64,000 bases of DNA from Stenotrophomonas maltophilia. Its GTDB lineage: Bacteria > Pseudomonadota > Gammaproteobacteria > Xanthomonadales > Xanthomonadaceae. The stretch lies in the NCBI RefSeq assembly GCF_023518235.1, contig NZ_CP090423.1, forward strand, positions 3,223,001-3,287,000, written 5' to 3'. Shown piece after piece: positions 1 through 64,000 of this stretch. A program made the translations under genes and the position numbers. Under the pieces are notes generated by a model. That model was not told the DNA's origin and searched no databases. It saw nothing but the letters and a program-made list of their open reading frames with translations. Every line of letters starts with the position of its first letter. Within the stretch, counting starts at the first letter, position 1.

Positions 1-404
1 TTTTCGCGCGGGAAGCCGCTGCGTTTGAGATCGCGGCCGAGCCGGCGCCGCAGCCTGGGCAACGCTTCGCCAAAAGCGATCACCCGGTCGAACTTGCCGG
101 CGTCGCGTACCGCGGCCCAGTCAGCGTGGTAGCGATACTGCTTGCGCCCACGCGCGTCGCGGCCGGTGGCCTGCAGATGGCCATTGGCCTGTGCACAGAT
201 CCACACCGCGGTGTAGGCCGGTGGAATGGCCAGCGCACGGATCCGCTGCAGGGTGGCGGCATCGCGCACGGCACGCCCATCGGCATCGCGGTAGGCAAAG
301 CCCTTGCCGGCGCGGCGGCGGCTGAGACCGGGCTGGGTGTCATCGACATAGCGCAGGCCGGCGGCGCGCGCGGCCTGTTGTTCGGGGGTGGGGGGCGTTG
401 CCAT
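1..404 (-). CDS. DNA topoisomerase IB, N-terminal part (runs off the left edge)
   Basis: Reading the minus strand from an ATG at 404 gives an open frame to the window edge (about 134 residues). It begins MATPPTPEQQAARAAGLRYV and contains IPPAYTAVWIC and ATGRDARGRKQYRYHADW, the conserved N-terminal signature of the eukaryote-like (poxvirus-like) type IB topoisomerases found in Xanthomonadaceae and Deinococcus. This enzyme family relaxes supercoils through a 3'-phosphotyrosyl intermediate. The catalytic tyrosine and most active-site residues lie outside the window, so activity cannot be judged. No strong ribosome-binding site precedes the ATG. In-frame upstream codons exist, but this start fits the usual short N-terminus. 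It is divergent from the I78 lipoprotein. Confidence 0.85.
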   Translation of the reverse strand, partial: MATPPTPEQQAARAAGLRYVDDTQPGLSRRRAGKGFAYRDADGRAVRDAATLQRIRALAIPPAYTAVWICAQANGHLQATGRDARGRKQYRYHADWAAVRDAGKFDRVIAFGEALPRLRRRLGRDLKRSGFPRE

Positions 405-513
405 ATCGGCCAGTGTCGCGGCTGCGGCGCAGTGATCCTGTCGATAACACAAGACAAACACGTGAGGGCCGGATCGCCGCTATGCTCGGGCTTTCACAAG
501 CCCTTCCGGAGTC

Positions 514-906
514 ATGATGTCGTTCCCGATTCGCGCCCGTTCGCTCTCCGCCCTGTTGCTGCCGGCCGTGCTGGCCCTGACCGCCTGCCAGGCGCCGGCG
601 CTGGATGAACAGGATTCGGCCACGGCCCATGCGCAGCAGGCCGCCGAGGCCGCCAAGGCCCCCGCCGACGAAGCGGGCAAGGCCACCGAGGCACCGCCGG
701 TCGGCAGCTGCGACGCCAGCCAGGTGCAGAGCCTGGTCGGCCAGGCCTACACCGATGCGCTGGGCAAGCAGGCCCAGGAAGATGCCGGCGCCAGCCAGGT
801 ACGCGTGCTCAAGCCCAACGATGTGGCCACGATGGAGTTCCTGGGCGACCGCCTGAACATCGAAGTGGACGCCAAGGACCAGGTCAGCGGCGTGCGCTGC
901 GGCTGA
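514..906 (+). CDS. Peptidase inhibitor I78 family lipoprotein
   Basis: 130 residues. A signal sequence ends in the lipobox LTAC (Cys about 25), so the mature protein is probably lipid-anchored. An Ala/Glu-rich linker follows. The C-terminal half, from the Cys at about 68, has the I78 pattern: a VQSLVGQ segment, VRVLKPNDVATMEFLGDRLN, an acidic Val-Asp segment, and a terminal CG whose Cys can pair with the first one. Known I78 members inhibit serine peptidases; here that is inferred from family membership only. GGAG sits just upstream, and two consecutive ATG codons (514, 517) are both usable. A hairpin terminator follows at 917. Confidence 0.85.
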   Translation: MMSFPIRARSLSALLLPAVLALTACQAPALDEQDSATAHAQQAAEAAKAPADEAGKATEAPPVGSCDASQVQSLVGQAYTDALGKQAQEDAGASQVRVLKPNDVATMEFLGDRLNIEVDAKDQVSGVRCG

Positions 907-916
907 GTTCGACCCC

Positions 917-943
917 GCGCCGGCACAGGGTTGCCGGCGCTTT
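917..943 (+). terminator. Hairpin terminator after the I78 lipoprotein
   Basis: Inverted 8-bp arms GCGCCGGC and GCCGGCGC separated by 8 nt and followed by TTT. It lies 11 bp after the stop codon of the I78 gene and separates it from gltB. Confidence 0.6.
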
Positions 944-945
944 CC

Positions 946-983
946 GTTGCACCTGCAACCGTGTATTGCGGCGTTGCAGCAAC
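946..983. promoter_or_regulatory. GTTGC/GCAAC palindromes upstream of gltB
   Basis: GTTGC-ACCT-GCAAC at 946-959 and GTTGC-A-GCAAC at 973-983 lie 100-135 bp before the gltB start. The same half-sites recur in the lrp-phhA intergenic region (40048-40125). In E. coli gltBD is a classic Lrp target, so an Lrp-type operator is a reasonable inference, not a demonstrated site. Confidence 0.35.
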
Positions 984-1081
984 CTGTGATCTAGTCGAGG
1001 CATCCGGTGGCCTCACGATGCGCTCCAGGGATTGGGCGGGCTTGAGTGTCCCCGTTCAATTCTTCCCGCATCGAGGTAGAG

Positions 1082-9476
<8,395 letters not shown>

Positions 9477-9643
9477 GGTGGATGACCTCGTTTCGCGGGC
9501 AGGAACCACGGCCGCGCAGCGCTACCGCTGTCCTTCACGCTAGCGAGGTGACGTCCAACCGCAATGGGAAACGTTGCAAATGCATCCGCATCGGCGGATA
9601 GCGACATAAACTGCCGCTTCTACCCGTATCTGCGGAGCATTCG

Positions 9644-10513
9644 ATGCGTATCGGCCTGGCCGCCAACCGTCTCCATCACCACGATGCGCGCGCGGCGCTG
9701 TTCCGCTGGCTGCATGCCAGCGAGGCCGGCCTGCGCGAACTGGGGGTCAGCCTGCATGCGGTCGGGCGGACCCATGACGCGATCCAGCGGCAGGGTTTCC
9801 TGGACGGCTACGCCGGTCTGAGGCGCTATCCCTACGGTCGCGACGGCGGCCTGATGAAGCTGGTGGCCGAAGTGGTGGGCATGGGCCCGGAACGAACCCT
9901 GGGTGGCGCGATCTACCTGATCGACCCGGTCGATCCCTCGTCGGTGTTCCCGGAAGCGACCGCCCTCAAGCGGCAGTGCGTGATCCACGGCAAGCCGTTC
10001 ATTTCGACCGTGGCCACCGCGCGCGACTGGGTGGAGGTGGAACGCATCCATGCCGGTCTGCCGGCCGATGCCGGCGCCGACGACCTGCATGCGTTCCAGG
10101 CACAGACGCTGGCGCTGATCGCCCATGATGCGATGAAGCCGGCGATGCTGGCCTTTGCCGACGAACACTTCGATGTGCTGGCGCGGTTCGGCGAGCGCGT
10201 GGCCACCGGCACCACCGGCCAGCGCTTGAACGAGCTGGCCTGGAGCCGCGGCTGGCCCCGCGATACGCCCTGGGTGACGCGCTACCAGAGTGGCCCGATG
10301 GGCGGCGATGCGCAGATCGCCGACCGGGTGCTGGAAGGTCGCTGCCAGCGCGCGATCTTCTTCGAGGATCCGCATGTGGCGCGCCAGCACGAAGCCGATA
10401 TCCAGCTGCTGGAGCGCGCGGTGACCACGGTGACCGACCAGGCGGTGTGCATCACCGCACCCCAGGTGGCCGCCCGTTGGGCGACCGCAGCCGCAAAGCG
10501 CGCGAACCCGTAA
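9644..10513 (+). CDS. mgsA: Methylglyoxal synthase with a second, degenerate N-terminal MGS-like domain
   Basis: 289 residues, about twice the 152 of E. coli MgsA. Residues about 155-283 are a full MGS domain (dihydroxyacetone phosphate to methylglyoxal and phosphate): IAHDAMK, VATGTTGQ, SGPMGGDAQ with the catalytic Asp at 222, and FFEDPHVARQHEADIQ. Residues 1-130 align to the same fold: IGLAANR for IAHD, RYPYGRDGGL for RYQSGPMGGD, GAIYLIDPVDPSS for RAIFFEDPHVARQ, and a PFISTVATA strand near the end. They lack the His-Asp and GPMGGD residues, so this copy is probably not catalytic. GGAG lies 7 nt before the ATG. The function of the second domain is unknown; a regulatory or structural role is a guess. 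Confidence 0.85.
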   Translation: MRIGLAANRLHHHDARAALFRWLHASEAGLRELGVSLHAVGRTHDAIQRQGFLDGYAGLRRYPYGRDGGLMKLVAEVVGMGPERTLGGAIYLIDPVDPSSVFPEATALKRQCVIHGKPFISTVATARDWVEVERIHAGLPADAGADDLHAFQAQTLALIAHDAMKPAMLAFADEHFDVLARFGERVATGTTGQRLNELAWSRGWPRDTPWVTRYQSGPMGGDAQIADRVLEGRCQRAIFFEDPHVARQHEADIQLLERAVTTVTDQAVCITAPQVAARWATAAAKRANP

Positions 10514-10533
10514 AGCTGGCGCAACATGGCCTT

Positions 10534-10601
10534 GTAGCGTCGAGCTTGCTCGACGAGACACGGACCCGGAACCCACCGCCGTCGAGCAAGCTCGACGCTA
10601 C
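10534..10601. repeat. Inverted pair of SMAG-type repeats (GTAGCGTCGAGC class)
   Basis: GTAGCGTCGAGCTTGCTCG on the plus strand is followed 25 nt later by its reverse complement ending CGACGCTAC. The right copy supplies the TAG stop of the ygjP-like gene. The pair is bracketed by a 20/21-nt direct repeat (10514-10534 and 10605-10625). Confidence 0.8.
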
Positions 10602-11377
10602 AGCAGCTGGCGCAGCATGGCCTTGAGGCGCCGGCCTTCGCGTTGGAAGTAGTCGCGCTGTTCGCGCCAGGCGGGGAAGCGCTGTTCCACTTCGTGCCAG
10701 AACGCGGGCGAGTGATTGGGCTGGATCAGGTGGCAGAGTTCGTGCACCAGCACGTACTCGAAGGCCCGCGGGCTGCCCAGCACCAGGGCCAGATCCAACG
10801 CCATGCTGCCATCGGGCGCCAGCGACCCCCATTGCGAAGACATCACCTTCAGCCGCAGCCGGCTGGGCGCGCGCGGCAGGCCCGGCAGGTACTTCGGCAG
10901 CCAGCGGCCGACATCGGCGCGGGTCTGTGCTTCGTAGAACTCGCGCAGCAGGCGGCGCAGGGTGGCATCGCCGCCACGCGCCGGCCATTGCACGCAGGCG
11001 CCGTGTTCGTCGATCTCCAGCCGTACGAAGCGGCCCTCCTGCCAGCGCAGCGGCAGCAGCTCGCCACGCAGGGGCAGCACGCCCTCCACGCCCGGCTGCA
11101 GCGCCGCAGGCAGGTCCTGGCCCTGGTACTGGCGCAGTTGCACGGCCAGCCAGTCGCGGTGCTGTTCCAGGAAGCGTTCGCCCATCACCAGGCTTGCCCG
11201 CGGCGGCAAGGTCAACCGCGCGCCGCGCTCGTCCACGCTCAGCTTGATCCGCCGCGCACGCGGGTCACGCACGCGCAGCACTTCGATCTCGGCATCCTCC
11301 AGCCGCAGGCGGACGGTGTCGCGCTGCACGGTGGCGGGCGGGGTCGGGCTGATCAGGCGGCGCAGCAGGCGGCTCAT
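10598..11377 (-). CDS. YgjP-like zinc metallopeptidase (M48-related, DUF45)
   Basis: 259 residues. The motif HELCHLIQPNHSPAFWHEV (about 205-223) gives the HExxH zinc site plus the distal His typical of the YgjP/WLM family. The N-terminal half is the usual beta-rich region (LRLEDAEIEVLRVRDPRARR). Substrate is unknown; family members are predicted cytosolic metal-dependent hydrolases. The C-terminus RLKAMLRQLL ends with a TAG provided by a GTAG repeat, and a near copy of the last coding bases lies beyond the repeat pair, suggesting the original gene end was displaced. Confidence 0.85.
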   Translation of the reverse strand: MSRLLRRLISPTPPATVQRDTVRLRLEDAEIEVLRVRDPRARRIKLSVDERGARLTLPPRASLVMGERFLEQHRDWLAVQLRQYQGQDLPAALQPGVEGVLPLRGELLPLRWQEGRFVRLEIDEHGACVQWPARGGDATLRRLLREFYEAQTRADVGRWLPKYLPGLPRAPSRLRLKVMSSQWGSLAPDGSMALDLALVLGSPRAFEYVLVHELCHLIQPNHSPAFWHEVEQRFPAWREQRDYFQREGRRLKAMLRQLL

Positions 11378-11436
11378 GCGCCCAGCATAGCGCCGCTTCG
11401 GGCCGCCGGATGACCGGCGGCCGCCGGGTTGCCTGT

Positions 11437-12342
11437 TCAGTCAGCCTTGCTGAGCTTGAAGGCCTCTTCCAGCAACAGGAACAGGCGGCGGATCTCGGCG
11501 CTCTGCAGGGCGAAGCGGGCGTCGAACTCGGCGCGGCGGCCATCTTCGTCGGCGTGCTCCAGCTGGTCCAGGGCACCGTCGAGGAACTTCAGCTTGCGCA
11601 CGATCAGGTCGTCGCCGATCACGAACGACAGGTTGTCCTCGAAGATCAGTGCCAGCTTGGTCACCTGCTTGCCGGCGTCCAGGTGCTTGTCGATCTCGTC
11701 GCAGCGCAGCTCCTGGTGCTGGCACTTGACCACCGCACCGCCCTCCACCGGGTCCTTCATCTCGCACTCTTCGCCCAGGCTCAGCCCGGTCGGCAGCGGC
11801 TCGCCGGCGATCCAGCCGGTCAGGATCGAGCGCGGCGCGACTTCGGCATTCAGCGGCATGGCCGGGAAGCTGCCGAGCAGGCCGCGGATGTCGGACATGA
11901 AGTACTCACCGGTCTTGCGGCTGGAGGTATCCACCGCCACGTAGCCGTGCTGCAGGTCGATGAAGGCGTCGTTGCGCGAGGATTTCACGAAGGCGCGCGG
12001 CAGCAGTTCATGCAGCAGGTCGTCCTTCATGCGCTTGCGTTCGCGGCCACCGGGACGGCGGCCTTCCTTCTCCTCGATCTCCTCCAGCTTGCGCTCGAGC
12101 AGATCGTTGACCACCGCCGCCGGCAGGATCTTGTCCTCGCCGCCCACGGTCAGCCACAGGTGCTCGGCAATGCGATGGGACAGCAGTTCCTTCTCCTCGC
12201 GGCCGAACGGCGAGATGAAGCCGCGCGAGTTCATTTCCAGCGCGCCGACCGGCTTGAGCAGGGCGTGCGGCAGCAGGGTGTCGACTTCGGAAAAATCAGT
12301 GGCGGTCGGGAAACGGAAGAACGTCAGGTTGCGAAAGAACAT
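11437..12342 (-). CDS. rdgC: Recombination-associated protein RdgC
   Basis: 301 residues, the usual RdgC length, beginning MFFRNLTFFRFPTATDF. Characteristic segments are MNSRGFISPFGRE, DDLLHELLPRAFVKSS and LTGWIAGEPLP. RdgC forms a ring-shaped dimer around DNA and limits RecA access; it is abundant and nucleoid-associated in other proteobacteria. It lies in the same direction as ttcA upstream (36 bp apart) and may share its transcript. Confidence 0.95.
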   Translation of the reverse strand: MFFRNLTFFRFPTATDFSEVDTLLPHALLKPVGALEMNSRGFISPFGREEKELLSHRIAEHLWLTVGGEDKILPAAVVNDLLERKLEEIEEKEGRRPGGRERKRMKDDLLHELLPRAFVKSSRNDAFIDLQHGYVAVDTSSRKTGEYFMSDIRGLLGSFPAMPLNAEVAPRSILTGWIAGEPLPTGLSLGEECEMKDPVEGGAVVKCQHQELRCDEIDKHLDAGKQVTKLALIFEDNLSFVIGDDLIVRKLKFLDGALDQLEHADEDGRRAEFDARFALQSAEIRRLFLLLEEAFKLSKAD

Positions 12343-12378
12343 GGAATTCCGGATGGCAAAGAGGAAGGGCGACCGACC

Positions 12379-13320
12379 TTAAGCGGTGGGCGTCTCGGGA
12401 TCTGCGTCGGCATCGGCCGGGGTACCGGCCAGCCAGGCATGGGCGTCGGGCAGCGGCGCGTCGTCGCGACGGCCAAGCGCCATGAAATCGAACAGGGTGG
12501 TATCGGCCAGCTGCGAGGGCCGGACCTCGCCCATGGCGCGCGCGATCTGCTCGATGCGGCCGGGGTGGTCCTTTTCCCACTGCTTGAGCATCTGGCCGAC
12601 CTGGCGGCGCTGCAGGTTCTCCTGGCTGCCGCACAGGTTGCAGGGAATGATCGGGAACTGGCGTGCCTGCGCGTATTCGACGATGTCGCTCTCGCGCACA
12701 TAGGCCAGCGGTCGGATCACCACGTGCTTGCCGTCATCACTGCGCAGCTTTGGCGGCATGCCCGACAGCTTGGCGTGGTGGAACAGGTTCATGAAGAACG
12801 TGGCCACCATGTCGTCGCGGTGATGGCCCAGCGCGATCTTGGTGAAACCGTGGGTTTCGGCGTAGTTGTACAGCGCGCCGCGACGCAGGCGCGAGCACAG
12901 CGAACACATCGTCTTGCCCTCCGGGATGACCCGGCTGACCACCGAATAGGTGTCCTGCTCGATGATGTGGTACGGCACGCCCAGACCGGCCAGGTACTGC
13001 GGCAGCACCTGCTCGGGGAAGTCCGGCTGCTTCTGGTCCAGGTTCACCGCCACCAGCTCGAACGGCACCGGCGCCTTCTTCTGCAGCTGCAGCAGCACGT
13101 CCAGCAGGGTGTAGCTGTCCTTGCCGCCGGACAGGCAGACCATCACCTTGTCGCCGGCCTCGATCATGCCGAAATCGGCAATCGCCTCGCCGACCTGGCG
13201 GCGCAGGCGCTTGGCCAGCTTGTGCTGCTCGCGCTCGGCCAGCCGCGGATCGCGGGCGGCGCGCGGCAGGGAACGCGGCAGGGGATCGGGAAGGGAAATC
13301 ACGGCACTCATGGGTTCCAT
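12379..13320 (-). CDS. ttcA: tRNA 2-thiocytidine(32) synthetase TtcA
   Basis: 313 residues. The PP-loop SGGKDS (about 65-70) binds ATP. Cys pairs in [10 protein letters not shown] and PCNLCG hold the 4Fe-4S cluster that carries the sulfur for s2C32 in t[21 protein letters not shown] is the TtcA family signature. The start is either MEPM at 13320 or the ATG at 13311; neither has a strong ribosome-binding site. Followed by rdgC. Confidence 0.95.
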
Positions 13321-13402
13321 TCTAACGGCTCGGAGCCGCCCCGGCCGGGGGTCGGGATTCCCCTCTCCCGGCAGTCATCATCGCTGTGTATGCTCGGAGG
13401 CT

Positions 13403-13606
13403 GTGGATACCTACAGCCCCGCCGAGATCGTCCAACGCCTCGCCGCCCTGCGCGCCGAGCATCGCCTGCTGGATGAACAGATCACCCGCATGGCGGCCAA
13501 CGGCGAGGACGAACTGGAATCCAAGCGCCTGAAGCGGCGCAAGCTGCAGTTGAAGGACTGCATCGCCAAGCTGGAAAGCCTGCAGATTCCGGACGAACCG
13601 GCCTGA
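13403..13606 (+). CDS. YdcH-like small coiled-coil protein (DUF465)
   Basis: 67 residues from a GTG at 13403. The sequence (VDTYSPAEIVQRLAALRAEH, then an acidic-basic helix with KRLKRRKLQLKDCIAKLE) matches the YdcH/DUF465 family of short helical-hairpin proteins. No function is established. A GGAGG sits only 2 nt before the GTG, which is close, but upstream in-frame codons offer no better start. The gene is divergent from ttcA. Confidence 0.75.
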   Translation: MDTYSPAEIVQRLAALRAEHRLLDEQITRMAANGEDELESKRLKRRKLQLKDCIAKLESLQIPDEPA

Positions 13607-13615
13607 GCGGTGGCC

Positions 13616-13667
13616 GATCCACGCATGGCGTGGATCTACGGCTTCGCCGGGCATGGCCCGGCGCTAC
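13616..13667 (-). repeat. Two tandem GTAG-type hairpin repeats
   Basis: On the minus strand a GTAGATCCACGCCATGCGTG unit (13616-13639) and a GTAGCGCCGGGCCATGCCCG unit (13645-13667) lie head to tail in the spacer between the convergent ydcH-like gene and plsB. Confidence 0.65.
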
Positions 13668-13669
13668 CT

Positions 13670-16306
13670 TCAATCCTGCGGTGCCGCCTCGTCCGGGCGG
13701 GCCGCTTCCGGGCTGACCCGTTCGATGGTGTGGCGCAGCTCGCGGCCGAGGATGAACTTGGCGTCCTTGGCCCAGGCATCCAGCCGCTCGTCGAACAGCA
13801 GCTTGCTGTTCTCGTCCGGCCAGACCAGGCGCAGCTCGCGCAGCTTCTGGATGAAGCCGCGGAACAGGGTACGGTCGAAGAACTCCGGCGCGGCCGGCGC
13901 ATAGAGCAGGCTCAGGCGCTGCGCCGCCTGCTGGCACAGGCTTTCCAGCTCGGCCGCACCGAGCACGCCCGGGCCGTTCTTCACCAGCACCGAGATCGCG
14001 ATGTAGTAGCGCTCGAACGCCTGCTGCAGCGAATGGCCGATCGCACGCAGGCGGAACACCTCGTCGGTCTGGCCGGTGTTGCGCGCCAGGATGCCGCCGT
14101 CGTCATCGTTGACGTTCTGCAGCAGGCCCTCGCGCACGAACACGTTGATGGTCTGGTCGATGCGCTGGGCGAACTCATCCTCGCTCCACGGCAGGAACAG
14201 CTCGGCCTGCAGGAACGGGTAGACCGTGCGGCCCAGCTGGACCAGGCCGGTGCGGCTCATGCGGCGGTTGTTCTGGAAGCAGCAGGCCACCCACGACGAG
14301 GCGGTGAACAGGTGGATGACGTTGTTGCGGAAGTAGCTCAGCAGCACCGCGGTATCGCCGCTTACACTCAGCACGTCGCCCAGCGGGTGCTTGATGCGGG
14401 TGAGGACGTTGATCTCCTCGGCGTGGGCGATGATCCGCTCCGGCGAATGCGGGGTGACCGTCACCCGGTCCGAGTACGGCATCTCGACCAGCAGCGTCTT
14501 GCACAGCTCGATCTGCGCGATCAGGTCGGCCTCGCCCATCGCATGCTTCGGCGTGGACAGCAGCGCCAGGGCCAGCAGGTTGATCGGGTTGACGTCGGCG
14601 GCTGCGTTGACGCGCACCTGGATGCGCTCGGCCAGCGTATCGACGGTGGTCGACAGCCAGGCCGGCTTCTCGTCTTCCGATACGGCCTCGCCCTTCCACT
14701 CCGGCGCTTTCTCGGCCAGCACATCGTTCAGCGCGATCGGCTCGCCGAAGTTCACCACCACCTGGCCATAGTTCTGCTTGAGCACCTTGGGGATGCCCCA
14801 CAGCAGCGACCAGATCGATTCCTTTTCCTTCGGCCGGCCAGACAGTTCGTCCAGGTAGCTGCCGCCTTCCATCAGCTTCTCGTAGCCGATGTAGATGGGC
14901 TGGAACAGCACCGGCTTGCGCGGCTGGCGCAGGAACGCGCGCAGCGTCATCGAGATCATGCCGCCCTTGGGCTGCAGCAGTCGGCCGGTACGCGAGCGGC
15001 CACCTTCGACGAAATACTCCAGCGAATAGCCACCGGCCACCAGCTGCGCGACGTATTCGCTGAGCACGGCCGAGTACAGCGCGTTGCCGCGGATCGAGCG
15101 GCGGATGAAGAATGCACCGCCCTTGCGCAGCAGGGTGCCGACCACCGGCAGGTTCAGGTTGATGCCGGCCACGATGTGCGGCGGCACGATGCCACGGTCG
15201 TACAGCAGGTAGGACAGCAGCAGGTAGTCCATGTGGCTGCGGTGGCTGGGCACGTAGACCACTTCGTGGCCCGGCGCGGCGGCCTTGAACTTGTCCAGGT
15301 GGTGCACCAGCACGCCGGCGTAGATGCGGTTCCACACATGGCTGAGCATGAAACTGGCCGAACGCACCACCGGGCTGGAGTAGTCCGCGGCGATTTCCCA
15401 GGCGTAGGCGTGCGCCTTCTTCCAGGCATCGGCCGGCTTGGAGTTGTCACGCTTGGCCTGTGCGGCGATCGCCTCGCGCACCGGCTCGGCGGCCAGCACC
15501 TGGTCCACCAGCAGGCGCCGGGTCGACAGATCCGGGCCGATCACCGATTCACGGATGCGGCGGAAGTGGGTGCGCAGCACACGCTGCAGCTTGCGCACCG
15601 TGCGCTCCGGCTCCAGGCCTTCGTCCACGGTGCTGCGCAGCGAGATCGGCGGGGCGAAACGGACGATGGTGCTGCGCCCGTTCAGCAGCAGCCCCAGCAG
15701 ACGGCGGAAGCGGCCCACCAATGCCCAGTTTTCCGAGAACAGCACCGCGAACCAGCCGCTCTGCTTGTCTGGCGCGCGGCCGACGAAGATCGATACCGGG
15801 ACCAGATGCACGTCCAGGTCATCGCGCACGCGGTGCGCCTGCAGGACCTTGGCCAGCGAATCGGAGTGGGTCTTGGCACCGCGCTGCTCGGGAATGAGCG
15901 AGTTGCTGGAGCTGCGCCTCGACAGCGCCAGGTAGGCGCGCTTGCGGCCGGTGGGGTCACCGGCCAGCGGTACCAGCGGCGACGGCAGGCCGGCCTGGCG
16001 GCAGGCCTTGTCCAGGATCAGCGCGTTGGACAGGCCGTAGTCTTCCAGCACGTACATGACCGGGCGGCCATCGTTGTACTGGCCCGGGTCTTCCGGCTCG
16101 ATCTTCAGCGACAGCCACGGTTCGACCAGGCGGCCAAGCAGCCTTGCCCACAGCGGGCGGCGCCCGGCCGACCGCGCGTGCACCGGCGGCGGTACCGGGT
16201 TGGGGCCGGTACCGGTCGAGGGGGACGCCGGCGCCGTATCGGCGGGCGTCGTCTGGGATTCTTCGCCGGGGAACGGCAGCGGGTTCTGTTTCGACATCGG
16301 CGCCAT
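13670..16306 (-). CDS. plsB: Glycerol-3-phosphate acyltransferase PlsB
   Basis: 878 residues (E. coli 807; the extra length is a Pro/Thr-rich N-terminus). It makes 1-acyl-glycerol-3-phosphate at the inner membrane, the first step of phospholipid synthesis. Acyltransferase motifs in order: VPSHRSHMDYLLLSYLL (the H-x4-D box at about 354), GGAFFIRRS, FVEGGRSRTGR, and a block IV region near VLFQPIYIGYEKLMEG. The start codon overlaps the stop of the upstream lipoprotein (TAATG), indicating translational coupling; an ATG 9 nt further in is also possible. Confidence 0.96.
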   Translation of the reverse strand: MAPMSKQNPLPFPGEESQTTPADTAPASPSTGTGPNPVPPPVHARSAGRRPLWARLLGRLVEPWLSLKIEPEDPGQYNDGRPVMYVLEDYGLSNALILDKACRQAGLPSPLVPLAGDPTGRKRAYLALSRRSSSNSLIPEQRGAKTHSDSLAKVLQAHRVRDDLDVHLVPVSIFVGRAPDKQSGWFAVLFSENWALVGRFRRLLGLLLNGRSTIVRFAPPISLRSTVDEGLEPERTVRKLQRVLRTHFRRIRESVIGPDLSTRRLLVDQVLAAEPVREAIAAQAKRDNSKPADAWKKAHAYAWEIAADYSSPVVRSASFMLSHVWNRIYAGVLVHHLDKFKAAAPGHEVVYVPSHRSHMDYLLLSYLLYDRGIVPPHIVAGINLNLPVVGTLLRKGGAFFIRRSIRGNALYSAVLSEYVAQLVAGGYSLEYFVEGGRSRTGRLLQPKGGMISMTLRAFLRQPRKPVLFQPIYIGYEKLMEGGSYLDELSGRPKEKESIWSLLWGIPKVLKQNYGQVVVNFGEPIALNDVLAEKAPEWKGEAVSEDEKPAWLSTTVDTLAERIQVRVNAAADVNPINLLALALLSTPKHAMGEADLIAQIELCKTLLVEMPYSDRVTVTPHSPERIIAHAEEINVLTRIKHPLGDVLSVSGDTAVLLSYFRNNVIHLFTASSWVACCFQNNRRMSRTGLVQLGRTVYPFLQAELFLPWSEDEFAQRIDQTINVFVREGLLQNVNDDDGGILARNTGQTDEVFRLRAIGHSLQQAFERYYIAISVLVKNGPGVLGAAELESLCQQAAQRLSLLYAPAAPEFFDRTLFRGFIQKLRELRLVWPDENSKLLFDERLDAWAKDAKFILGRELRHTIERVSPEAARPDEAAPQD

Positions 16307-17259
16307 TATGGCTTAGGCGGTGGCGTTGCCGCTTCCCCACCCTCGGCGGGGGCGTCGGCCGGCGCGGGCGCCGCGGCGGCACGGGCCGCATCGGCCTTGC
16401 GCAGCAAGGCATCGGTGTCGGCCAGGGTGCGGGTCAGGTACCAGTGGCCTTCGCGTCGGCTCAGCGGCAGCTGCAGGGTCATCTCGCGCCCGGCCAGGTC
16501 GTAGCGCAGGCGCACCAGCGCGTTGTCGCCCTCCACCGACAGCAGTTCGCCGCGTACGCTGCGCAGCGCATCGTCCACGCCCAGCCCGTAGCTGCCCAGT
16601 ACCGCCTTGAGGGTGTGGATGAACGGTGCCAGCTGCTGCAGGCTGCCTTCCATGCCGGCCGCCTGCAGGCCGGCCTCATCATCGAAACCGACCTTGCCGG
16701 CGGCGCCGACCAGGGCGGCGATGGTGCTGCGCGCGCGGGCACGGTCGCTGATCGGTGCGCCCTGTGCCCAGACCGCCAGGGTCTCGACCAGTGCGATGTA
16801 GTGGGCCTGTTGGCCAGGCGTGTAGCCCTTCTGGTGACGCAGGTACTGCACACCGAAGTTGCCCATCGACTGCGCGGCCTGGCGCACCGCGCTGGCCTGG
16901 CCGGCCAGCTGGCGGTCGAAGCTGCGCTGCAGCTCGGCGCTGGCGTCGGGCTTGCGCAGCGCGGCCAGCATCGGCAGCAGCTGATCGCCCAGCGGCAGCT
17001 CGGTCAGCGGCCACTGGCTGTGGCCGTCGGCCCAGGCCTGCTGCAGGCGCTGGTACTGGCCCGGCGGTACCGACAGCTTCGCGTAGCCGACCAGATCGTC
17101 TTCAGCCAGGCGCAGGGCCATGGCCTGCACCGCCGCCACCGGCTCGGCCGCCGGCCGGGCCGGGTCGGTGCCCGGTTCGCGGCACGCCACCACAGCCAGC
17201 AGCAACAGGGCTGCCAGCCCCCATCCACGCGCAGACCTTCCTCGCACCGCCACGCTCAT
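16306..17259 (-). CDS. Predicted lipoprotein of unknown function, coupled to plsB
   Basis: 317 residues from the ATG at 17259 (GGAG 9 nt upstream). The hydrophobic N-terminus ends in a lipobox-like VVAC (Cys about 26). The rest is helical and Ala/Gln-rich with no domain I recognise; the tail is Ala/Pro-rich. The last base of its stop is the first of the plsB start codon, so the two are probably made together. A role in envelope lipid supply would be only a guess from this position. Confidence 0.75.
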   Translation of the reverse strand: MSVAVRGRSARGWGLAALLLLAVVACREPGTDPARPAAEPVAAVQAMALRLAEDDLVGYAKLSVPPGQYQRLQQAWADGHSQWPLTELPLGDQLLPMLAALRKPDASAELQRSFDRQLAGQASAVRQAAQSMGNFGVQYLRHQKGYTPGQQAHYIALVETLAVWAQGAPISDRARARSTIAALVGAAGKVGFDDEAGLQAAGMEGSLQQLAPFIHTLKAVLGSYGLGVDDALRSVRGELLSVEGDNALVRLRYDLAGREMTLQLPLSRREGHWYLTRTLADTDALLRKADAARAAAAPAPADAPAEGGEAATPPPKP

Positions 17260-17330
17260 GCACTCGGACTCCCCGGACCGGTCCGCATCTTGCGGCCTGC
17301 GACGTGACAGCGGCAAGCCGGGCGGGCAAC

Positions 17331-17376
17331 CCGGGGTCAGATCCCTTCTGCCACGGCAGAAGGGATCTGACCCCGG
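17331..17376. repeat. GGGGTCAGATCC-type long hairpin
   Basis: Near-perfect 20-bp arms starting GGGGTCAGATCCC and ending GGGATCTGACCCC, with a very short loop. The ends match two further hairpins in the window (26132-26172 and 45005-45047), so this is a dispersed element. It lies in the roughly 300-bp gap between the plsB operon promoter and the protease. Confidence 0.7.
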
Positions 17377-17389
17377 ACCGGACCCGCGC

Positions 17390-17432
17390 GCAAAAAAAGA
17401 GCCCGGATCACGGGGATCGCAGGCTCTTCAAG
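17390..17432 (-). terminator. Rho-independent terminator on the minus strand
   Basis: On the minus strand AGAGCCTGCGATCCCCGTG, then ATCCGGGCTCT, is followed by seven T. It ends whatever is transcribed leftward from the 17433-17566 region, either the protease mRNA or a separate small RNA. Confidence 0.75.
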
Positions 17433-17532
17433 CCGGCACGAGGCCGGAGGACAGTGTTGTGGCACATGTCCGGTCCAAAGACCGGATGGCGGCGATCCTA
17501 CGCTGCCCTTCAAGTTAAGGCAACACTTCATC
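17390..17532 (-). ncRNA. Candidate small RNA downstream of the protease gene
   Basis: A leftward promoter-like pair, TTGATT (17567-17562) and TACATA (17544-17539) with 17-bp spacing in an unusually A+T-rich stretch, precedes about 140 nt with no open frame. This stretch contains two small hairpins (CCGGTC-TTTG-GACCGG and CCGG-CCTCGTG-CCGG) and then the strong terminator. It could equally be the 3' untranslated end of the protease mRNA. The -10 match is weak. Confidence 0.3.
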
Positions 17533-17563
17533 TAACACTATGTATCTTGTTGATTTTATTTAA

Positions 17564-18385
17564 TCAATCGCGCTGCCAGACCGACTCGATGAAATCTACG
17601 GCATGTTTTTCGGCGATTCGGGCATAAACCCCCGGGTAGCCCGCCAGTGCACAGCCCTCGCCCCAGCTGACCACGCCGAACTGGGTCCAGCCTTCGCTCA
17701 GCCGCAGCAGCAGGGGGCCTCCGGAATCGCCCTGGCAGCTGTCCATGCCTTCGCGGCCGGCGCAGATCACCTTGCCGCGCGACAGTTCGCCGCCATAGGC
17801 CTGCTGGCATTCGTTGAAAGCCACGAACGGCACCTGCACCGTCTGCAGCTGGGTGGGATAGAGCCGACCGTCGCCGCCGTCGGTATCACCCCAACCGATC
17901 ACGGTGAACGCGCGGCCCGGCTTGAGATAGCTGGCATCCGGCTGCAGCCGCAGGTTGACCGGCTGCGCGCCCTCCAGGGGAGCGCTGAGCTGGATCAGGG
18001 CTACATCGTGCTCCAGCGAATTGCCACTGTTGTAGGCCGGGTGCATGTGGATGGCCTTGATGTTGGATGCCCGCGCGGAAGGTTCGCCGGAGAGCGTGGT
18101 GGCCCCGCCGAGCACGGCAAGGTCTGCGGGGCGATCACCCTGTACGCAGTGCGAGGCGGTCAGTATCCACGACGGGGAAATGAGCGTCGCGCCGCACCAG
18201 TGGCGGTCATGATCACTGTCACCCGACGACAGGCGTTGGATGCTGACCATGAAGGGATACTCGCCAGCCTGTGCGGCCTCTCCGCCGATGATGCGCGGTG
18301 CTTCGCGCGGTTGCGCCGTGGCGCTGGCCGGCAGGGCGGATGCGGCCATCAGCAGGCCGGCGAACAACGAGGTGCTGCGATACAT
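17564..18385 (-). CDS. Secreted trypsin-like serine protease (S1A family)
   Basis: 273 residues from the ATG at 18385, with AGGGAG 9 nt upstream; an ATG 6 nt earlier (18391) is also possible. Signal peptide to about 24, short propeptide, activation site at RIIGGEAAQAGEYP (about 31). Catalytic triad: His79 (TASHC), Asp127 (HDVALI), Ser221 (GDSGGP). Asp215, six residues before the Ser, equals Asp189 of trypsin and predicts cleavage after Arg/Lys. The paired cysteines are those of chymotrypsin-fold enzymes. It is a probable extracellular endopeptidase with no obvious operon partner. Confidence 0.9.
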   Translation of the reverse strand: MYRSTSLFAGLLMAASALPASATAQPREAPRIIGGEAAQAGEYPFMVSIQRLSSGDSDHDRHWCGATLISPSWILTASHCVQGDRPADLAVLGGATTLSGEPSARASNIKAIHMHPAYNSGNSLEHDVALIQLSAPLEGAQPVNLRLQPDASYLKPGRAFTVIGWGDTDGGDGRLYPTQLQTVQVPFVAFNECQQAYGGELSRGKVICAGREGMDSCQGDSGGPLLLRLSEGWTQFGVVSWGEGCALAGYPGVYARIAEKHAVDFIESVWQRD

Positions 18386-18540
18386 ATCCATGTACTCCCT
18401 CTCTCGATGGTTGAACCGGCAGCTCCGGGTGGTCCGGTGCCGGCGCATCGATTGGGAAGGTTGGTCCGGCCTGCGAACACGATCGCGCGCACGTTTTTCC
18501 CGGTTGGGGATATCTGCGACAGCAGCGAACACGCAAATGA

Positions 18541-18573
18541 GAACGCCATCCCGCAGATGACGGGATGGCGTTC
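18541..18573 (-). terminator. Hairpin terminator downstream of pyrF
   Basis: Perfect 13-bp arms GAACGCCATCCCG / CGGGATGGCGTTC around a 7-nt loop. Reading leftward, the hairpin is followed by TCATTTG. It lies 34 bp past the pyrF stop codon. Confidence 0.6.
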
Positions 18574-18606
18574 GGTATTGCGCTGTGACCGGCTGCGCCG
18601 GCAGGC

Positions 18607-19332
18607 TCAGCGTGCAGCCAGAGCCGACGCGATTTCCTGCTGGATGGCCCGCGCGGCAGCCTGCGGGTCAGCGGCCAGGCGGATCGGGCGGCCGACCACG
18701 ATGGCGTCGGCGCCATCGGCAAAGGCCTGGGCCACGCCAACGGTACGCTTCTGGTCATCGCCGACCGGGCCCCCCGGGCGGATGCCCGGGCAGACGATCG
18801 AGAAGCCGGCACCGGTGGCAGCGCGGATCGGACCGGCTTCCTGGCCCGAGGCGATCACCCCGTCGATGCCGGCGGTCTGGGCCGCCAGCGCGCGCTCGAC
18901 CACCACGTCCACCGGCTCGCGGTCGATGCCCATCTGCGCCAGGTCCGGGCGCCCCATCGAGGTCAGCACGGTCACCGCCAGCAGGCGCATGTCGCTGCTG
19001 TTGGCGGCCGCGCAGGCTTCCATCATCGCCGGGTGCCAGCCATGGATGGTGGCGTAGCTGACCGGCCACTGCGACAGGCGCTTGATCACCGCAGCGGCGG
19101 TGGCCGGGATGTCGAAGAACTTCAGGTCGACGAACACGCGCTTGTCGCGGCGGGCCAGCTCATCGAGCACCTGGAAGTACTCGCCGGAGGCCAGCAGTTC
19201 CATGCCGATCTTGTAGAACGCCACGCTGTCGCCGAGACGGTCCACCCACTCCAGCGCCTGCACACGGTCGGGCACGTCCAGCGCGAAGATCAGGCGCTCG
19301 TCATCGCGCAGCGGCAGCGGTGCGCGGCTCAC
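18607..19332 (-). CDS. pyrF: Orotidine 5'-phosphate decarboxylase
   Basis: 241 residues. It converts OMP to UMP, the last step of pyrimidine synthesis. FALDVPD, the catalytic [10 protein letters not shown] (Lys-Asp network) and the C-terminal phosphate-binding [11 protein letters not shown] are all present. The ATG overlaps the stop of the upstream phosphatase gene by four bases (ATGA), so the two are translationally coupled. Confidence 0.96.
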
Positions 19333-20252
19333 GGTGCGTAGTCCAGCGCGGCGCGCTTGGCGTCATGACGGGCCTGGCGCGACTGGCTGTAGTCGTTGTT
19401 GAACTGGGCCGGCTCGAAGCCGCCGTAGGTCGGGTTCGGCAGCATCCACCAGCGTTCGCCGAACCAGTCGTGGTACTGCTGCAGCAGCGCATCACGGCCT
19501 TCATTGGTGTTGGCGGTCACTTCCACGAAGTCGCCCAGCTGGTCGCCGAACTGCATCAGCACGCGGTACTTCTGCCCGGCCAGGCGACGGCGGCAGTTCT
19601 TCTCGCTGCCGGCCTGCTCGCAGCCTTCAACGACGGTGCCCAGGCCCAGGAACACGCTGTCATCGGCCACCGGCAGGCCCTGCTCGCGCAGGTTGGCCAG
19701 GGTGGCATCCTTCAGGTGCACGGCGCGGTTGGAGATGTACAGCAGGGTCACGCCCTTGGCATTGGCGGCCTTGGCGAAATCGACCACACCGGGAATGGCC
19801 TTGGCCTTCTTTTCGGCCACCCACTGGTCCCAGCTCAGTTCATCGTATTCCTTGCCATCGCGCACCAGGCGCGCCTGGTAGGGCGAGTTGTCCAGCACGG
19901 TCTCGTCCACGTCCAGCACCACCGCCGGCTTCAGGCCCTTGGCCTCGTTGCCGCGCTCTTCCGGTACCAGCGCGTCCCAGTGGGCTTCCTTCAGCGCTGC
20001 ATCCAGGTGGTCGGCGGCGGCGCGGTAGGTCTGCTCGGTGATCGCCTTGTACTCCTGCGCGCGCTGCATCCACAGCACCGCGTTGAGGTTGTCGTTGGCG
20101 CTCCCATCGGGTGCGCCATCGGCCTTGGCGGCAGCGGCCGGAGCCTGCGGGGCAGCGGCTTCAGCGGCAGGCGCCTCCACGCGCTTGCAGGCGGACAGGC
20201 CCAGCACCGCGGTGGCGAGCAGGGTCACAGACAGGGAAACGGGACGACGCAT
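19329..20252 (-). CDS. e(P4)-type acid phosphatase / 5'-nucleotidase lipoprotein
   Basis: 307 residues. Lipobox GLSAC (Cys about 22), then an Ala/Pro-rich linker. The HAD-type nucleophile motif [16 protein letters not shown] (about 111-126), LLYISNRA (motif II) and the FGDQLGDF acidic motif match the class C / lipoprotein e(P4) phosphatases, which dephosphorylate nucleotides outside the cytoplasmic membrane. The gene overlaps pyrF by 4 bp; linking an external nucleotidase to a pyrimidine gene fits nucleotide salvage. Confidence 0.9.
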
Positions 20253-20353
20253 GGATTCACCGGCAATCAGATATACCGGCGCATTTTACCGGCAAAGGCG
20301 GCCCTGGGACGGCTATGCTTGGTGGTTGACCCGTTGCCCCTCCGGAGGCCGCC

Positions 20354-21004
20354 ATGACCGATTCCGTCCAGACCCCCGACGTCCCCCTGCTCGATGCCGT
20401 GCAGGCCCGCCTGCTGGGCTGCCTGGTGGAGAAGGAGGCGACCACCCCGGATACCTATCCGCTGACGGTCAACGCGGCCCAGTCGGCGGCCAACCAGAAG
20501 ACCGCCCGCGAGCCGGTGATGAACGTCGATGCCGGCAGCGTGCAGCACGCCCTGCGCCAGCTGGAGACGCTGGGGCTGGCCCGCCAGCACTTCTCCTCGC
20601 GTGCCGACCGCTACGAACACCGGCTGCAGGCCGCGCTGGACCTGACCCGGCAGCAGACCGTGCTGCTGGCGATGCTGCTGCTGCGTGGGCCACAGACGTT
20701 GGGCGAACTGGTCTCGCGCAGCGAGCGCCTGCACCGTTTCGCCGATACCGACGAGGCCCGGCACGCCATCGAGCGCCTGCAGCAGCGCGCGCTGCTGATG
20801 GTGCTGCCGCGTGCCAGCGGCCAGCGCGAGGACCGCTACATGCACCTGCTGTGCGGTGAAGTGGATGGTGCGGCCCTGGCGGCGAAGTACGCCAGCAGCG
20901 GTGGTGGCAGTGACGCGGCTGACCCCGGCCTGGCCGAGCGCGTGGCCCAGCTGGAAGCGGCGGTGGCCGAGCTGCAGGCGCAGCTGGCCGAACTGCGCGG
21001 CTGA
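20354..21004 (+). CDS. yceH: YceH family protein (DUF480)
   Basis: 216 residues. [20 protein letters not shown] and [13 protein letters not shown] are the DUF480 hallmarks; the fold is two winged-helix domains. The C-terminus is a short coiled coil ([22 protein letters not shown]). Function is not established. GGAGG precedes the ATG. It is divergent from the e(P4) phosphatase gene and convergent with the GNAT gene. Confidence 0.9.
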
Positions 21005-21011
21005 ACGGTGG

Positions 21012-21036
21012 GTTGCCGGCCAGCGGCCGGCACTAC
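21012..21036 (-). repeat. SMAG repeat that supplies the stop of the GNAT gene
   Basis: Reading leftward, GTAGTGCCGGCCGCTGGCC then GGCAA. The TAG at 21035-21033 is the stop codon of the acetyltransferase gene. Confidence 0.8.
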
Positions 21037-21560
21037 CCGACCTCTGCCGCCCCTGGCGTGGCATACAGGCGGCTGGCGCTCTCGATGCCCGGCAACTGGA
21101 TCACCCCGCGCTCGTGCATGCCCAGCCCCAGCAGGATTTTCCCGGACGCCACGTTGCCCAGGTCGGTGATGCCGTACAGATCCTCGATGCCCAGCTCCGC
21201 CCGCGCATGCGCCAACACCGCCTGTGCCGCTTCACCGGCATAGCCCTGCCCGGCGAATTCCGACAGCACTGCATAGCCGATATCCGGCCCCGGCAGTCCA
21301 TCACGCCGCACCAGCCCGGCATTGCCCAGCCACGCGCCGTCGGCCCTGCGCTCGATGGCATACATGCCGAACCCGTTCAGCGCATAGCTGTGCAGCACAC
21401 GCAGCGCGATGTACTCACGCGCCTGTTCCTCGCTGCGCACGTTGCGGTCGCCGATGAAGCGCAGGAAGCCGGGATCGTTGAGCAGGGCCAGCATCGGCGC
21501 CGCGTCGCGGTCGGGCTCGATGCGGCGCAGGCGCAGGCGTTCGCTTTCGATGGGATGCAT
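21033..21560 (-). CDS. GNAT family N-acetyltransferase (RimJ/RimL-like)
   Basis: 175 residues from the ATG at 21560 (MHPIESERLRLRRIEPDRDA), the typical opening of RimJ/RimL-type acetyltransferases. IGYAVLSEFAGQGYAGEAAQ contains the acetyl-CoA pyrophosphate loop (Q-G-Y-A-G). The following helix and NVASGKILLGLGM complete the fold. The acceptor is unknown; relatives acetylate ribosomal protein N-termini or small molecules. Its TAG stop comes from the GTAG of an adjoining SMAG repeat. Confidence 0.85.
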   Translation of the reverse strand: MHPIESERLRLRRIEPDRDAAPMLALLNDPGFLRFIGDRNVRSEEQAREYIALRVLHSYALNGFGMYAIERRADGAWLGNAGLVRRDGLPGPDIGYAVLSEFAGQGYAGEAAQAVLAHARAELGIEDLYGITDLGNVASGKILLGLGMHERGVIQLPGIESASRLYATPGAAEVG

Positions 21561-21589
21561 GCGCGGATCTCTGCTGGGATATGCCGATT

Positions 21590-21653
21590 GTAGAGCCGAG
21601 CCCATGCTCGGCTGATCCGTCAATACGCTAGCCGAGCACGGGGTCGGCTCTAC
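21590..21653. repeat. Inverted pair of GTAGAGCCGAGC repeats
   Basis: GTAGAGCCGAGCCCATGCTC on the left and its diverged reverse complement ending GGTCGGCTCTAC on the right, 16 nt apart, in the spacer between rep and the acetyltransferase gene. Confidence 0.75.
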
Positions 21654-21666
21654 AGCTTCGCCCCGA

Positions 21667-23643
21667 TCAATCGAACAGCGCTTCGATCGCGGCCAGTCCC
21701 GCGCTGGCACGCTCCTTCTTGCGCGCCGCGTCGGCCACCGGGTCGGCGCCATCGCGCTGGATTTCCTCGGCCGGAATCTCCTCGAAGAACCGGCTCGGCT
21801 TCAACCGCACATGCTCGCCGAACTTGCGGGTCAGCTTGCTGTAACTCATCCACAGCTGGATCTTGGCGCGGGTGATGCCCACGTACAGCAGGCGCCGTTC
21901 CTCCTGCAGGTTGCCCTCATCCAGGCTGACCTGGTGCGGCAGCACGCCGTCCTCGCAGCCGACGATGAACACGTACGGGAATTCCAGGCCCTTGGAGGCG
22001 TGCATGGTCATCATGCGCACCTGGTTGCCGCCCTCGTCCTTGTCGCTGCGTGACAGCAGCGCCAGCTGGCCGGCCAGGTCGGCGGCGGTGGCTCCGCGCG
22101 GGCCGCCCTCGAACCACTGCGCCAGTTCCTCGATGTTGTTGGCGCGGCGCTGGTAACTGGCTTCTTCCTTGGCCTGCTGGCGCAGTTCGCTGAGCAGGCC
22201 CGATTCCTTGGCGACCTTGCGGATCATGTCACCGGAACTGACCTGCCGGGTCTGCGCGCGCAGGTCGCGCAGGATGTCGGTGAAGCGCGCCAGGCTGTTG
22301 GCCGCGCGCGGCGGCAGCTGCTGCAGGGCGCCGATCGCTTCGGCGGCCTGCGCCATCGGCATGTCCTTTTCCTGCGCCAGCTCGGCCAGCCTGGCCAGCG
22401 TGCCTGCGCCGACGTCGCGCTTGGGCGATTGCACCGCGCGCATGAACGCGGTGTCATCGTCCGGGTTCACCAGCAGCCGCAGCCAGGCCAGCGTGTCCTT
22501 CACTTCCTGGCGTTCCAGGAACATGGTGCCGCCGGTCAGGTGGTAGGGAATACGCAGCAGCTGCATGGCCTTTTCCAGCGGGCGCGACTGGAAGTTGCCG
22601 CGGAACAGGATGCAGAAGTCACTCCACGGCACCTTGCGCGACTGCGCCACGAAAGCGATCTCGGCGGCGACCTTTTCTGCTTCGTGTTCGCTGTTGCGGC
22701 ATTCCCACACGCGGATGCGCTCCCCGTCGGCCTGGTCGCTCCACAGCTTCTTCAGGTGCTCGTGCGGATTGTTGGCGATCAGCGCGTTGGCCGCGCGCAG
22801 CACGCGGTTGGAGCAGCGGTAGTTCTGCTCCAGTTTGATGATTTCCAGCGTGGGGTAGTCACGCCCCATCTGCTGCAGGTTTTCCGGGTTGGCGCCGCGC
22901 CAGGCGTAGATCGACTGGTCATCGTCACCCACGCAGGTGAAGTTGCCCTTTTCGCCGGCCAGCTGCTTGAGCAGGCGGTACTGCGCGTCATTGGTGTCCT
23001 GGCATTCGTCCACCAGCAGGTAGCCGATGCGTTCGCGCCAGGCCACGGCGATCTCCGGGTTTTCTTCCAGCACCTGCACCGGCAGGCGGATCAGGTCGTC
23101 GAAATCCACCGCGTTGAAGGCGGTCAGCCGCAGCTGGTAGCGCTCGTAGACGCTGGCCGCTTCCTTCTCGCGGTTGCTGCGTGCGGCGGCCATTGCCTGT
23201 TCGGGCGACAGGCCGGCGTTCTTCGCACGCGACACCAGGTTCTTCATGTCCTCGATGTCATCGGGCTTGGCGCCGTACATCAGGTCCTTGATCTGCGCGG
23301 CGGCATCGTCGGCGTCGAAGATCGAGAAGCCCCGCTTCAAGCCCACTGCAGCGTGCTCGATCTGCAGGAACTTCAGGCCCAGCGCGTGGAAGGTGCAGAT
23401 CGTCACCTCGTCGGCATCCTGCTCGCGCAGGCGCTTGGCCACGCGCTCGCGCATTTCCTTGGCCGACTTGTTGGTGAAGGTGATCGCTGCGATGCGGCGC
23501 GCCGGATAGCGGCCACTGCCGATCAGGTGGGCGATCTTTTCCACGATCACGCGCGTCTTGCCGCTGCCGGCGCCGGCGAGCACCAGCAGCGGGCCTTCGA
23601 TGTGCAGGACAGCGGCAGCTTGGGGAGGATTCAGACCGTGCAT
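21667..23643 (-). CDS. rep: ATP-dependent DNA helicase Rep
   Basis: 658 residues from the ATG at 23643 (MHGLNPPQAAAVLH), the usual Rep start; an in-frame extension to 23721 looks spurious. Superfamily I motifs: Q motif NPPQ, Walker A GAGSGKT, Ia ITFTNKSAKEM, Walker B DECQDT, III VGDDDQSIYAWRGA, IV LEQNYRCS, V MTMHASKGLEFP, VI LLYVGITRA. This 3'-5' translocase helps replication forks restart and clears proteins. The length fits Rep (673 in E. coli) rather than UvrD (720). Confidence 0.94.
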   Translation of the reverse strand: MHGLNPPQAAAVLHIEGPLLVLAGAGSGKTRVIVEKIAHLIGSGRYPARRIAAITFTNKSAKEMRERVAKRLREQDADEVTICTFHALGLKFLQIEHAAVGLKRGFSIFDADDAAAQIKDLMYGAKPDDIEDMKNLVSRAKNAGLSPEQAMAAARSNREKEAASVYERYQLRLTAFNAVDFDDLIRLPVQVLEENPEIAVAWRERIGYLLVDECQDTNDAQYRLLKQLAGEKGNFTCVGDDDQSIYAWRGANPENLQQMGRDYPTLEIIKLEQNYRCSNRVLRAANALIANNPHEHLKKLWSDQADGERIRVWECRNSEHEAEKVAAEIAFVAQSRKVPWSDFCILFRGNFQSRPLEKAMQLLRIPYHLTGGTMFLERQEVKDTLAWLRLLVNPDDDTAFMRAVQSPKRDVGAGTLARLAELAQEKDMPMAQAAEAIGALQQLPPRAANSLARFTDILRDLRAQTRQVSSGDMIRKVAKESGLLSELRQQAKEEASYQRRANNIEELAQWFEGGPRGATAADLAGQLALLSRSDKDEGGNQVRMMTMHASKGLEFPYVFIVGCEDGVLPHQVSLDEGNLQEERRLLYVGITRAKIQLWMSYSKLTRKFGEHVRLKPSRFFEEIPAEEIQRDGADPVADAARKKERASAGLAAIEALFD

Positions 23644-23742
23644 GGGGACAGGATTGTAGCGGGGTGCTGGCGGACCCACCTGACTTGCGTGCTTGGGGAA
23701 CGTAAGGTATTGAATTGGCACCGGAACACAGGAGCGTGGTCC

Positions 23743-24480
23743 ATGTCACCGATCCTCTTCGCACGGCCATGGCGGCCCACCGTCTGGGTCGTGCTGTTGC
23801 TGGCGGCAGTCGCAGCCCCCGGCCAGGCCTGCCAGACCCAGCCGGTCGCGTCGATCCCGCCGGCGCTGCTGACCGAAGGCTTCCTGCAGGCCCACCCCGA
23901 TCTGTACTGGCGCGACCTGGGCCAGACTGCCTGGCGGCGCGGCCGGCCGGCACAGGCACTGGCCCGCTTCCAGCGCGCCAGCCTGTACGCCGACAAGCCC
24001 TCGCAGGCGCTGGTGGCACGGATGTACCAGGAGGGGAACGGCACGGCGGCCGACCCGGTACTGGCCTACATCTGGATGGACCTGGCGGCCGAACGTGGCT
24101 ACCGCGACCTGCTGGTCGAGCGCGAGCGCTATTGGCAGCGCCTGGACGCCGCTCAACAGCGGCGCGTATTGGCCGAAGGCCCGGCGCTGTACGCACGCTA
24201 CGGCGATGCGGTGGCCAAGCCGCGCATGGAAACCGTGCTGCGCACGGCGCGCAACAGCATGACCGGCAGCCGCACCGGCTTCGTCAATCCAGGGCTGCGG
24301 TTGGCCCTTGCCGAAGGACCGGAGGCCGATCGCCCAGTCAGCGGCGACGACTATTACCGCGATGCGTATTGGGATCCGGCCGCGTACTGGTGCCTGCAGG
24401 ACCAGATCTGGCAGCACGGCAGCCGCAGCCAGAGCGTCGAGGTCGGCCCGTTGCGCACCGTCGAAGATCCGGCGCGCTGA
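23743..24480 (+). CDS. Secreted Sel1/TPR-like protein, copy A
   Basis: 245 residues from the ATG at 23743 (AGGAG 8 nt upstream). Cleavable signal peptide to about 28. Helical repeats follow: FLQAHPDLYWRDLGQTAWRR, a LARFQRASLYADKPSQALVA helix, then GNGTAADPVLAYIWMDLAAE, the Sel1-type pattern. The C-terminal third has a Tyr/Asp-rich segment (DDYYRDAYWDPAAYWCLQDQ) that is not Sel1. The next gene encodes a paralogue. Sel1 proteins usually mediate protein-protein contacts; the partner is unknown. Confidence 0.8.
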   Translation: MSPILFARPWRPTVWVVLLLAAVAAPGQACQTQPVASIPPALLTEGFLQAHPDLYWRDLGQTAWRRGRPAQALARFQRASLYADKPSQALVARMYQEGNGTAADPVLAYIWMDLAAERGYRDLLVERERYWQRLDAAQQRRVLAEGPALYARYGDAVAKPRMETVLRTARNSMTGSRTGFVNPGLRLALAEGPEADRPVSGDDYYRDAYWDPAAYWCLQDQIWQHGSRSQSVEVGPLRTVEDPAR

Positions 24481-24518
24481 CATGCGTTTGCGGGCCATGG
24501 CCCGCAGGGAGGGAATCC

Positions 24519-25247
24519 ATGAAGGGAATTCGCATTGCATCGGTCCTGCTGCTGATCGTGTCGATCGCCACCACCGCCGGCGCGTCCGATTGCCCGCTGG
24601 AGGAACCGCGCCCGATCCCGGACACGGTACTCACCGGCGGCTTCTTCGACGCCCATCCGGATCTGTACTGGCGCAGCCTGGCACAGCGCGCCGAGCGCAA
24701 CCGGCAACCGGCCAGGGCACTGGAGTACTACCGGCGTTCGGCGCGCTATGCCGACAAGTTCTCGCAGGCGATGGTGGCGCGCATGTACCAGCAGGGCAGC
24801 GGCACTGCCGCCGACCCGGTGATGGCCTACGTGTGGATGGACCTGGCCGCCGAGCGCATGTACCACGACTTCCTGCTGCTGCGTGAACACTACTGGGCGC
24901 GGCTGGACCCGTCGCAGCAGGCACAGGCGATCGCGCGCGGGCAGCAGGTGTATGCCGACTACGGCGACCGCGTGGCCAAGCCGCGCATGGAACAGGCGCT
25001 GCGTGACGGGCGCCAGCGGATCACCGGCAGCCGTGTCGGCTATGTGAGTTCAGGCCTGGTCGTGGTTCAGCGCCGTGGCAGCGAGGCGGATATCCGCACA
25101 CCGGGAAGCATCGTCTACGACGACCGCTACTGGCGCGCCGCCGACTACTGGTGCCTGCAGGACAACTACTGGCGGCCGGCACGGACGCCCCAGGTCGACG
25201 TCGGGGTGCCGGCCGTGGTCCGCGACGGCGAGCCGGGGGGCGACTAG
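24519..25247 (+). CDS. Secreted Sel1/TPR-like protein, copy B
   Basis: 242 residues from the ATG at 24519, with GGGAGGG just upstream. The signal peptide runs to about 22. It is collinear with copy A over its whole length: HPDLYWRSLAQRAERN, then ALEYYRRSARYADKFSQAMV, GSGTAADPVMAYVWMDLAAE, and a RYWRAADYWCLQDNYW end. The two clearly arose by tandem duplication 38 bp apart. Both have conserved Cys positions at the mature N-terminus and in WCLQD, which could form a disulfide. Function is unknown. Confidence 0.8.
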   Translation: MKGIRIASVLLLIVSIATTAGASDCPLEEPRPIPDTVLTGGFFDAHPDLYWRSLAQRAERNRQPARALEYYRRSARYADKFSQAMVARMYQQGSGTAADPVMAYVWMDLAAERMYHDFLLLREHYWARLDPSQQAQAIARGQQVYADYGDRVAKPRMEQALRDGRQRITGSRVGYVSSGLVVVQRRGSEADIRTPGSIVYDDRYWRAADYWCLQDNYWRPARTPQVDVGVPAVVRDGEPGGD

Positions 25248-25256
25248 AATTGGCCG

Positions 25257-25877
25257 ATGGCCAAGCTCTATTTCTACTATTCGGCGATGAACGCCGGCAA
25301 GACCACCACGCTGCTGCAGAGCGCGCACAACTACCGCGAGCGCGGCATGCGGGTGGCGATCCTGACCCCGCGCCTGGATGATCGCGCCGGGGCCGGCGTG
25401 GTCGCCTCGCGCATCGGGCTGCGCGCCGACGGCATGGCCTTCGACCGCGACACCGACCTGCAGCACTGGGTGGAACAGGACCTGGCCGCGAACGGGCCGA
25501 TGGGCTGCGTGCTGGTGGACGAGGCGCAGTTCCTGACCCGCGCCCAGGTCTGGCAGCTCAGTGAGGTGGTCGACCAGCTGCGCATTCCGGTGTTGTGCTA
25601 CGGGCTGCGCACCGACTTCCGCGGCGAACTGTTCGAAGGCAGCCAGTACCTGCTGGCCTGGGCCGACGAGATGCAGGAGATCAAGACGATCTGCCACAGC
25701 GGCAAGAAGGCGACGATGACGGTGCGCGTGGACGAGCATGGCCACGCGGTGCAGGACGGCCCGCAGGTGGAAATCGGTGGCAACGACCGCTACGTATCGG
25801 TCAGCCGTGCCGAGTTCAAGAAGATCACCCGTGGCGAAGGGCGGATCGAGCCGATGCAGGCGCCACTGCCGTTGTAA
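25257..25877 (+). CDS. tdk: Thymidine kinase (type II)
   Basis: 206 residues. It phosphorylates thymidine with [15 protein letters not shown] is the P-loop, VLVDEAQFL holds the catalytic region, and [11 protein letters not shown] the lasso. In E. coli-type enzymes the lasso is held by zinc through a Cys pair near TIC-x-CG and a Cys/His in VCRxH. Here these read TICHSGKKA and VSRAEF, so most of the expected zinc ligands are replaced. The gene is close behind the Sel1-like pair. A large inverted repeat begins directly after its stop. Confidence 0.93.
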
Positions 25878-26131
25878 GGGGTGTTCGGCAGGGCTGCGCC
25901 CTGCAGCTGCCGAGGCCGGAGCCAGAGCAACGGCAAAAGCGGGCTATCCGTGGGATGGCGGGGCACTGTGGGTGTACGGGGACGGCGCAAGTACGTCCAT
26001 GTAGCCTTGGTCGCCGCATCCATGCGGCTCACACCCCGCAAACCCACAGTGCCCCGCCTTCGACAGGTCCCCACGGCTGTTGGTAGGTGTCGACCTTGGT
26101 CGACACATCTGTCGGATATCGAAATGGATCC
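25878..26131 (+). repeat. Left module of a large inverted duplication
   Basis: It begins at the base after the tdk stop: GGGGTGTT, a GCAGGGC hairpin, then CAACGGCAAAAGCGGGCT. Next come 17-bp perfect arms (25957-25973 and 26042-26058) around a 46-nt core (25987-26032), CCCCGCCTTCGACAG (26052-26066), and ATCTGTCGG (26107-26115). A GTAG-type hairpin (26083-26106, GTAGGTGTCGACCTTGGTCG) appears inserted here. The whole order is matched in reverse by the right module. There is no credible open frame. Confidence 0.75.
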
Positions 26132-26172
26132 GGGGTCAGGTCCGTTTTCCTTCGGAAAACGGATCTGACCCC
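26132..26172. repeat. GGGGTCAG-type hairpin at the centre of the inverted duplication
   Basis: 19-bp arms GGGGTCAGGTCCGTTTTCC and GGAAAACGGATCTGACCCC with a 3-nt loop and one G-T pair. It is the same family as 17331-17376. It lies at the axis between the left and right modules. Confidence 0.75.
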
Positions 26173-26391
26173 ATGAGTTGTTCCGACAGATCGCGGAAAA
26201 CTGTCGAAGGCGGGGTGGGTCCGGTTGAGGGGGCGTGAGCCGCATGGATGCGGCGACCGAGCTTACATGGACGTACTTGCAACGTCCCCCTCAACCGGAC
26301 CCACCCCGCCAACCCTCGGCAAGCCCGATTTTGACGTTGACGTCGATCCAAGGCAGGTGCAGGGCTGCAAGCCCTGCAACCCAACACCCCT
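26173..26391 (-). repeat. Right module of the inverted duplication
   Basis: Read leftward from the opgD stop it repeats the left module: GGGGTGTT, a GCAGGGC hairpin, CAACGTCAAAATCGGGCT, then 25-bp perfect arms (26286-26310 and 26209-26233) around a 46-nt core (26235-26280) that matches the left core at 43 of 46 positions. After that come the complement of CCCCGCCTTCGACAG (26201-26215) and of ATCTGTCGG (26183-26191). The arm sequences differ between modules but stay perfectly self-complementary in each. Confidence 0.75.
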
Positions 26392-26392
26392 C

Positions 26393-27997
26393 TTAGTACA
26401 ACGTGCGCTCCGGCGCGCCCGCCGGTGGCGGCGTGTACTGGTACAGCCAGGTCTCGGTAAGGGTCTTGCCGCCGCTGCGCAGGAACAGCCGGATATCGAT
26501 CTGCTCGGTGCTGCCTTCCGGTGGCACCAGGTCGAACATCGCACGATAGCCATTGATCTCGCGCAGCGGGCGCGCCGACACGATCTCGACCCGGCCACGG
26601 CTGGTTTCCACCACCGCCTCCACGTCGGCCTTGTCGATCAGCGCGGCCAGTTCGCCGCCTTCGAAATCGACCGCGAAGCGCCAGCTGAAGTACTCGCGCT
26701 TCTTACCGATGATGCCACCCAGCCCGGTGCGGCTGGCCACGCAGTGCGCCAGCGGCGGGCGTGCCGGCGGTTCGGCGCCCCAGTACAGGCGATAGCCGAC
26801 CAGCAGCTCCTGGCCCGGTTGCGGCTTTTCCTTGGGGTTCCAGAAGGCGACGATGTTGTCGAAGGTCTCGTCCACGGTGGGAATCTCCACCAGCTGCACC
26901 GAGCCCTCGCCCCACTCGCCCTTCGGTTCCACCCACAGGCACGGGCGCTTCTCGTAGAACACGCCGTCGTCCTGGTAATGATCGAAGTTGCGGTCACGCT
27001 GCAGCAGGCCGAAGCCACGCGGGTTGCGATCCACGAACATGTTGAAGCGCAGATTGCGCGGGTTCAGCAGCGGCCGCCAGATCCATTCACCGGCACCGGT
27101 CCACAGCGACAGGCCATCGGTATCGTGGATCTCCGGGCGCCAGTCCCAGCCCATGCGGCGGTCGTTCTCGCCCACCTGGTACATGCTGGTGCACGGTGCG
27201 ATGCCCAGCCGCTCGATCGCCTTGCGCGGGTACAGCGCGCTGTCGATATCCATCAGCAACACATCGCCGTTGGTGATCGCAAAGCGATAGGCGCCGGCCA
27301 CGCTGGGCGAATCCAGCAGGCCATAGACCACGATCGTCTCCGAATCGGCCGACGGCTGCTCCAGGTAATAGGCGATGAAATCGGGGAATTCCTCCGGCTT
27401 GCCCATGCCGGTGTCGATTGCCAGGCCGCGCGCCGACTGGCCGTACTGGCCTTCCTTGCCAACCGCACGGAAGTAGCTGGCGCCGAGGAACGCGGCGAAG
27501 TCGCGGTCGGTGTCCTTGCGGGTGTTCAGGCGGAAACCGGCGAAGCCCAGATCGGCCGGCAGCTCGCCATCCTTGATGCCGCTCTTGCCGTAGTTGAATG
27601 CCGCGCCGTCATAGGCCAGCTCCTGCGCCTTGCCGTCGACCACATCGAACATGCGCACCGGCGAGTGGAAGTACAGGCCGAGGTGGAAGAACTTGGCCTG
27701 GAACTTGCCCGGCTGGTCGGCCCACAGGGCGTGGTCCTGGCGGTAGCCGATCGACTGGTACTGGTCCCAGTCCAGCCCTTCCAGGCGCCCTGGCAGTACG
27801 CGCTTGTGGCTCTTGTAGGGCGCCTGCGCCAGCGCGCGCGCCTGGCCCTTCAGCGTGGCGAAGTCGAACGGCTGCGGCTGGCCGAGGCGGCGCAGGCCCA
27901 TCTGGCCGCTCTTGCTGGCCGCGCATGCGGGCAGGGACGGCAGGCCGAATGCAGCCAGGGCGAGGGAGGCATTGCGGATGAAGTCGCGTCGTTGCAT
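26393..27997 (-). CDS. opgD: Periplasmic glucan biosynthesis protein OpgD (MdoD)
   Basis: 534 residues. The N-terminus MQRRDFIRNASLALAAFG is a Tat signal (RRDFIRN), as expected for OpgD, followed by a PACA site. The body has the OpgG/OpgD beta-sandwich signatures: FHSPVRMFDVVDG, FGASYFRAVGKxxQYG-type (here FLGASYFRAVGKEGQYG), LNPRNLRFNMFVDRNPRGFG and VDFEGGEL. OpgD shapes osmoregulated periplasmic glucans. No opgG/opgH is adjacent. Its 3' end abuts the right inverted-repeat module. Confidence 0.93.
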   Translation of the reverse strand: MQRRDFIRNASLALAAFGLPSLPACAASKSGQMGLRRLGQPQPFDFATLKGQARALAQAPYKSHKRVLPGRLEGLDWDQYQSIGYRQDHALWADQPGKFQAKFFHLGLYFHSPVRMFDVVDGKAQELAYDGAAFNYGKSGIKDGELPADLGFAGFRLNTRKDTDRDFAAFLGASYFRAVGKEGQYGQSARGLAIDTGMGKPEEFPDFIAYYLEQPSADSETIVVYGLLDSPSVAGAYRFAITNGDVLLMDIDSALYPRKAIERLGIAPCTSMYQVGENDRRMGWDWRPEIHDTDGLSLWTGAGEWIWRPLLNPRNLRFNMFVDRNPRGFGLLQRDRNFDHYQDDGVFYEKRPCLWVEPKGEWGEGSVQLVEIPTVDETFDNIVAFWNPKEKPQPGQELLVGYRLYWGAEPPARPPLAHCVASRTGLGGIIGKKREYFSWRFAVDFEGGELAALIDKADVEAVVETSRGRVEIVSARPLREINGYRAMFDLVPPEGSTEQIDIRLFLRSGGKTLTETWLYQYTPPPAGAPERTLY

Positions 27998-28049
27998 GCA
28001 GGCGCGTCAGGCACAGAAGGAAGGTCGGCCATGATAGGCAGACAAACGT

Positions 28050-28080
28050 TAACGGGCAGCGGAGATGCGCCCTGCCCGTT
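28050..28080 (-). terminator. Hairpin between mutM and opgD
   Basis: AACGGGCAG and CTGCCCGTT form a 9-bp stem. The position is right for ending mutM transcription, but only a few T follow, so this is tentative. Confidence 0.4.
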
Positions 28081-28102
28081 CAGCTGCCGCTGGCCGCCCG
28101 CC

Positions 28103-28915
28103 TCAACGCTGGCAGTGGCTGCACCAGACGCTGGCGCGCTGGCCGATGGTGGCGTGCTTCAGCGCGCGCCCACAGTTCGGGCACGGCAGCCCGTCGCGGC
28201 CATAGACCAGCAGCTCCTGCTCGAAGTAGCCCGGCGCGCCGTCGGGGCTGATGAAGTCGCGCAGGGTGGTGCCGCCGCGGGTGATGGCGTAGCCGAGGAT
28301 CTCCTTCACTGCATCGGCCAGGCGCTGGTAGCGCTCGCGCGAGATCTTCCCGGCCTCGCGCAGCGGGCTGATGCCGGCCTTGAACAGGCTTTCGGCGGCG
28401 TAGATGTTGCCCACGCCCACCACCACCGCCTGGTCCATCAGGAAGGTCTTCACCGGCGCGCTGCGGCCACGGCTGCGGGCAAACAGGTAGTCGCCGTCGA
28501 AGGCATCGTCCAGCGGCTCCGGGCCCAGCCCCTGCAGCAGCGGGTGGATCTCGCCGGCCGGCTGCCAGAGCAGGCTGCCGAAGCGGCGCGGGTCGTTGAA
28601 GCGCAGCAGGCGGCCGTTGTCCAGGCTGATATCCACATGGTCGTGGGCGCGCAGCGGGGTATCGCCGGGCAGCACGCGCAGGCTGCCGGACATGCCCAAG
28701 TGCAGCACCGCGCTGCCGAGGGCGGTATCCAGCAGCAGGTACTTGGCGCGGCGACGGATGTCCTCGATGCGCTGCCCCGGCAACAGCTCGGCCACTTCCG
28801 GCGGAATCGGCCAGCGCAGATCGGCCCGGCGCAGGATCACCCCATGCACGCGGCGACCCTGCAGGTGCGGCGCCAGGCCGCGGCGGGTGGTTTCGACTTC
28901 GGGCAGTTCAGGCAT
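28103..28915 (-). CDS. mutM: Formamidopyrimidine-DNA glycosylase (Fpg)
   Basis: 270 residues, standard length. It removes 8-oxoguanine and formamidopyrimidines and nicks the abasic site. The N-terminal [13 protein letters not shown] carries the catalytic Pro and Glu exposed after Met removal. RRAKYLLL holds the conserved Lys. [18 protein letters not shown] is the H2TH region. The C-terminal zinc finger is CPNCG then CSHCQR. Confidence 0.97.
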
Positions 28916-28921
28916 GCGCCG

Positions 28922-28950
28922 ATTCTACGCCGGGCATGGCCCGGCGACGG
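28922..28950. repeat. REP-like palindrome between mutM and the EF-hand gene
   Basis: CGCCGGGCATGGCCCGGCG palindrome with CTAC at its left side. It resembles the GTAGCGCCGGGCC class seen at 13645 and 34846. Confidence 0.5.
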
Positions 28951-28957
28951 TGCAGCG

Positions 28958-29290
28958 TCAGCGCGGCGGCGCGGCCAGCTCGCGTGCGTCCAGGAAGCCA
29001 TCGCCGTTGGCATCCTGCGTGTGGAAGCGCTGCACGATCACCTGCCGCTGCTGTTCACGGCGGATCGCCCTGCCCTTGCCGCCAGGCAGCTCGTCGGCAC
29101 CCAGCACGCCATCGCCGTTGCGGTCCATGCGGTCGAAGGCGTACAGCATCCACTGCACGTACTCGGCCTCGCTGACCTTGCCGTCGCCGTCGCTGTCCAT
29201 CCGCTGCAGGTAGCTGGCGGTGTCGGTGACCTGGGCCAGCGCCGCGCCCGGCAGCAGCGCCATCAGCAGCACGGCGTACCCTGCCCTCAC
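28958..29290 (-). CDS. Secreted EF-hand calcium-binding protein
   Basis: 110 residues. Signal peptide MRAGYAVLLMALLPGAALAQ, then three EF-hand loops: DSDGDGKVSEAE, DRNGDGVLGADE and DANGDGFLDARE, each with the usual acidic/Gly pattern, so calcium binding outside the cytoplasm is expected. Its ATG overlaps the desaturase stop by four bases (ATGA). The coupling suggests joint expression with the membrane desaturase, though no functional link is known. Confidence 0.82.
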   Translation of the reverse strand: MRAGYAVLLMALLPGAALAQVTDTASYLQRMDSDGDGKVSEAEYVQWMLYAFDRMDRNGDGVLGADELPGGKGRAIRREQQRQVIVQRFHTQDANGDGFLDARELAAPPR

Positions 29291-30489
29291 GCGCCCACCA
29301 GGCGGTAGCCCTTCAAACGCGCCGCATAGGCCTGCAATGCCGCGATACCGCTTTCCTCGGCCTCATGGCACCAGGCCTGCAGCTGGCGCAGGCGCTCGGC
29401 CGCATCGTGGCCGCGCGCCTCCAGCAGCGTGGCCAGCCGCCCGCGGTATTCGACCAGGGTGCGGATGCGCGGGCGTTGCGCCACCCATTCGCTGAGCTGG
29501 GCGCGGCTGTCCGGTTTCAGCCAGCGCCCATCGTTGACCAGGCCACGGCGCAGGCGGCGCGGCAGCAGGCGGCGCAGCTTGGCGCCGGCGTGGCTGGCTT
29601 CCTCGCGCAGCGCCGGCATGAACACGTTGCGCTGGTAGTCGGTCATCGCCTGGAAACGATGCGACAGCAGCGCCTTCAGGGTCTCGGCGTCGGGCACGGC
29701 GATGTTCGGGCGCACGTCCATGGCCGGTGCCACGCGCAGCACCCTGGCCAGGCGCAGCGCCTGCAGCAGGCGGATCGCGCCCCAGCCGATGTCCAACTCC
29801 CAGCGCCGCATCGCAAAGCGTGCCGAGCTGGGGAAGGCATGGTGGTTGTTGTGCAGCTCTTCGCCACCGATCCAGACCCCCCACGGCGTGAGGTTGGTGG
29901 AGGTATCGGCCGATTCGTAGTTGCGGTAGCCCCACCAATGGCCGAGGCCGTTGACCACGCCGGCCGCCCAGAACGGGATCCACGCCATCTGGATCGCCCA
30001 CAGGGCCACGCCAGGCAGGCCGAACAGCACGCTGTTGATCGCCAGCAACAGTACCGGGCCCAGCGTGGCGTGCGGGGTATACAGATAGCGCTCGATCGCG
30101 TCGTCCGGGGTACCGCGCCCGTACTGCTCGATGTCCGCGCGCATCCCACGCGCTTCCCGATACAGCTCCACGCCGCGCCAGAACACGGTGCCGATGCCGC
30201 GGGTGACCGGGCTGTGCGGGTCGTCCTCGGTCTCCACCTTGGCGTGGTGCTTGCGATGGATGGCCACCCACTCGCGGGTGATCATCGAGGTGGTCAGCCA
30301 CAGCCAGAAGCGGAACACATGAGCCAGCGCCGGGTGGAAATCGACGCCGCGATGGGCCTGGCTGCGGTGCAGGTACAGGGTCACCGAGAAGATGGTGATC
30401 TGGGTGAACACCAGCAGCAGCGCCAACATGGCCCACCACCCCAGGCCGAGCACACCACCGGTCAACAGGGACATCAGGGCATCAGGCAT
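29287..30489 (-). CDS. Membrane fatty acid desaturase (DesA/stearoyl-CoA type)
   Basis: 400 residues from the ATG at 30489 (GGAG 7 nt upstream). Three histidine boxes of the di-iron desaturases: HRSQAH, HRKHHAKVETEDDPHSP and HNNHHAFPSSAR, set between hydrophobic helices (about 5-40, 150-200). This is the class that introduces a delta-9 double bond into acyl chains in proteobacterial membranes. The C-terminal about 130 residues are a helical extension with unclear role. Overlaps the EF-hand gene. Confidence 0.9.
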   Translation of the reverse strand: MPDALMSLLTGGVLGLGWWAMLALLLVFTQITIFSVTLYLHRSQAHRGVDFHPALAHVFRFWLWLTTSMITREWVAIHRKHHAKVETEDDPHSPVTRGIGTVFWRGVELYREARGMRADIEQYGRGTPDDAIERYLYTPHATLGPVLLLAINSVLFGLPGVALWAIQMAWIPFWAAGVVNGLGHWWGYRNYESADTSTNLTPWGVWIGGEELHNNHHAFPSSARFAMRRWELDIGWGAIRLLQALRLARVLRVAPAMDVRPNIAVPDAETLKALLSHRFQAMTDYQRNVFMPALREEASHAGAKLRRLLPRRLRRGLVNDGRWLKPDSRAQLSEWVAQRPRIRTLVEYRGRLATLLEARGHDAAERLRQLQAWCHEAEESGIAALQAYAARLKGYRLVGA

Positions 30490-30640
30490 GGCGGCTCTCC
30501 GGATCGACGCGGCGATGGCAGACATGATGGGCGCTTGCGTTGCAAACTGCATCCCTGCGGCGGTGATTGCCACCGCCATCCGTGGCACCGTTCACAGTTG
30601 GGGACCTGAGTTGTCGAGCCTTGATCCACACGCCGGCGCC

Positions 30641-31462
30641 ATGACCGCCGCTCCGCCCCTCGCCGGGCTGCCGCCCTTGATCGAACTGGACCGCGCCACC
30701 GTGGTGCGCGGGCAGGTGAAGGTGCTGCACGGGCTCAGCCTGCGCATCGCGCAGGGCCAGCACACCGCCCTGCTCGGCCCCAACGGCTGCGGCAAGTCGA
30801 CCTTCATCAAGCTGATCACCCGCGAGCTGTATCCGCTGGCGCAGGGCGACGGCGCGGTGGCGGTGAAGGTGCTCGGCCAGAACCGCTGGCAGGTGGACCG
30901 GCTGCGCTCACAGCTGGGCATCGTCACCGGAGATCTCAGCAGCAACCTGGCCGACATGCCGGGGCTGACCGTGGAACAGGCGGTGCTGTCCGGCTTCTTC
31001 GCCAGCTACGTGGTGCCGGCCTTCCGCGAGGTGACCACCGACATGCGCGCGCGCGTGGTCGAGACGCTGGCGATGACCGGTGCGCTGGCGCTGCGCGAAC
31101 GCGCCTACGCCGAGCTGTCGGCCGGCGAGACCCGCCGCGTGCTGATCGCGCGCGCGCTGGTCAACCGGCCGCAGGCACTGCTGCTGGACGAGCCCTCCAC
31201 CGGCCTGGATCTGGTCGCCCGCGAGCAGCTGGTGGCGACCATGCGCGTGCTGGCCCAGCAGGGCATCACTCTGGTGCTGGTGACCCACCACATCGAAGAA
31301 ATCATTCCCGAGATCGAGCGTGTGGTGCTGCTGCGCGATGGCCGCGTGTTGGCCGATGGTACCCGCGCCGAGCTGCTGCGCAGTGAGCCCCTGTCGGCGG
31401 TATTCGGCGGGGTCATCACCGTGTGCGAGCAGGAAGGCCGGCTGACTGCGTACGCGGGGTAA
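30641..31462 (+). CDS. ABC transporter ATP-binding protein
   Basis: 273 residues from the ATG at 30641; a TTG at 30611 is a possible alternative. Walker A LLGPNGCGKSTF, a D-loop partner LSAGETRRVLIARALV (signature LSAGE), Walker B ALLLDEPSTGLD, and the switch His in LVTHHIEEI. No permease or binding protein gene lies beside it. The sequence resembles ModF/iron-type cytosolic ATPases, but substrate cannot be assigned. Divergent from the desaturase gene. Confidence 0.88.
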   Translation: MTAAPPLAGLPPLIELDRATVVRGQVKVLHGLSLRIAQGQHTALLGPNGCGKSTFIKLITRELYPLAQGDGAVAVKVLGQNRWQVDRLRSQLGIVTGDLSSNLADMPGLTVEQAVLSGFFASYVVPAFREVTTDMRARVVETLAMTGALALRERAYAELSAGETRRVLIARALVNRPQALLLDEPSTGLDLVAREQLVATMRVLAQQGITLVLVTHHIEEIIPEIERVVLLRDGRVLADGTRAELLRSEPLSAVFGGVITVCEQEGRLTAYAG

Positions 31463-31556
31463 GGCGACGCCCCCGGGAAACCCGTCGGGCTTGGGAAACC
31501 GGCGGGCCCGGGAAACCGACGCTACCCCCTCGTCATGCCATCCCGTCATGTTGTCG

Positions 31557-31587
31557 GTGCAGCGGGCCGGGTTTCGGCCCGCTGCAC
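31557..31587. terminator. Bidirectional hairpin terminator
   Basis: GTGCAGCGGGCC and GGCCCGCTGCAC form a perfect 12-bp stem with a 7-nt loop between the convergent ABC ATPase and DUF4785 genes. Confidence 0.6.
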
Positions 31588-31593
31588 CCGGCC

Positions 31594-32796
31594 TCAGAAT
31601 CGCAGCGCCAGCGCGCGCGATTCGATCGGTGCCATCCGGCTCTGGTCCTGCAGCTGCAGATCGCGCAGCTCATACGGCGCACCGGAGCCGGCCGGCAGTG
31701 TGGCCTGATCGAACGGCAGCACCAGCGGGCCGACGCCCGGGCCATCGAACCAGGCCGCCGCATGCGCCTGCGCGACCGGCTTCAGCTGGCCATCGCGGCC
31801 GGTGGCATACAGCGTGCCGCGTGCCTCGTAACGGCCGGCCGTAGCCACCTGCACCGGCAGCGCCACCCGGCGGCTGGCCGGGTCCGGCGCCGCCTGGCCA
31901 CTGAAGCGCGCGGTCGGCCGCGCCACCGCGAAGGCCACCTTGCCATCGCGCAGCACGCCGTCGGCCTGGGCGAACACCTGCAGTTCCCATAGCCCCTGCA
32001 CGCTGCCCACCTCGGCCGGGATCCGCACCTGCGCGCGCAGGGCGCCATCGGTGGAGCGCAGCAGGCGCTGCGGCCAACTGCGGCCATCCGGCGCGACCAG
32101 CAGCGCTTCACCGCCCAGGCCACCGCGCCGTGACGCAGGCTGCGCGGCGCTGGCGCCGTCTTCCAGCAGGCGCGCCTGCAGCTGTACGTTGCCACCGGCC
32201 AGCACCTGCGCCTGGTTGGCCTGCACCTCCAGCCGCAGCGGACTGTTCGGCTCCAGCACCTGCACCACGTAGCGGCCCTGCGCCTGTGCGCTGCGCAGCG
32301 TATAGCCACCCACCGCACTGGCCGCGCCGGTGCGCAGCATGCTGCTGCCATCGTTCACCGGCATCCCGGCGTCCTGCAGCGCGCGTGCATCGACACTGCG
32401 CGCCACGCTGCTGCGCCCGGCCGGATCACGTACCTGCAGCGCGCTGGCGGGCAATGCACGCGCGCCTTCGGCCGGGCTCAGCTGGATCACCGCATCCGCT
32501 GCCGTCAGCGGCAGAACGATGCCGCGTTGCAGCTGCGCCCCATCCACCTGCTGCCAATAACTGCGGCTGACCGAGGCATACGGTGTTGCGGTCTGCAATG
32601 GCTGTGCCGGGTCCAGCGCCCAGGCGAAGGACAGCGGCGCGTGTTCGCTTTCATCGGCCGGCAACGGCGCGGCCACCAGTGCAGCGGGTACCTGATCGCC
32701 GGCACGTGCGGCACTCAACGGCTGCGCAGCCTGCGCTGTGGAGAGGGACAGCACCGCCAGCACCGCGCTGGCCAGCAAGGTGGAATGGATCGTCAT
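31594..32796 (-). CDS. DUF4785 family secreted protein
   Basis: 400 residues from the ATG at 32796 (GGGAG upstream). Signal peptide to about 24 (LSTAQAAQ). The body is beta-rich, with an immunoglobulin-like middle part (LRLEVQANQAQVLAGGNVQL, then VPIPAEVG-type strands) and a C-terminus ending in ALALRF. I assign DUF4785 by overall resemblance; function is not established. It starts 11 bp after the stop of the upstream hydrolase gene, so both form an operon. Confidence 0.7.
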   Translation of the reverse strand: MTIHSTLLASAVLAVLSLSTAQAAQPLSAARAGDQVPAALVAAPLPADESEHAPLSFAWALDPAQPLQTATPYASVSRSYWQQVDGAQLQRGIVLPLTAADAVIQLSPAEGARALPASALQVRDPAGRSSVARSVDARALQDAGMPVNDGSSMLRTGAASAVGGYTLRSAQAQGRYVVQVLEPNSPLRLEVQANQAQVLAGGNVQLQARLLEDGASAAQPASRRGGLGGEALLVAPDGRSWPQRLLRSTDGALRAQVRIPAEVGSVQGLWELQVFAQADGVLRDGKVAFAVARPTARFSGQAAPDPASRRVALPVQVATAGRYEARGTLYATGRDGQLKPVAQAHAAAWFDGPGVGPLVLPFDQATLPAGSGAPYELRDLQLQDQSRMAPIESRALALRF

Positions 32797-32807
32797 GGTC
32801 GTCTCCC

Positions 32808-33686
32808 TCACTGGGTCAGGTCGTTGCGCAGGATCGTGCCGAGGCCGAAGCACTCGCGACGGCTCTGGTTGTGGCTGAGCGGCTCAGCGCCCTGGGTACG
32901 CTGCGTGTCGGTGAACCAGGTGGTGCCGGCGGCCTTCTGGCTGCTGCACTCCAGAAAGCCGTCGGAGCAGGACGACAGCCAGTTCTGGGTGAACTCCAGG
33001 CCGACATTGGCGGCATACCCCCCGCAGTAGCTGTTGCTGTCCCACACCGCCGATTCGACATCGCTGCCGACCACCGCGCGGAACGGTTTGGGCAGCGCCG
33101 GGCGGCCAGCGGTGCCATACAGGTTCTGCGCGTTGTAGGTGGCCATGCTGGCCACCTGCTGCTGGCGCACGGCATCGTTCTTGTAGCCCAGCAGCCAGCC
33201 CAGCGAGGTTTCAAAGGTATTGCCGTTGAGCACTGCATCGGCCAGCGGCGTACCGGCCGAGGACGGTGCCAGCGCGGTGACCTTGCGCACCGTGCGGATG
33301 ATCTTCGGGTAGCGGCTGTCGTAGGTCGGGTTGGACAGGATCCAGCGCACCACGTTGCCGCCGTTGGAATGGGTGATCACCACCAGCTGGGTGATGCCGC
33401 GGCTGTCGATGAAGCGGGTCAGCTGGTTGGCCAGGCAGCCGGCGGCCTCCGGCTTCCACATGTACTGGGTGAAGTCGCAGTTGATGACCACGTAGTTGCT
33501 GCTGTTCGGCAGGCCCTGGCGCACGGTGTCGATGATGGCCGGCTGCCAGTAGTCCTGGGTGGCATTGGTCTGCGCGCCGGTGCCATGCACGAAGGCCACG
33601 CCGACCACATCGGCGGCCTGCGCCGGTGCGGCGGCCAGCCCCAGGAGCAGGGCCAGGACGGTACTTCCTGTTGCGGTGCTGCGCAT
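32808..33686 (-). CDS. Secreted alpha/beta-hydrolase (lipase/esterase-like)
   Basis: 292 residues from the ATG at 33686 (AGGGAG upstream). Signal peptide ends APAQA. VAFVHGTGAQ is the oxyanion-hole strand, and VVITHSNGGNVVRWI carries the presumed nucleophile Ser in a THSNG context, where the usual first Gly of GxSxG is a Thr. Several Cys in the C-terminal half (SYCGG, LSSCSDGFLECSS, ECFG) suggest disulfides. Substrate is unknown. Co-directional with the DUF4785 gene. Confidence 0.75.
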   Translation of the reverse strand: MRSTATGSTVLALLLGLAAAPAQAADVVGVAFVHGTGAQTNATQDYWQPAIIDTVRQGLPNSSNYVVINCDFTQYMWKPEAAGCLANQLTRFIDSRGITQLVVITHSNGGNVVRWILSNPTYDSRYPKIIRTVRKVTALAPSSAGTPLADAVLNGNTFETSLGWLLGYKNDAVRQQQVASMATYNAQNLYGTAGRPALPKPFRAVVGSDVESAVWDSNSYCGGYAANVGLEFTQNWLSSCSDGFLECSSQKAAGTTWFTDTQRTQGAEPLSHNQSRRECFGLGTILRNDLTQ

Positions 33687-33946
33687 CGCTTCTCTCCCTC
33701 TGTCAGCGGATCCCCCCGACCCGGCTGGAAGTGGACGGCGCTGGCGCTCGCCGTTGCGCCGATGCTCGCGGCGCAGGCGCGTGAAAGTCCGTGCGCTGCG
33801 CCCTGATTCAGGAGATTGACAACCTTCGATGACGGTTTTCGCATCGCGGCACGGACCATGCCGGGTCTGGCCGTATGACCGATGGCCACTGCGGTGTCGT
33901 ATCCGGGCTGCGATCATGGCGCGGAGTTTTTCTTTGGAGCCCGTCC

Positions 33947-34786
33947 ATGTCGCTGATTTCCCCCCCTGCCCGTCCGCTGCTCGGCCTGGCCGTTGCCATG
34001 GCCCTGGCCGGCTGTGCGGCCACCGCCGCCAAGCCGACGGCCGTCGAAGCCAACATCACCACCAAGGCGGTCGGCTACCTGGACAAGGATGCGGTTCCGG
34101 CCAGCCTCGATCTGGTGCCGGCGCCGCCGGTGGCCGGCTCAGCCGCCCTCGCGCTGGACGAACAGGTCAGCCGTGAAGCCCGTGCGCTGCGTGGCAGCCC
34201 GCGCTTCGCCCAGGCCGGCGTCGATGCCGAGCTCGGCTTCCCGGAAGGCGCCAACCACTTCTCCTGCGCCGCCGATATCGACGTCGACGCGGTGAAGACG
34301 CCGGCGCTGTACCGCCTGCTGGAGCGCAGCCGGATCGACGCCAGTGCCGCCACCAAGGCCGCCAAGAACCACTACCAGCGGCCGCGCCCGTTCATGGTCA
34401 ATGGTGAGCCGACCTGCTCGCCGAAGGATGAAGAGGGCCTGCGCAAGAACGGCTCCTACCCGTCCGGCCATACCTCGATCGGCTGGGCCTGGGCGCTGAT
34501 CCTGTCGGAGATCGCACCGGACCGTGCCGATGCCATCCAGGCCCGCGGCCGCAACTACGGCGAAAGCCGCCTGGTGTGCAACGTGCACTGGCAGAGCGAC
34601 ATCCTGGAAGGCCGCTTCATGGGCGCCGCCGCCGTGGCCCGCCTGCACGACAACGCCGCGTTCAACAAGGACCTGCTGGCCGCGCGCAGGGAAATCGCCG
34701 CCGCACGCAAGGCCGGCCTGCACTCCAGCCGCGATTGCACCACCGAGAATGCGGTGCTGAAGGTGCGCCCGCAGAGCGCGTTGTAA
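33947..34786 (+). CDS. Class A non-specific acid phosphatase lipoprotein (PhoN-like)
   Basis: 279 residues from the ATG at 33947 (GGAG 7 nt upstream). Lipobox MALAGC. The PAP2/class A motif is complete: KNHYQRPRP (K-x6-RP), GSYPSGHTSIGWAWALIL (PSGH) and SRLVCNVHWQSD (SR-x5-H-x3-D). Such enzymes hydrolyse organic phosphomonoesters in the periplasm. Divergent from the hydrolase gene. A repeat pair and a terminator follow. Confidence 0.92.
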   Translation: MSLISPPARPLLGLAVAMALAGCAATAAKPTAVEANITTKAVGYLDKDAVPASLDLVPAPPVAGSAALALDEQVSREARALRGSPRFAQAGVDAELGFPEGANHFSCAADIDVDAVKTPALYRLLERSRIDASAATKAAKNHYQRPRPFMVNGEPTCSPKDEEGLRKNGSYPSGHTSIGWAWALILSEIAPDRADAIQARGRNYGESRLVCNVHWQSDILEGRFMGAAAVARLHDNAAFNKDLLAARREIAAARKAGLHSSRDCTTENAVLKVRPQSAL

Positions 34787-34804
34787 GCCAACGCCGGATG
34801 GATC

Positions 34805-34868
34805 GTTGCCGGCCAGCGGCCGGCACTACCGGTTGCGACGCATGGGTAGCGCCGGGCCATGCCCGGCG
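34805..34868. repeat. Two GTAG-type repeats in opposite orientation
   Basis: A minus-strand GTAGTGCCGGCCGCTGGCC copy (ending in CTAC at 34829) and a plus-strand GTAGCGCCGGGCCATGCCCG copy starting at 34846, behind the acid phosphatase gene. Confidence 0.75.
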
Positions 34869-34880
34869 GACGCGAAATAC

Positions 34881-34910
34881 AGAAGGGCCGGCAGTGCGCC
34901 GGCCCTTCTT
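34881..34910. terminator. Bidirectional terminator between phosphatase and TonB receptor
   Basis: AGAAGGGCCGGC and GCCGGCCCTTCT form a 12-bp stem with a 5-nt loop; T-rich bases follow on the plus side. The flanking genes converge here. Confidence 0.7.
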
Positions 34911-34934
34911 CATTGCATCAATGCAGAAACCGCA

Positions 34935-37205
34935 TCAGAACTTTGCGGTGAACTCCACGCCCCAGGTCCGCGGCTCGTTGAGGAAGCCGGTCAGGTTGTT
35001 GAAGTCGATCGCACCGACCACGCGGGTCTGGTTGGTCAGGTTGCGGCCGAACACGGCCACGTCGTACTGGCCGTAATCCCAGTTGTAGCCCAGGCGCAGG
35101 CCGCCTTCCAGCGAACTACGGCCGCGGAATTCCGGCGACTCGTAGATGAAGAAGTTCACCGCACTGCGGTAGGCCCAGTCGGTGTAGGCATACAGCTCGC
35201 TGCCGTCGCTGAGCGGGAAGCCCACGCGCAGGGTCGCGTTGTGGATCCACTTCGGTGCCTGCGGCAACGGGTTGCCGTTGACCAGCGCATAGGTCTGGCC
35301 GTTGATCACCGTGGTCGGGTCGGTGATGGTGCAGCCACCGCCGCAGATCGCCACCGCCAGGTTCTTGTCCTTGATCTCGGTGTCGTTGTAGCTGCTGCCG
35401 AAGGTCAGCAGCACGTTGTCGGCCAGGTAGGCCTCCAGGTCCAGCTCCACGCCCTGGCCGATGGTCTTGTCGGCATTGAGCAGGGTGGCGGTGTTGTTGG
35501 CGCCGCCCACGGCGATCAGCTGCTGGCCATCGACGTCGTAGCGGAACACGCTCAGGCCCAGGCGTGCACGACGCTCGAACAGGTCGGCCTTGATGCCGGC
35601 TTCATACGAGATCACCTTCTCCGAATCGGCCTGCGACAGGCCCGGCGCGAAGGCCAGGCGACCCTGGATCGACGGCGCGCGGAAGCCCTTGGCAACACGG
35701 GCATAGGCGTTGATGTCGTCGGTCAGCTTGTACACGCCGCTGAGATCCCAGCTGACGTCGTTGACGTCGGTGTTGGCCAGGTACGGGCCGCTGACCGGGG
35801 TGCCGAACGGAACGGCCTGCAGCACGCTGGCGCTGAAGTCCTTCTTGTCCTGGGTGTAGCGCACGCCGGCGCGCAGCTTGAAGCGGTCGGTGACATCGAA
35901 GTCGCCCGAAGCGAACACTGCCCAGGCCTTGTTGCGCTGGTTCTGCACCACGTGCCCGGTCTGCGGGTTGCCCGGGGTCAGCGAGTCATAGTTGAAGTTG
36001 TTGATGGTCACGTCTTCATCGAAGTAGAAGACGCCGGCCTGCCAGTCGAAGCGGCCCCATTCGTTGGACTCGATGCGCACTTCCTGCGTCCACTGGCGGT
36101 GGTGCGGCAGGCCGTCGGCCGACTCGGACGAGAACGGGATCAGGCCCGGGCCGTAGTTGCCGGCACCGAGGAAGGCCGCACCGTAGCCACCGTCGATGTC
36201 ACCACGGTTGAGCGATTCGGCGGTCTCGTAGCCGGTGATCGAATGCAGGGTGACCGAGCCGAGGTTCCACTGCAGGCGCGCGCTGCCGCCCCAGGTTTCC
36301 AGGTCGGAGAAGTTGACGCCGTCGTTGGCGACCTTGTCGCGGTCGAAGTTCTCGACCAGCGAATTGCCACCCTTCTCGATGATGTTGGCGCGGAACAGGC
36401 GTGCGGTGCCATTGAGCTTGCGCTTGTGCAGGTTGAACAGCGCTTCGAAATCGTCGCCCTCGTACAGGAACTGCACGCGGCCGGCGGCTTCGTCATAGCC
36501 TTCGAAGCCACTGTTGGGCGCGCCGACGCGGGTGTTGTCGACCCAGTCGTCGCGGCGCTGGTAGATCGCCGAGACACGTGCCGACCAGCGATCGGTCAGC
36601 GGACCGCCATAGGCGCCCTGCACGTTCCAGCTGTTGTAGCTGCCGTAGCCCACGCGCACGTAGCCATCGGCGTCCTGCGACGGGCGCGCCGAATCGAACT
36701 TGACCACGCCGGCCGGGGTGTTGCGGCCGAACAGCGTGCCCTGCGGGCCGCGCAGCACTTCCACGTTGGCCAGGTCGAACAGCGGGAAGCCCTTCAGCAG
36801 CGGGCTTTCCTGCACCACGTCGTCATACACCAGCGACACCGGCTGCGAAGCATTGAGGTCGAAATCGGTGTTGCCCAGGCCGCGGATGTAGAAGCGCGGG
36901 AAGGCACGGCCGTAGGACGACTCGATGTTGAGGCTGGGCACGCGCGCGGCCAGGAAGCGGATGTCATCGCCGGCCGAGCCGAGCACATCCAGCTTCTCGC
37001 CCTGGATCGCGCTCAGTGCGACCGGTACGTCCTTGGCGTTCTCGACGCGGCGCTGCGCGGTCACCTGCAGGGCATCGAGGGCAACCGGATCCTTGGCAGC
37101 AGGGGTTTCCTGGGCGGCTGCTACCAGCGGCAGCAGGGCGGAAAGAGCGGCAACGAGGGGGCGCGCGACCGGAAATCGGCCACGGGAAGTGCGGGTCGGA
37201 GACAT
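34935..37205 (-). CDS. TonB-dependent outer-membrane receptor 1
   Basis: 756 residues from the ATG at 37205. Signal peptide (VAALSALLPLVAAAQ), then a plug domain: VALDALQVTAQRR (TonB-box region), VPVALSAIQGEKL, FYIRGLGNTDFDLN, and VLRGPQGTLFGRNTPAGVV. A 22-strand barrel ends in EFTAKF with a terminal Phe. It resembles the pesticin/FyuA-like receptors that carry siderophores or other large ligands, but the ligand is not decidable. ExbB/ExbD at the end of the window could energise it. Confidence 0.88.
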   Translation of the reverse strand: MSPTRTSRGRFPVARPLVAALSALLPLVAAAQETPAAKDPVALDALQVTAQRRVENAKDVPVALSAIQGEKLDVLGSAGDDIRFLAARVPSLNIESSYGRAFPRFYIRGLGNTDFDLNASQPVSLVYDDVVQESPLLKGFPLFDLANVEVLRGPQGTLFGRNTPAGVVKFDSARPSQDADGYVRVGYGSYNSWNVQGAYGGPLTDRWSARVSAIYQRRDDWVDNTRVGAPNSGFEGYDEAAGRVQFLYEGDDFEALFNLHKRKLNGTARLFRANIIEKGGNSLVENFDRDKVANDGVNFSDLETWGGSARLQWNLGSVTLHSITGYETAESLNRGDIDGGYGAAFLGAGNYGPGLIPFSSESADGLPHHRQWTQEVRIESNEWGRFDWQAGVFYFDEDVTINNFNYDSLTPGNPQTGHVVQNQRNKAWAVFASGDFDVTDRFKLRAGVRYTQDKKDFSASVLQAVPFGTPVSGPYLANTDVNDVSWDLSGVYKLTDDINAYARVAKGFRAPSIQGRLAFAPGLSQADSEKVISYEAGIKADLFERRARLGLSVFRYDVDGQQLIAVGGANNTATLLNADKTIGQGVELDLEAYLADNVLLTFGSSYNDTEIKDKNLAVAICGGGCTITDPTTVINGQTYALVNGNPLPQAPKWIHNATLRVGFPLSDGSELYAYTDWAYRSAVNFFIYESPEFRGRSSLEGGLRLGYNWDYGQYDVAVFGRNLTNQTRVVGAIDFNNLTGFLNEPRTWGVEFTAKF

Positions 37206-37363
37206 GGCGGTAGGCTGTGTTTGGAGGGGTGGTAAAACGGCGCTACCAGATAATTGTTGCAATACAGCACCTGCGCCGCAAATGCCGGCCGTTCATGGCG
37301 CCGTCGCCCGCGCCCCCGGCGGCTCGCTAGACTCGGGGTTTCCACCGCGACGGACCCGCCGCC

Positions 37364-38383
37364 ATGACCCAGTGGTACTTCCATGCCTCCGCCCAGGCCG
37401 AACGCATCGGCCCGCTTGATGACGAGGCTGCACGCCGCTACGCGCAGGCCAATCCGCGCGCCCTGGCCTGGTGCCAGGGCATGAGCGGGTGGGCACCGAT
37501 CGCCGAGGTGGCCGAGCTGCAGTCGCCCGCCACGGGCATGCCCAACACCCCGCCCCCGGTCCCGGCAGCGAGCAGCGGACGGGCCGACGACATCGAATTC
37601 CGCATCGTCGGCCATGAGATGCAGTTCGTGGAAATCGAGCTGGACCCGGGCGAAAGTGCGGTGGCCGAGGCCGGCGCACTGATGTTCAAGGACGCTTCGG
37701 TGCAGATGGACACCGTGTTCGGCGACGGCTCGCACAGCGGCCAGGGCGGCGGCTTCATGGGCAAGGTGATGGCCGCCGGCAAGCGCGTGCTGACCGGCGA
37801 GAGCCTGTTCGCCACGCTGTACACCCATACCGGCCAGGGCAAGGCCAAGGTCGCCTTTGCCGCCCCCTACCCCGGCACCGTGCTGGCCATGAAGCTGGAC
37901 CAGCATGGCGGCCGCCTGGTCTGCCAGAAGGACAGCTTCCTGGCCGGCGCACGCGGCGTGCAGATCGGCGTGCAGTTCCAGCGCAAGATCATGACCGGCC
38001 TGTTCGGCGGCGAGGGCTTCATCATGCAGAAGCTGGAGGGCGACGGCTGGGTGTTCATCCACGCCGGTGGCTGCGTGGTCGAGCGCGAACTGGCCGCCGG
38101 CGAGCGCCTGGACGTTGATACCGGCTGCGTGGTGGCCTACCACCCGACCGTGGACATGGACGTACGCCGGGTGGCCGGTATCAAGAGCATGCTGTTCGGC
38201 GGCGAAGGCGTGTTCCTGGCCACGCTGACCGGGCCCGGCAAGGTCTGGCTGCAATCGCTGCCGTTCTCGCGCCTGGCCGGCCGCATGTGGATGGCCGCGC
38301 CGCAGGGCGGCGGCCAGAGCCGTGGCGAAGGCTCGGTGCTGGGCGGAATCGGCCGCATCCTGGACGGTGACAACCGGTTCTGA
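37364..38383 (+). CDS. GYF_2 domain fused to a TIGR00266/AIM24 domain
   Basis: 339 residues. N-terminal about 50 residues are a GYF_2-type module (MTQWYFHASAQAERIGPLDD, then ALAWCQGMSGWAPI). After a Pro-rich linker comes the AIM24/TIGR00266 beta-helix-like domain (about 77-330), with VEIELDPGESAVAEAGALMF and Gly-rich GGGFMGKVM. Function is unknown in bacteria. A repeat follows, and the patatin gene is 145 bp downstream. Confidence 0.85.
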   Translation: MTQWYFHASAQAERIGPLDDEAARRYAQANPRALAWCQGMSGWAPIAEVAELQSPATGMPNTPPPVPAASSGRADDIEFRIVGHEMQFVEIELDPGESAVAEAGALMFKDASVQMDTVFGDGSHSGQGGGFMGKVMAAGKRVLTGESLFATLYTHTGQGKAKVAFAAPYPGTVLAMKLDQHGGRLVCQKDSFLAGARGVQIGVQFQRKIMTGLFGGEGFIMQKLEGDGWVFIHAGGCVVERELAAGERLDVDTGCVVAYHPTVDMDVRRVAGIKSMLFGGEGVFLATLTGPGKVWLQSLPFSRLAGRMWMAAPQGGGQSRGEGSVLGGIGRILDGDNRF

Positions 38384-38396
38384 GCCACTCGCTCGG

Positions 38397-38423
38397 TGGG
38401 TGCCGACCCAGGTCGGCACCTAC
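38397..38423 (-). repeat. GTAGGTGCCGACC-type repeat
   Basis: Reading leftward: GTAGGTGCCGACCTGGGTCG then GCACCCACC. This is the same class as the copy embedded at 26083-26106. Confidence 0.65.
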
Positions 38424-38528
38424 CACCGCGTTTTCCTGAATGGGCGGGGCTCCCCACCCTGCCCGGCCCGCCGTGGCTTCGGTATGCTGGCGCCCTTTCC
38501 CGAGCCCGGCGCCGTGAGCGCACTGCCG

Positions 38529-39521
38529 ATGAGCCTGTTCCACCCCCGCATGCTGCTGTCCGTCGCCCTGATCGGCCTGCTGGCCGGGTGCGGTGGCGAT
38601 CCGGTGCGCCCCACGCCACCGCCGGCGCCGACGGTCGTGCCGCAGGCCAAGCCGGTGAAGATCGGTATCGCCCTCGGTGGCGGCGCAGCCAAGGGCTTTG
38701 CCCACATCGGCGTGATCAAGATGCTCGAGGCCAACGGCTTCGAACCGGTGGTGGTATCGGGCACCAGCGCCGGCAGCGTGGTCGGCGCCCTGTATGCCAG
38801 CGGCATGGACGCGTTCCAGATGCAGAGCAGAGCAGTGGCGCTGGACGAAGCCAGCATCCGCGACGTGCGCCTGTTCTCCGGCGGCCTGGTGCAGGGCCAG
38901 AAGCTGCAGGATTACGTCAACGAGCAGGTCGCCAACCGCCCGGCCGAGCGCCTGAAGAAGCCGTTCGCCGCCGTCGCCACCCAGCTGGAAACCGGCGAGC
39001 GCGCGATCTTCGTGCGCGGCAACGTCGGCCAGGCCGTGCGCGCCTCGAGCAGCATTCCCGGCGTGTTCGAACCGGTGAAGATCGGCGGCCGCAACTACAT
39101 CGATGGCGGCGTGGTCAGCCCGGTGCCGGTGGATGCCGCGCGCCAGCTCGGCGCCGACTTCGTGATCGCCGTGGACATCTCCAGCAAGGCCAGCGGCAAG
39201 GCACCGACCGGCATGCTCGGCATCGTCAACCAGTCGATCTCGATCATGGGCCAGCGCCTGGGCGAACAGGAACTGGCGCGCGCCGACATCGTGATCCGGC
39301 CGAAGGTGCTGGACATCGGTGCCGCCGATTTCAGCCAGCGTGGTACCGCGATCCTGGAAGGCGAGAAAGCCGCGATGGCGGCGATGCCGCAGATCCGCGC
39401 CAAGATCCAGCAGCTGCAGAAGGCACGCGCCGCCGCCGCTGCCCCGGCTCCGGTGGTCACGCCGAAGTGCGAGGAAGCCTCGCGCCTGGGCAAGCTGATG
39501 GGCCGCAAGGACAAGTGCTGA
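38529..39521 (+). CDS. Patatin-like phospholipase lipoprotein (RssA-like)
   Basis: 330 residues from the ATG at 38529; a GTG at 38514 is in frame. Lipobox GLLAGC at about 20. GGGAAKGFAHIGVI is the oxyanion motif, GTSAG the nucleophile elbow, and YIDGGVVSPVPVDAA the Asp of the Ser-Asp dyad. A lysophospholipase or acyl hydrolase at the inner or outer membrane is expected. The tail is Ala-rich with a final Cys pair (KCEEASRL, KDKC). Confidence 0.9.
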   Translation: MSLFHPRMLLSVALIGLLAGCGGDPVRPTPPPAPTVVPQAKPVKIGIALGGGAAKGFAHIGVIKMLEANGFEPVVVSGTSAGSVVGALYASGMDAFQMQSRAVALDEASIRDVRLFSGGLVQGQKLQDYVNEQVANRPAERLKKPFAAVATQLETGERAIFVRGNVGQAVRASSSIPGVFEPVKIGGRNYIDGGVVSPVPVDAARQLGADFVIAVDISSKASGKAPTGMLGIVNQSISIMGQRLGEQELARADIVIRPKVLDIGAADFSQRGTAILEGEKAAMAAMPQIRAKIQQLQKARAAAAAPAPVVTPKCEEASRLGKLMGRKDKC

Positions 39522-39535
39522 TCCGTTGATGCCTG

Positions 39536-39556
39536 GCCCCCGGCAGCGCCCGGGGG
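39536..39556. terminator. Hairpin between patatin and lrp genes
   Basis: CCCCCGG and CCGGGGG arms around GCAGCGC, between two convergent genes. Confidence 0.5.
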
Positions 39557-39560
39557 TCGC

Positions 39561-40046
39561 TCAGGGCTCCAGCTGCGACAGCGGCAGCGCCTGGAAGCCT
39601 TTCACCGTGCGCAGCACGAAGCTGGAATTGGCATCGGCCACGCCGCCGGCGTTGAGCAGCCGGTCCAGCAGGAAGTGCGAGAAGTGCTCCAGGTCACGCA
39701 CGTAGACGTGCAGCAGGTAGTCCATGTCGCCGGTCAGGGCGTGGCAGGCCACCACCTCGTCCCAGCCCTGCACGCTATCCACGAAGTGGCCGATGGCGGC
39801 CTGGTCGTGCTTCTCCAGCTGCACGCGCACGAAGGCCTGCAGGCCCAGGCGCAGCTGGCGTGGCTCCAGGCGCGCGCCATAGCCGACGATCACGCCTTCG
39901 CTTTCCAGGCGCTGCAGGCGGCGCAGGCAGGCCGAGGGCGAAAGATTCACCCGCGCCGCCAGTTCGGCGTTGGTGGCGCGCCCATCCCGCTGGATTTCAG
40001 CCAGCAGGCGTATATCCGTGCGATCGAACTGGACTTCTCCGGCCAT
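39561..40046 (-). CDS. Lrp/AsnC family transcriptional regulator
   Basis: 161 residues. N-terminal helix-turn-helix (LLAEIQRDGRATNAELAARV, NLSPSACLRRLQRLES) followed by the RAM/ligand domain (VACHALTGDMDYLLHVYV). It is divergent from phhA, and the 125-bp spacer is full of GTTGC/GCAAC half-sites, one of which straddles its own start region. Control of phhA and of itself in response to an amino acid is the likely role. Confidence 0.93.
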   Translation of the reverse strand: MAGEVQFDRTDIRLLAEIQRDGRATNAELAARVNLSPSACLRRLQRLESEGVIVGYGARLEPRQLRLGLQAFVRVQLEKHDQAAIGHFVDSVQGWDEVVACHALTGDMDYLLHVYVRDLEHFSHFLLDRLLNAGGVADANSSFVLRTVKGFQALPLSQLEP

Positions 40047-40047
40047 T

Positions 40048-40125
40048 GTTGCCCCGCAACATGGTGAGTACGCAAGGATATTGCGCCAACAAGGCCAATC
40101 GACGCAACTTTTGCAACCCTGTTGC
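40048..40125. promoter_or_regulatory. Candidate Lrp-type operator region between lrp and phhA
   Basis: TGTTGCCCCGCAACA palindrome (GTTGC-CCC-GCAAC at 40048-40060) adjoins the lrp start; TTGCGCCAAC follows. Nearer phhA are GCAAC at 40104, GCAAC at 40113 and GTTGC at 40121 (GCAAC-CCT-GTTGC). Similar palindromes lie upstream of gltB. Confidence 0.45.
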
Positions 40126-40171
40126 GCGCCGCCTGCCCTAGCATCGTGGGTATCCCGTCAAGGAGCTTCCC

Positions 40172-41065
40172 ATGGACCTCGCCCAGCCCCGCCGCGTCGA
40201 ACACCAGCAGACCGACAAGGGCTACGTGCCGGTGTACACCACCGCGCTCGTCGAGCAGCCGTGGGAGACCTACAGCGCCGACGACCACGCCACCTGGAGC
40301 ACGCTGTACCAGCGCCAGCGCGAGCTGCTGGTCGGCCGCGCCTGCCAGGAGTTCCTGGACGCGCAGGACGAGATGGGCATGAGCGCGCACATGATTCCGC
40401 GCTTCGACCAGCTCAACGAAGTGCTCGGTGCCGCCACCGGATGGACCCTGGTCGGCGTCGAAGGCCTGCTGCCGGAACTGGATTTCTTCGACCACCTGGC
40501 CAACCGCCGTTTCCCGGTGACCTGGTGGATCCGTCGCCCGGACCAGATCGACTACATCGCCGAACCGGACCTGTTCCACGACCTGTTCGGCCATGTGCCG
40601 CTGCTGATGAACCCGGTGTTCGCCGACTACATGGAGGCGTACGGCCGTGGCGGCGTCAAAGCCCACGCCATCGGTCCGGATGCACTGCAGAACCTGACCC
40701 GCCTGTACTGGTACACGGTCGAGTTCGGCCTGATCGACACGCCCGACGGCCTGCGCATCTACGGTGCCGGCATCGTGTCGTCGAAGGGCGAATCGCTGTA
40801 CTCGCTGGAATCGGCCGCGCCCAACCGCATCGGCTTCGACCTGCAGCGCATCATGCGCACCCGGTACCGCATCGACACCTTCCAGAAGACCTACTTCGTC
40901 ATCGACAGCTTCGAACAGCTGATGCAGGCGACCTCGCCGGACTTCACCCCGATCTACGCCGCACTGGCCGACCAGGCGCATCTGCCGGCCGGTGACGTGC
41001 AGGCCGACGACCGCGTGTTCCAGACGGGCACCGGCGAAGGCTGGGCCGACGGCGGCGACGTGTAA
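40172..41065 (+). CDS. phhA: Phenylalanine 4-hydroxylase
   Basis: 297 residues. It hydroxylates phenylalanine to tyrosine with tetrahydropterin and non-heme iron. DQIDYIAEPDLFHDLFGHVP contains the two iron-binding His (HDLFGH), with the Glu in YWYTVEFGL. AAGFIxxRD-type regulatory domains are absent, as in bacterial enzymes. AAGGAGCTT precedes the ATG. The divergent Lrp regulator probably controls it. A strong terminator follows at 41093. Confidence 0.96.
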   Translation: MDLAQPRRVEHQQTDKGYVPVYTTALVEQPWETYSADDHATWSTLYQRQRELLVGRACQEFLDAQDEMGMSAHMIPRFDQLNEVLGAATGWTLVGVEGLLPELDFFDHLANRRFPVTWWIRRPDQIDYIAEPDLFHDLFGHVPLLMNPVFADYMEAYGRGGVKAHAIGPDALQNLTRLYWYTVEFGLIDTPDGLRIYGAGIVSSKGESLYSLESAAPNRIGFDLQRIMRTRYRIDTFQKTYFVIDSFEQLMQATSPDFTPIYAALADQAHLPAGDVQADDRVFQTGTGEGWADGGDV

Positions 41066-41092
41066 GCGCGCAGCACACACCACTTCGCACGG

Positions 41093-41120
41093 AAAACGGC
41101 GCACCCGGGTGCGCCGTTTT
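41093..41120 (+). terminator. Rho-independent terminator after phhA
   Basis: AAAACGGCGCACCC / GGGTGCGCCGTTTT: a 14-bp stem that can work in both directions, followed by CG then TTG on the plus strand. Confidence 0.75.
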
Positions 41121-41171
41121 CGTTGATGCCGTCCGTGCACCGCACCTGTGGCGCAGGCAAGGGCAGGGCAC

Positions 41172-42227
41172 TCAGGCGTCCACCGCCCGGCAGGAACCGC
41201 GCACCATCAACTGCGGATGCACGCTGGCTGCGGTCGGCGCATCCGGCAGGTCGGTCTGCACCAGCATCGCTGCGGCCATGCGGCCGATGTCGGACACGTG
41301 GCGCCGCACCGAGGTCAGCGGTGGCCACAGCCGCGAGGCCAGCGGACTGTCGTCATAGCTGACGATCGACAGCTGCTGCGGCACCGCGATGCCCGCACGC
41401 AGCGCCACCTGGTACACACCGGCGGCCATCTCGTCGTTGCCGGCGAAGATCGCGCTGGGCCGGCCTTCGCCGAGCAGCAGGCGTTCGGCCGCATGCACAC
41501 CCGATTCGAAGGTGTCACCGGCCTCCAGCACGCGCTCGCCGGGCAGGGTGAGGCCGGTCTGCGCCAGACGGTCGAGGAAACCATCGGTGCGCTCACGCGC
41601 CGCGCGCCGGTCGCCCGGCCCGGCAATCACCGCAATGTCACGGTGGCCAAGCGAGAGCAGGTAACCGGCCGCCGCCGCCGCACCGTCGCGGTCGTGGGTG
41701 ACCACCGCCTGCACATCATCATCGGAGGCATGCGCGTTGATGCGCACGTAGCGGCAATCGATGTCATCGAGCATCTGCGCCAGCGCGGCCGATTCGGACG
41801 CGCGCGGCCCCAGGATCACGCCGTGCAGCTTCTGCTGCTGCACGAAACGGCGCACGCCCTGCGGGCATTCCGGATCCTGGCTGTCGCAGGGATGCACCAC
41901 CAGCTCATAGCCAGTGCCGCGCAGCGCTTCCAGCGCGCCGTGCTGCAGGTCGACGATGCATTGCGCGCCGGGGTCGTCATACACCAGGCCGATCAGGAAG
42001 GAGCGGCGGAATGCGAGTCCGCGCGCCAGCGGGTCGGGCACGTAACCGACCTCTCGCATCAACGCCTCGACCTTGTCGCGGGTGTCCTTGCGCACCAGCG
42101 GCGAGTTGTTGATGATCCTTGAAACCGTTTTCTTGGACACTCCCGACAGTCGTGCGATGTCGTTGATCGTGGCAGCCTTGCCCTTCGATGCCGGCAACGC
42201 GGCATCGCTAATAATTCGCACTGACAT
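41172..42227 (-). CDS. LacI family transcriptional regulator
   Basis: 351 residues. Helix-turn-helix and hinge at about 19-60 (ATINDIARLSGVSKKTVSRI, then REVGYVPDPLARGLA). The periplasmic-binding-like effector domain follows (IGLVYDDP, FAGNDEMAAGVYQVAL, LSIVSYDDSPLASRLWPPLT). The effector is probably a sugar, but no sugar operon is adjacent; eda lies 1 kb away behind the dioxygenase gene. Confidence 0.92.
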   Translation of the reverse strand: MSVRIISDAALPASKGKAATINDIARLSGVSKKTVSRIINNSPLVRKDTRDKVEALMREVGYVPDPLARGLAFRRSFLIGLVYDDPGAQCIVDLQHGALEALRGTGYELVVHPCDSQDPECPQGVRRFVQQQKLHGVILGPRASESAALAQMLDDIDCRYVRINAHASDDDVQAVVTHDRDGAAAAAGYLLSLGHRDIAVIAGPGDRRAARERTDGFLDRLAQTGLTLPGERVLEAGDTFESGVHAAERLLLGEGRPSAIFAGNDEMAAGVYQVALRAGIAVPQQLSIVSYDDSPLASRLWPPLTSVRRHVSDIGRMAAAMLVQTDLPDAPTAASVHPQLMVRGSCRAVDA

Positions 42228-42348
42228 GTATAGAACCAGGTAAGTCGGAAAATTCTAGCCTTGCGCCCGCGGGCGCGACGTTGCGGAATGTCGCAGTGGA
42301 CGGGGATCGCGTTCCGTTCGACCCGCTTCTACTGCAAGGAGTTCCATT

Positions 42349-42375
42349 GTGACGCTCGACTGTCTTCGCATCTGA
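42349..42375 (+). other. Possible 8-codon leader peptide ORF
   Basis: GTG start with a near-ideal AAGGAG 7 nt upstream, coding MTLDCLRI then TGA, in the 239-bp spacer between the LacI gene and the dioxygenase gene. There is no supporting evidence beyond the ribosome-binding site. Confidence 0.25.
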
Positions 42376-42466
42376 ACCGTTTTTCACGCGGGCTTGTCAT
42401 GCAAGCCAGCACGACACACGCATCCACACCCACATTCCCTTAACCAGGCTCCGCTACAGTCGGGGC

Positions 42467-43057
42467 ATGGACCTGCAGACTTCTCCGTTTCCGGCGTTCC
42501 GTGGCCGCGACCGGTTGATCGCCGCAGTCGACGCGGCGATGACCTCCGGTGACGCCGAGCGCATCACCGCCGACCTGCAGCTGGCGCTGCAGGAAGCCAT
42601 AACCGATAGCCGCATCGAATTGCCCGAATGCGTGCACCGTCCGGTCAGTGATCATTACGCGCGACGTCCGCTGTACCACAGCCGCGAACACGGCTACAGC
42701 GTGATTGCCATGAGCTGGGGCCCGGGGCAGGGCACGCCGCTGCACGACCACGATGCCATGTGGTGTGTGGAGGGCGTGTGGTTGGGCGAACTGGAGATCA
42801 CCCGTTACGAGCTGCTGGAATGTGCCGGCGAGCGCTGGCGATTCCGCCGCCACGCGGCGCTGCGCGGAGGCTGTGGCAGCGCCGGCAGCCTGATCCCACC
42901 GCACGAGTACCACACCCTGCGCAATGCCAGCGATCAGGCGCTGGCCATTTCGGTGCACGTGTACGAAGCGCCGATGGAGCGTTCTGCCGTGTTCGACCCG
43001 CTCGGTGGCGACTGGTACCAGCGTCGAATCCAGTCGCTGCAGGCCGACCCGGCTTGA
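42467..43057 (+). CDS. Cysteine dioxygenase-type (thiol dioxygenase) cupin
   Basis: 196 residues. GTPLHDHDAMWCVEGVWLGE provides the two His of the 3-His iron site in the CDO fold, and PPHEYHTLRN the third. This family oxidises thiols such as cysteine or 3-mercaptopropionate to sulfinates; which one cannot be read from the sequence. Divergent from the LacI gene, followed by eda after 116 bp. Confidence 0.85.
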   Translation: MDLQTSPFPAFRGRDRLIAAVDAAMTSGDAERITADLQLALQEAITDSRIELPECVHRPVSDHYARRPLYHSREHGYSVIAMSWGPGQGTPLHDHDAMWCVEGVWLGELEITRYELLECAGERWRFRRHAALRGGCGSAGSLIPPHEYHTLRNASDQALAISVHVYEAPMERSAVFDPLGGDWYQRRIQSLQADPA

Positions 43058-43173
43058 TCCAGGCCCCGGGCAGGGCGCGCGCAGCGTCTTCGCAGCGCGC
43101 GTGGCATCATGCGCCGCTGCGCTGCCGGGCCCGGCAGCCATCCGCGACGCCCTGGCGGGCAAGGAGCAAGACG

Positions 43174-43812
43174 ATGTCCAGCGCTGATCCGCGCCTGCGC
43201 GCGCTGTTGAAGCTGGCACCGGTGATCCCGGTGTACACCCCCGAAGATGTGAATGAAGCGGTCCACGTGGCCCAGGCGCTGTTCCGCGGTGGCCTGCCGG
43301 TGATCGAAGTGACCCTGCGCACGCCACAGGCGCTGGATGCGATCAAGGCCATGGTCGAGGCCGTGCCCGATGCGGTGATCGGTGCCGGCACCGTGCTCAA
43401 CGCCGCGCAGATGCAGGCGGCGAAGCAGGCCGGCGCACGTTTCGCAGTGTCACCCGGTGCAACACCGACGCTGTATGCCGCCGCGCGCGATGCCGACCTG
43501 CCGTACCTGCCCGGTGCTGCCACGGCTTCGGACCTCATCCTGGGTCTGGAACACGGCACGGACACGTTCAAGTTCTTCCCGGCGGTGCAGGCCGGCGGTG
43601 CCGCGCTGCTGGCCGCCTGGCACGGCCCGTTCGCCGAGGTGCGCTTCTGCCCGACCGGTGGCATCAGCGCACAGACCGCACCGCAGTTCCTGCACCTGCC
43701 CAACGTGCTGTGCGTGGGCGGTTCGTGGCTGACCACGCCGGCGCTGCTGCAGACCCGCGACTGGGATGCCATTGAACGCCTGGCCCGTGAAGCGTCGGTG
43801 CTGGCCAGCTGA
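43174..43812 (+). CDS. eda: KDPG/KHG aldolase
   Basis: 212 residues from the ATG at 43174 (AAGGAG 7 nt upstream). It cleaves 2-keto-3-deoxy-6-phosphogluconate to pyruvate and glyceraldehyde-3-phosphate (Entner-Doudoroff). EVTLRTPQA holds the catalytic Glu, DTFKFFPA the Schiff-base Lys, and FCPTGGIS the phosphate site. The usual partners edd, zwf and pgl are not in the window. Confidence 0.94.
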   Translation: MSSADPRLRALLKLAPVIPVYTPEDVNEAVHVAQALFRGGLPVIEVTLRTPQALDAIKAMVEAVPDAVIGAGTVLNAAQMQAAKQAGARFAVSPGATPTLYAAARDADLPYLPGAATASDLILGLEHGTDTFKFFPAVQAGGAALLAAWHGPFAEVRFCPTGGISAQTAPQFLHLPNVLCVGGSWLTTPALLQTRDWDAIERLAREASVLAS

Positions 43813-43852
43813 ATCCCGGCATCGATCGTCGATAGTTTGATCGTGATCAAAG

Positions 43853-43874
43853 CGCCGGCCTCGAGCCGGCGTCA
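43853..43874 (+). terminator. Hairpin after eda
   Basis: CGCCGGC-CTCGA-GCCGGCG followed by TCATTCT, 41 bp past the eda stop. Confidence 0.5.
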
Positions 43875-43907
43875 TTCTGTGGGCAAGCGCACTACGGAGA
43901 TCCGAAC

Positions 43908-44936
43908 ATGCATTCCACCATGAAGGCCGCCGTCGTACGTGAGTTCGGCAAGCCACTGGTCATCGAGGAAGTCGCGGTACCACGCCCGGGGGCGGGCGAG
44001 GTGCTGGTCAAGATCGAGGCCTGTGGCGTCTGCCACACCGACCTGCACGCCGCCGAGGGCGACTGGCCGGTGAAACCGAACCCGCCATTCATCCCCGGCC
44101 ACGAGGGCGTGGGGCACGTCGTGGCCGTGGGAGGCGGGGTAGGGCACGTCAAGGAAGGCGACAGGGTCGGCATCCCCTGGTTGTACTCGGCCTGTGGCCA
44201 TTGCGAACACTGCCTGGGTGGCTGGGAAACGCTGTGCGAGACACAGCGCAACACCGGCTACTCGGTCAACGGCGGCTTCGCCGAGTACGCACTGGCCGAT
44301 GCCAACTATGTCGGCCTGCTTCCGAAGGACGTGGGCTTCGTCGAGATCGCACCGGTGCTGTGTGCCGGCGTGACCGTCTACAAGGGGCTGAAGGTCACCG
44401 ATACCAAGCCCGGTGACTGGGTGGCGATCTCCGGTATCGGCGGCCTGGGCCACATGGCGGTGCAGTACGCCCGCGCGATGGGCCTGAACGTGGCCGCAGT
44501 GGACGTGGACGACAGCAAGCTGGCGCTGGCGCGGCAGCTCGGTGCACAGGTCACCGTCAACGCGCGCACCACCGATCCGGCCGCGTTCCTGAAGAAGGAA
44601 ATCGGCGGCGCACACGGCGCGCTGGTCACCGCGGTGTCACCGAAGGCGTTCGAACAGGCGCTGGGCATGGTCCGCCGCGGCGGCACCGTGTCGCTCAACG
44701 GGCTGCCGCCGGGCAACTTCCCCCTGGACATCTTCGGCATGGTGCTCAACGGCATCACCGTGCGCGGCTCGATCGTCGGCACCCGGCTGGACCTGCAGGA
44801 ATCGCTGCAGTTCGCCGCCGAAGGCAAGGTCGCCGCCACGGTCAGCACCGACCGCCTGGAGAACATCAACGACGTGTTCGCGCGCATGCATGCGGGCACC
44901 ATCGAAGGCCGCGTGGTGCTCGACTTCGCCGCCTGA
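43908..44936 (+). CDS. adhP: Zinc-dependent alcohol dehydrogenase (AdhP type)
   Basis: 342 residues. Catalytic zinc at [16 protein letters not shown] and GHEGVGHVV; structural zinc cluster [18 protein letters not shown] motif [17 protein letters not shown]. Oxidises or reduces primary alcohols and aldehydes with NAD(H). No operon partner. Two hairpin elements lie downstream. Confidence 0.93.
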
Positions 44937-44944
44937 CCGTCTGT

Positions 44945-44995
44945 GCATGGCCGCCGTCGTTCCGTACCCCTCTCCCACGGGCACGGCGGCCATGC
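44945..44995. terminator. Inverted repeat behind adhP
   Basis: 13-bp perfect arms GCATGGCCGCCGT and ACGGCGGCCATGC with a 25-nt loop. No T-run follows, so a terminator role is uncertain. Confidence 0.4.
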
Positions 44996-45004
44996 CGATC
45001 CACC

Positions 45005-45047
45005 GGGTCGGATCTCCCATCGGCCCCTGTCGGATGGGCTCTGACCC
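45005..45047. repeat. Degenerate GGGGTCAG-type hairpin
   Basis: GGGTCGGATCTCCCATCGG and CGGATGGGCTCTGACCC pair over most of their length. A diverged third member of the family at 17331 and 26132. Confidence 0.5.
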
Positions 45048-45095
45048 GTTGCAACCGGACGGCACGACCGCATCGCACCGCCGTACAATGCGCGC

Positions 45096-45488
45096 ATGCC
45101 TGGCCTGCTCAAGACCCTGTTCCTGTCCGTCGTCGCCCTGATCGGCGGCGTGCTGTCGCTGGCGCTGGTCAGCAGCGTTGCCAGCTGGCTGCCGCCGCTG
45201 CTGGGAATGGCGCCGCACAACAACAGCGTGCAACTGGGCTGGGACCTGGCGTTCAGCGTACTCGGTGGCATCGCCGGTATTTCCTTCGCCACCTACTACG
45301 CGCCGTGCTGGCCACGTTCGCACGGCTTCTCGATCTGGTCGCTGATCGCGCTGGGCTGCGCCTACGCCGTGTGGAGTGCAGGCGCCGATTTCCCGCTGTG
45401 GTTCGTCATTTCGCTGCTGGTGTCGCTGCCGGTGCAGTTGCTGTTGGGCTGGTGGTTCGGCCGCCGCGCTTCGCGCGATCCGCGCTGA
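45096..45488 (+). CDS. Small membrane protein of unknown function
   Basis: 130 residues with four predicted membrane helices (about 5-28, 50-68, 78-95, 100-120) and a basic C-terminus (GRRASRDPR). No family I recognise. The ribosome-binding site is weak. It converges on ligD, and its stop is 11 bp before an SMAG pair. Confidence 0.7.
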   Translation: MPGLLKTLFLSVVALIGGVLSLALVSSVASWLPPLLGMAPHNNSVQLGWDLAFSVLGGIAGISFATYYAPCWPRSHGFSIWSLIALGCAYAVWSAGADFPLWFVISLLVSLPVQLLLGWWFGRRASRDPR

Positions 45489-45498
45489 GCGCATACTG

Positions 45499-45563
45499 GT
45501 AGTGCCGGCCGCTGGCCGGGAACCTTGGCCACCCTGCAGTTGCCGGCCAGCGGCCGGCACTAC
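45499..45563. repeat. Inverted SMAG pair that supplies the ligD stop
   Basis: Plus-strand GTAGTGCCGGCCGCTGGCC at 45499, and its reverse complement ending in GGCACTAC at 45563. The TAG read leftward at 45562-45560 is the stop codon of ligD. Confidence 0.8.
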
Positions 45564-48040
45564 CGCTTCAGCGTCGGCAGCGACTGCTTCAAGCGCTCGA
45601 TACCCTGCCACGGATTTCCCTTCAATCGCTTCGCCCGCGCCAGTGCCTTTGCCATCGGAAACGCGTCAGCCGCGCTGACGCGCGCCAGTTCCTCCCAGCG
45701 CAGCGGTACGGCCACACCGGCGGAGTCACGCGCACGCAGCGACCACGAACACACGCTGGTCGCGCCGCGCGTGTTGCGCAGCCAGTCAATGAAGATGACG
45801 CCGCCACGCTTGGCCTTGCTCATCGTCGCCACGTAGCGGTCCGGTTGTTCCAGCGCCATGGCCTGGGCGAAGGCCTCGCAGAATGCCTTGGCCTGCTCCC
45901 AGTCCGCCTTCGGCTGCAGCGGCACCACCACATGCACGCCCTTGCCGCCGGACAGCCGCACGAAGCTCTCCAGCCCGACCTTCAACAGCCGGTCACGCAC
46001 GTCGCGTGCCCCTGCTTTCACCTGCGCCCAGCTCACGCCTTCACCCGGATCAAGATCGAACACAAGCCGGTCCGGATGCTCGGGATCGGCCACGGTGGCG
46101 CCCCATGGATGCAGCTCCAGCACATTCATCTGCACCAGCTGCAACAGCCCGCGCGCATCGTCGATATAGACGTAGTCCTCGCGGCCGCTCTTCTGCTGCA
46201 GCGGAATCGCATGCACCGCATCACCCAGGCCGGGGCCGTGGTGCTTCTGGAAGAAGCACGCCTTGCCCACGCCGTCCGGGCAGCGCAGCAGCGACAATGG
46301 CCTGCCCGCGATCTCCGGCAGGATCCAGCGCGCCATGCGAAGGTAGTAATCGGCCACATCGCCCTTGCTCGCCTTCTGCCTTGGAAACACGATGCGTTCG
46401 GGGTGGGTGATCTGCACGTCGTCACCGGCTTGCGTGTTGGCTGTACTCACATCCAGATCCTCCATCTGCTTGTCGCTGCGCAGCCGCTTGAAGCTGGCCT
46501 GGCGCAGCAGGCCTTCCTTGCCCCAGCCTCGGAAGGCCACCTCGGCCACCGTCACCGGCTTCACCCAGCGCACGCTGGCAGCGCGGAAGGGGACATGCGC
46601 AGGCAGTTCCAGCACCGGCGTCTTCACCGCCAGCGGCCGCAATGCATGAAGCACCGCGCGCAGGCTCTGATCGTCGAAGCCGGTACCGACGCGGCCCACA
46701 TAGCGCAGCCCGCCCTTGTCCGGCGCCGCCAGCAGCAGCGAGCCGAATCCCACCCGTGAGCCCTTGGGTGCGGTATGGCCGACAATCACGAACTCATCGG
46801 CATCTTCGTGCTTCACCTTCACCCAGCTGCGCGCACGCACGTTGACGTATGGCGCATCCACCTGCTTGCTGACGATGCCCTCGAAGCCGGCATCGCCACT
46901 GGCCTCGAACACCTGCGGGCCGTGGTCGATCACATGTTCGCTGAAGGCCAGCGTGCCCGGCGCAGACCCGATGAGTGCCTTCAGCAGCGCCTTGCGTGCC
47001 AGCAACGGTGCGCGGCTGATATCGACCCCCGCAACACCTGGCAGATCGAACACGATGTAGCGCAGCGGTTGCTTGGAGCTGCCATCGATCACCCGCTGCA
47101 ACGCTGCGAAATCGCTGCGCCCTTGTGCATCCAGTACCACCAGCTCGCCGTCCAGGCGTGCGTCACCTACCGGCAGCGCCTTCAGCGCCTGCACCACCTC
47201 AGGGAAGTCAGTGGTCCAGTCCAGACCATTGCGTGAGCGCAGCTTCACCTCACCGTCGTGCAGATCGGCCAACAGACGATAGCCGTCCCACTTGATCTCG
47301 TGCAGCCAGCGATCGCCGTCCGGCGCGGTGTCGCGGTGGTCGGTCAGCTGTGGCTTGAAGTCGTGTGGGTACGGTGTGTCGCGCGCACCCTCCAGTCGCA
47401 GTGCGCGGGCATGCCAACGGCCATCGGCCTTGCGGCTGCGCCTGGCCGGGGCAGCGCGCGCCGCCTTCTTCGCGGAGCGCTTTTGTTCCGCCGTTGCACG
47501 CTTCGGCACCGGGCCTTCCAGCAGATCATCGGCCTCCGCATCGCGCGCGTCATCGTCGTCGCGCTTGATCAGCAGCCACTGCACCTGGCGTCCCTTCATT
47601 GTCGTTCGCACCAGCTTCCAGCCACCGGCCAGCCGTCGCCCATGCAGCACGAAGTCGATCTTGCCTGCCGCCAGCGCCGCCAGCGGATCACCCTCGCAGG
47701 CCCAGGTGCCCTGGTCGAACACCTCGACATGTCCCGCACCGTAGTGACCTTCAGGGATGTCGCCCTCGAAGGCGGCGTAGGACAGCGGATGGTCTTCCAC
47801 TTCCACCGCCAGCCGCTTCTCACCCGCCCGCAGCGAAGGGCCTTTCGGCACCGCCCAGCTTTTCAGCACACCATCCATTTCGAGGCGGAAATCGTAGTGG
47901 CGCGAGCTGGCATGGTGCAGCTGGATGACGAAGGTCGGCCGCCGCTTCGGATCTCCCTGGGCGGGGGTGTCGTCAGGCTCCGGCGTCTGCCCGGTACCTC
48001 CGCCGAGGCGACGCTTGCGTCGGTACTGGTGCAGCGACAT
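45560..48040 (-). CDS. ligD: ATP-dependent DNA ligase LigD (PE-LIG-POL)
   Basis: 826 residues from the ATG at 48040; a GTG 3 nt earlier is equivalent. Domain order: 3'-phosphoesterase (about 35-165, FVIQLHHASSRHYDFRLEMD), ligase (about 220-530, catalytic Lys250 in EIKWDGYR), polymerase/primase (about 545-800, VFDLDPGEGVSW, LSGGKGVHVVVPL). With Ku it carries out non-homologous end joining. Its start is 3 nt after the Ku stop, a tight operon. Its TAG stop comes from an SMAG repeat. Confidence 0.95.
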   Translation of the reverse strand: MSLHQYRRKRRLGGGTGQTPEPDDTPAQGDPKRRPTFVIQLHHASSRHYDFRLEMDGVLKSWAVPKGPSLRAGEKRLAVEVEDHPLSYAAFEGDIPEGHYGAGHVEVFDQGTWACEGDPLAALAAGKIDFVLHGRRLAGGWKLVRTTMKGRQVQWLLIKRDDDDARDAEADDLLEGPVPKRATAEQKRSAKKAARAAPARRSRKADGRWHARALRLEGARDTPYPHDFKPQLTDHRDTAPDGDRWLHEIKWDGYRLLADLHDGEVKLRSRNGLDWTTDFPEVVQALKALPVGDARLDGELVVLDAQGRSDFAALQRVIDGSSKQPLRYIVFDLPGVAGVDISRAPLLARKALLKALIGSAPGTLAFSEHVIDHGPQVFEASGDAGFEGIVSKQVDAPYVNVRARSWVKVKHEDADEFVIVGHTAPKGSRVGFGSLLLAAPDKGGLRYVGRVGTGFDDQSLRAVLHALRPLAVKTPVLELPAHVPFRAASVRWVKPVTVAEVAFRGWGKEGLLRQASFKRLRSDKQMEDLDVSTANTQAGDDVQITHPERIVFPRQKASKGDVADYYLRMARWILPEIAGRPLSLLRCPDGVGKACFFQKHHGPGLGDAVHAIPLQQKSGREDYVYIDDARGLLQLVQMNVLELHPWGATVADPEHPDRLVFDLDPGEGVSWAQVKAGARDVRDRLLKVGLESFVRLSGGKGVHVVVPLQPKADWEQAKAFCEAFAQAMALEQPDRYVATMSKAKRGGVIFIDWLRNTRGATSVCSWSLRARDSAGVAVPLRWEELARVSAADAFPMAKALARAKRLKGNPWQGIERLKQSLPTLKR

Positions 48041-48043
48041 CAC

Positions 48044-48949
48044 TCAGCCTGCCTTACGCCGCGCGGTCTTCTTGGCGGCCTTCTTGACGGCCTTCTTTGC
48101 CACCTTCTTCGCCGGTGCCTTGCGGCTCGCATTCTTCTTCGCCGGTGTGCGCGTGTTGGCATCCAGGCTTTTCTGCAGCAGCGCCATGAAATCAACCACG
48201 TTGGTGGCCGCATCTTCATGTGGCGCCGGCTCCTCTTCCACCCGGGTGGTGCCTCCTTTGGACTTGATCCGCTTGTTCAATACCTTGTGCAGGCGCTCGC
48301 GGAACTCATCGTGATACTGCGTCGGATCCCAATCACCGGCCATCGACTCGACCAGCTGCGCGGCCATCGCTGTTTCCTTGCTGGTGATACGGTAGTCGGA
48401 CAGCTTGCCAGTGGGCAGCTTGTAGTCCTCCGGATCCACCAGTTCCTGCGGATAGCGCAGGATCATAAGCACCAGCGCGTCTGCCTGCGGCATCACCGCG
48501 CACAGGTACTCGCGCGTACGCACCACCACCCGCGCAATGCCGACCTTGCCGGTACTGCGCAGCGTTTCGCGCAACAGCACGTAGCCTTTTTCGGCTTTCC
48601 TGGCGGGCACCAGCAGATACGGCTTCTCGTAGTAGCGCGGGTCGATCTGCGCCGCATCCACGAATGATTCCACCTCCACGGCCTCGTGGCTCTCTGGAGC
48701 CGCCGAGCGGATGTCACCTTCCTCCAGCACGACATAGCTGCCCTTGTCGTACTCGTAGGCCTTGACGATGTCCTTCCAGGGCACTTCCTCGCCCGTATCG
48801 GCGTTGACCCGCTCGAAGCGGATCGGTTTGCGGTCACGTGAATCAAGCATGCGGAACTGCAGATCGACCTTGCGTTCGCCGGACATCAACGACACCGGCA
48901 CATTGAGCAGGCCGAAAGACAGTGTGCCGGTCCAGATCGGGCGGGCCAT
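48044..48949 (-). CDS. ku: Ku DNA end-binding protein
   Basis: 301 residues from the ATG at 48949 (MARPIWTGTLSFGLLNVPV), the standard opening. The core Ku ring region is about 1-250. The last about 35 residues are Lys/Arg/Ala-rich (KKVAKKAVKKAAKKTARRK), an extended basic tail that in other bacterial Ku proteins aids DNA threading and binding. It forms an operon with ligD. Confidence 0.95.
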   Translation of the reverse strand: MARPIWTGTLSFGLLNVPVSLMSGERKVDLQFRMLDSRDRKPIRFERVNADTGEEVPWKDIVKAYEYDKGSYVVLEEGDIRSAAPESHEAVEVESFVDAAQIDPRYYEKPYLLVPARKAEKGYVLLRETLRSTGKVGIARVVVRTREYLCAVMPQADALVLMILRYPQELVDPEDYKLPTGKLSDYRITSKETAMAAQLVESMAGDWDPTQYHDEFRERLHKVLNKRIKSKGGTTRVEEEPAPHEDAATNVVDFMALLQKSLDANTRTPAKKNASRKAPAKKVAKKAVKKAAKKTARRKAG

Positions 48950-49044
48950 GGGAACACCTGTGACGGGGCAGGGGACGCCCAGCTTCAGTCCGGCGATGTA
49001 AACCACCCGTGTCGGTGCCGTGCAGGTGGCTTCTACGGAAAACA

Positions 49045-49115
49045 GTTGTGCCGGCCGCTGGCCGGCTGAGGCTCGCGGCCTGAAGTTTCCCGGGATTGCC
49101 GGCCAGCAGCCGGCA

Positions 49116-49119
<4 letters not shown>
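49045..49119. repeat. Inverted SMAG pair, one end degenerate
   Basis: Left copy starts GTTGTGCCGGCCGCTGGCC (A changed to T in the GTAG). The right copy, read leftward, is GTAGTGCCGGCTGCTGGCCG, and its TAG (49118-49116) is the stop of the 132-residue gene. Confidence 0.75.
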
Positions 49120-50005
<886 letters not shown>

Positions 50006-50036
50006 CGGGTCACCTGCTGACATCCTGCACGGCGCG

Positions 50037-50102
50037 ATGCCGGCCAGCGGCCGGCACGACCCGTCGGTCAGGAGACATTCCCGGCCAACAGCCGGCGCTA
50101 CC
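50037..50102 (-). repeat. Two SMAG-type repeats
   Basis: Leftward reading gives GTCGTGCCGGCCGCTGGCC (50061 back to 50037, GTAG degenerated to GTCG) and GTAGCGCCGGCTGTTGGCCG (50102 back to 50080), just past the 3' end of the second TonB receptor gene. Confidence 0.65.
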
Positions 50103-50105
50103 GCT

Positions 50106-52196
50106 TCATCGCCACGACCATTGCACACCCACGTTGGCGCGCCGCCCCGGCCCCGGCTCGTAGTAGCGGCCATTGCCATCGTTGACGATCACCGAACCGA
50201 TGTAGGCCTGGTCCAGCACGTTTTCCAGCCGCGCGAAGGCGCGCAGTTCTCCGCCCGGCAGCGCCCAGCGGCGCCCACCTTCCAGGTGCAGCAGGGCGAA
50301 GCCCGGCGCGCGCTCGCTGGCCCCATCGTTGACCACGGTATCGCTGCTGGCGGTGGCCTCCAGCGCCCACTGCCAGTCGGCCGGCGTCCATTGCAGGCGG
50401 GCAAAGGCCTGCTGTCGGGGCACGCCCGGCAGGCGGCTGCCCGCAGTCACCGTGCTGTTCGCGGTCAGATACGGTGAGCGTACCTGTGCCTGCAGCCAGG
50501 TCCAGGCCAGCTGCAGTTCCAGCTGCTCGGCCAGCGCCTGCCGGTACTGCAGTTCCACGCCCTGGCGGCGGGTGCGGCCGATGTTGCGATAGGTGCTGCG
50601 ACCGCCGATGTTGCTGGCAACGGCCAGCTCTTCGTCGGTATCTGCACGGAACACGCTGATATCCAGCTGGGTTCCGTTCTGCGCGTGCCATTTGCTGCCG
50701 ACCTCGACGCTGCGGCTGCGGGCGGCGGCCAGATCCAGTGCCAGCCCGGCGTGCCCGTCAGCGCGATAGCCCAGTTCGTTGAAGGTGGGGGTCTCGAAGC
50801 CGCGACCGACTGCGGCGTGCAGCCGCCACTGCGGGCTGGCCTCGAAGCTGATGCCCGCCACCGGCGTGGTGGCCTGGTAGCGGCGGCGGCCACTGTCATC
50901 CGGGTTGCGCCCGGTGATGTAGCGGTCATCCGATTGGAATCGCACAGTGCTGTGGCGTACGCCCGCCAGCAGCGACCAGCGCGGGCTCCACTGCCACCAG
51001 GCCTGCGCGAACTGATCCAGGTTCTGCACGGTATCGATCTGGTCGCGACGCAGGCGTCCACGCACGCCCAGCGTGCTGCCCACGAAGTTCTCGTAGCCGG
51101 TGCGATGCTGGCGCTGGCGGTCGGCACTGAGCCCGGCCACCAGGTCCAGCGGCCGCCCGCCCACGTCGCCGTGCCAGCCCCATCGCGCGTCCAGCCCGCC
51201 GTAGCCGGCGTCCAGATCGATCACGCCGCCGGCATGCAGCGGGTTGGCCTGCGCGGTCGGCGGGATCGGCAGGTACTGGCTCACCGCGCGCTGGCCGGCG
51301 TAGCCCATCAGCTGCCAGCGCTGCGTCCCGGCCTCGCGGGTCCAGCGCAGGCCAGCCTGCTGCTGGAGCACCGATTTGCGGGTGTTGTACTGGTGCGCGA
51401 CCGACGTGGCCTGGCGCGGGTCGGCCGCCACCTGGGCACGCGTCAGGCCCAACGGGTCCTGCGCATCGGGCGCGTCCAGCGCATTGAGCAGCAGCTCCAG
51501 CCGTCCACCGCCCAGATCACCGCCGATGCGCGCATTGAGCGATTCGCGGCGTGCACGGCTGTGATCACGCCAGCCGTCGGTGCGGAAATGGCTGGCAGCG
51601 ATGTTGTAGTCCAGTCCACGGCCGGCGCCCTTCAGCTGCGCGCCCACACTGAGCGTGTTGCCGGCACCGGCGTTGAGGCGCAGCCGCCAGGGATCATCGG
51701 CCTGGCCCTGTGCGCTCCACACCTGCAGCACGCCGCCGGAGGAGTTGCCATACAGCGCGGAGAACGGCCCGCGCAGCACCTCGATGCGCTCGGCACCCAG
51801 CAGGCTGGCGTGCGACAGCTGGCCCTGGCCGTCGGGCATGGTGGCCGGCACGCCGTCGATCAGCACGCGTACCCCGCGCACGCCGAAGGTGGAGCGTGCG
51901 CCGAAGCCGCGGATCGACAGCTGGGTGTCCTGGGCGAAGTTCTGCCGGTCGCGCGCCAGCAGCCCCGGCACCCCGGTCAGTGCCTCGGGCAGCTGCGCGC
52001 CCGCCCCGGCGCGGCCGGCGTCGATCCAGACCGTGTCCTGGCTGGCCGGCAATGCGAACGGGTCGATGCCCGGCACCCGCGCCGCCTGCACCTGCACGGC
52101 GGGCAGCGCCGTGGCAGACGGTTCGGCCAGCGCCGGCCAGGGCGACAGCAGCACGGCGATCAGCGGCAGGGAGGGACGGCGCGCGGCAGGATTCAT
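50106..52196 (-). CDS. TonB-dependent outer-membrane receptor 2
   Basis: 696 residues. Signal peptide ends WPALAEP. TALPAVQVQAARV is the TonB-box region. Plug domain LSIRGFGARSTFGVRGVRVL, IEVLRGPFSALYGNSSGGVL. Barrel to the end, terminal aromatic WSWR. Resembles the FecA/PupB-like siderophore and vitamin receptors, but ligand is not assignable. No sigma/anti-sigma pair beside it. Confidence 0.9.
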   Translation of the reverse strand: MNPAARRPSLPLIAVLLSPWPALAEPSATALPAVQVQAARVPGIDPFALPASQDTVWIDAGRAGAGAQLPEALTGVPGLLARDRQNFAQDTQLSIRGFGARSTFGVRGVRVLIDGVPATMPDGQGQLSHASLLGAERIEVLRGPFSALYGNSSGGVLQVWSAQGQADDPWRLRLNAGAGNTLSVGAQLKGAGRGLDYNIAASHFRTDGWRDHSRARRESLNARIGGDLGGGRLELLLNALDAPDAQDPLGLTRAQVAADPRQATSVAHQYNTRKSVLQQQAGLRWTREAGTQRWQLMGYAGQRAVSQYLPIPPTAQANPLHAGGVIDLDAGYGGLDARWGWHGDVGGRPLDLVAGLSADRQRQHRTGYENFVGSTLGVRGRLRRDQIDTVQNLDQFAQAWWQWSPRWSLLAGVRHSTVRFQSDDRYITGRNPDDSGRRRYQATTPVAGISFEASPQWRLHAAVGRGFETPTFNELGYRADGHAGLALDLAAARSRSVEVGSKWHAQNGTQLDISVFRADTDEELAVASNIGGRSTYRNIGRTRRQGVELQYRQALAEQLELQLAWTWLQAQVRSPYLTANSTVTAGSRLPGVPRQQAFARLQWTPADWQWALEATASSDTVVNDGASERAPGFALLHLEGGRRWALPGGELRAFARLENVLDQAYIGSVIVNDGNGRYYEPGPGRRANVGVQWSWR

Positions 52197-52367
52197 GATT
52201 CAGGTTGATGGATCGGGCGGCAACGCACGCCATGGTACGGGGCCGTCGATGACGATGGCGGCGGCCAGCCCCGGCAGGCTTTGTTACGATGGGCTGTTTC
52301 CGGCCGAAAAGCCGCAGACCGCGTAGCGCACTTCCTCCCCCTTTCCGTCTACCGAACGAGTACCGCC

Positions 52368-53570
52368 GTGTCCTTCTTTGCAAACGTGGAACTGGTCCCA
52401 GGCGACCCGATCCTGGGCCTGACCGAGGCGTACAACGCCGACAGCCGCCCGACCAAGGTCAACCTGGGTGTGGGCATCTACTACGACGAGAGCGGCCGCA
52501 TTCCGCTGCTGCGCGCCGTCAAGCAGATCGAGCAGCAGCTCGCCGCTGAAGCCAAACCGCGCGGCTACCTGCCGATCGATGGCCTGCCGGCGTACACGCA
52601 GGCCACGCGTGAGCTGGTGTTCGGCAAGGATTCGCCGCTGCTGGCTGCCGGCCGCGTCACCACCGCACAGACCGTCGGTGGCAGCGGTGCGCTGCGCGTC
52701 GGCGCCGACGTGCTGAAGAAACTGCTGCCGCACGCCACCGTCGCGCTGAGCAACCCGAGCTGGGAGAACCACCGCGCCGTGTTCAGCGCGGCCGGCTTCG
52801 AGGTGGTGGAGTACACCTACTTCGACCCGACCACCCATGGCGTCAACTTCGACGGCCTGATGGCCGACCTGGGCAAGCTGGAAGCGGGCACCGTGGTGCT
52901 GCTGCACGCCTGCTGCCACAACCCCACCGGTGCCGACCTCACGGTCACCCAGTGGAAGCAGGTCGCGCAGCTGCTGAAGGACCGCCAGCTTTTCCCCTTC
53001 ATCGACATGGCCTACCAGGGCTTCGACAAGGGCATCGAGCAGGATGGCGCCGCCGTGCGCATCATCGCCGAGGCCGGCATCGACAGCTTCATCGTCGCCA
53101 ACTCGTACTCCAAGTCGTTCTCGCTGTACGGCGAGCGCGTGGGTGCGCTGTCGATGGTGGCACCGACCGCCGCAGACGCCAAGGCCGTGCAGTCGCAGGT
53201 CAAGCGCGTGATCCGCACCATCTACTCCAGCCCGTCCACCCACGGTGCCGCGCTGGTGGCCGGCGTGCTGAACAACCCGGAACTGCGTGCGATGTGGGAG
53301 CAGGAGCTGACCGAGATGCGCGAGCGCATCCACGCCCTGCGCCAGGGTCTGGTCGAGAAGCTGGCCGCGGCCGGTGCGCCGCAGTTCGGTTTCATCAACG
53401 AGCAGGCCGGCATGTTCTCCTACTCCGGCCTGAGCCGTGAGCAGGTTGAACGCCTGCGCGACGAGTTCGGCATCTACGCCGTCGGCACCGGCCGCATCTG
53501 CGTGGCCGCGCTGAACCAGAACAACCTGGAATACGTCGCCAAGGCCGTGGCCACCGTCGCCAAGGGCTGA
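52368..53570 (+). CDS. tyrB: Aromatic amino acid aminotransferase (class I)
   Basis: 400 residues from the GTG at 52368 (VSFFANVELVPGDPILGLTE), the standard start for the AspC/TyrB subfamily. SYSKSFSLYGERVGAL holds the PLP-binding Lys; HNPTGAD and the final Arg region bind substrate. AspC and TyrB are hard to separate by eye, so aromatic specificity is likely rather than certain. A clear terminator follows. Confidence 0.88.
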   Translation: MSFFANVELVPGDPILGLTEAYNADSRPTKVNLGVGIYYDESGRIPLLRAVKQIEQQLAAEAKPRGYLPIDGLPAYTQATRELVFGKDSPLLAAGRVTTAQTVGGSGALRVGADVLKKLLPHATVALSNPSWENHRAVFSAAGFEVVEYTYFDPTTHGVNFDGLMADLGKLEAGTVVLLHACCHNPTGADLTVTQWKQVAQLLKDRQLFPFIDMAYQGFDKGIEQDGAAVRIIAEAGIDSFIVANSYSKSFSLYGERVGALSMVAPTAADAKAVQSQVKRVIRTIYSSPSTHGAALVAGVLNNPELRAMWEQELTEMRERIHALRQGLVEKLAAAGAPQFGFINEQAGMFSYSGLSREQVERLRDEFGIYAVGTGRICVAALNQNNLEYVAKAVATVAKG

Positions 53571-53593
53571 AGCAACGCTCCAGTGGTTTGAAG

Positions 53594-53619
53594 ACAAAGG
53601 CGCCGAAAGGCGCCTTTGT
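53594..53619 (+). terminator. Terminator after tyrB
   Basis: ACAAAGGCGCC-GAAA-GGCGCCTTTGT: an 11-bp stem with a GAAA tetraloop and a TTTGTT end. Confidence 0.75.
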
Positions 53620-53638
53620 TCTGGGGTCATGGTTACTT

Positions 53639-53710
53639 GTAGAGCCGAGCCCACGCTCGGCTTGCGCGCCATCACGGACGAAGCGCAGCCGAGCGCGGGC
53701 TCGGCTCTAC
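53639..53710. repeat. Inverted pair of GTAGAGCCGAGC repeats
   Basis: GTAGAGCCGAGCCCACGCTC at the left and its diverged reverse complement ending GGGCTCGGCTCTAC at the right, in the gap before fbp. Confidence 0.75.
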
Positions 53711-53834
53711 ACAAGCCCTGCGGCGGCGGCACGGCGCAGCGCATCTGGAAACGATTACGCCTCCCCGCGCTCACGCACGCGCTGGCCGGACGGGCGACAA
53801 TAGGCGTTTTCCCGCTGCCGAGACCTGCCCGACC

Positions 53835-54851
53835 ATGTCCCGTACTTCGTTGACCCGCTTCCTGATCCAGGAACAGCACGCCGGCCGCATCAACGCCGAC
53901 CTGCGCCAGCTGATCGCCGTGGTCGCCCGCGCCTGCACCAGCATCTCCATCGCCGTCAGCAAGGGCGCCCTCGGCGGCGTGCTCGGCGAAGCCGGTACCG
54001 GCAACGTGCAGGGCGAAGCGCAGAAGAAGCTGGACGTGATCAGCAACGAGATCCTGCTCGAAGCCAACGCCTGGGGCGGCCACCTCGCTGCCTGCGCCTC
54101 GGAGGAAATGGACCACAGCCAGCCGGTGCCGGACATCTACCCGCGCGGCGACTTCCTGCTGCTGTTCGATCCCCTTGATGGCAGCTCCAACATCGACGTC
54201 AACGTCTCGGTGGGCACCATCTTTTCGGTGCTGCGCTGCCCGACCAACGTCGAGCTGCCGGGCGATGACGCGTTCCTGCAGCCGGGCAGCAAACAGATTG
54301 CCGCCGGCTACTGCATCTACGGGCCCAGCACCCAGCTGGTGTTGACCGTCGGCCACGGCACCCACGCCTTCACCCTGGACCGCGAGAAGGGCGAGTTCGT
54401 GTTGACCACCGAGAACATGCAGATTCCGGCGGCCACCCAGGAATTTGCCATCAACATGTCCAACCAGCGCCACTGGGAAGCGCCGATGCAGGCCTATGTG
54501 GGCGATCTGCTGGCCGGCAAGGAAGGCGCGCGCGGCAAGAACTTCAACATGCGCTGGATCGCCAGCATGGTGGCCGACGTGCACCGCATCCTGACCCGCG
54601 GCGGCATCTTCATCTACCCGTGGGACAAGAAGGATCCGTCCAAGGCCGGCAAGCTGCGCCTGATGTACGAAGCCAACCCGATGGGCCTGCTGGTTGAACA
54701 GGCCGGCGGCGCCGCCTGGACCGGCCGCGAGCGCATTCTCGACATCCAGCCCGACCAGCTGCACCAGCGCGTGCCGGTGTTCCTCGGCTCGCGTGAGGAA
54801 GTCGCCGAAGCGGTGCGTTACCACCACGCGCACGACCAGGCGCAGGGCTGA
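53835..54851 (+). CDS. fbp: Fructose-1,6-bisphosphatase class I
   Basis: 338 residues. Gluconeogenic phosphatase. [20 protein letters not shown] is the metal-binding signature; [20 protein letters not shown] and the C-terminal LLVEQAGG complete the family pattern. Together with eda it covers reversible hexose phosphate flow. Separated from tyrB by a terminator and a repeat pair. Confidence 0.95.
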
Positions 54852-54959
54852 CCCACGGTTGCCCGACCGCGGTCATGGCACTTCGATGACATGACCATGG
54901 GGTGACACCGAAGGCGGCAAGCGGCACCATCAAGCCGTTGCCGCCTAAGGAACGCACGC

Positions 54960-55670
54960 ATGTACGAGCAGGGCCCGGTCGATTTCATCGAAGTCATCCA
55001 CAACGCCGTCCCCAGCGAAGTCTGCGCGGCGATCGTCGAGCGTCTGCGCGCCACGCGCGGCCTGCTGCCGGGTGCGGTAGGCAGTGGTGTGTTCCCGGAA
55101 CTCAAGCACAGCAAGGATCTGCGCATCAGTGGCCTGGACGGCTGGCAGGATGTCGACCAGCAGCTGCAGATCGCGGTGTTCAACGGGCTGCTGACTTATC
55201 TACGCCGTTATCCACAGGCATTGATCGCGCCGTTGATGTTGCAGATCCAGGACAGCGACGGCCAACCGCGACGCCTGTCTGCCGAGGACTTCCCCGACAT
55301 GCCGCAGCAGCAGCTGGCCGATCTGGCCCGCACCTGCCTGCGCCCGGGTGCGATCAACCTGCAGTGGTATGCGGCGGGCGAGGGCGGTTATCCGTACTGG
55401 CACTGCGAGCTGTACCCGAAGGACGCGCAGGCCGAGACCCTGCACCGGCATGTGCTGTGGACGCTGTACCTCAACGACGACTTCGACGAAGGCGAAACCG
55501 AGTTCCTGTTCCAGGGGCGGAAGATCGCACCGCGCACCGGCAGCCTGCTGATCGCACCGACCGCGTTCACTCATACCCATCGCGGCAATCGGCCGCAGGG
55601 TGGGGACAAGTTCATCGCGACGAGCTGGATCCTGTTCCAGAGTGCGCAGAAGTTGTTTGGGGGTGGGTGA
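54960..55670 (+). CDS. 2OG-Fe(II) oxygenase (prolyl hydroxylase-like)
   Basis: 236 residues. In the double-stranded beta-helix the iron facial triad appears as His148-x-Glu150 (YPYWHCELYP) and His207 (FTHTHRGNR), with a basic 2OG contact shortly after (Lys217 in GGDKFIATSW). Glu in place of the usual Asp occurs in some family members. LHRHVLWTLYLNDDFDEGE and RTGSLLIAPTAFTH fit the fold. Substrate unknown. About 108 bp after fbp. Confidence 0.8.
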   Translation: MYEQGPVDFIEVIHNAVPSEVCAAIVERLRATRGLLPGAVGSGVFPELKHSKDLRISGLDGWQDVDQQLQIAVFNGLLTYLRRYPQALIAPLMLQIQDSDGQPRRLSAEDFPDMPQQQLADLARTCLRPGAINLQWYAAGEGGYPYWHCELYPKDAQAETLHRHVLWTLYLNDDFDEGETEFLFQGRKIAPRTGSLLIAPTAFTHTHRGNRPQGGDKFIATSWILFQSAQKLFGGG

Positions 55671-55772
55671 GGGGCGCCGGGCACTCTGATGATCTCACCA
55701 CTCACGCTGGAATCATGGAGCGGCCTCGCCAGAATCGGTGCTACCCCACGTAGCGTCCCTGCTACCCTGATC

Positions 55773-56384
55773 CTACGGCAGCCGCCTGCCTGGAGTTCCT
55801 TCGCTGATTAATGAATCCCCCGGTGCCCGGACGCCCTCCCATGCACCCAACTGATTCAATGCTCTCCGAATGACATTCAGATCGTAGCTGAACTCCCGCG
55901 CATTGCAGTGGTCCCTCCAGCCTGCCGGGCTATCGAGATCAAAGCGTGCGTTGATGCGAACCCGCATCAGATCGTCGGACTTCTTGAGGATCTCGACGCT
56001 ACCGGAAACAGCCTTTCCGTAGCATCCAATGCTGCCAGGTCTCAAGCTGAGGCCAGTGCTGTAGACCGCCCTGCTTTCGTTACTCGGCAAATCAAGCACA
56101 TCGCCTTCCGCCAGATTCGGGGGAAGGATCAACGTCAGCTTCTTGTACCTTTCGTTCTCGACTTCAGGCGCTGCGTACTCACGCAAAGCCACCACCACAT
56201 TGTTTCCTTCAGTAATGCGGTGGCAGGCAAGGGCAACCTCCCTGAAGTCAGACGTATCACAACCTGCCACATCAGCGTTGGCGTTGGAAACGAAGAAGGC
56301 GCTGACCTTATGGTTGCCAGGAAGCGATGTGCACGCACTGCAGGTCAGGCCTAGAACTAGCGCAGTCAACAACTTAGTTTGCAC
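55773..56384 (-). CDS. Predicted lipoprotein, member of a small-gene cluster
   Basis: 203 residues from a GTG at 56384 with GGGGAG 7 nt upstream; in-frame codons upstream look spurious. Lipobox LTCSAC (Cys about 18). Cys pairs in AGCDTSDF and LACHRI, and in IGCYGK and HCNARE, suggest disulfides. Beta-rich. No known domain. Paralogous to the broken gene at 57406-58032 (NVVVALREY, an LTLILPP segment, then FDLDSPAGW against FRLASPLDW, LGAWEG against LRAWEG). The region has visibly more A and T than its surroundings. Confidence 0.7.
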   Translation of the reverse strand: MQTKLLTALVLGLTCSACTSLPGNHKVSAFFVSNANADVAGCDTSDFREVALACHRITEGNNVVVALREYAAPEVENERYKKLTLILPPNLAEGDVLDLPSNESRAVYSTGLSLRPGSIGCYGKAVSGSVEILKKSDDLMRVRINARFDLDSPAGWRDHCNAREFSYDLNVIRRALNQLGAWEGVRAPGDSLISEGTPGRRLP

Positions 56385-56654
56385 AGGTGCACTCCCCAGG
56401 AATACTTGCTCGTTCGGTGCGAATGTTTGCCTCCCTGGCCAATTTCTCGTGGCCTCTTCCAAATGCTCCGCGCAGCCCCCAGTTTGGGTGAAGAAGCTCT
56501 GCAAGGCATCCAGACGCCAGAGAGGCGGTATACGTAGATCAAAGCACTGAAGATCGAGTCGCGCATCCGCTTCCCATGAGCGGGCCCGGCAATGAATGTG
56601 CGCATCGCCATGGACGACGTTGCCTGCCTGCGCCCAGCAACTTCCACGGCTCGC

Positions 56655-57014
56655 CTATGGCATCCCACTTCGCCCGTATCGTTGCGGCCGCCTGTCGGCC
56701 ATGGGCAGTTGGGCGTTCCGGGAATGGAAGAACATCGGCACACCACAGAAGAAGCCACCTACGGTGAACGCTACCGCTACCCAGAGCCACTGTGCAGTCA
56801 GGATACCTGCGAGAAGCACGATCCCGACAGGTGCCAAGCTGATCAAGACAAGCGCGTAGCAGATTGCGAACTTCACGTGGCCCAAGGCCGACACAATTTC
56901 AGCTGCACACTCCCTGCAGTGGGTCCTGGTTTCCTTCTCGATATAATCATGAAAGGGGAAATTCTGACCCGGAGTACCGCAGCTTGGACACGAAAACGTA
57001 AATGGCAATCTCAA
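56655..57014 (-). CDS. Zinc-ribbon plus two-helix membrane protein
   Basis: 119 residues from a TTG at 57014 with AGAGGAG 8 nt upstream; an ATG at 57053 is in frame but without such a site. A four-Cys ribbon (FSCPSCGTPG and HCRECAAE) is followed by two hydrophobic helices (about 48-70 and 74-93) and a basic tail. No family recognised. The TTG overlaps the stop of a 36-codon frame (TTGA). Confidence 0.65.
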   Translation of the reverse strand: MRLPFTFSCPSCGTPGQNFPFHDYIEKETRTHCRECAAEIVSALGHVKFAICYALVLISLAPVGIVLLAGILTAQWLWVAVAFTVGGFFCGVPMFFHSRNAQLPMADRRPQRYGRSGMP

Positions 57015-57121
57015 CTGCGTGTCTCCTCTAGCACTATGGCCGCACCGGCCCATGCACCGGCATTGTTGTGTGCGGCATTGATTGAGGATCCGTATGCGGT
57101 GGGCAGGGCAACTTGCAGCAT
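57011..57121 (-). CDS. Possible 36-residue protein ahead of the zinc-ribbon gene
   Basis: MLQVALPTAYGSSINAAHNN, then AGAWAGAAIVLEETRS, ending in a TGA that overlaps the TTG start of the next gene. The overlap suggests coupled translation, but there is no good ribosome-binding site and no known family. It may be a remnant of a longer gene. Confidence 0.3.
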   Translation of the reverse strand: MLQVALPTAYGSSINAAHNNAGAWAGAAIVLEETRS

Positions 57122-57132
57122 TCTGCTCAGAA

Positions 57133-57339
57133 CTAGCCCTTTGGTGCCCTCCATGGTCTGATCAGGACCTTGTACATCACCCAGGCAATCCAGCCACAGA
57201 CCAATCCGACCCCAGCGACAACGATCTCCTCCTCCTCCAAGGGAGATCCATTCAGCACTTGATAGACGACGAAAGCCATCGCTCTCAACGAAAGCAAAGA
57301 GAATATGGCTATAGGTGTCCAAAGTATGATCTTCATCAT
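57133..57339 (-). CDS. Small two-helix membrane protein
   Basis: 68 residues (ATG at 57339 or 57336), GAGAG upstream. Hydrophobic segments at about 3-25 and 40-60 with an acidic loop (SPLEEEEIV) between them and a basic tail (RPWRAPKG). Not recognised. It lies in the same direction and cluster as the lipoproteins. Confidence 0.6.
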   Translation of the reverse strand: MMKIILWTPIAIFSLLSLRAMAFVVYQVLNGSPLEEEEIVVAGVGLVCGWIAWVMYKVLIRPWRAPKG

Positions 57340-57405
57340 TCTCTCAGCTGCAATCGCACCGTTCGGTGCACCCGCCTGCTGGCCAGAGGTCGAGCATGCT
57401 CTGCG

Positions 57406-58032
57406 CTACCGGGGGCAGCGCCGATAGAGGACGCCGCCCGCTGCGGCAGCGGAGTTATCATCCTGATTCCAAGCATTTTGTTGAAGTATTCGCCTCTTCA
57501 AAGGTGAGTCATCGCCACCACCCGGCCTTCCCTCCCACGCACGCAGTTCGGCAATGTCCGCGCTCTTGGCCTTGATTGCACGATGGATGCTGGCAGGAAC
57601 GTCGAAGTCTTCAGGCCAATCCAGAGGACTTGCAAGCCTGAAAGTCGCCTCCAGCGAAACCTCAAACCTGTTGGGCTTGACTGCATCAATGATGATCTGG
57701 CCGGAATCGGCCGTGCTGTAGCAACCACTCTTGCCTGCAAAAGCATTCACTCCTTGGCTGAAGAACGCACGTACTCCGTCATCTCCAATAGCGAGGGTTT
57801 GCCCGGCGCGGAGCACTCCAGGAAGTACGATCATCAGCTTTCAGAAGCTCGACCGATCGGCATTCCAGCTACGCTTGAATTCCCTCGCAGCGACTACGGT
57901 TTGCGCGCCATCGAAAATTCTGTGGGCTGCTCTGCGCGTACTGCCGCATGCCATGCAGATGCCCGCATGGAGCTTGTCGGCCGAAAGATCCATTCCCAGG
58001 TTCGAGCGCCCTATCAAAGGCGGCTTCCGCAA
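57406..58032 (-). pseudogene. Lipoprotein paralogue interrupted by an in-frame stop
   Basis: Reading leftward, one frame gives HRIFDGAQTVVAAREF..., then TGA at 57843-57841, then KLMIVLPGVLRAGQTLAIGD and on to LRAWEG. Both halves align to the intact lipoprotein at 55773-56384 (HRITEGNNVVVALREY; KLTLILPPNLAEGDVLDL). The N-terminal signal is not convincingly preserved. TTC-TGA-AAG could come from CGA by a single change. Restart at the ATG 6 nt past the stop would make a 142-residue fragment. Coordinates of the 5' end are approximate. Confidence 0.65.
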
Positions 58033-58106
58033 GCATGACCTTGAGCAGGGATCTCACATGGCTCGGATGGGATCGGTCCAGCGCCAGGTGATTGCCCCGC
58101 CGTTCG

Positions 58107-58394
58107 CTATCGCCTGTTCACGGTGAAGGCCTCCTTGTAGTGACTTATCACAAGGATCATGAGAAACGAGACCACCATTCCGATGAGATGGAACTCGATG
58201 GAATCCGGGTAGCCCTTGCAGTACTCAAACGCAGAAGTGTCGTCCACGTGATCCAGGCACTCTCTCACACGTTGGTAGAGCGAGGACGCCTTGTTGTAGA
58301 AGTAAACCATCGCTCCGACGCTGGCGGCATGTCCAACTGAGAGGACCATCTTCCGGTATTTGGTTCCAACCACACTTTTTCCCCAGGCTCTCAC
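58107..58394 (-). CDS. Small two-helix membrane protein coupled to a lipoprotein
   Basis: 95 residues from a GTG at 58394 that overlaps the stop of the upstream lipoprotein (GTGA); a second GTG at 58373 has GGGGA upstream. Hydrophobic helices at about 17-33 and 70-86, with a Cys-containing loop between them (RECLDHVDDTSAFEYCKGY) that would be periplasmic. No family recognised. Confidence 0.6.
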   Translation of the reverse strand: MRAWGKSVVGTKYRKMVLSVGHAASVGAMVYFYNKASSLYQRVRECLDHVDDTSAFEYCKGYPDSIEFHLIGMVVSFLMILVISHYKEAFTVNRR

Positions 58395-58753
58395 TGGCTT
58401 TCGCCAAGCATTCCAAGCTCGAAAGTCCTGCTGTGTGAGCGCCGGCTGCTGATGCTGATGGTCCTGGAGCTGAAGCTGCGGCCATCGCCGCAGTCGGCAA
58501 CGAAGACGTAGTGCGTCGGTGCCGGGCCTGAGACAACCATCATCGTCGTGGAGAATTGCCCCCGGATCTCTCTGGCATTCAGGTGTTCACCGGTCGCCGC
58601 GGACACCAAGTGCAGCTGGCAGGTGCCCTCGCGCCCGGCCATGGCGTTGGATGCCGGCACCGCCCCTGAAACACGAATGATCATGTCACCCCCCATGGCG
58701 CTGCATCCGGGTAGCGCCAGAGCGCTCATTGCAACAAGAAGCCACTTGTCCAT
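58391..58753 (-). CDS. Small predicted lipoprotein at the head of the cluster
   Basis: 120 residues, GAGGA 9 nt before the ATG. Lipobox LALPGC at 12-17. A beta-rich domain with a Cys pair (GTCQLHL and VADCGDG), as in several small envelope lipoproteins. No known family. It is the first gene of the leftward cluster and overlaps the next one by 4 bp. Confidence 0.65.
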   Translation of the reverse strand: MDKWLLVAMSALALPGCSAMGGDMIIRVSGAVPASNAMAGREGTCQLHLVSAATGEHLNAREIRGQFSTTMMVVSGPAPTHYVFVADCGDGRSFSSRTISISSRRSHSRTFELGMLGESQ

Positions 58754-58938
58754 TCACCGCATTCCTCAGCCCGTCGCTGCAGGCAGTCCTTGAGGGATTG
58801 AGCCGCTCATCAATCCATGCCGCTGCGCGCGAGGGCGGCGCGTCCAGGGGGGGGAATGGTAGTACGGCCTTCGGCAGGTTGAATAGTGCGGAGTGCGACT
58901 CGCGGCGCGCGGCGACGTCATTCAGAGGCCGTGCTACC

Positions 58939-60030
58939 TCAGAACAACGACCCCTGCGGCGAATCCTTCTTCGGCGGCAACGGCTTCACGAAGCGGCTGC
59001 AATCCAGCTTCGGCCAATGGCTGTTCTGCGCATTGAATCCCAACCGCTTGCGCGCCAGCTTGAAGCGGTTGCTCAACAGCTCCGCATACACGCCCTGGCC
59101 TCGCATGCGTGTGCCGAACTGGCTGTCGTAATCCTTGCCGCCGCGCAGCTGCTGGATGGTGCTCATCACGTGCGCGGCGCGATCGGGATGATGGGTATCC
59201 AGCCAGTCGCGGAACAGCGGCGCCACTTCCAGCGGCAGGCGCAACAGCACGTAGCCGGCGGTACTTGCACCGGCGTCGTGCGCGGCCTCCAGCACGGCTT
59301 CCAGTTCGCTGTCGTTGATCCACGGAATCACCGGCGCCACCATCACGCCCACCGGAATGCCCGCCTCATGCAGGCGCTTCATCGCGCGCAGCCGCGCATG
59401 CGGCGCCGAGGCGCGCGGTTCCAGCTTCGCGGAAAGATGCGGGTCCAGCGAGGTCACCGAGAAATGCACGCTGACCAGGTTCTCCGCCGCCAACGGTGCC
59501 AGCAGATCGATATCGCGTTCGACCAGTGCGTTCTTGGTGATCAGCGAGAACGGATGCTTGGTTTCCAGCATCACTTCGATCAGTTGCCGTGTCAGCTTGA
59601 ACTTGCGTTCGATCGGTTGGTACGCATCGGTGTTGATGCCCAGCGCGATCGGTTGCGGCACGTAGCCCGGCTTCGACAGTTCCTTGCGCAGCAGCTGCGG
59701 CGCGTTGGTCTTGGCAAACAGCTTGGTCTCGAAGTCCAGGCCCGGCGACAGGTTCAGATACGCATGCGAGGGGCGCGCGAAGCAGTAGGAGCAGCCATGC
59801 TCGCAGCCGCGGTACGGATTCACCGACTGGCTGAAGCCGACGTCCGGCGAATTGTTGCGGCTGATGATGCTGCGTGCGGTCTCGGCGCGCACCTCGGTGC
59901 GCAGGCGCGGGGCGAGGAACTCCTCGCTCTCGTCGACCGCCCAGCCGTCGTCCACCGCCTCGCTGACGGTGCTTTCAAAGCGCCCGGCAAGGTGGGACGT
60001 GGAACCTCGGCCCTTGATCGCAATACCCAT
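58939..60030 (-). CDS. Radical SAM protein (PA0069 / SplB-like family)
   Basis: 363 residues. NPYRGCEHGCSYCFARPSHAYL carries the C-x3-C-x2-C cluster motif, with SPGLDFETKLFAK following. SVHFSVTSLDPHLSAKLEPRA is the SAM-binding GGE-like region. This family is widespread and often found near DNA repair genes, but its substrate is unknown. The C-terminus ends in PKKDSPQGSLF. Confidence 0.9.
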   Translation of the reverse strand: MGIAIKGRGSTSHLAGRFESTVSEAVDDGWAVDESEEFLAPRLRTEVRAETARSIISRNNSPDVGFSQSVNPYRGCEHGCSYCFARPSHAYLNLSPGLDFETKLFAKTNAPQLLRKELSKPGYVPQPIALGINTDAYQPIERKFKLTRQLIEVMLETKHPFSLITKNALVERDIDLLAPLAAENLVSVHFSVTSLDPHLSAKLEPRASAPHARLRAMKRLHEAGIPVGVMVAPVIPWINDSELEAVLEAAHDAGASTAGYVLLRLPLEVAPLFRDWLDTHHPDRAAHVMSTIQQLRGGKDYDSQFGTRMRGQGVYAELLSNRFKLARKRLGFNAQNSHWPKLDCSRFVKPLPPKKDSPQGSLF

Positions 60031-60098
60031 TGCGGCAGCGTACGCCGGGGCTGTCTCAATGGCTGCGACGGCCGCCTGAAGGGTTCAGGGCAAGCCTG

Positions 60099-60164
60099 AG
60101 CCGAGCGTGGGCTCGGCTCTACAGTGGATGCGGGTGCCTTGTAGCGCCGAGCCCATGCTCGGCT
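60099..60164. repeat. Two GTAG-type repeats in opposite orientation
   Basis: A minus-strand GTAGAGCCGAGCCCACGCTC (60122 back to 60099) and a plus-strand GTAGCGCCGAGCCCATGCTC (60141-60164) beside the pdxJ 3' end. Confidence 0.7.
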
Positions 60165-60175
60165 GCACCCATCGG

Positions 60176-60919
60176 TCACAGCAGGGCCAGGTAGCCCCGC
60201 ACCGTGGCGTCCAGCCCGTCATACAACGCCTCGCCGATCAGCGCGTGGCCGATCGACACTTCCAGCACCTCCGGCACGTGGGCCAGGAAATCGCGCAGGT
60301 TGTCCTGCGACAGGTCATGGCCGGCATTCACTCCCAGCCCCACGGCCTGCGCGCGGCGCGCTGCGGTGGCGAACAACGCCAGCATCGCAGTGGCATCACC
60401 AGCGGCATGCGCCTCGGCGTACGGGCCGGTGTACAGCTCGACGCGGTCGGCTCCCACGGCGGTCGCCTGTTCCAGCAGCGGGTTGCCGGCATCGACAAAC
60501 AGGCTGACCCGGCAGCCCATCGCCTTCAGCTCGGCCACCAGCGGGCGCAGGCGCTCGCCATCGCGCTCGAAGTCGAAGCCATGGTCGGAGGTGATCTGGC
60601 CATCGCCGTCGGGCACCAGGGTGGCCTGCGCCGGGCGGGTCTGCGCGCACAACAGCAGCAGGCCGGGGTAGCCCTCGCGCGGCGGCGCGAACGGGTTGCC
60701 CTCGATGTTGAACTCGACGCCCCGCGCGCGGGTCAGCGTGGACAGGGCCAGCACGTCCTCGGCGGTGATGTGGCGGCGGTCCGGCCGCGGGTGCACGGTG
60801 ATGCCATGCGCGCCGGCATCCAGGCAGGCCTGGGCGGCGCGCACCACGTCCGGTTCGGCACCGCCGCGCGAATTGCGCAGGACGGCGATCTTGTTGACGT
60901 TGACGCTGAGCTGGGTCAT
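60176..60919 (-). CDS. pdxJ: Pyridoxine 5'-phosphate synthase
   Basis: 247 residues. It condenses 1-deoxyxylulose-5-phosphate with 3-amino-2-oxopropyl phosphate. [37 protein letters not shown] (the family has LVPE with the catalytic Glu; here the loop reads LVPDGDGQ) and [13 protein letters not shown] are the conserved blocks. It is 9 bp behind a small membrane protein gene and in line with cls. Confidence 0.94.
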
Positions 60920-60928
60920 GGAACGGAA

Positions 60929-61204
60929 CTACTTGGAAAGAGGGGATGGATCGTGATCGTGGTCAGTGCTGTCGCCGGCACGGCGGGCCTCGGCCTGTTC
61001 GCGCAGGCGGCGCAGCTCGTCGGCATCGATCAGGGTGGCCGGATCGCGCTGCAGGTCGCCGAACCGGGCCACGTAGCGGCCACGCACCCAGGCCAGCAGG
61101 AAGGCAAGGGCGGCCAGCAGGCACAGGGTCATCAGCCCGACGCTCGGGGTTTTCAGCGCGAAGGCGAAGCAGCCCAGCGCCAGCAACAGGTACAACCAGT
61201 ACAT
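60929..61204 (-). CDS. Small membrane protein between cls and pdxJ
   Basis: 91 residues from the ATG at 61204 (GGGGAG 7 nt upstream). Two close hydrophobic helices (MYWLYLLLALGCFAFAL and LMTLCLLAALAFLLAWV) followed by a charged cytosolic tail rich in Arg/Glu/Asp. No function recognised. Confidence 0.75.
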   Translation of the reverse strand: MYWLYLLLALGCFAFALKTPSVGLMTLCLLAALAFLLAWVRGRYVARFGDLQRDPATLIDADELRRLREQAEARRAGDSTDHDHDPSPLSK

Positions 61205-61244
61205 AGTCGGGCTCCCCGGATGATCGGCGAAGTGTAGCGCTGCC

Positions 61245-62705
61245 TCACAGCAGCGGCGAGGCCAGGCGGGCAAATGCCTCGGGCAGGCGGTGCAGCCACA
61301 GCGAACGCCCGGCCTGGTCATGCACACGCGTGGCGCGGTCGAATTCGCTCTGCAGCAGCTCGGCCAGGGCGGCCACCCGATCACGGTCGCTGATCATCAT
61401 CGAAAGTTCGAAGTTCAGGCGGAAGCTGCGGTGGTCGAAGTTGGCGCTGCCGACGATGCAGACGTCGTCATCGGCGATGAAGGCCTTGGTGTGCAGCATG
61501 CGCGGGCCGTACTCGTAGATCTTCACCCCGGCATGCAGCAGCTCGTCGAAGTAGGAGCGGGCGGCCTGGGTGACGAACCAGGAGTCGCTCATCTTCGGCA
61601 CCAGCAGGCGCACGTCCAGGCCCCCCAGCGCGGCCGAGGTGAGCGCCATCCGCGCCGCCTCGCCCGGTACGAAGTAGGGCGTGACCAGCCAGACCCGTTC
61701 ATGTGCTTCCTGGATGGCGGCCACGTGCAGGCGGTGGATGGTTTCCCAGCCCGAGTCCGGGCCGGAGACCAGCACCTGTGCGTTGATCGGGCCATCGGCG
61801 CGCAGCGGCATCTCGGCCGGCCACAGGCGCGCGATGTCGAAGCGCGAATGGTCCTGGCCGCTGGCGTACAGCCAGTCCTCGGCGAACACCAGCTGCAGGC
61901 TGCGCACCACGTGGCCGCGGATGCGCATGTGCAGGTCCCGGTAGGCGTCCGGTTTGCGGCTCTCGTCTTCGTCGTCGGTGATGTTGATGCCACCGGTGAA
62001 GGCAAGGCGACCATCGACGATCACCAGCTTGCGATGGGTGCGCAGGTTCAGCCACGGGCGCTTGAAAGGCTTGAGCAGTTGCCGTGGATGGAACCAGATG
62101 GCCTCGCCGCCGGCGTCCAGCAACGGTTGCAGGAAACGGCGGGGCAGGGCGGAAGAACCCACCGCGTCCAGCAGCAGGCGCACCTGCACGCCGGCGCGGG
62201 CGCGCTCGACCAGTGCGTCGCGCAAGGCGGTGCCGGCGTGGTCCGGGTTGAAGATGTAGTACTCCAGATGCACGTGGTCGCGTGCCTGCGCGATCGCCTC
62301 GAGCAGGGCCGCGTAGGTGGCGGCACCATCCACCAGCCAGGTCACTTCGGTGGCGCTGCTGGGCGCCAGCCCGGTGGTGGCCTGGGCGATCTTGGCCAGC
62401 TCGGTGCAGTCCGCATCCGGCGGGCAGACGTCGCTGTAGTGCTCCATGCCCGAGCGCGCGCGTCCGCGGCGCAGGCGCTGCCGCTTCACCTTCTGCGGGC
62501 CCAGCAGGTAGTAGATGAACAAGCCCAGATAGGGCAGCAGTGCCAGCGACAGGATCCAGCTCAGCGTGGCCACCGGCTCGCGCTTCTGCAGCATGATCCA
62601 GCCGGTCAGCGCGAGCAGGTACAGCAGATAGGCCACTGCCAGGATCGTGCCCAGATGGGCGACGCCGTCGAGCCAGTGCCGCAGGGAGTCGAAGAGGGCG
62701 AGCAT
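61245..62705 (-). CDS. cls: Cardiolipin synthase
   Basis: 486 residues. Two N-terminal membrane helices (about 15-35, 45-68) then two phospholipase D HKD motifs: THRKLVIVDGRLAFTGG and LHTKAFIADDDVCIVGSANF. It condenses two phosphatidylglycerol molecules. ClsA type by length and topology. A small membrane gene and pdxJ follow in the same direction. Confidence 0.93.
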   Translation of the reverse strand: MLALFDSLRHWLDGVAHLGTILAVAYLLYLLALTGWIMLQKREPVATLSWILSLALLPYLGLFIYYLLGPQKVKRQRLRRGRARSGMEHYSDVCPPDADCTELAKIAQATTGLAPSSATEVTWLVDGAATYAALLEAIAQARDHVHLEYYIFNPDHAGTALRDALVERARAGVQVRLLLDAVGSSALPRRFLQPLLDAGGEAIWFHPRQLLKPFKRPWLNLRTHRKLVIVDGRLAFTGGINITDDEDESRKPDAYRDLHMRIRGHVVRSLQLVFAEDWLYASGQDHSRFDIARLWPAEMPLRADGPINAQVLVSGPDSGWETIHRLHVAAIQEAHERVWLVTPYFVPGEAARMALTSAALGGLDVRLLVPKMSDSWFVTQAARSYFDELLHAGVKIYEYGPRMLHTKAFIADDDVCIVGSANFDHRSFRLNFELSMMISDRDRVAALAELLQSEFDRATRVHDQAGRSLWLHRLPEAFARLASPLL

Positions 62706-62717
62706 CCGCCGATCATA

Positions 62718-62733
62718 GCGGGCTCGGCTCTAC
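62718..62733 (-). repeat. Half copy of a GTAGAGCCGAGC repeat
   Basis: Leftward GTAGAGCCGAGCCCGC with no matching second arm, in front of cls: a truncated remnant. Confidence 0.5.
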
Positions 62734-62749
62734 GGATCGTGGCAGGTAC

Positions 62750-62780
62750 AAAAAAAGACGCCCCTGTTTCCAGGGGCGTC
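62750..62780 (-). terminator. Terminator of the exb operon
   Basis: Leftward: GACGCCCCTG-GAAA-CAGGGGCGTC followed by seven T. It lies about 39 bp after the exbD2 stop. Confidence 0.85.
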
Positions 62781-62818
62781 TGCAGTCGCGTCATGACTGT
62801 TGTGTTGCGGTGTAGCGA

Positions 62819-63232
62819 TTACTGCTGCACAAAACCGATCTTCTTCATCTGAGCGTTCTTCGCGGCGGCCAGAACCTTGGCCATCACGTCGTACTCCGAA
62901 TCCGGGCTGGCGTCGATGCGCAGTTCCGGCTGGTTGGTCGGGTCACGCTGGACCTCCTGCTCCATCCGCTGCTGCAGCTCGCTGGTATTGATCGGGCTGT
63001 TGTTCCACGAGACCTGGTTGCTGGCGTCGATCTTCAGTTCGATCGGCGGCGGCGGTTCGACCAGCTGCGGCGGTGGGTTGAGCACGCGCTGCGGCAGGTC
63101 CACGGCGATCGGGTACGTCATGATCGGCGCGGTCACGATGAAGATGATCAGCAGAACCAGCATCACGTCCACGAGGGGCGTGACGTTGATGTCTGCCATG
63201 GGGCCCTTGCCACCACCACTACTGAATGCCAT
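62819..63232 (-). CDS. exbD2: ExbD family biopolymer transport protein (ExbD2)
   Basis: 137 residues. A single N-terminal helix (about 20-40) in [20 protein letters not shown] carries the proton-pathway Asp (LVDVML), with a periplasmic domain after it containing a Pro-rich stretch ([12 protein letters not shown]). In Xanthomonas campestris a second ExbD, ExbD2, sits behind ExbD1 and is needed for the plant hypersensitive reaction but not iron uptake. I assign the name by position and similarity. Confidence 0.85.
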
Positions 63233-63235
63233 GGC

Positions 63236-63661
63236 TTATTGCCCCTTTTCTTTGGTCGCGACGAAGCCGACGTCCAACATGCCCTGTTCCTGCGCGACCT
63301 TGGTCAGGTCGTTGATGACACGCATCTTGGTGGTGCGGTCACCACGCAGGTTCAGCGGCGGCTGCGGGGTCTGCTGGGCGGCGGTCGCCAAGCGCGACTC
63401 GAGAGTCTGCTTGTTGATTTCTTCGTCGTTCCAGTAGATCGAGCCGTCTTCCTTGACTGCCAGGGTGATCGGTCCGGAACGCTTTTCAGCGTCTTCCGGC
63501 TTCTGGATCAGGTTGGCTTCGGGCAGATCCACCTTGACCTTGTGGGACATCAGGGGCGCCGTGATGATGAAGATGATCAGCAGCACCAGCATCACGTCCA
63601 CGAGGGGCGTAACGTTGATGTCGGCCATGGGGCCGCCGCTGTTACCACTACTGAAAGCCAT
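63236..63661 (-). CDS. exbD: ExbD family biopolymer transport protein (ExbD1)
   Basis: 141 residues. Nearly identical to ExbD2 over its first about 40 residues (both MAFSSG then [18 protein letters not shown]), then diverged. Part of the ExbB-ExbD-TonB motor that energises outer-membrane receptors such as the two in this window. 3 bp before exbD2. Confidence 0.9.
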   Translation of the reverse strand: MAFSSGNSGGPMADINVTPLVDVMLVLLIIFIITAPLMSHKVKVDLPEANLIQKPEDAEKRSGPITLAVKEDGSIYWNDEEINKQTLESRLATAAQQTPQPPLNLRGDRTTKMRVINDLTKVAQEQGMLDVGFVATKEKGQ

Positions 63662-63723
63662 AACGGGCTCCGTCTAGATCTTGGTGACTACTTACGTTCG
63701 TCGCTGGGTAACGCGCGCCGCAA

Positions 63724-64000
63724 TTAGCGGACGCGCGAGCCGGTGGCGAAGAAGTCGTGCAGGTCGTGCGCGAAGGTATCGAACTTGCTGATGGTCGCGC
63801 TGTTGATCTTGCTGAAGAAGTTGAAGGCGAACACGGCCGGGATCGCGACGAACAGACCGATCGCGGTCATGATCAGCGCTTCACCCACCGGGCCGGCAAC
63901 GGCGTCGATCGAAGCGGAGCCGGTGGCACCGATCTTGATCAGCGCGCCGTAGATGCCCCACACGGTACCCAGCAGACCGACGAACGGAGCGGTCGCGCCG
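63724..64000 (-). CDS. exbB: ExbB (MotA/TolQ/ExbB proton channel), C-terminal part
   Basis: About 92 residues run to the window edge: [20 protein letters not shown], then [20 protein letters not shown], the two conserved membrane helices with the proton-path Thr residues, and a cytosolic tail ending ATGSRVR. The N-terminus and probably tonB lie beyond the right edge. Confidence 0.93.

Follow-up and report, generated by a model that had tools for sequence, protein, structure and literature searches.

The 515-nt gap between tdk and opgD of Stenotrophomonas maltophilia holds two facing copies of an RNA-like element whose structure, high copy number and arrangement in facing pairs are established by comparison of its copies. 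We regard it as fairly probable that this element is a relative of the TwoAYGGAY RNA motif, present at high copy number in inverted pairs, that presents two sites for RsmA and acts as a distributed decoy and/or as a 3′ RNA mark. RsmA/CsrA is its predicted partner; the binding and the decoy function are what we infer from the sequences compared.

The gap between tdk and opgD

The gap (25878–26392) lies within a stretch of 64,000 nt, here called the window, and its features are collected in Table 1. A previous reading of the bare sequence (hereafter the sequence-only reading) had described an inverted duplication that fills this gap, with a 46-nt core identical at 43 positions, a hairpin at its axis and an outer GCAGGGC hairpin in each half. 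That observation is real and exact: the gap scores 44 for inverted matches, whereas 60 of its dinucleotide shuffles average 11 and reach 18 at most. Its inverted arms (25971–26044 and 26223–26296, 74 nt) agree at 62 of 74 positions, the best 46-nt stretch between the halves again yields 43/46, and the axis and outer hairpins are all present. Absent from that description is that each half of the gap is a closed stem-loop by itself, with an RNA-like three-way junction. The right copy's own stem is fully complementary, and the left copy's (25954–25981 with 26034–26061) is complementary at 89% of 28 positions; the sequences of these outer stems differ between the copies, with self-complementarity kept in each.

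Table 1. Features of the tdk–opgD gap and its flanking genes (window positions).
Feature	Position	Strand	Details
tdk	25257–25877	+	PF00265
Outer GCAGGGC hairpin, left half	25888–25904	+	10 nt past tdk stop; read in sequence
Left copy of the 102-nt three-way-junction element	25957–26058	RNA-like (CANGGANG) strand −	R1 match G000:C1:3248957-3249058, 93.3 bits
Long stem P1, left copy	25957–25981 with 26034–26058		mismatches at 25974 and 25976
Hexaloop AUGGAC of hairpin P2′, left copy	25995–26000	−	
Hexaloop AUGGAU of hairpin P3′, left copy	26018–26023	−	
Short palindrome GTGTCGACCTTGGTCGACAC between the copies	26087–26106		REP-like; recurs beside copies at other places
Axis hairpin GGGGTCAGGTCCGTTTTCC/GGAAAACGGATCTGACCCC	26132–26172 (arms 26132–26150/26154–26172)		separate short repeat
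Right copy of the element	26209–26310	RNA-like (CANGGANG) strand +	R1 match G000:C1:3249209-3249310 (−), 115.3 bits
Long stem P1, right copy	26209–26233 with 26286–26310		25/25 paired
Hexaloop AUGGAU of hairpin P3′, right copy	26244–26249	+	GCCGC-AUGGAU-GCGGC
Hexaloop AUGGAC of hairpin P2′, right copy	26267–26272	+	UAC-AUGGAC-GUA
Outer GCAGGGC hairpin, right half	26359–26377	−	adjoins opgD stop
opgD/mdoG	26393–27997	−	PF04349

A consensus scan found neither a promoter nor an intrinsic terminator inside the gap, and two terminator-like sites fall within tdk. An Rfam scan of the gap at a loose threshold returned nothing near any family's cut-off, mostly microRNA models placed on the long stems. 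The axis hairpin is absent from some orthologous gaps, and a hairpin resembling the outer GCAGGGC one follows the stop codon at many other places (by eye). Elsewhere in the window (17333–17374), a GGGGTCAGATCC palindrome is similar to the axis hairpin and looks like a separate short repeat.

Structure, strand and loops of the element

The element is a three-way junction of about 102 nt, in which a 25-bp stem (P1) closes two hairpins, P2 (with a 5-nt bulge) and P3, and its two GGA motifs stand 20 nt apart. A covariance model, R1, was built from 27 copies of the same genome, aligned without gaps and with the structure named. In these copies, 17 of 40 base pairs show two-sided changes, and the covariation score is 0.203, compared with 0.073 for shuffled and at most 0.044 for slid controls. 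Among 39 distinct copies from ten other genera (47 matches aligned), two-sided compensation is seen in 38/40 pairs and 571 compensated cells, with a score of 0.883 compared with 0.220 shuffled and at most 0.165 with a slid partner; these alignments were fitted to R1, which favours the model's structure, and the slid control bounds that bias. A third alignment holds 41 distinct copies (of 42) from records chosen partly by loop pattern. Between genera, the sequences of P1 and P3 are unrelated and the loops are conserved. Energy folding of single copies recovers the junction incompletely: it loses P2′ in the left copy and renders P3′ as a UGGA tetraloop on an A-U closing pair, and for the 52-nt inner part it gives z of 0.18 and 0.10, no improvement on shuffled sequence. 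The stems of the whole element are very stable (−76.9 and −67.9 kcal/mol; z −9.6 and −7.0), the strong z-scores being due to the long stem.

G-U can pair in the RNA of one strand but not in that of its complement. Among the P1 stems of this genome's copies, the strand that reads GGA in the loops has 74 such wobbles and its complement 16; when stems that are 70% alike are merged, 45:15 events remain (p 7e-5), and the ratio is 46:8 in the ten other genera and 69:10 in the third set. P3 of the same genome's copies leans the opposite way (3 on the GGA strand and 12 on the other), P2 is even (3:2), and the wobbles of both hairpins are too few to tell in the other two sets. By this measure, the long stem acts as an RNA structure of a single strand, the GGA strand. 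The strand that looks functional as RNA is opposite to the gene adjoining each copy; RNA reading through from a gene would therefore contain its near copy in the inactive sense and the far one in the active sense. For single copies the fit is only modest: a gene is able to transcribe the GGA strand in 20/25 cases and the other strand in 15/25.

These wobbles also bear on a role for the other strand, in which the UCC loops of one copy would kiss the GGA loops of its partner in one read-through RNA and create a long-range fold. The loops of facing copies are complementary by construction, and the 12:3 lean in P3 favours the UCC strand; the long stem, with its many wobbles, points to the GGA strand, however, and 25 of the 74 places described below are listed as single, and we hold such kissing to be very improbable.

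Both loops read C-ANGGAN-G on the strand that runs opposite to the adjacent gene. Of 117 copies in this genome, 112 have a first loop (P2) that fits this pattern on the RNA strand, and 116 have ANGGAN as the second (P3), with a U-G closing pair in one of the 116. The A-GGA and the closing C-G of the first loop stay constant while its N positions take all four bases (A61/C33/T19/G4 and G81/A30/C3/T3, counted on the other strand). Loops fit in 38/39 (P2) and 35/39 (P3) copies of the ten other genera, where the N positions of P3 vary too, a conservation that is partly ascertained since model searches favour consensus-loop copies; for its seed matches, the loop-pattern search fixed most of it. A 5-nt loop without N occurs once in the ten-genera set and twice more in the third set, with its records chosen partly by loop pattern.

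In the portion of Duss et al. (2014; PMC4005645) drawn on here, the high-affinity RsmE/CsrA site is an ANGGAX hexaloop that sits immediately on a stem closed by C-G; N and X are looped out, and N can be dispensed with at a cost in affinity. A CsrA dimer bridges sites 10–63 nt apart, best above 18, according to the part of a review used here (PMC7652899). By sequence and covariation, the element presents what such a Csr/Rsm site calls for, namely at least two ANGGAN hexaloops on C-G closed stems within 10–63 nt of each other; its conserved loop letters are those of the published RsmE/CsrA site, and its free ones are N and X.

From counts in 118 of 123 copies selected by length, we claim no further GGA sites in the flanks. 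The 25-nt 3′ flank contains GGA in 63/118 copies (shuffle mean 25.8), and the other strand is equally rich (64). In the 40-nt 5′ flank, GGA occurs in 94/118 copies on the GGA strand compared with 64 on the other (shuffles 64.2), and ANGGA is not enriched there (13 vs 17.1).

As to the predicted partner, csrA is represented by one gene in this genome and is present in 39/41 genomes examined, this one included. The two genomes without csrA are also without copies of the element, and five genomes of the same genus (G004, G007, G016, G018 and G024) have csrA and no copy.

Copies, pairing and gene setting

Searching the genome with the right copy as DNA gave 78 matches, many of them half-stems. R1, applied to the whole genome with the best 150 of its 4630 first-look candidates scored, gave 146 matches. 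Of these, 116 score at least 77 bits and seven are weak (26–34 bits); the other 23 are lower-scoring echoes that lie opposite strong copies on the complementary strand and were never counted as copies. Several copies score weakly because of unrelated inserts in a loop or hairpin. Grouping the 123 non-echo matches (the seven weak ones included) within 1 kb yields 74 places, which comprise 48 facing pairs (‘+-’), 25 single copies, one ‘++’ and no ‘-+’. Both members are strong in 43 of the 48 pairs, the other five containing one or two weak matches, and the distance within pairs is mostly 120–310 nt. One extra copy (L113:1258-1357), found in fetched regions, turns one ‘single’ into a same-direction ‘--’ pair and, with the 116 strong matches, makes up the 117 rows used for the loop counts. 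Since 48 of 74 places face as they do here and none is reversed, the inverted duplication is itself the recurring unit.

Unrelated inserts of about 45–90 nt were seen in a loop or hairpin of some copies in this genome (L092, L107 and L128), in a relative (L295) and in another family (L145 and L156); other small repeats seem to land in loops of the element. SMAG copies sit inside some of its flanks.

The sequence-only reading had also proposed a repeat that exists in copies and is not random spacer, and this was borne out by the at least 116 strong R1 matches in this genome and by matches across the genus, order and class. R1 matches occur in 23/41 relatives, 62/250 genomes of the order and 60/369 sampled genomes of the class (53/271 genera), this genome included each time; copy counts per genome are lower bounds, the best 150, 98, 16, 150, 13 or 10 candidates having been scored, depending on the search. 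Among 80 of 120 stretches listed, the loop pattern matched records of Stenotrophomonas, Xanthomonas, Pseudoxanthomonas, Marinobacter and Pseudidiomarina, and also of Cellvibrio, Saccharospirillum, Halieaceae and Methylocucumis, many of the last being metagenome assemblies. Facing pairs are found in Marinobacter, Halieaceae and Saccharospirillum records as well, and at 21 loci the neighbours within 500 bp are 13 ‘+-’, five ‘-+’ (all Xanthomonas records) and one ‘++’ (L212). One genome of another genus, G196, has at least 112 R1 matches, and its stem types closely match those of Xanthomonas records. Among 83 of its 112 copies listed, neighbours are 27 ‘+-’, nine ‘-+’, three ‘--’ and one ‘++’, and eight of the nine ‘-+’ neighbours are 29–31 nt apart, inside arrays.

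Gene orientation was taken from codon-usage gene calls, which recover tdk and opgD. The 74 places are 31 convergent, 33 codirectional, nine divergent and one one-sided, compared with six convergent, 14 codirectional and 10 divergent among window gaps of at least 100 nt (n=30), so that elements are enriched in convergent gaps (Fisher p 0.04) and depleted in divergent ones (Fisher p 0.02). Copies often lie 60–100 nt past a stop codon. The proposal that the repeat is a 3′ module of each gene thus survives as enrichment in convergent gaps, but it does not describe the codirectional (33/74) and divergent (9/74) places, and the polarity is reversed; despite the convergent enrichment, elements also occur away from gene 3′ ends.

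The same distribution, and the position past stop codons, would suit a 3′ end module in which the stems stop or protect the transcripts of convergent genes, as a bidirectional Rho-dependent terminator or an exonuclease barrier, with RsmA incidental. Stems of the stability given above and a gap in which the consensus scan found no intrinsic terminator would fit as well. We nevertheless think this quite unlikely: a barrier needs neither conserved hexaloops nor a junction, some copies lie beyond an apparent intrinsic terminator of the upstream gene (L063 and L098, by eye), and nine places are between divergent genes.

The history of the element at one site can be followed beside opgD, which was found in 38/41 genomes of the genus and for which 30 loci were obtained, this one included; tdk was found in 27 of them. 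At least one R1 copy adjoins opgD in 16/30 loci and none in 14/30. Nine loci have a pair together with both genes; in them the left copy begins 83–96 nt past tdk, and its stem is of the type described here in one of the nine (L303) and of other types elsewhere. A close relative (L291; opgD 98.7%) has lost the whole inside and kept both outer hairpins, and L293, L296 and L301 retain one copy. This comparison suggests that fixed sites inherit, exchange and lose their copies. The 14 loci without a copy have 840–956 nt between the genes in L297, L300, L302 and L305 and 0–180 nt in the other ten. In those four loci, about 0.7 kb between tdk and opgD looks coding and by eye resembles the gene upstream of tdk in the window.

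Such loss or exchange at the same site in relatives, together with high copy number in gaps, the prevalence of inverted doublets and the arrays of G196, invites comparison with mobile DNA repeats. S. maltophilia carries the SMAG/GTAG REPs, intergenic palindromic repeats that also form inverted doublets, and REPINs are inverted REP doublets, for which the inverted doublet is the common unit, as facing pairs are here (as described in the parts of PMC2613905, PMC3733652 and PMC3116915 consulted). The facing pair might accordingly be a REPIN- or MITE-like unit, copied by a transposase that acts in trans and reads single-stranded DNA hairpins, with the ANGGA loops as its recognition signal. The same sources, in those parts, give REPs a length of 20–40 bp and most of them a GTAG or CGTC end, whereas the element is a three-way junction of about 102 nt and no GTAG was seen at its ends in the aligned copies, which sets it apart from REP/SMAG. 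Moreover, a DNA hairpin leaves unexplained the 74:16 one-strand wobbles of the long stem, the coincidence of the free loop positions with the N of ANGGAN and the stem sequences that are unrelated between genera. Mobility is compatible with RsmA binding and does not exclude it; as the explanation of the element, we judge it unlikely.

Relation to known RNAs and possible role

The nearest known RNA is TwoAYGGAY (RF01731), which likewise has an outer stem enclosing two hairpins with A-Y-GGA-Y loops, and whose alignment to the element covers the whole model on the GGA strand. At E≤10, RF01731 matches 16 places in this genome, every one of them on the GGA strand of an R1 copy; none of the 16 reaches the gathering cut-off of 43 bits, the best scoring 39.6 bits (E 1.6e-4). 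In another family (G118), one element exceeds the RF01731 cut-off (44.9 bits) and is also an R1 match (61.8 bits) on the opposite strand. Among 20 fetched RF01731-matching loci, not all over the cut-off, L329 holds a strong R1 match (E 4.8e-11) at an over-cut-off place and L319 one of E 1.7e-5, the rest being weaker or without an R1 match. The two differ in that the N of the loop is only Y in TwoAYGGAY and any base in the Stenotrophomonas element, and in the more than 100 copies and facing pairs of the latter. Five neighbouring pairs of RF01731 matches within 600 bp (three in G215 and one each in G057 and G158) all share one facing orientation. The cut-off places the element outside RF01731, but it would work like TwoAYGGAY, and the two probably share descent. 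TwoAYGGAY-type matches at G215:C1:1115914-1116501 and 4093063-4099177, in another family of the order, were also seen as facing pairs, about 0.5 kb apart.

TwoAYGGAY was rated as probably RNA, and as neither cis-regulatory nor a riboswitch, in the part of Weinberg 2010 cited here (PMC2864571). A 2014 motif study, in the section drawn on here, predicted CsrA binding for it, with validation said to be in progress (PMC4333381), and we found no later test of that prediction in the literature searched. Nor did searches of the open-licence literature by topic or loop sequence return a published description of the present repeat; its copy number, pairing and strand evidence were not met there.

The decoy RNAs CsrB, RsmY and RsmZ share repeated GGA hairpins of the high-affinity type with the element; each is a single gene with many sites, whereas the element has many dispersed copies with two sites each. 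Neither RF00195 (RsmY) nor RF00018 (CsrB) has a match over its cut-off in this genome. Sub-threshold matches of the RsmY model fall on both strands of the same spots (G000:C1:3319990-3320217 and 2953908-2954626); 10/14 control genomes match too, and these spots are probably terminator-like hairpins. RsmU (sRX061) of Xanthomonas campestris is an RsmA-binding RNA processed from an mRNA 3′ UTR and, in the part of its description cited here, is known from one locus (PMC7694677), unlike the dispersed element. Xanthomonas is said to lack the usual RsmA antagonist (PMC3937308, in part), a statement that predates the report of RsmU.

The decoy and/or 3′ mark that we favour might operate as follows. 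With more than 100 copies, the element has spread in the manner of an intergenic repeat. Read-through RNA from a flanking gene would first run through the near copy, in its inert sense, and then through the far copy, whose GGA sense it would carry. With copies that face each other, such RNA would contain one copy in the binding sense whichever flank it comes from and in whichever direction it runs. An RsmA/CsrA dimer would clamp the two hairpins of that copy, and the sum of copies across the genome would lower free RsmA; and/or RsmA on the element may alter the stability or termination of the transcript that carries it. A 25-bp stem invites RNase III, which counts against this reading.

More broadly, we raise, as possible but doubtful, the idea that in Gammaproteobacteria, and in xanthomonads most, the element forms a scattered, orientation-proof sponge for CsrA/RsmA and is the missing RsmA antagonist of Xanthomonas and Stenotrophomonas. 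If so, any transcript leaking past a gene end would deliver RsmA sites, and free RsmA would report genome-wide read-through and not the level of one dedicated sRNA. A distributed decoy would fill the known gap left by the missing antagonist in Xanthomonas, for which a two-site RNA with more than 100 copies here, and at least 112 in G196, is a direct candidate. With a decoy role, TwoAYGGAY, whose 2010 description came without a function, would gain both a setting and a function, and the element would exemplify an intergenic repeat family kept by RNA structure and not only by mobility.
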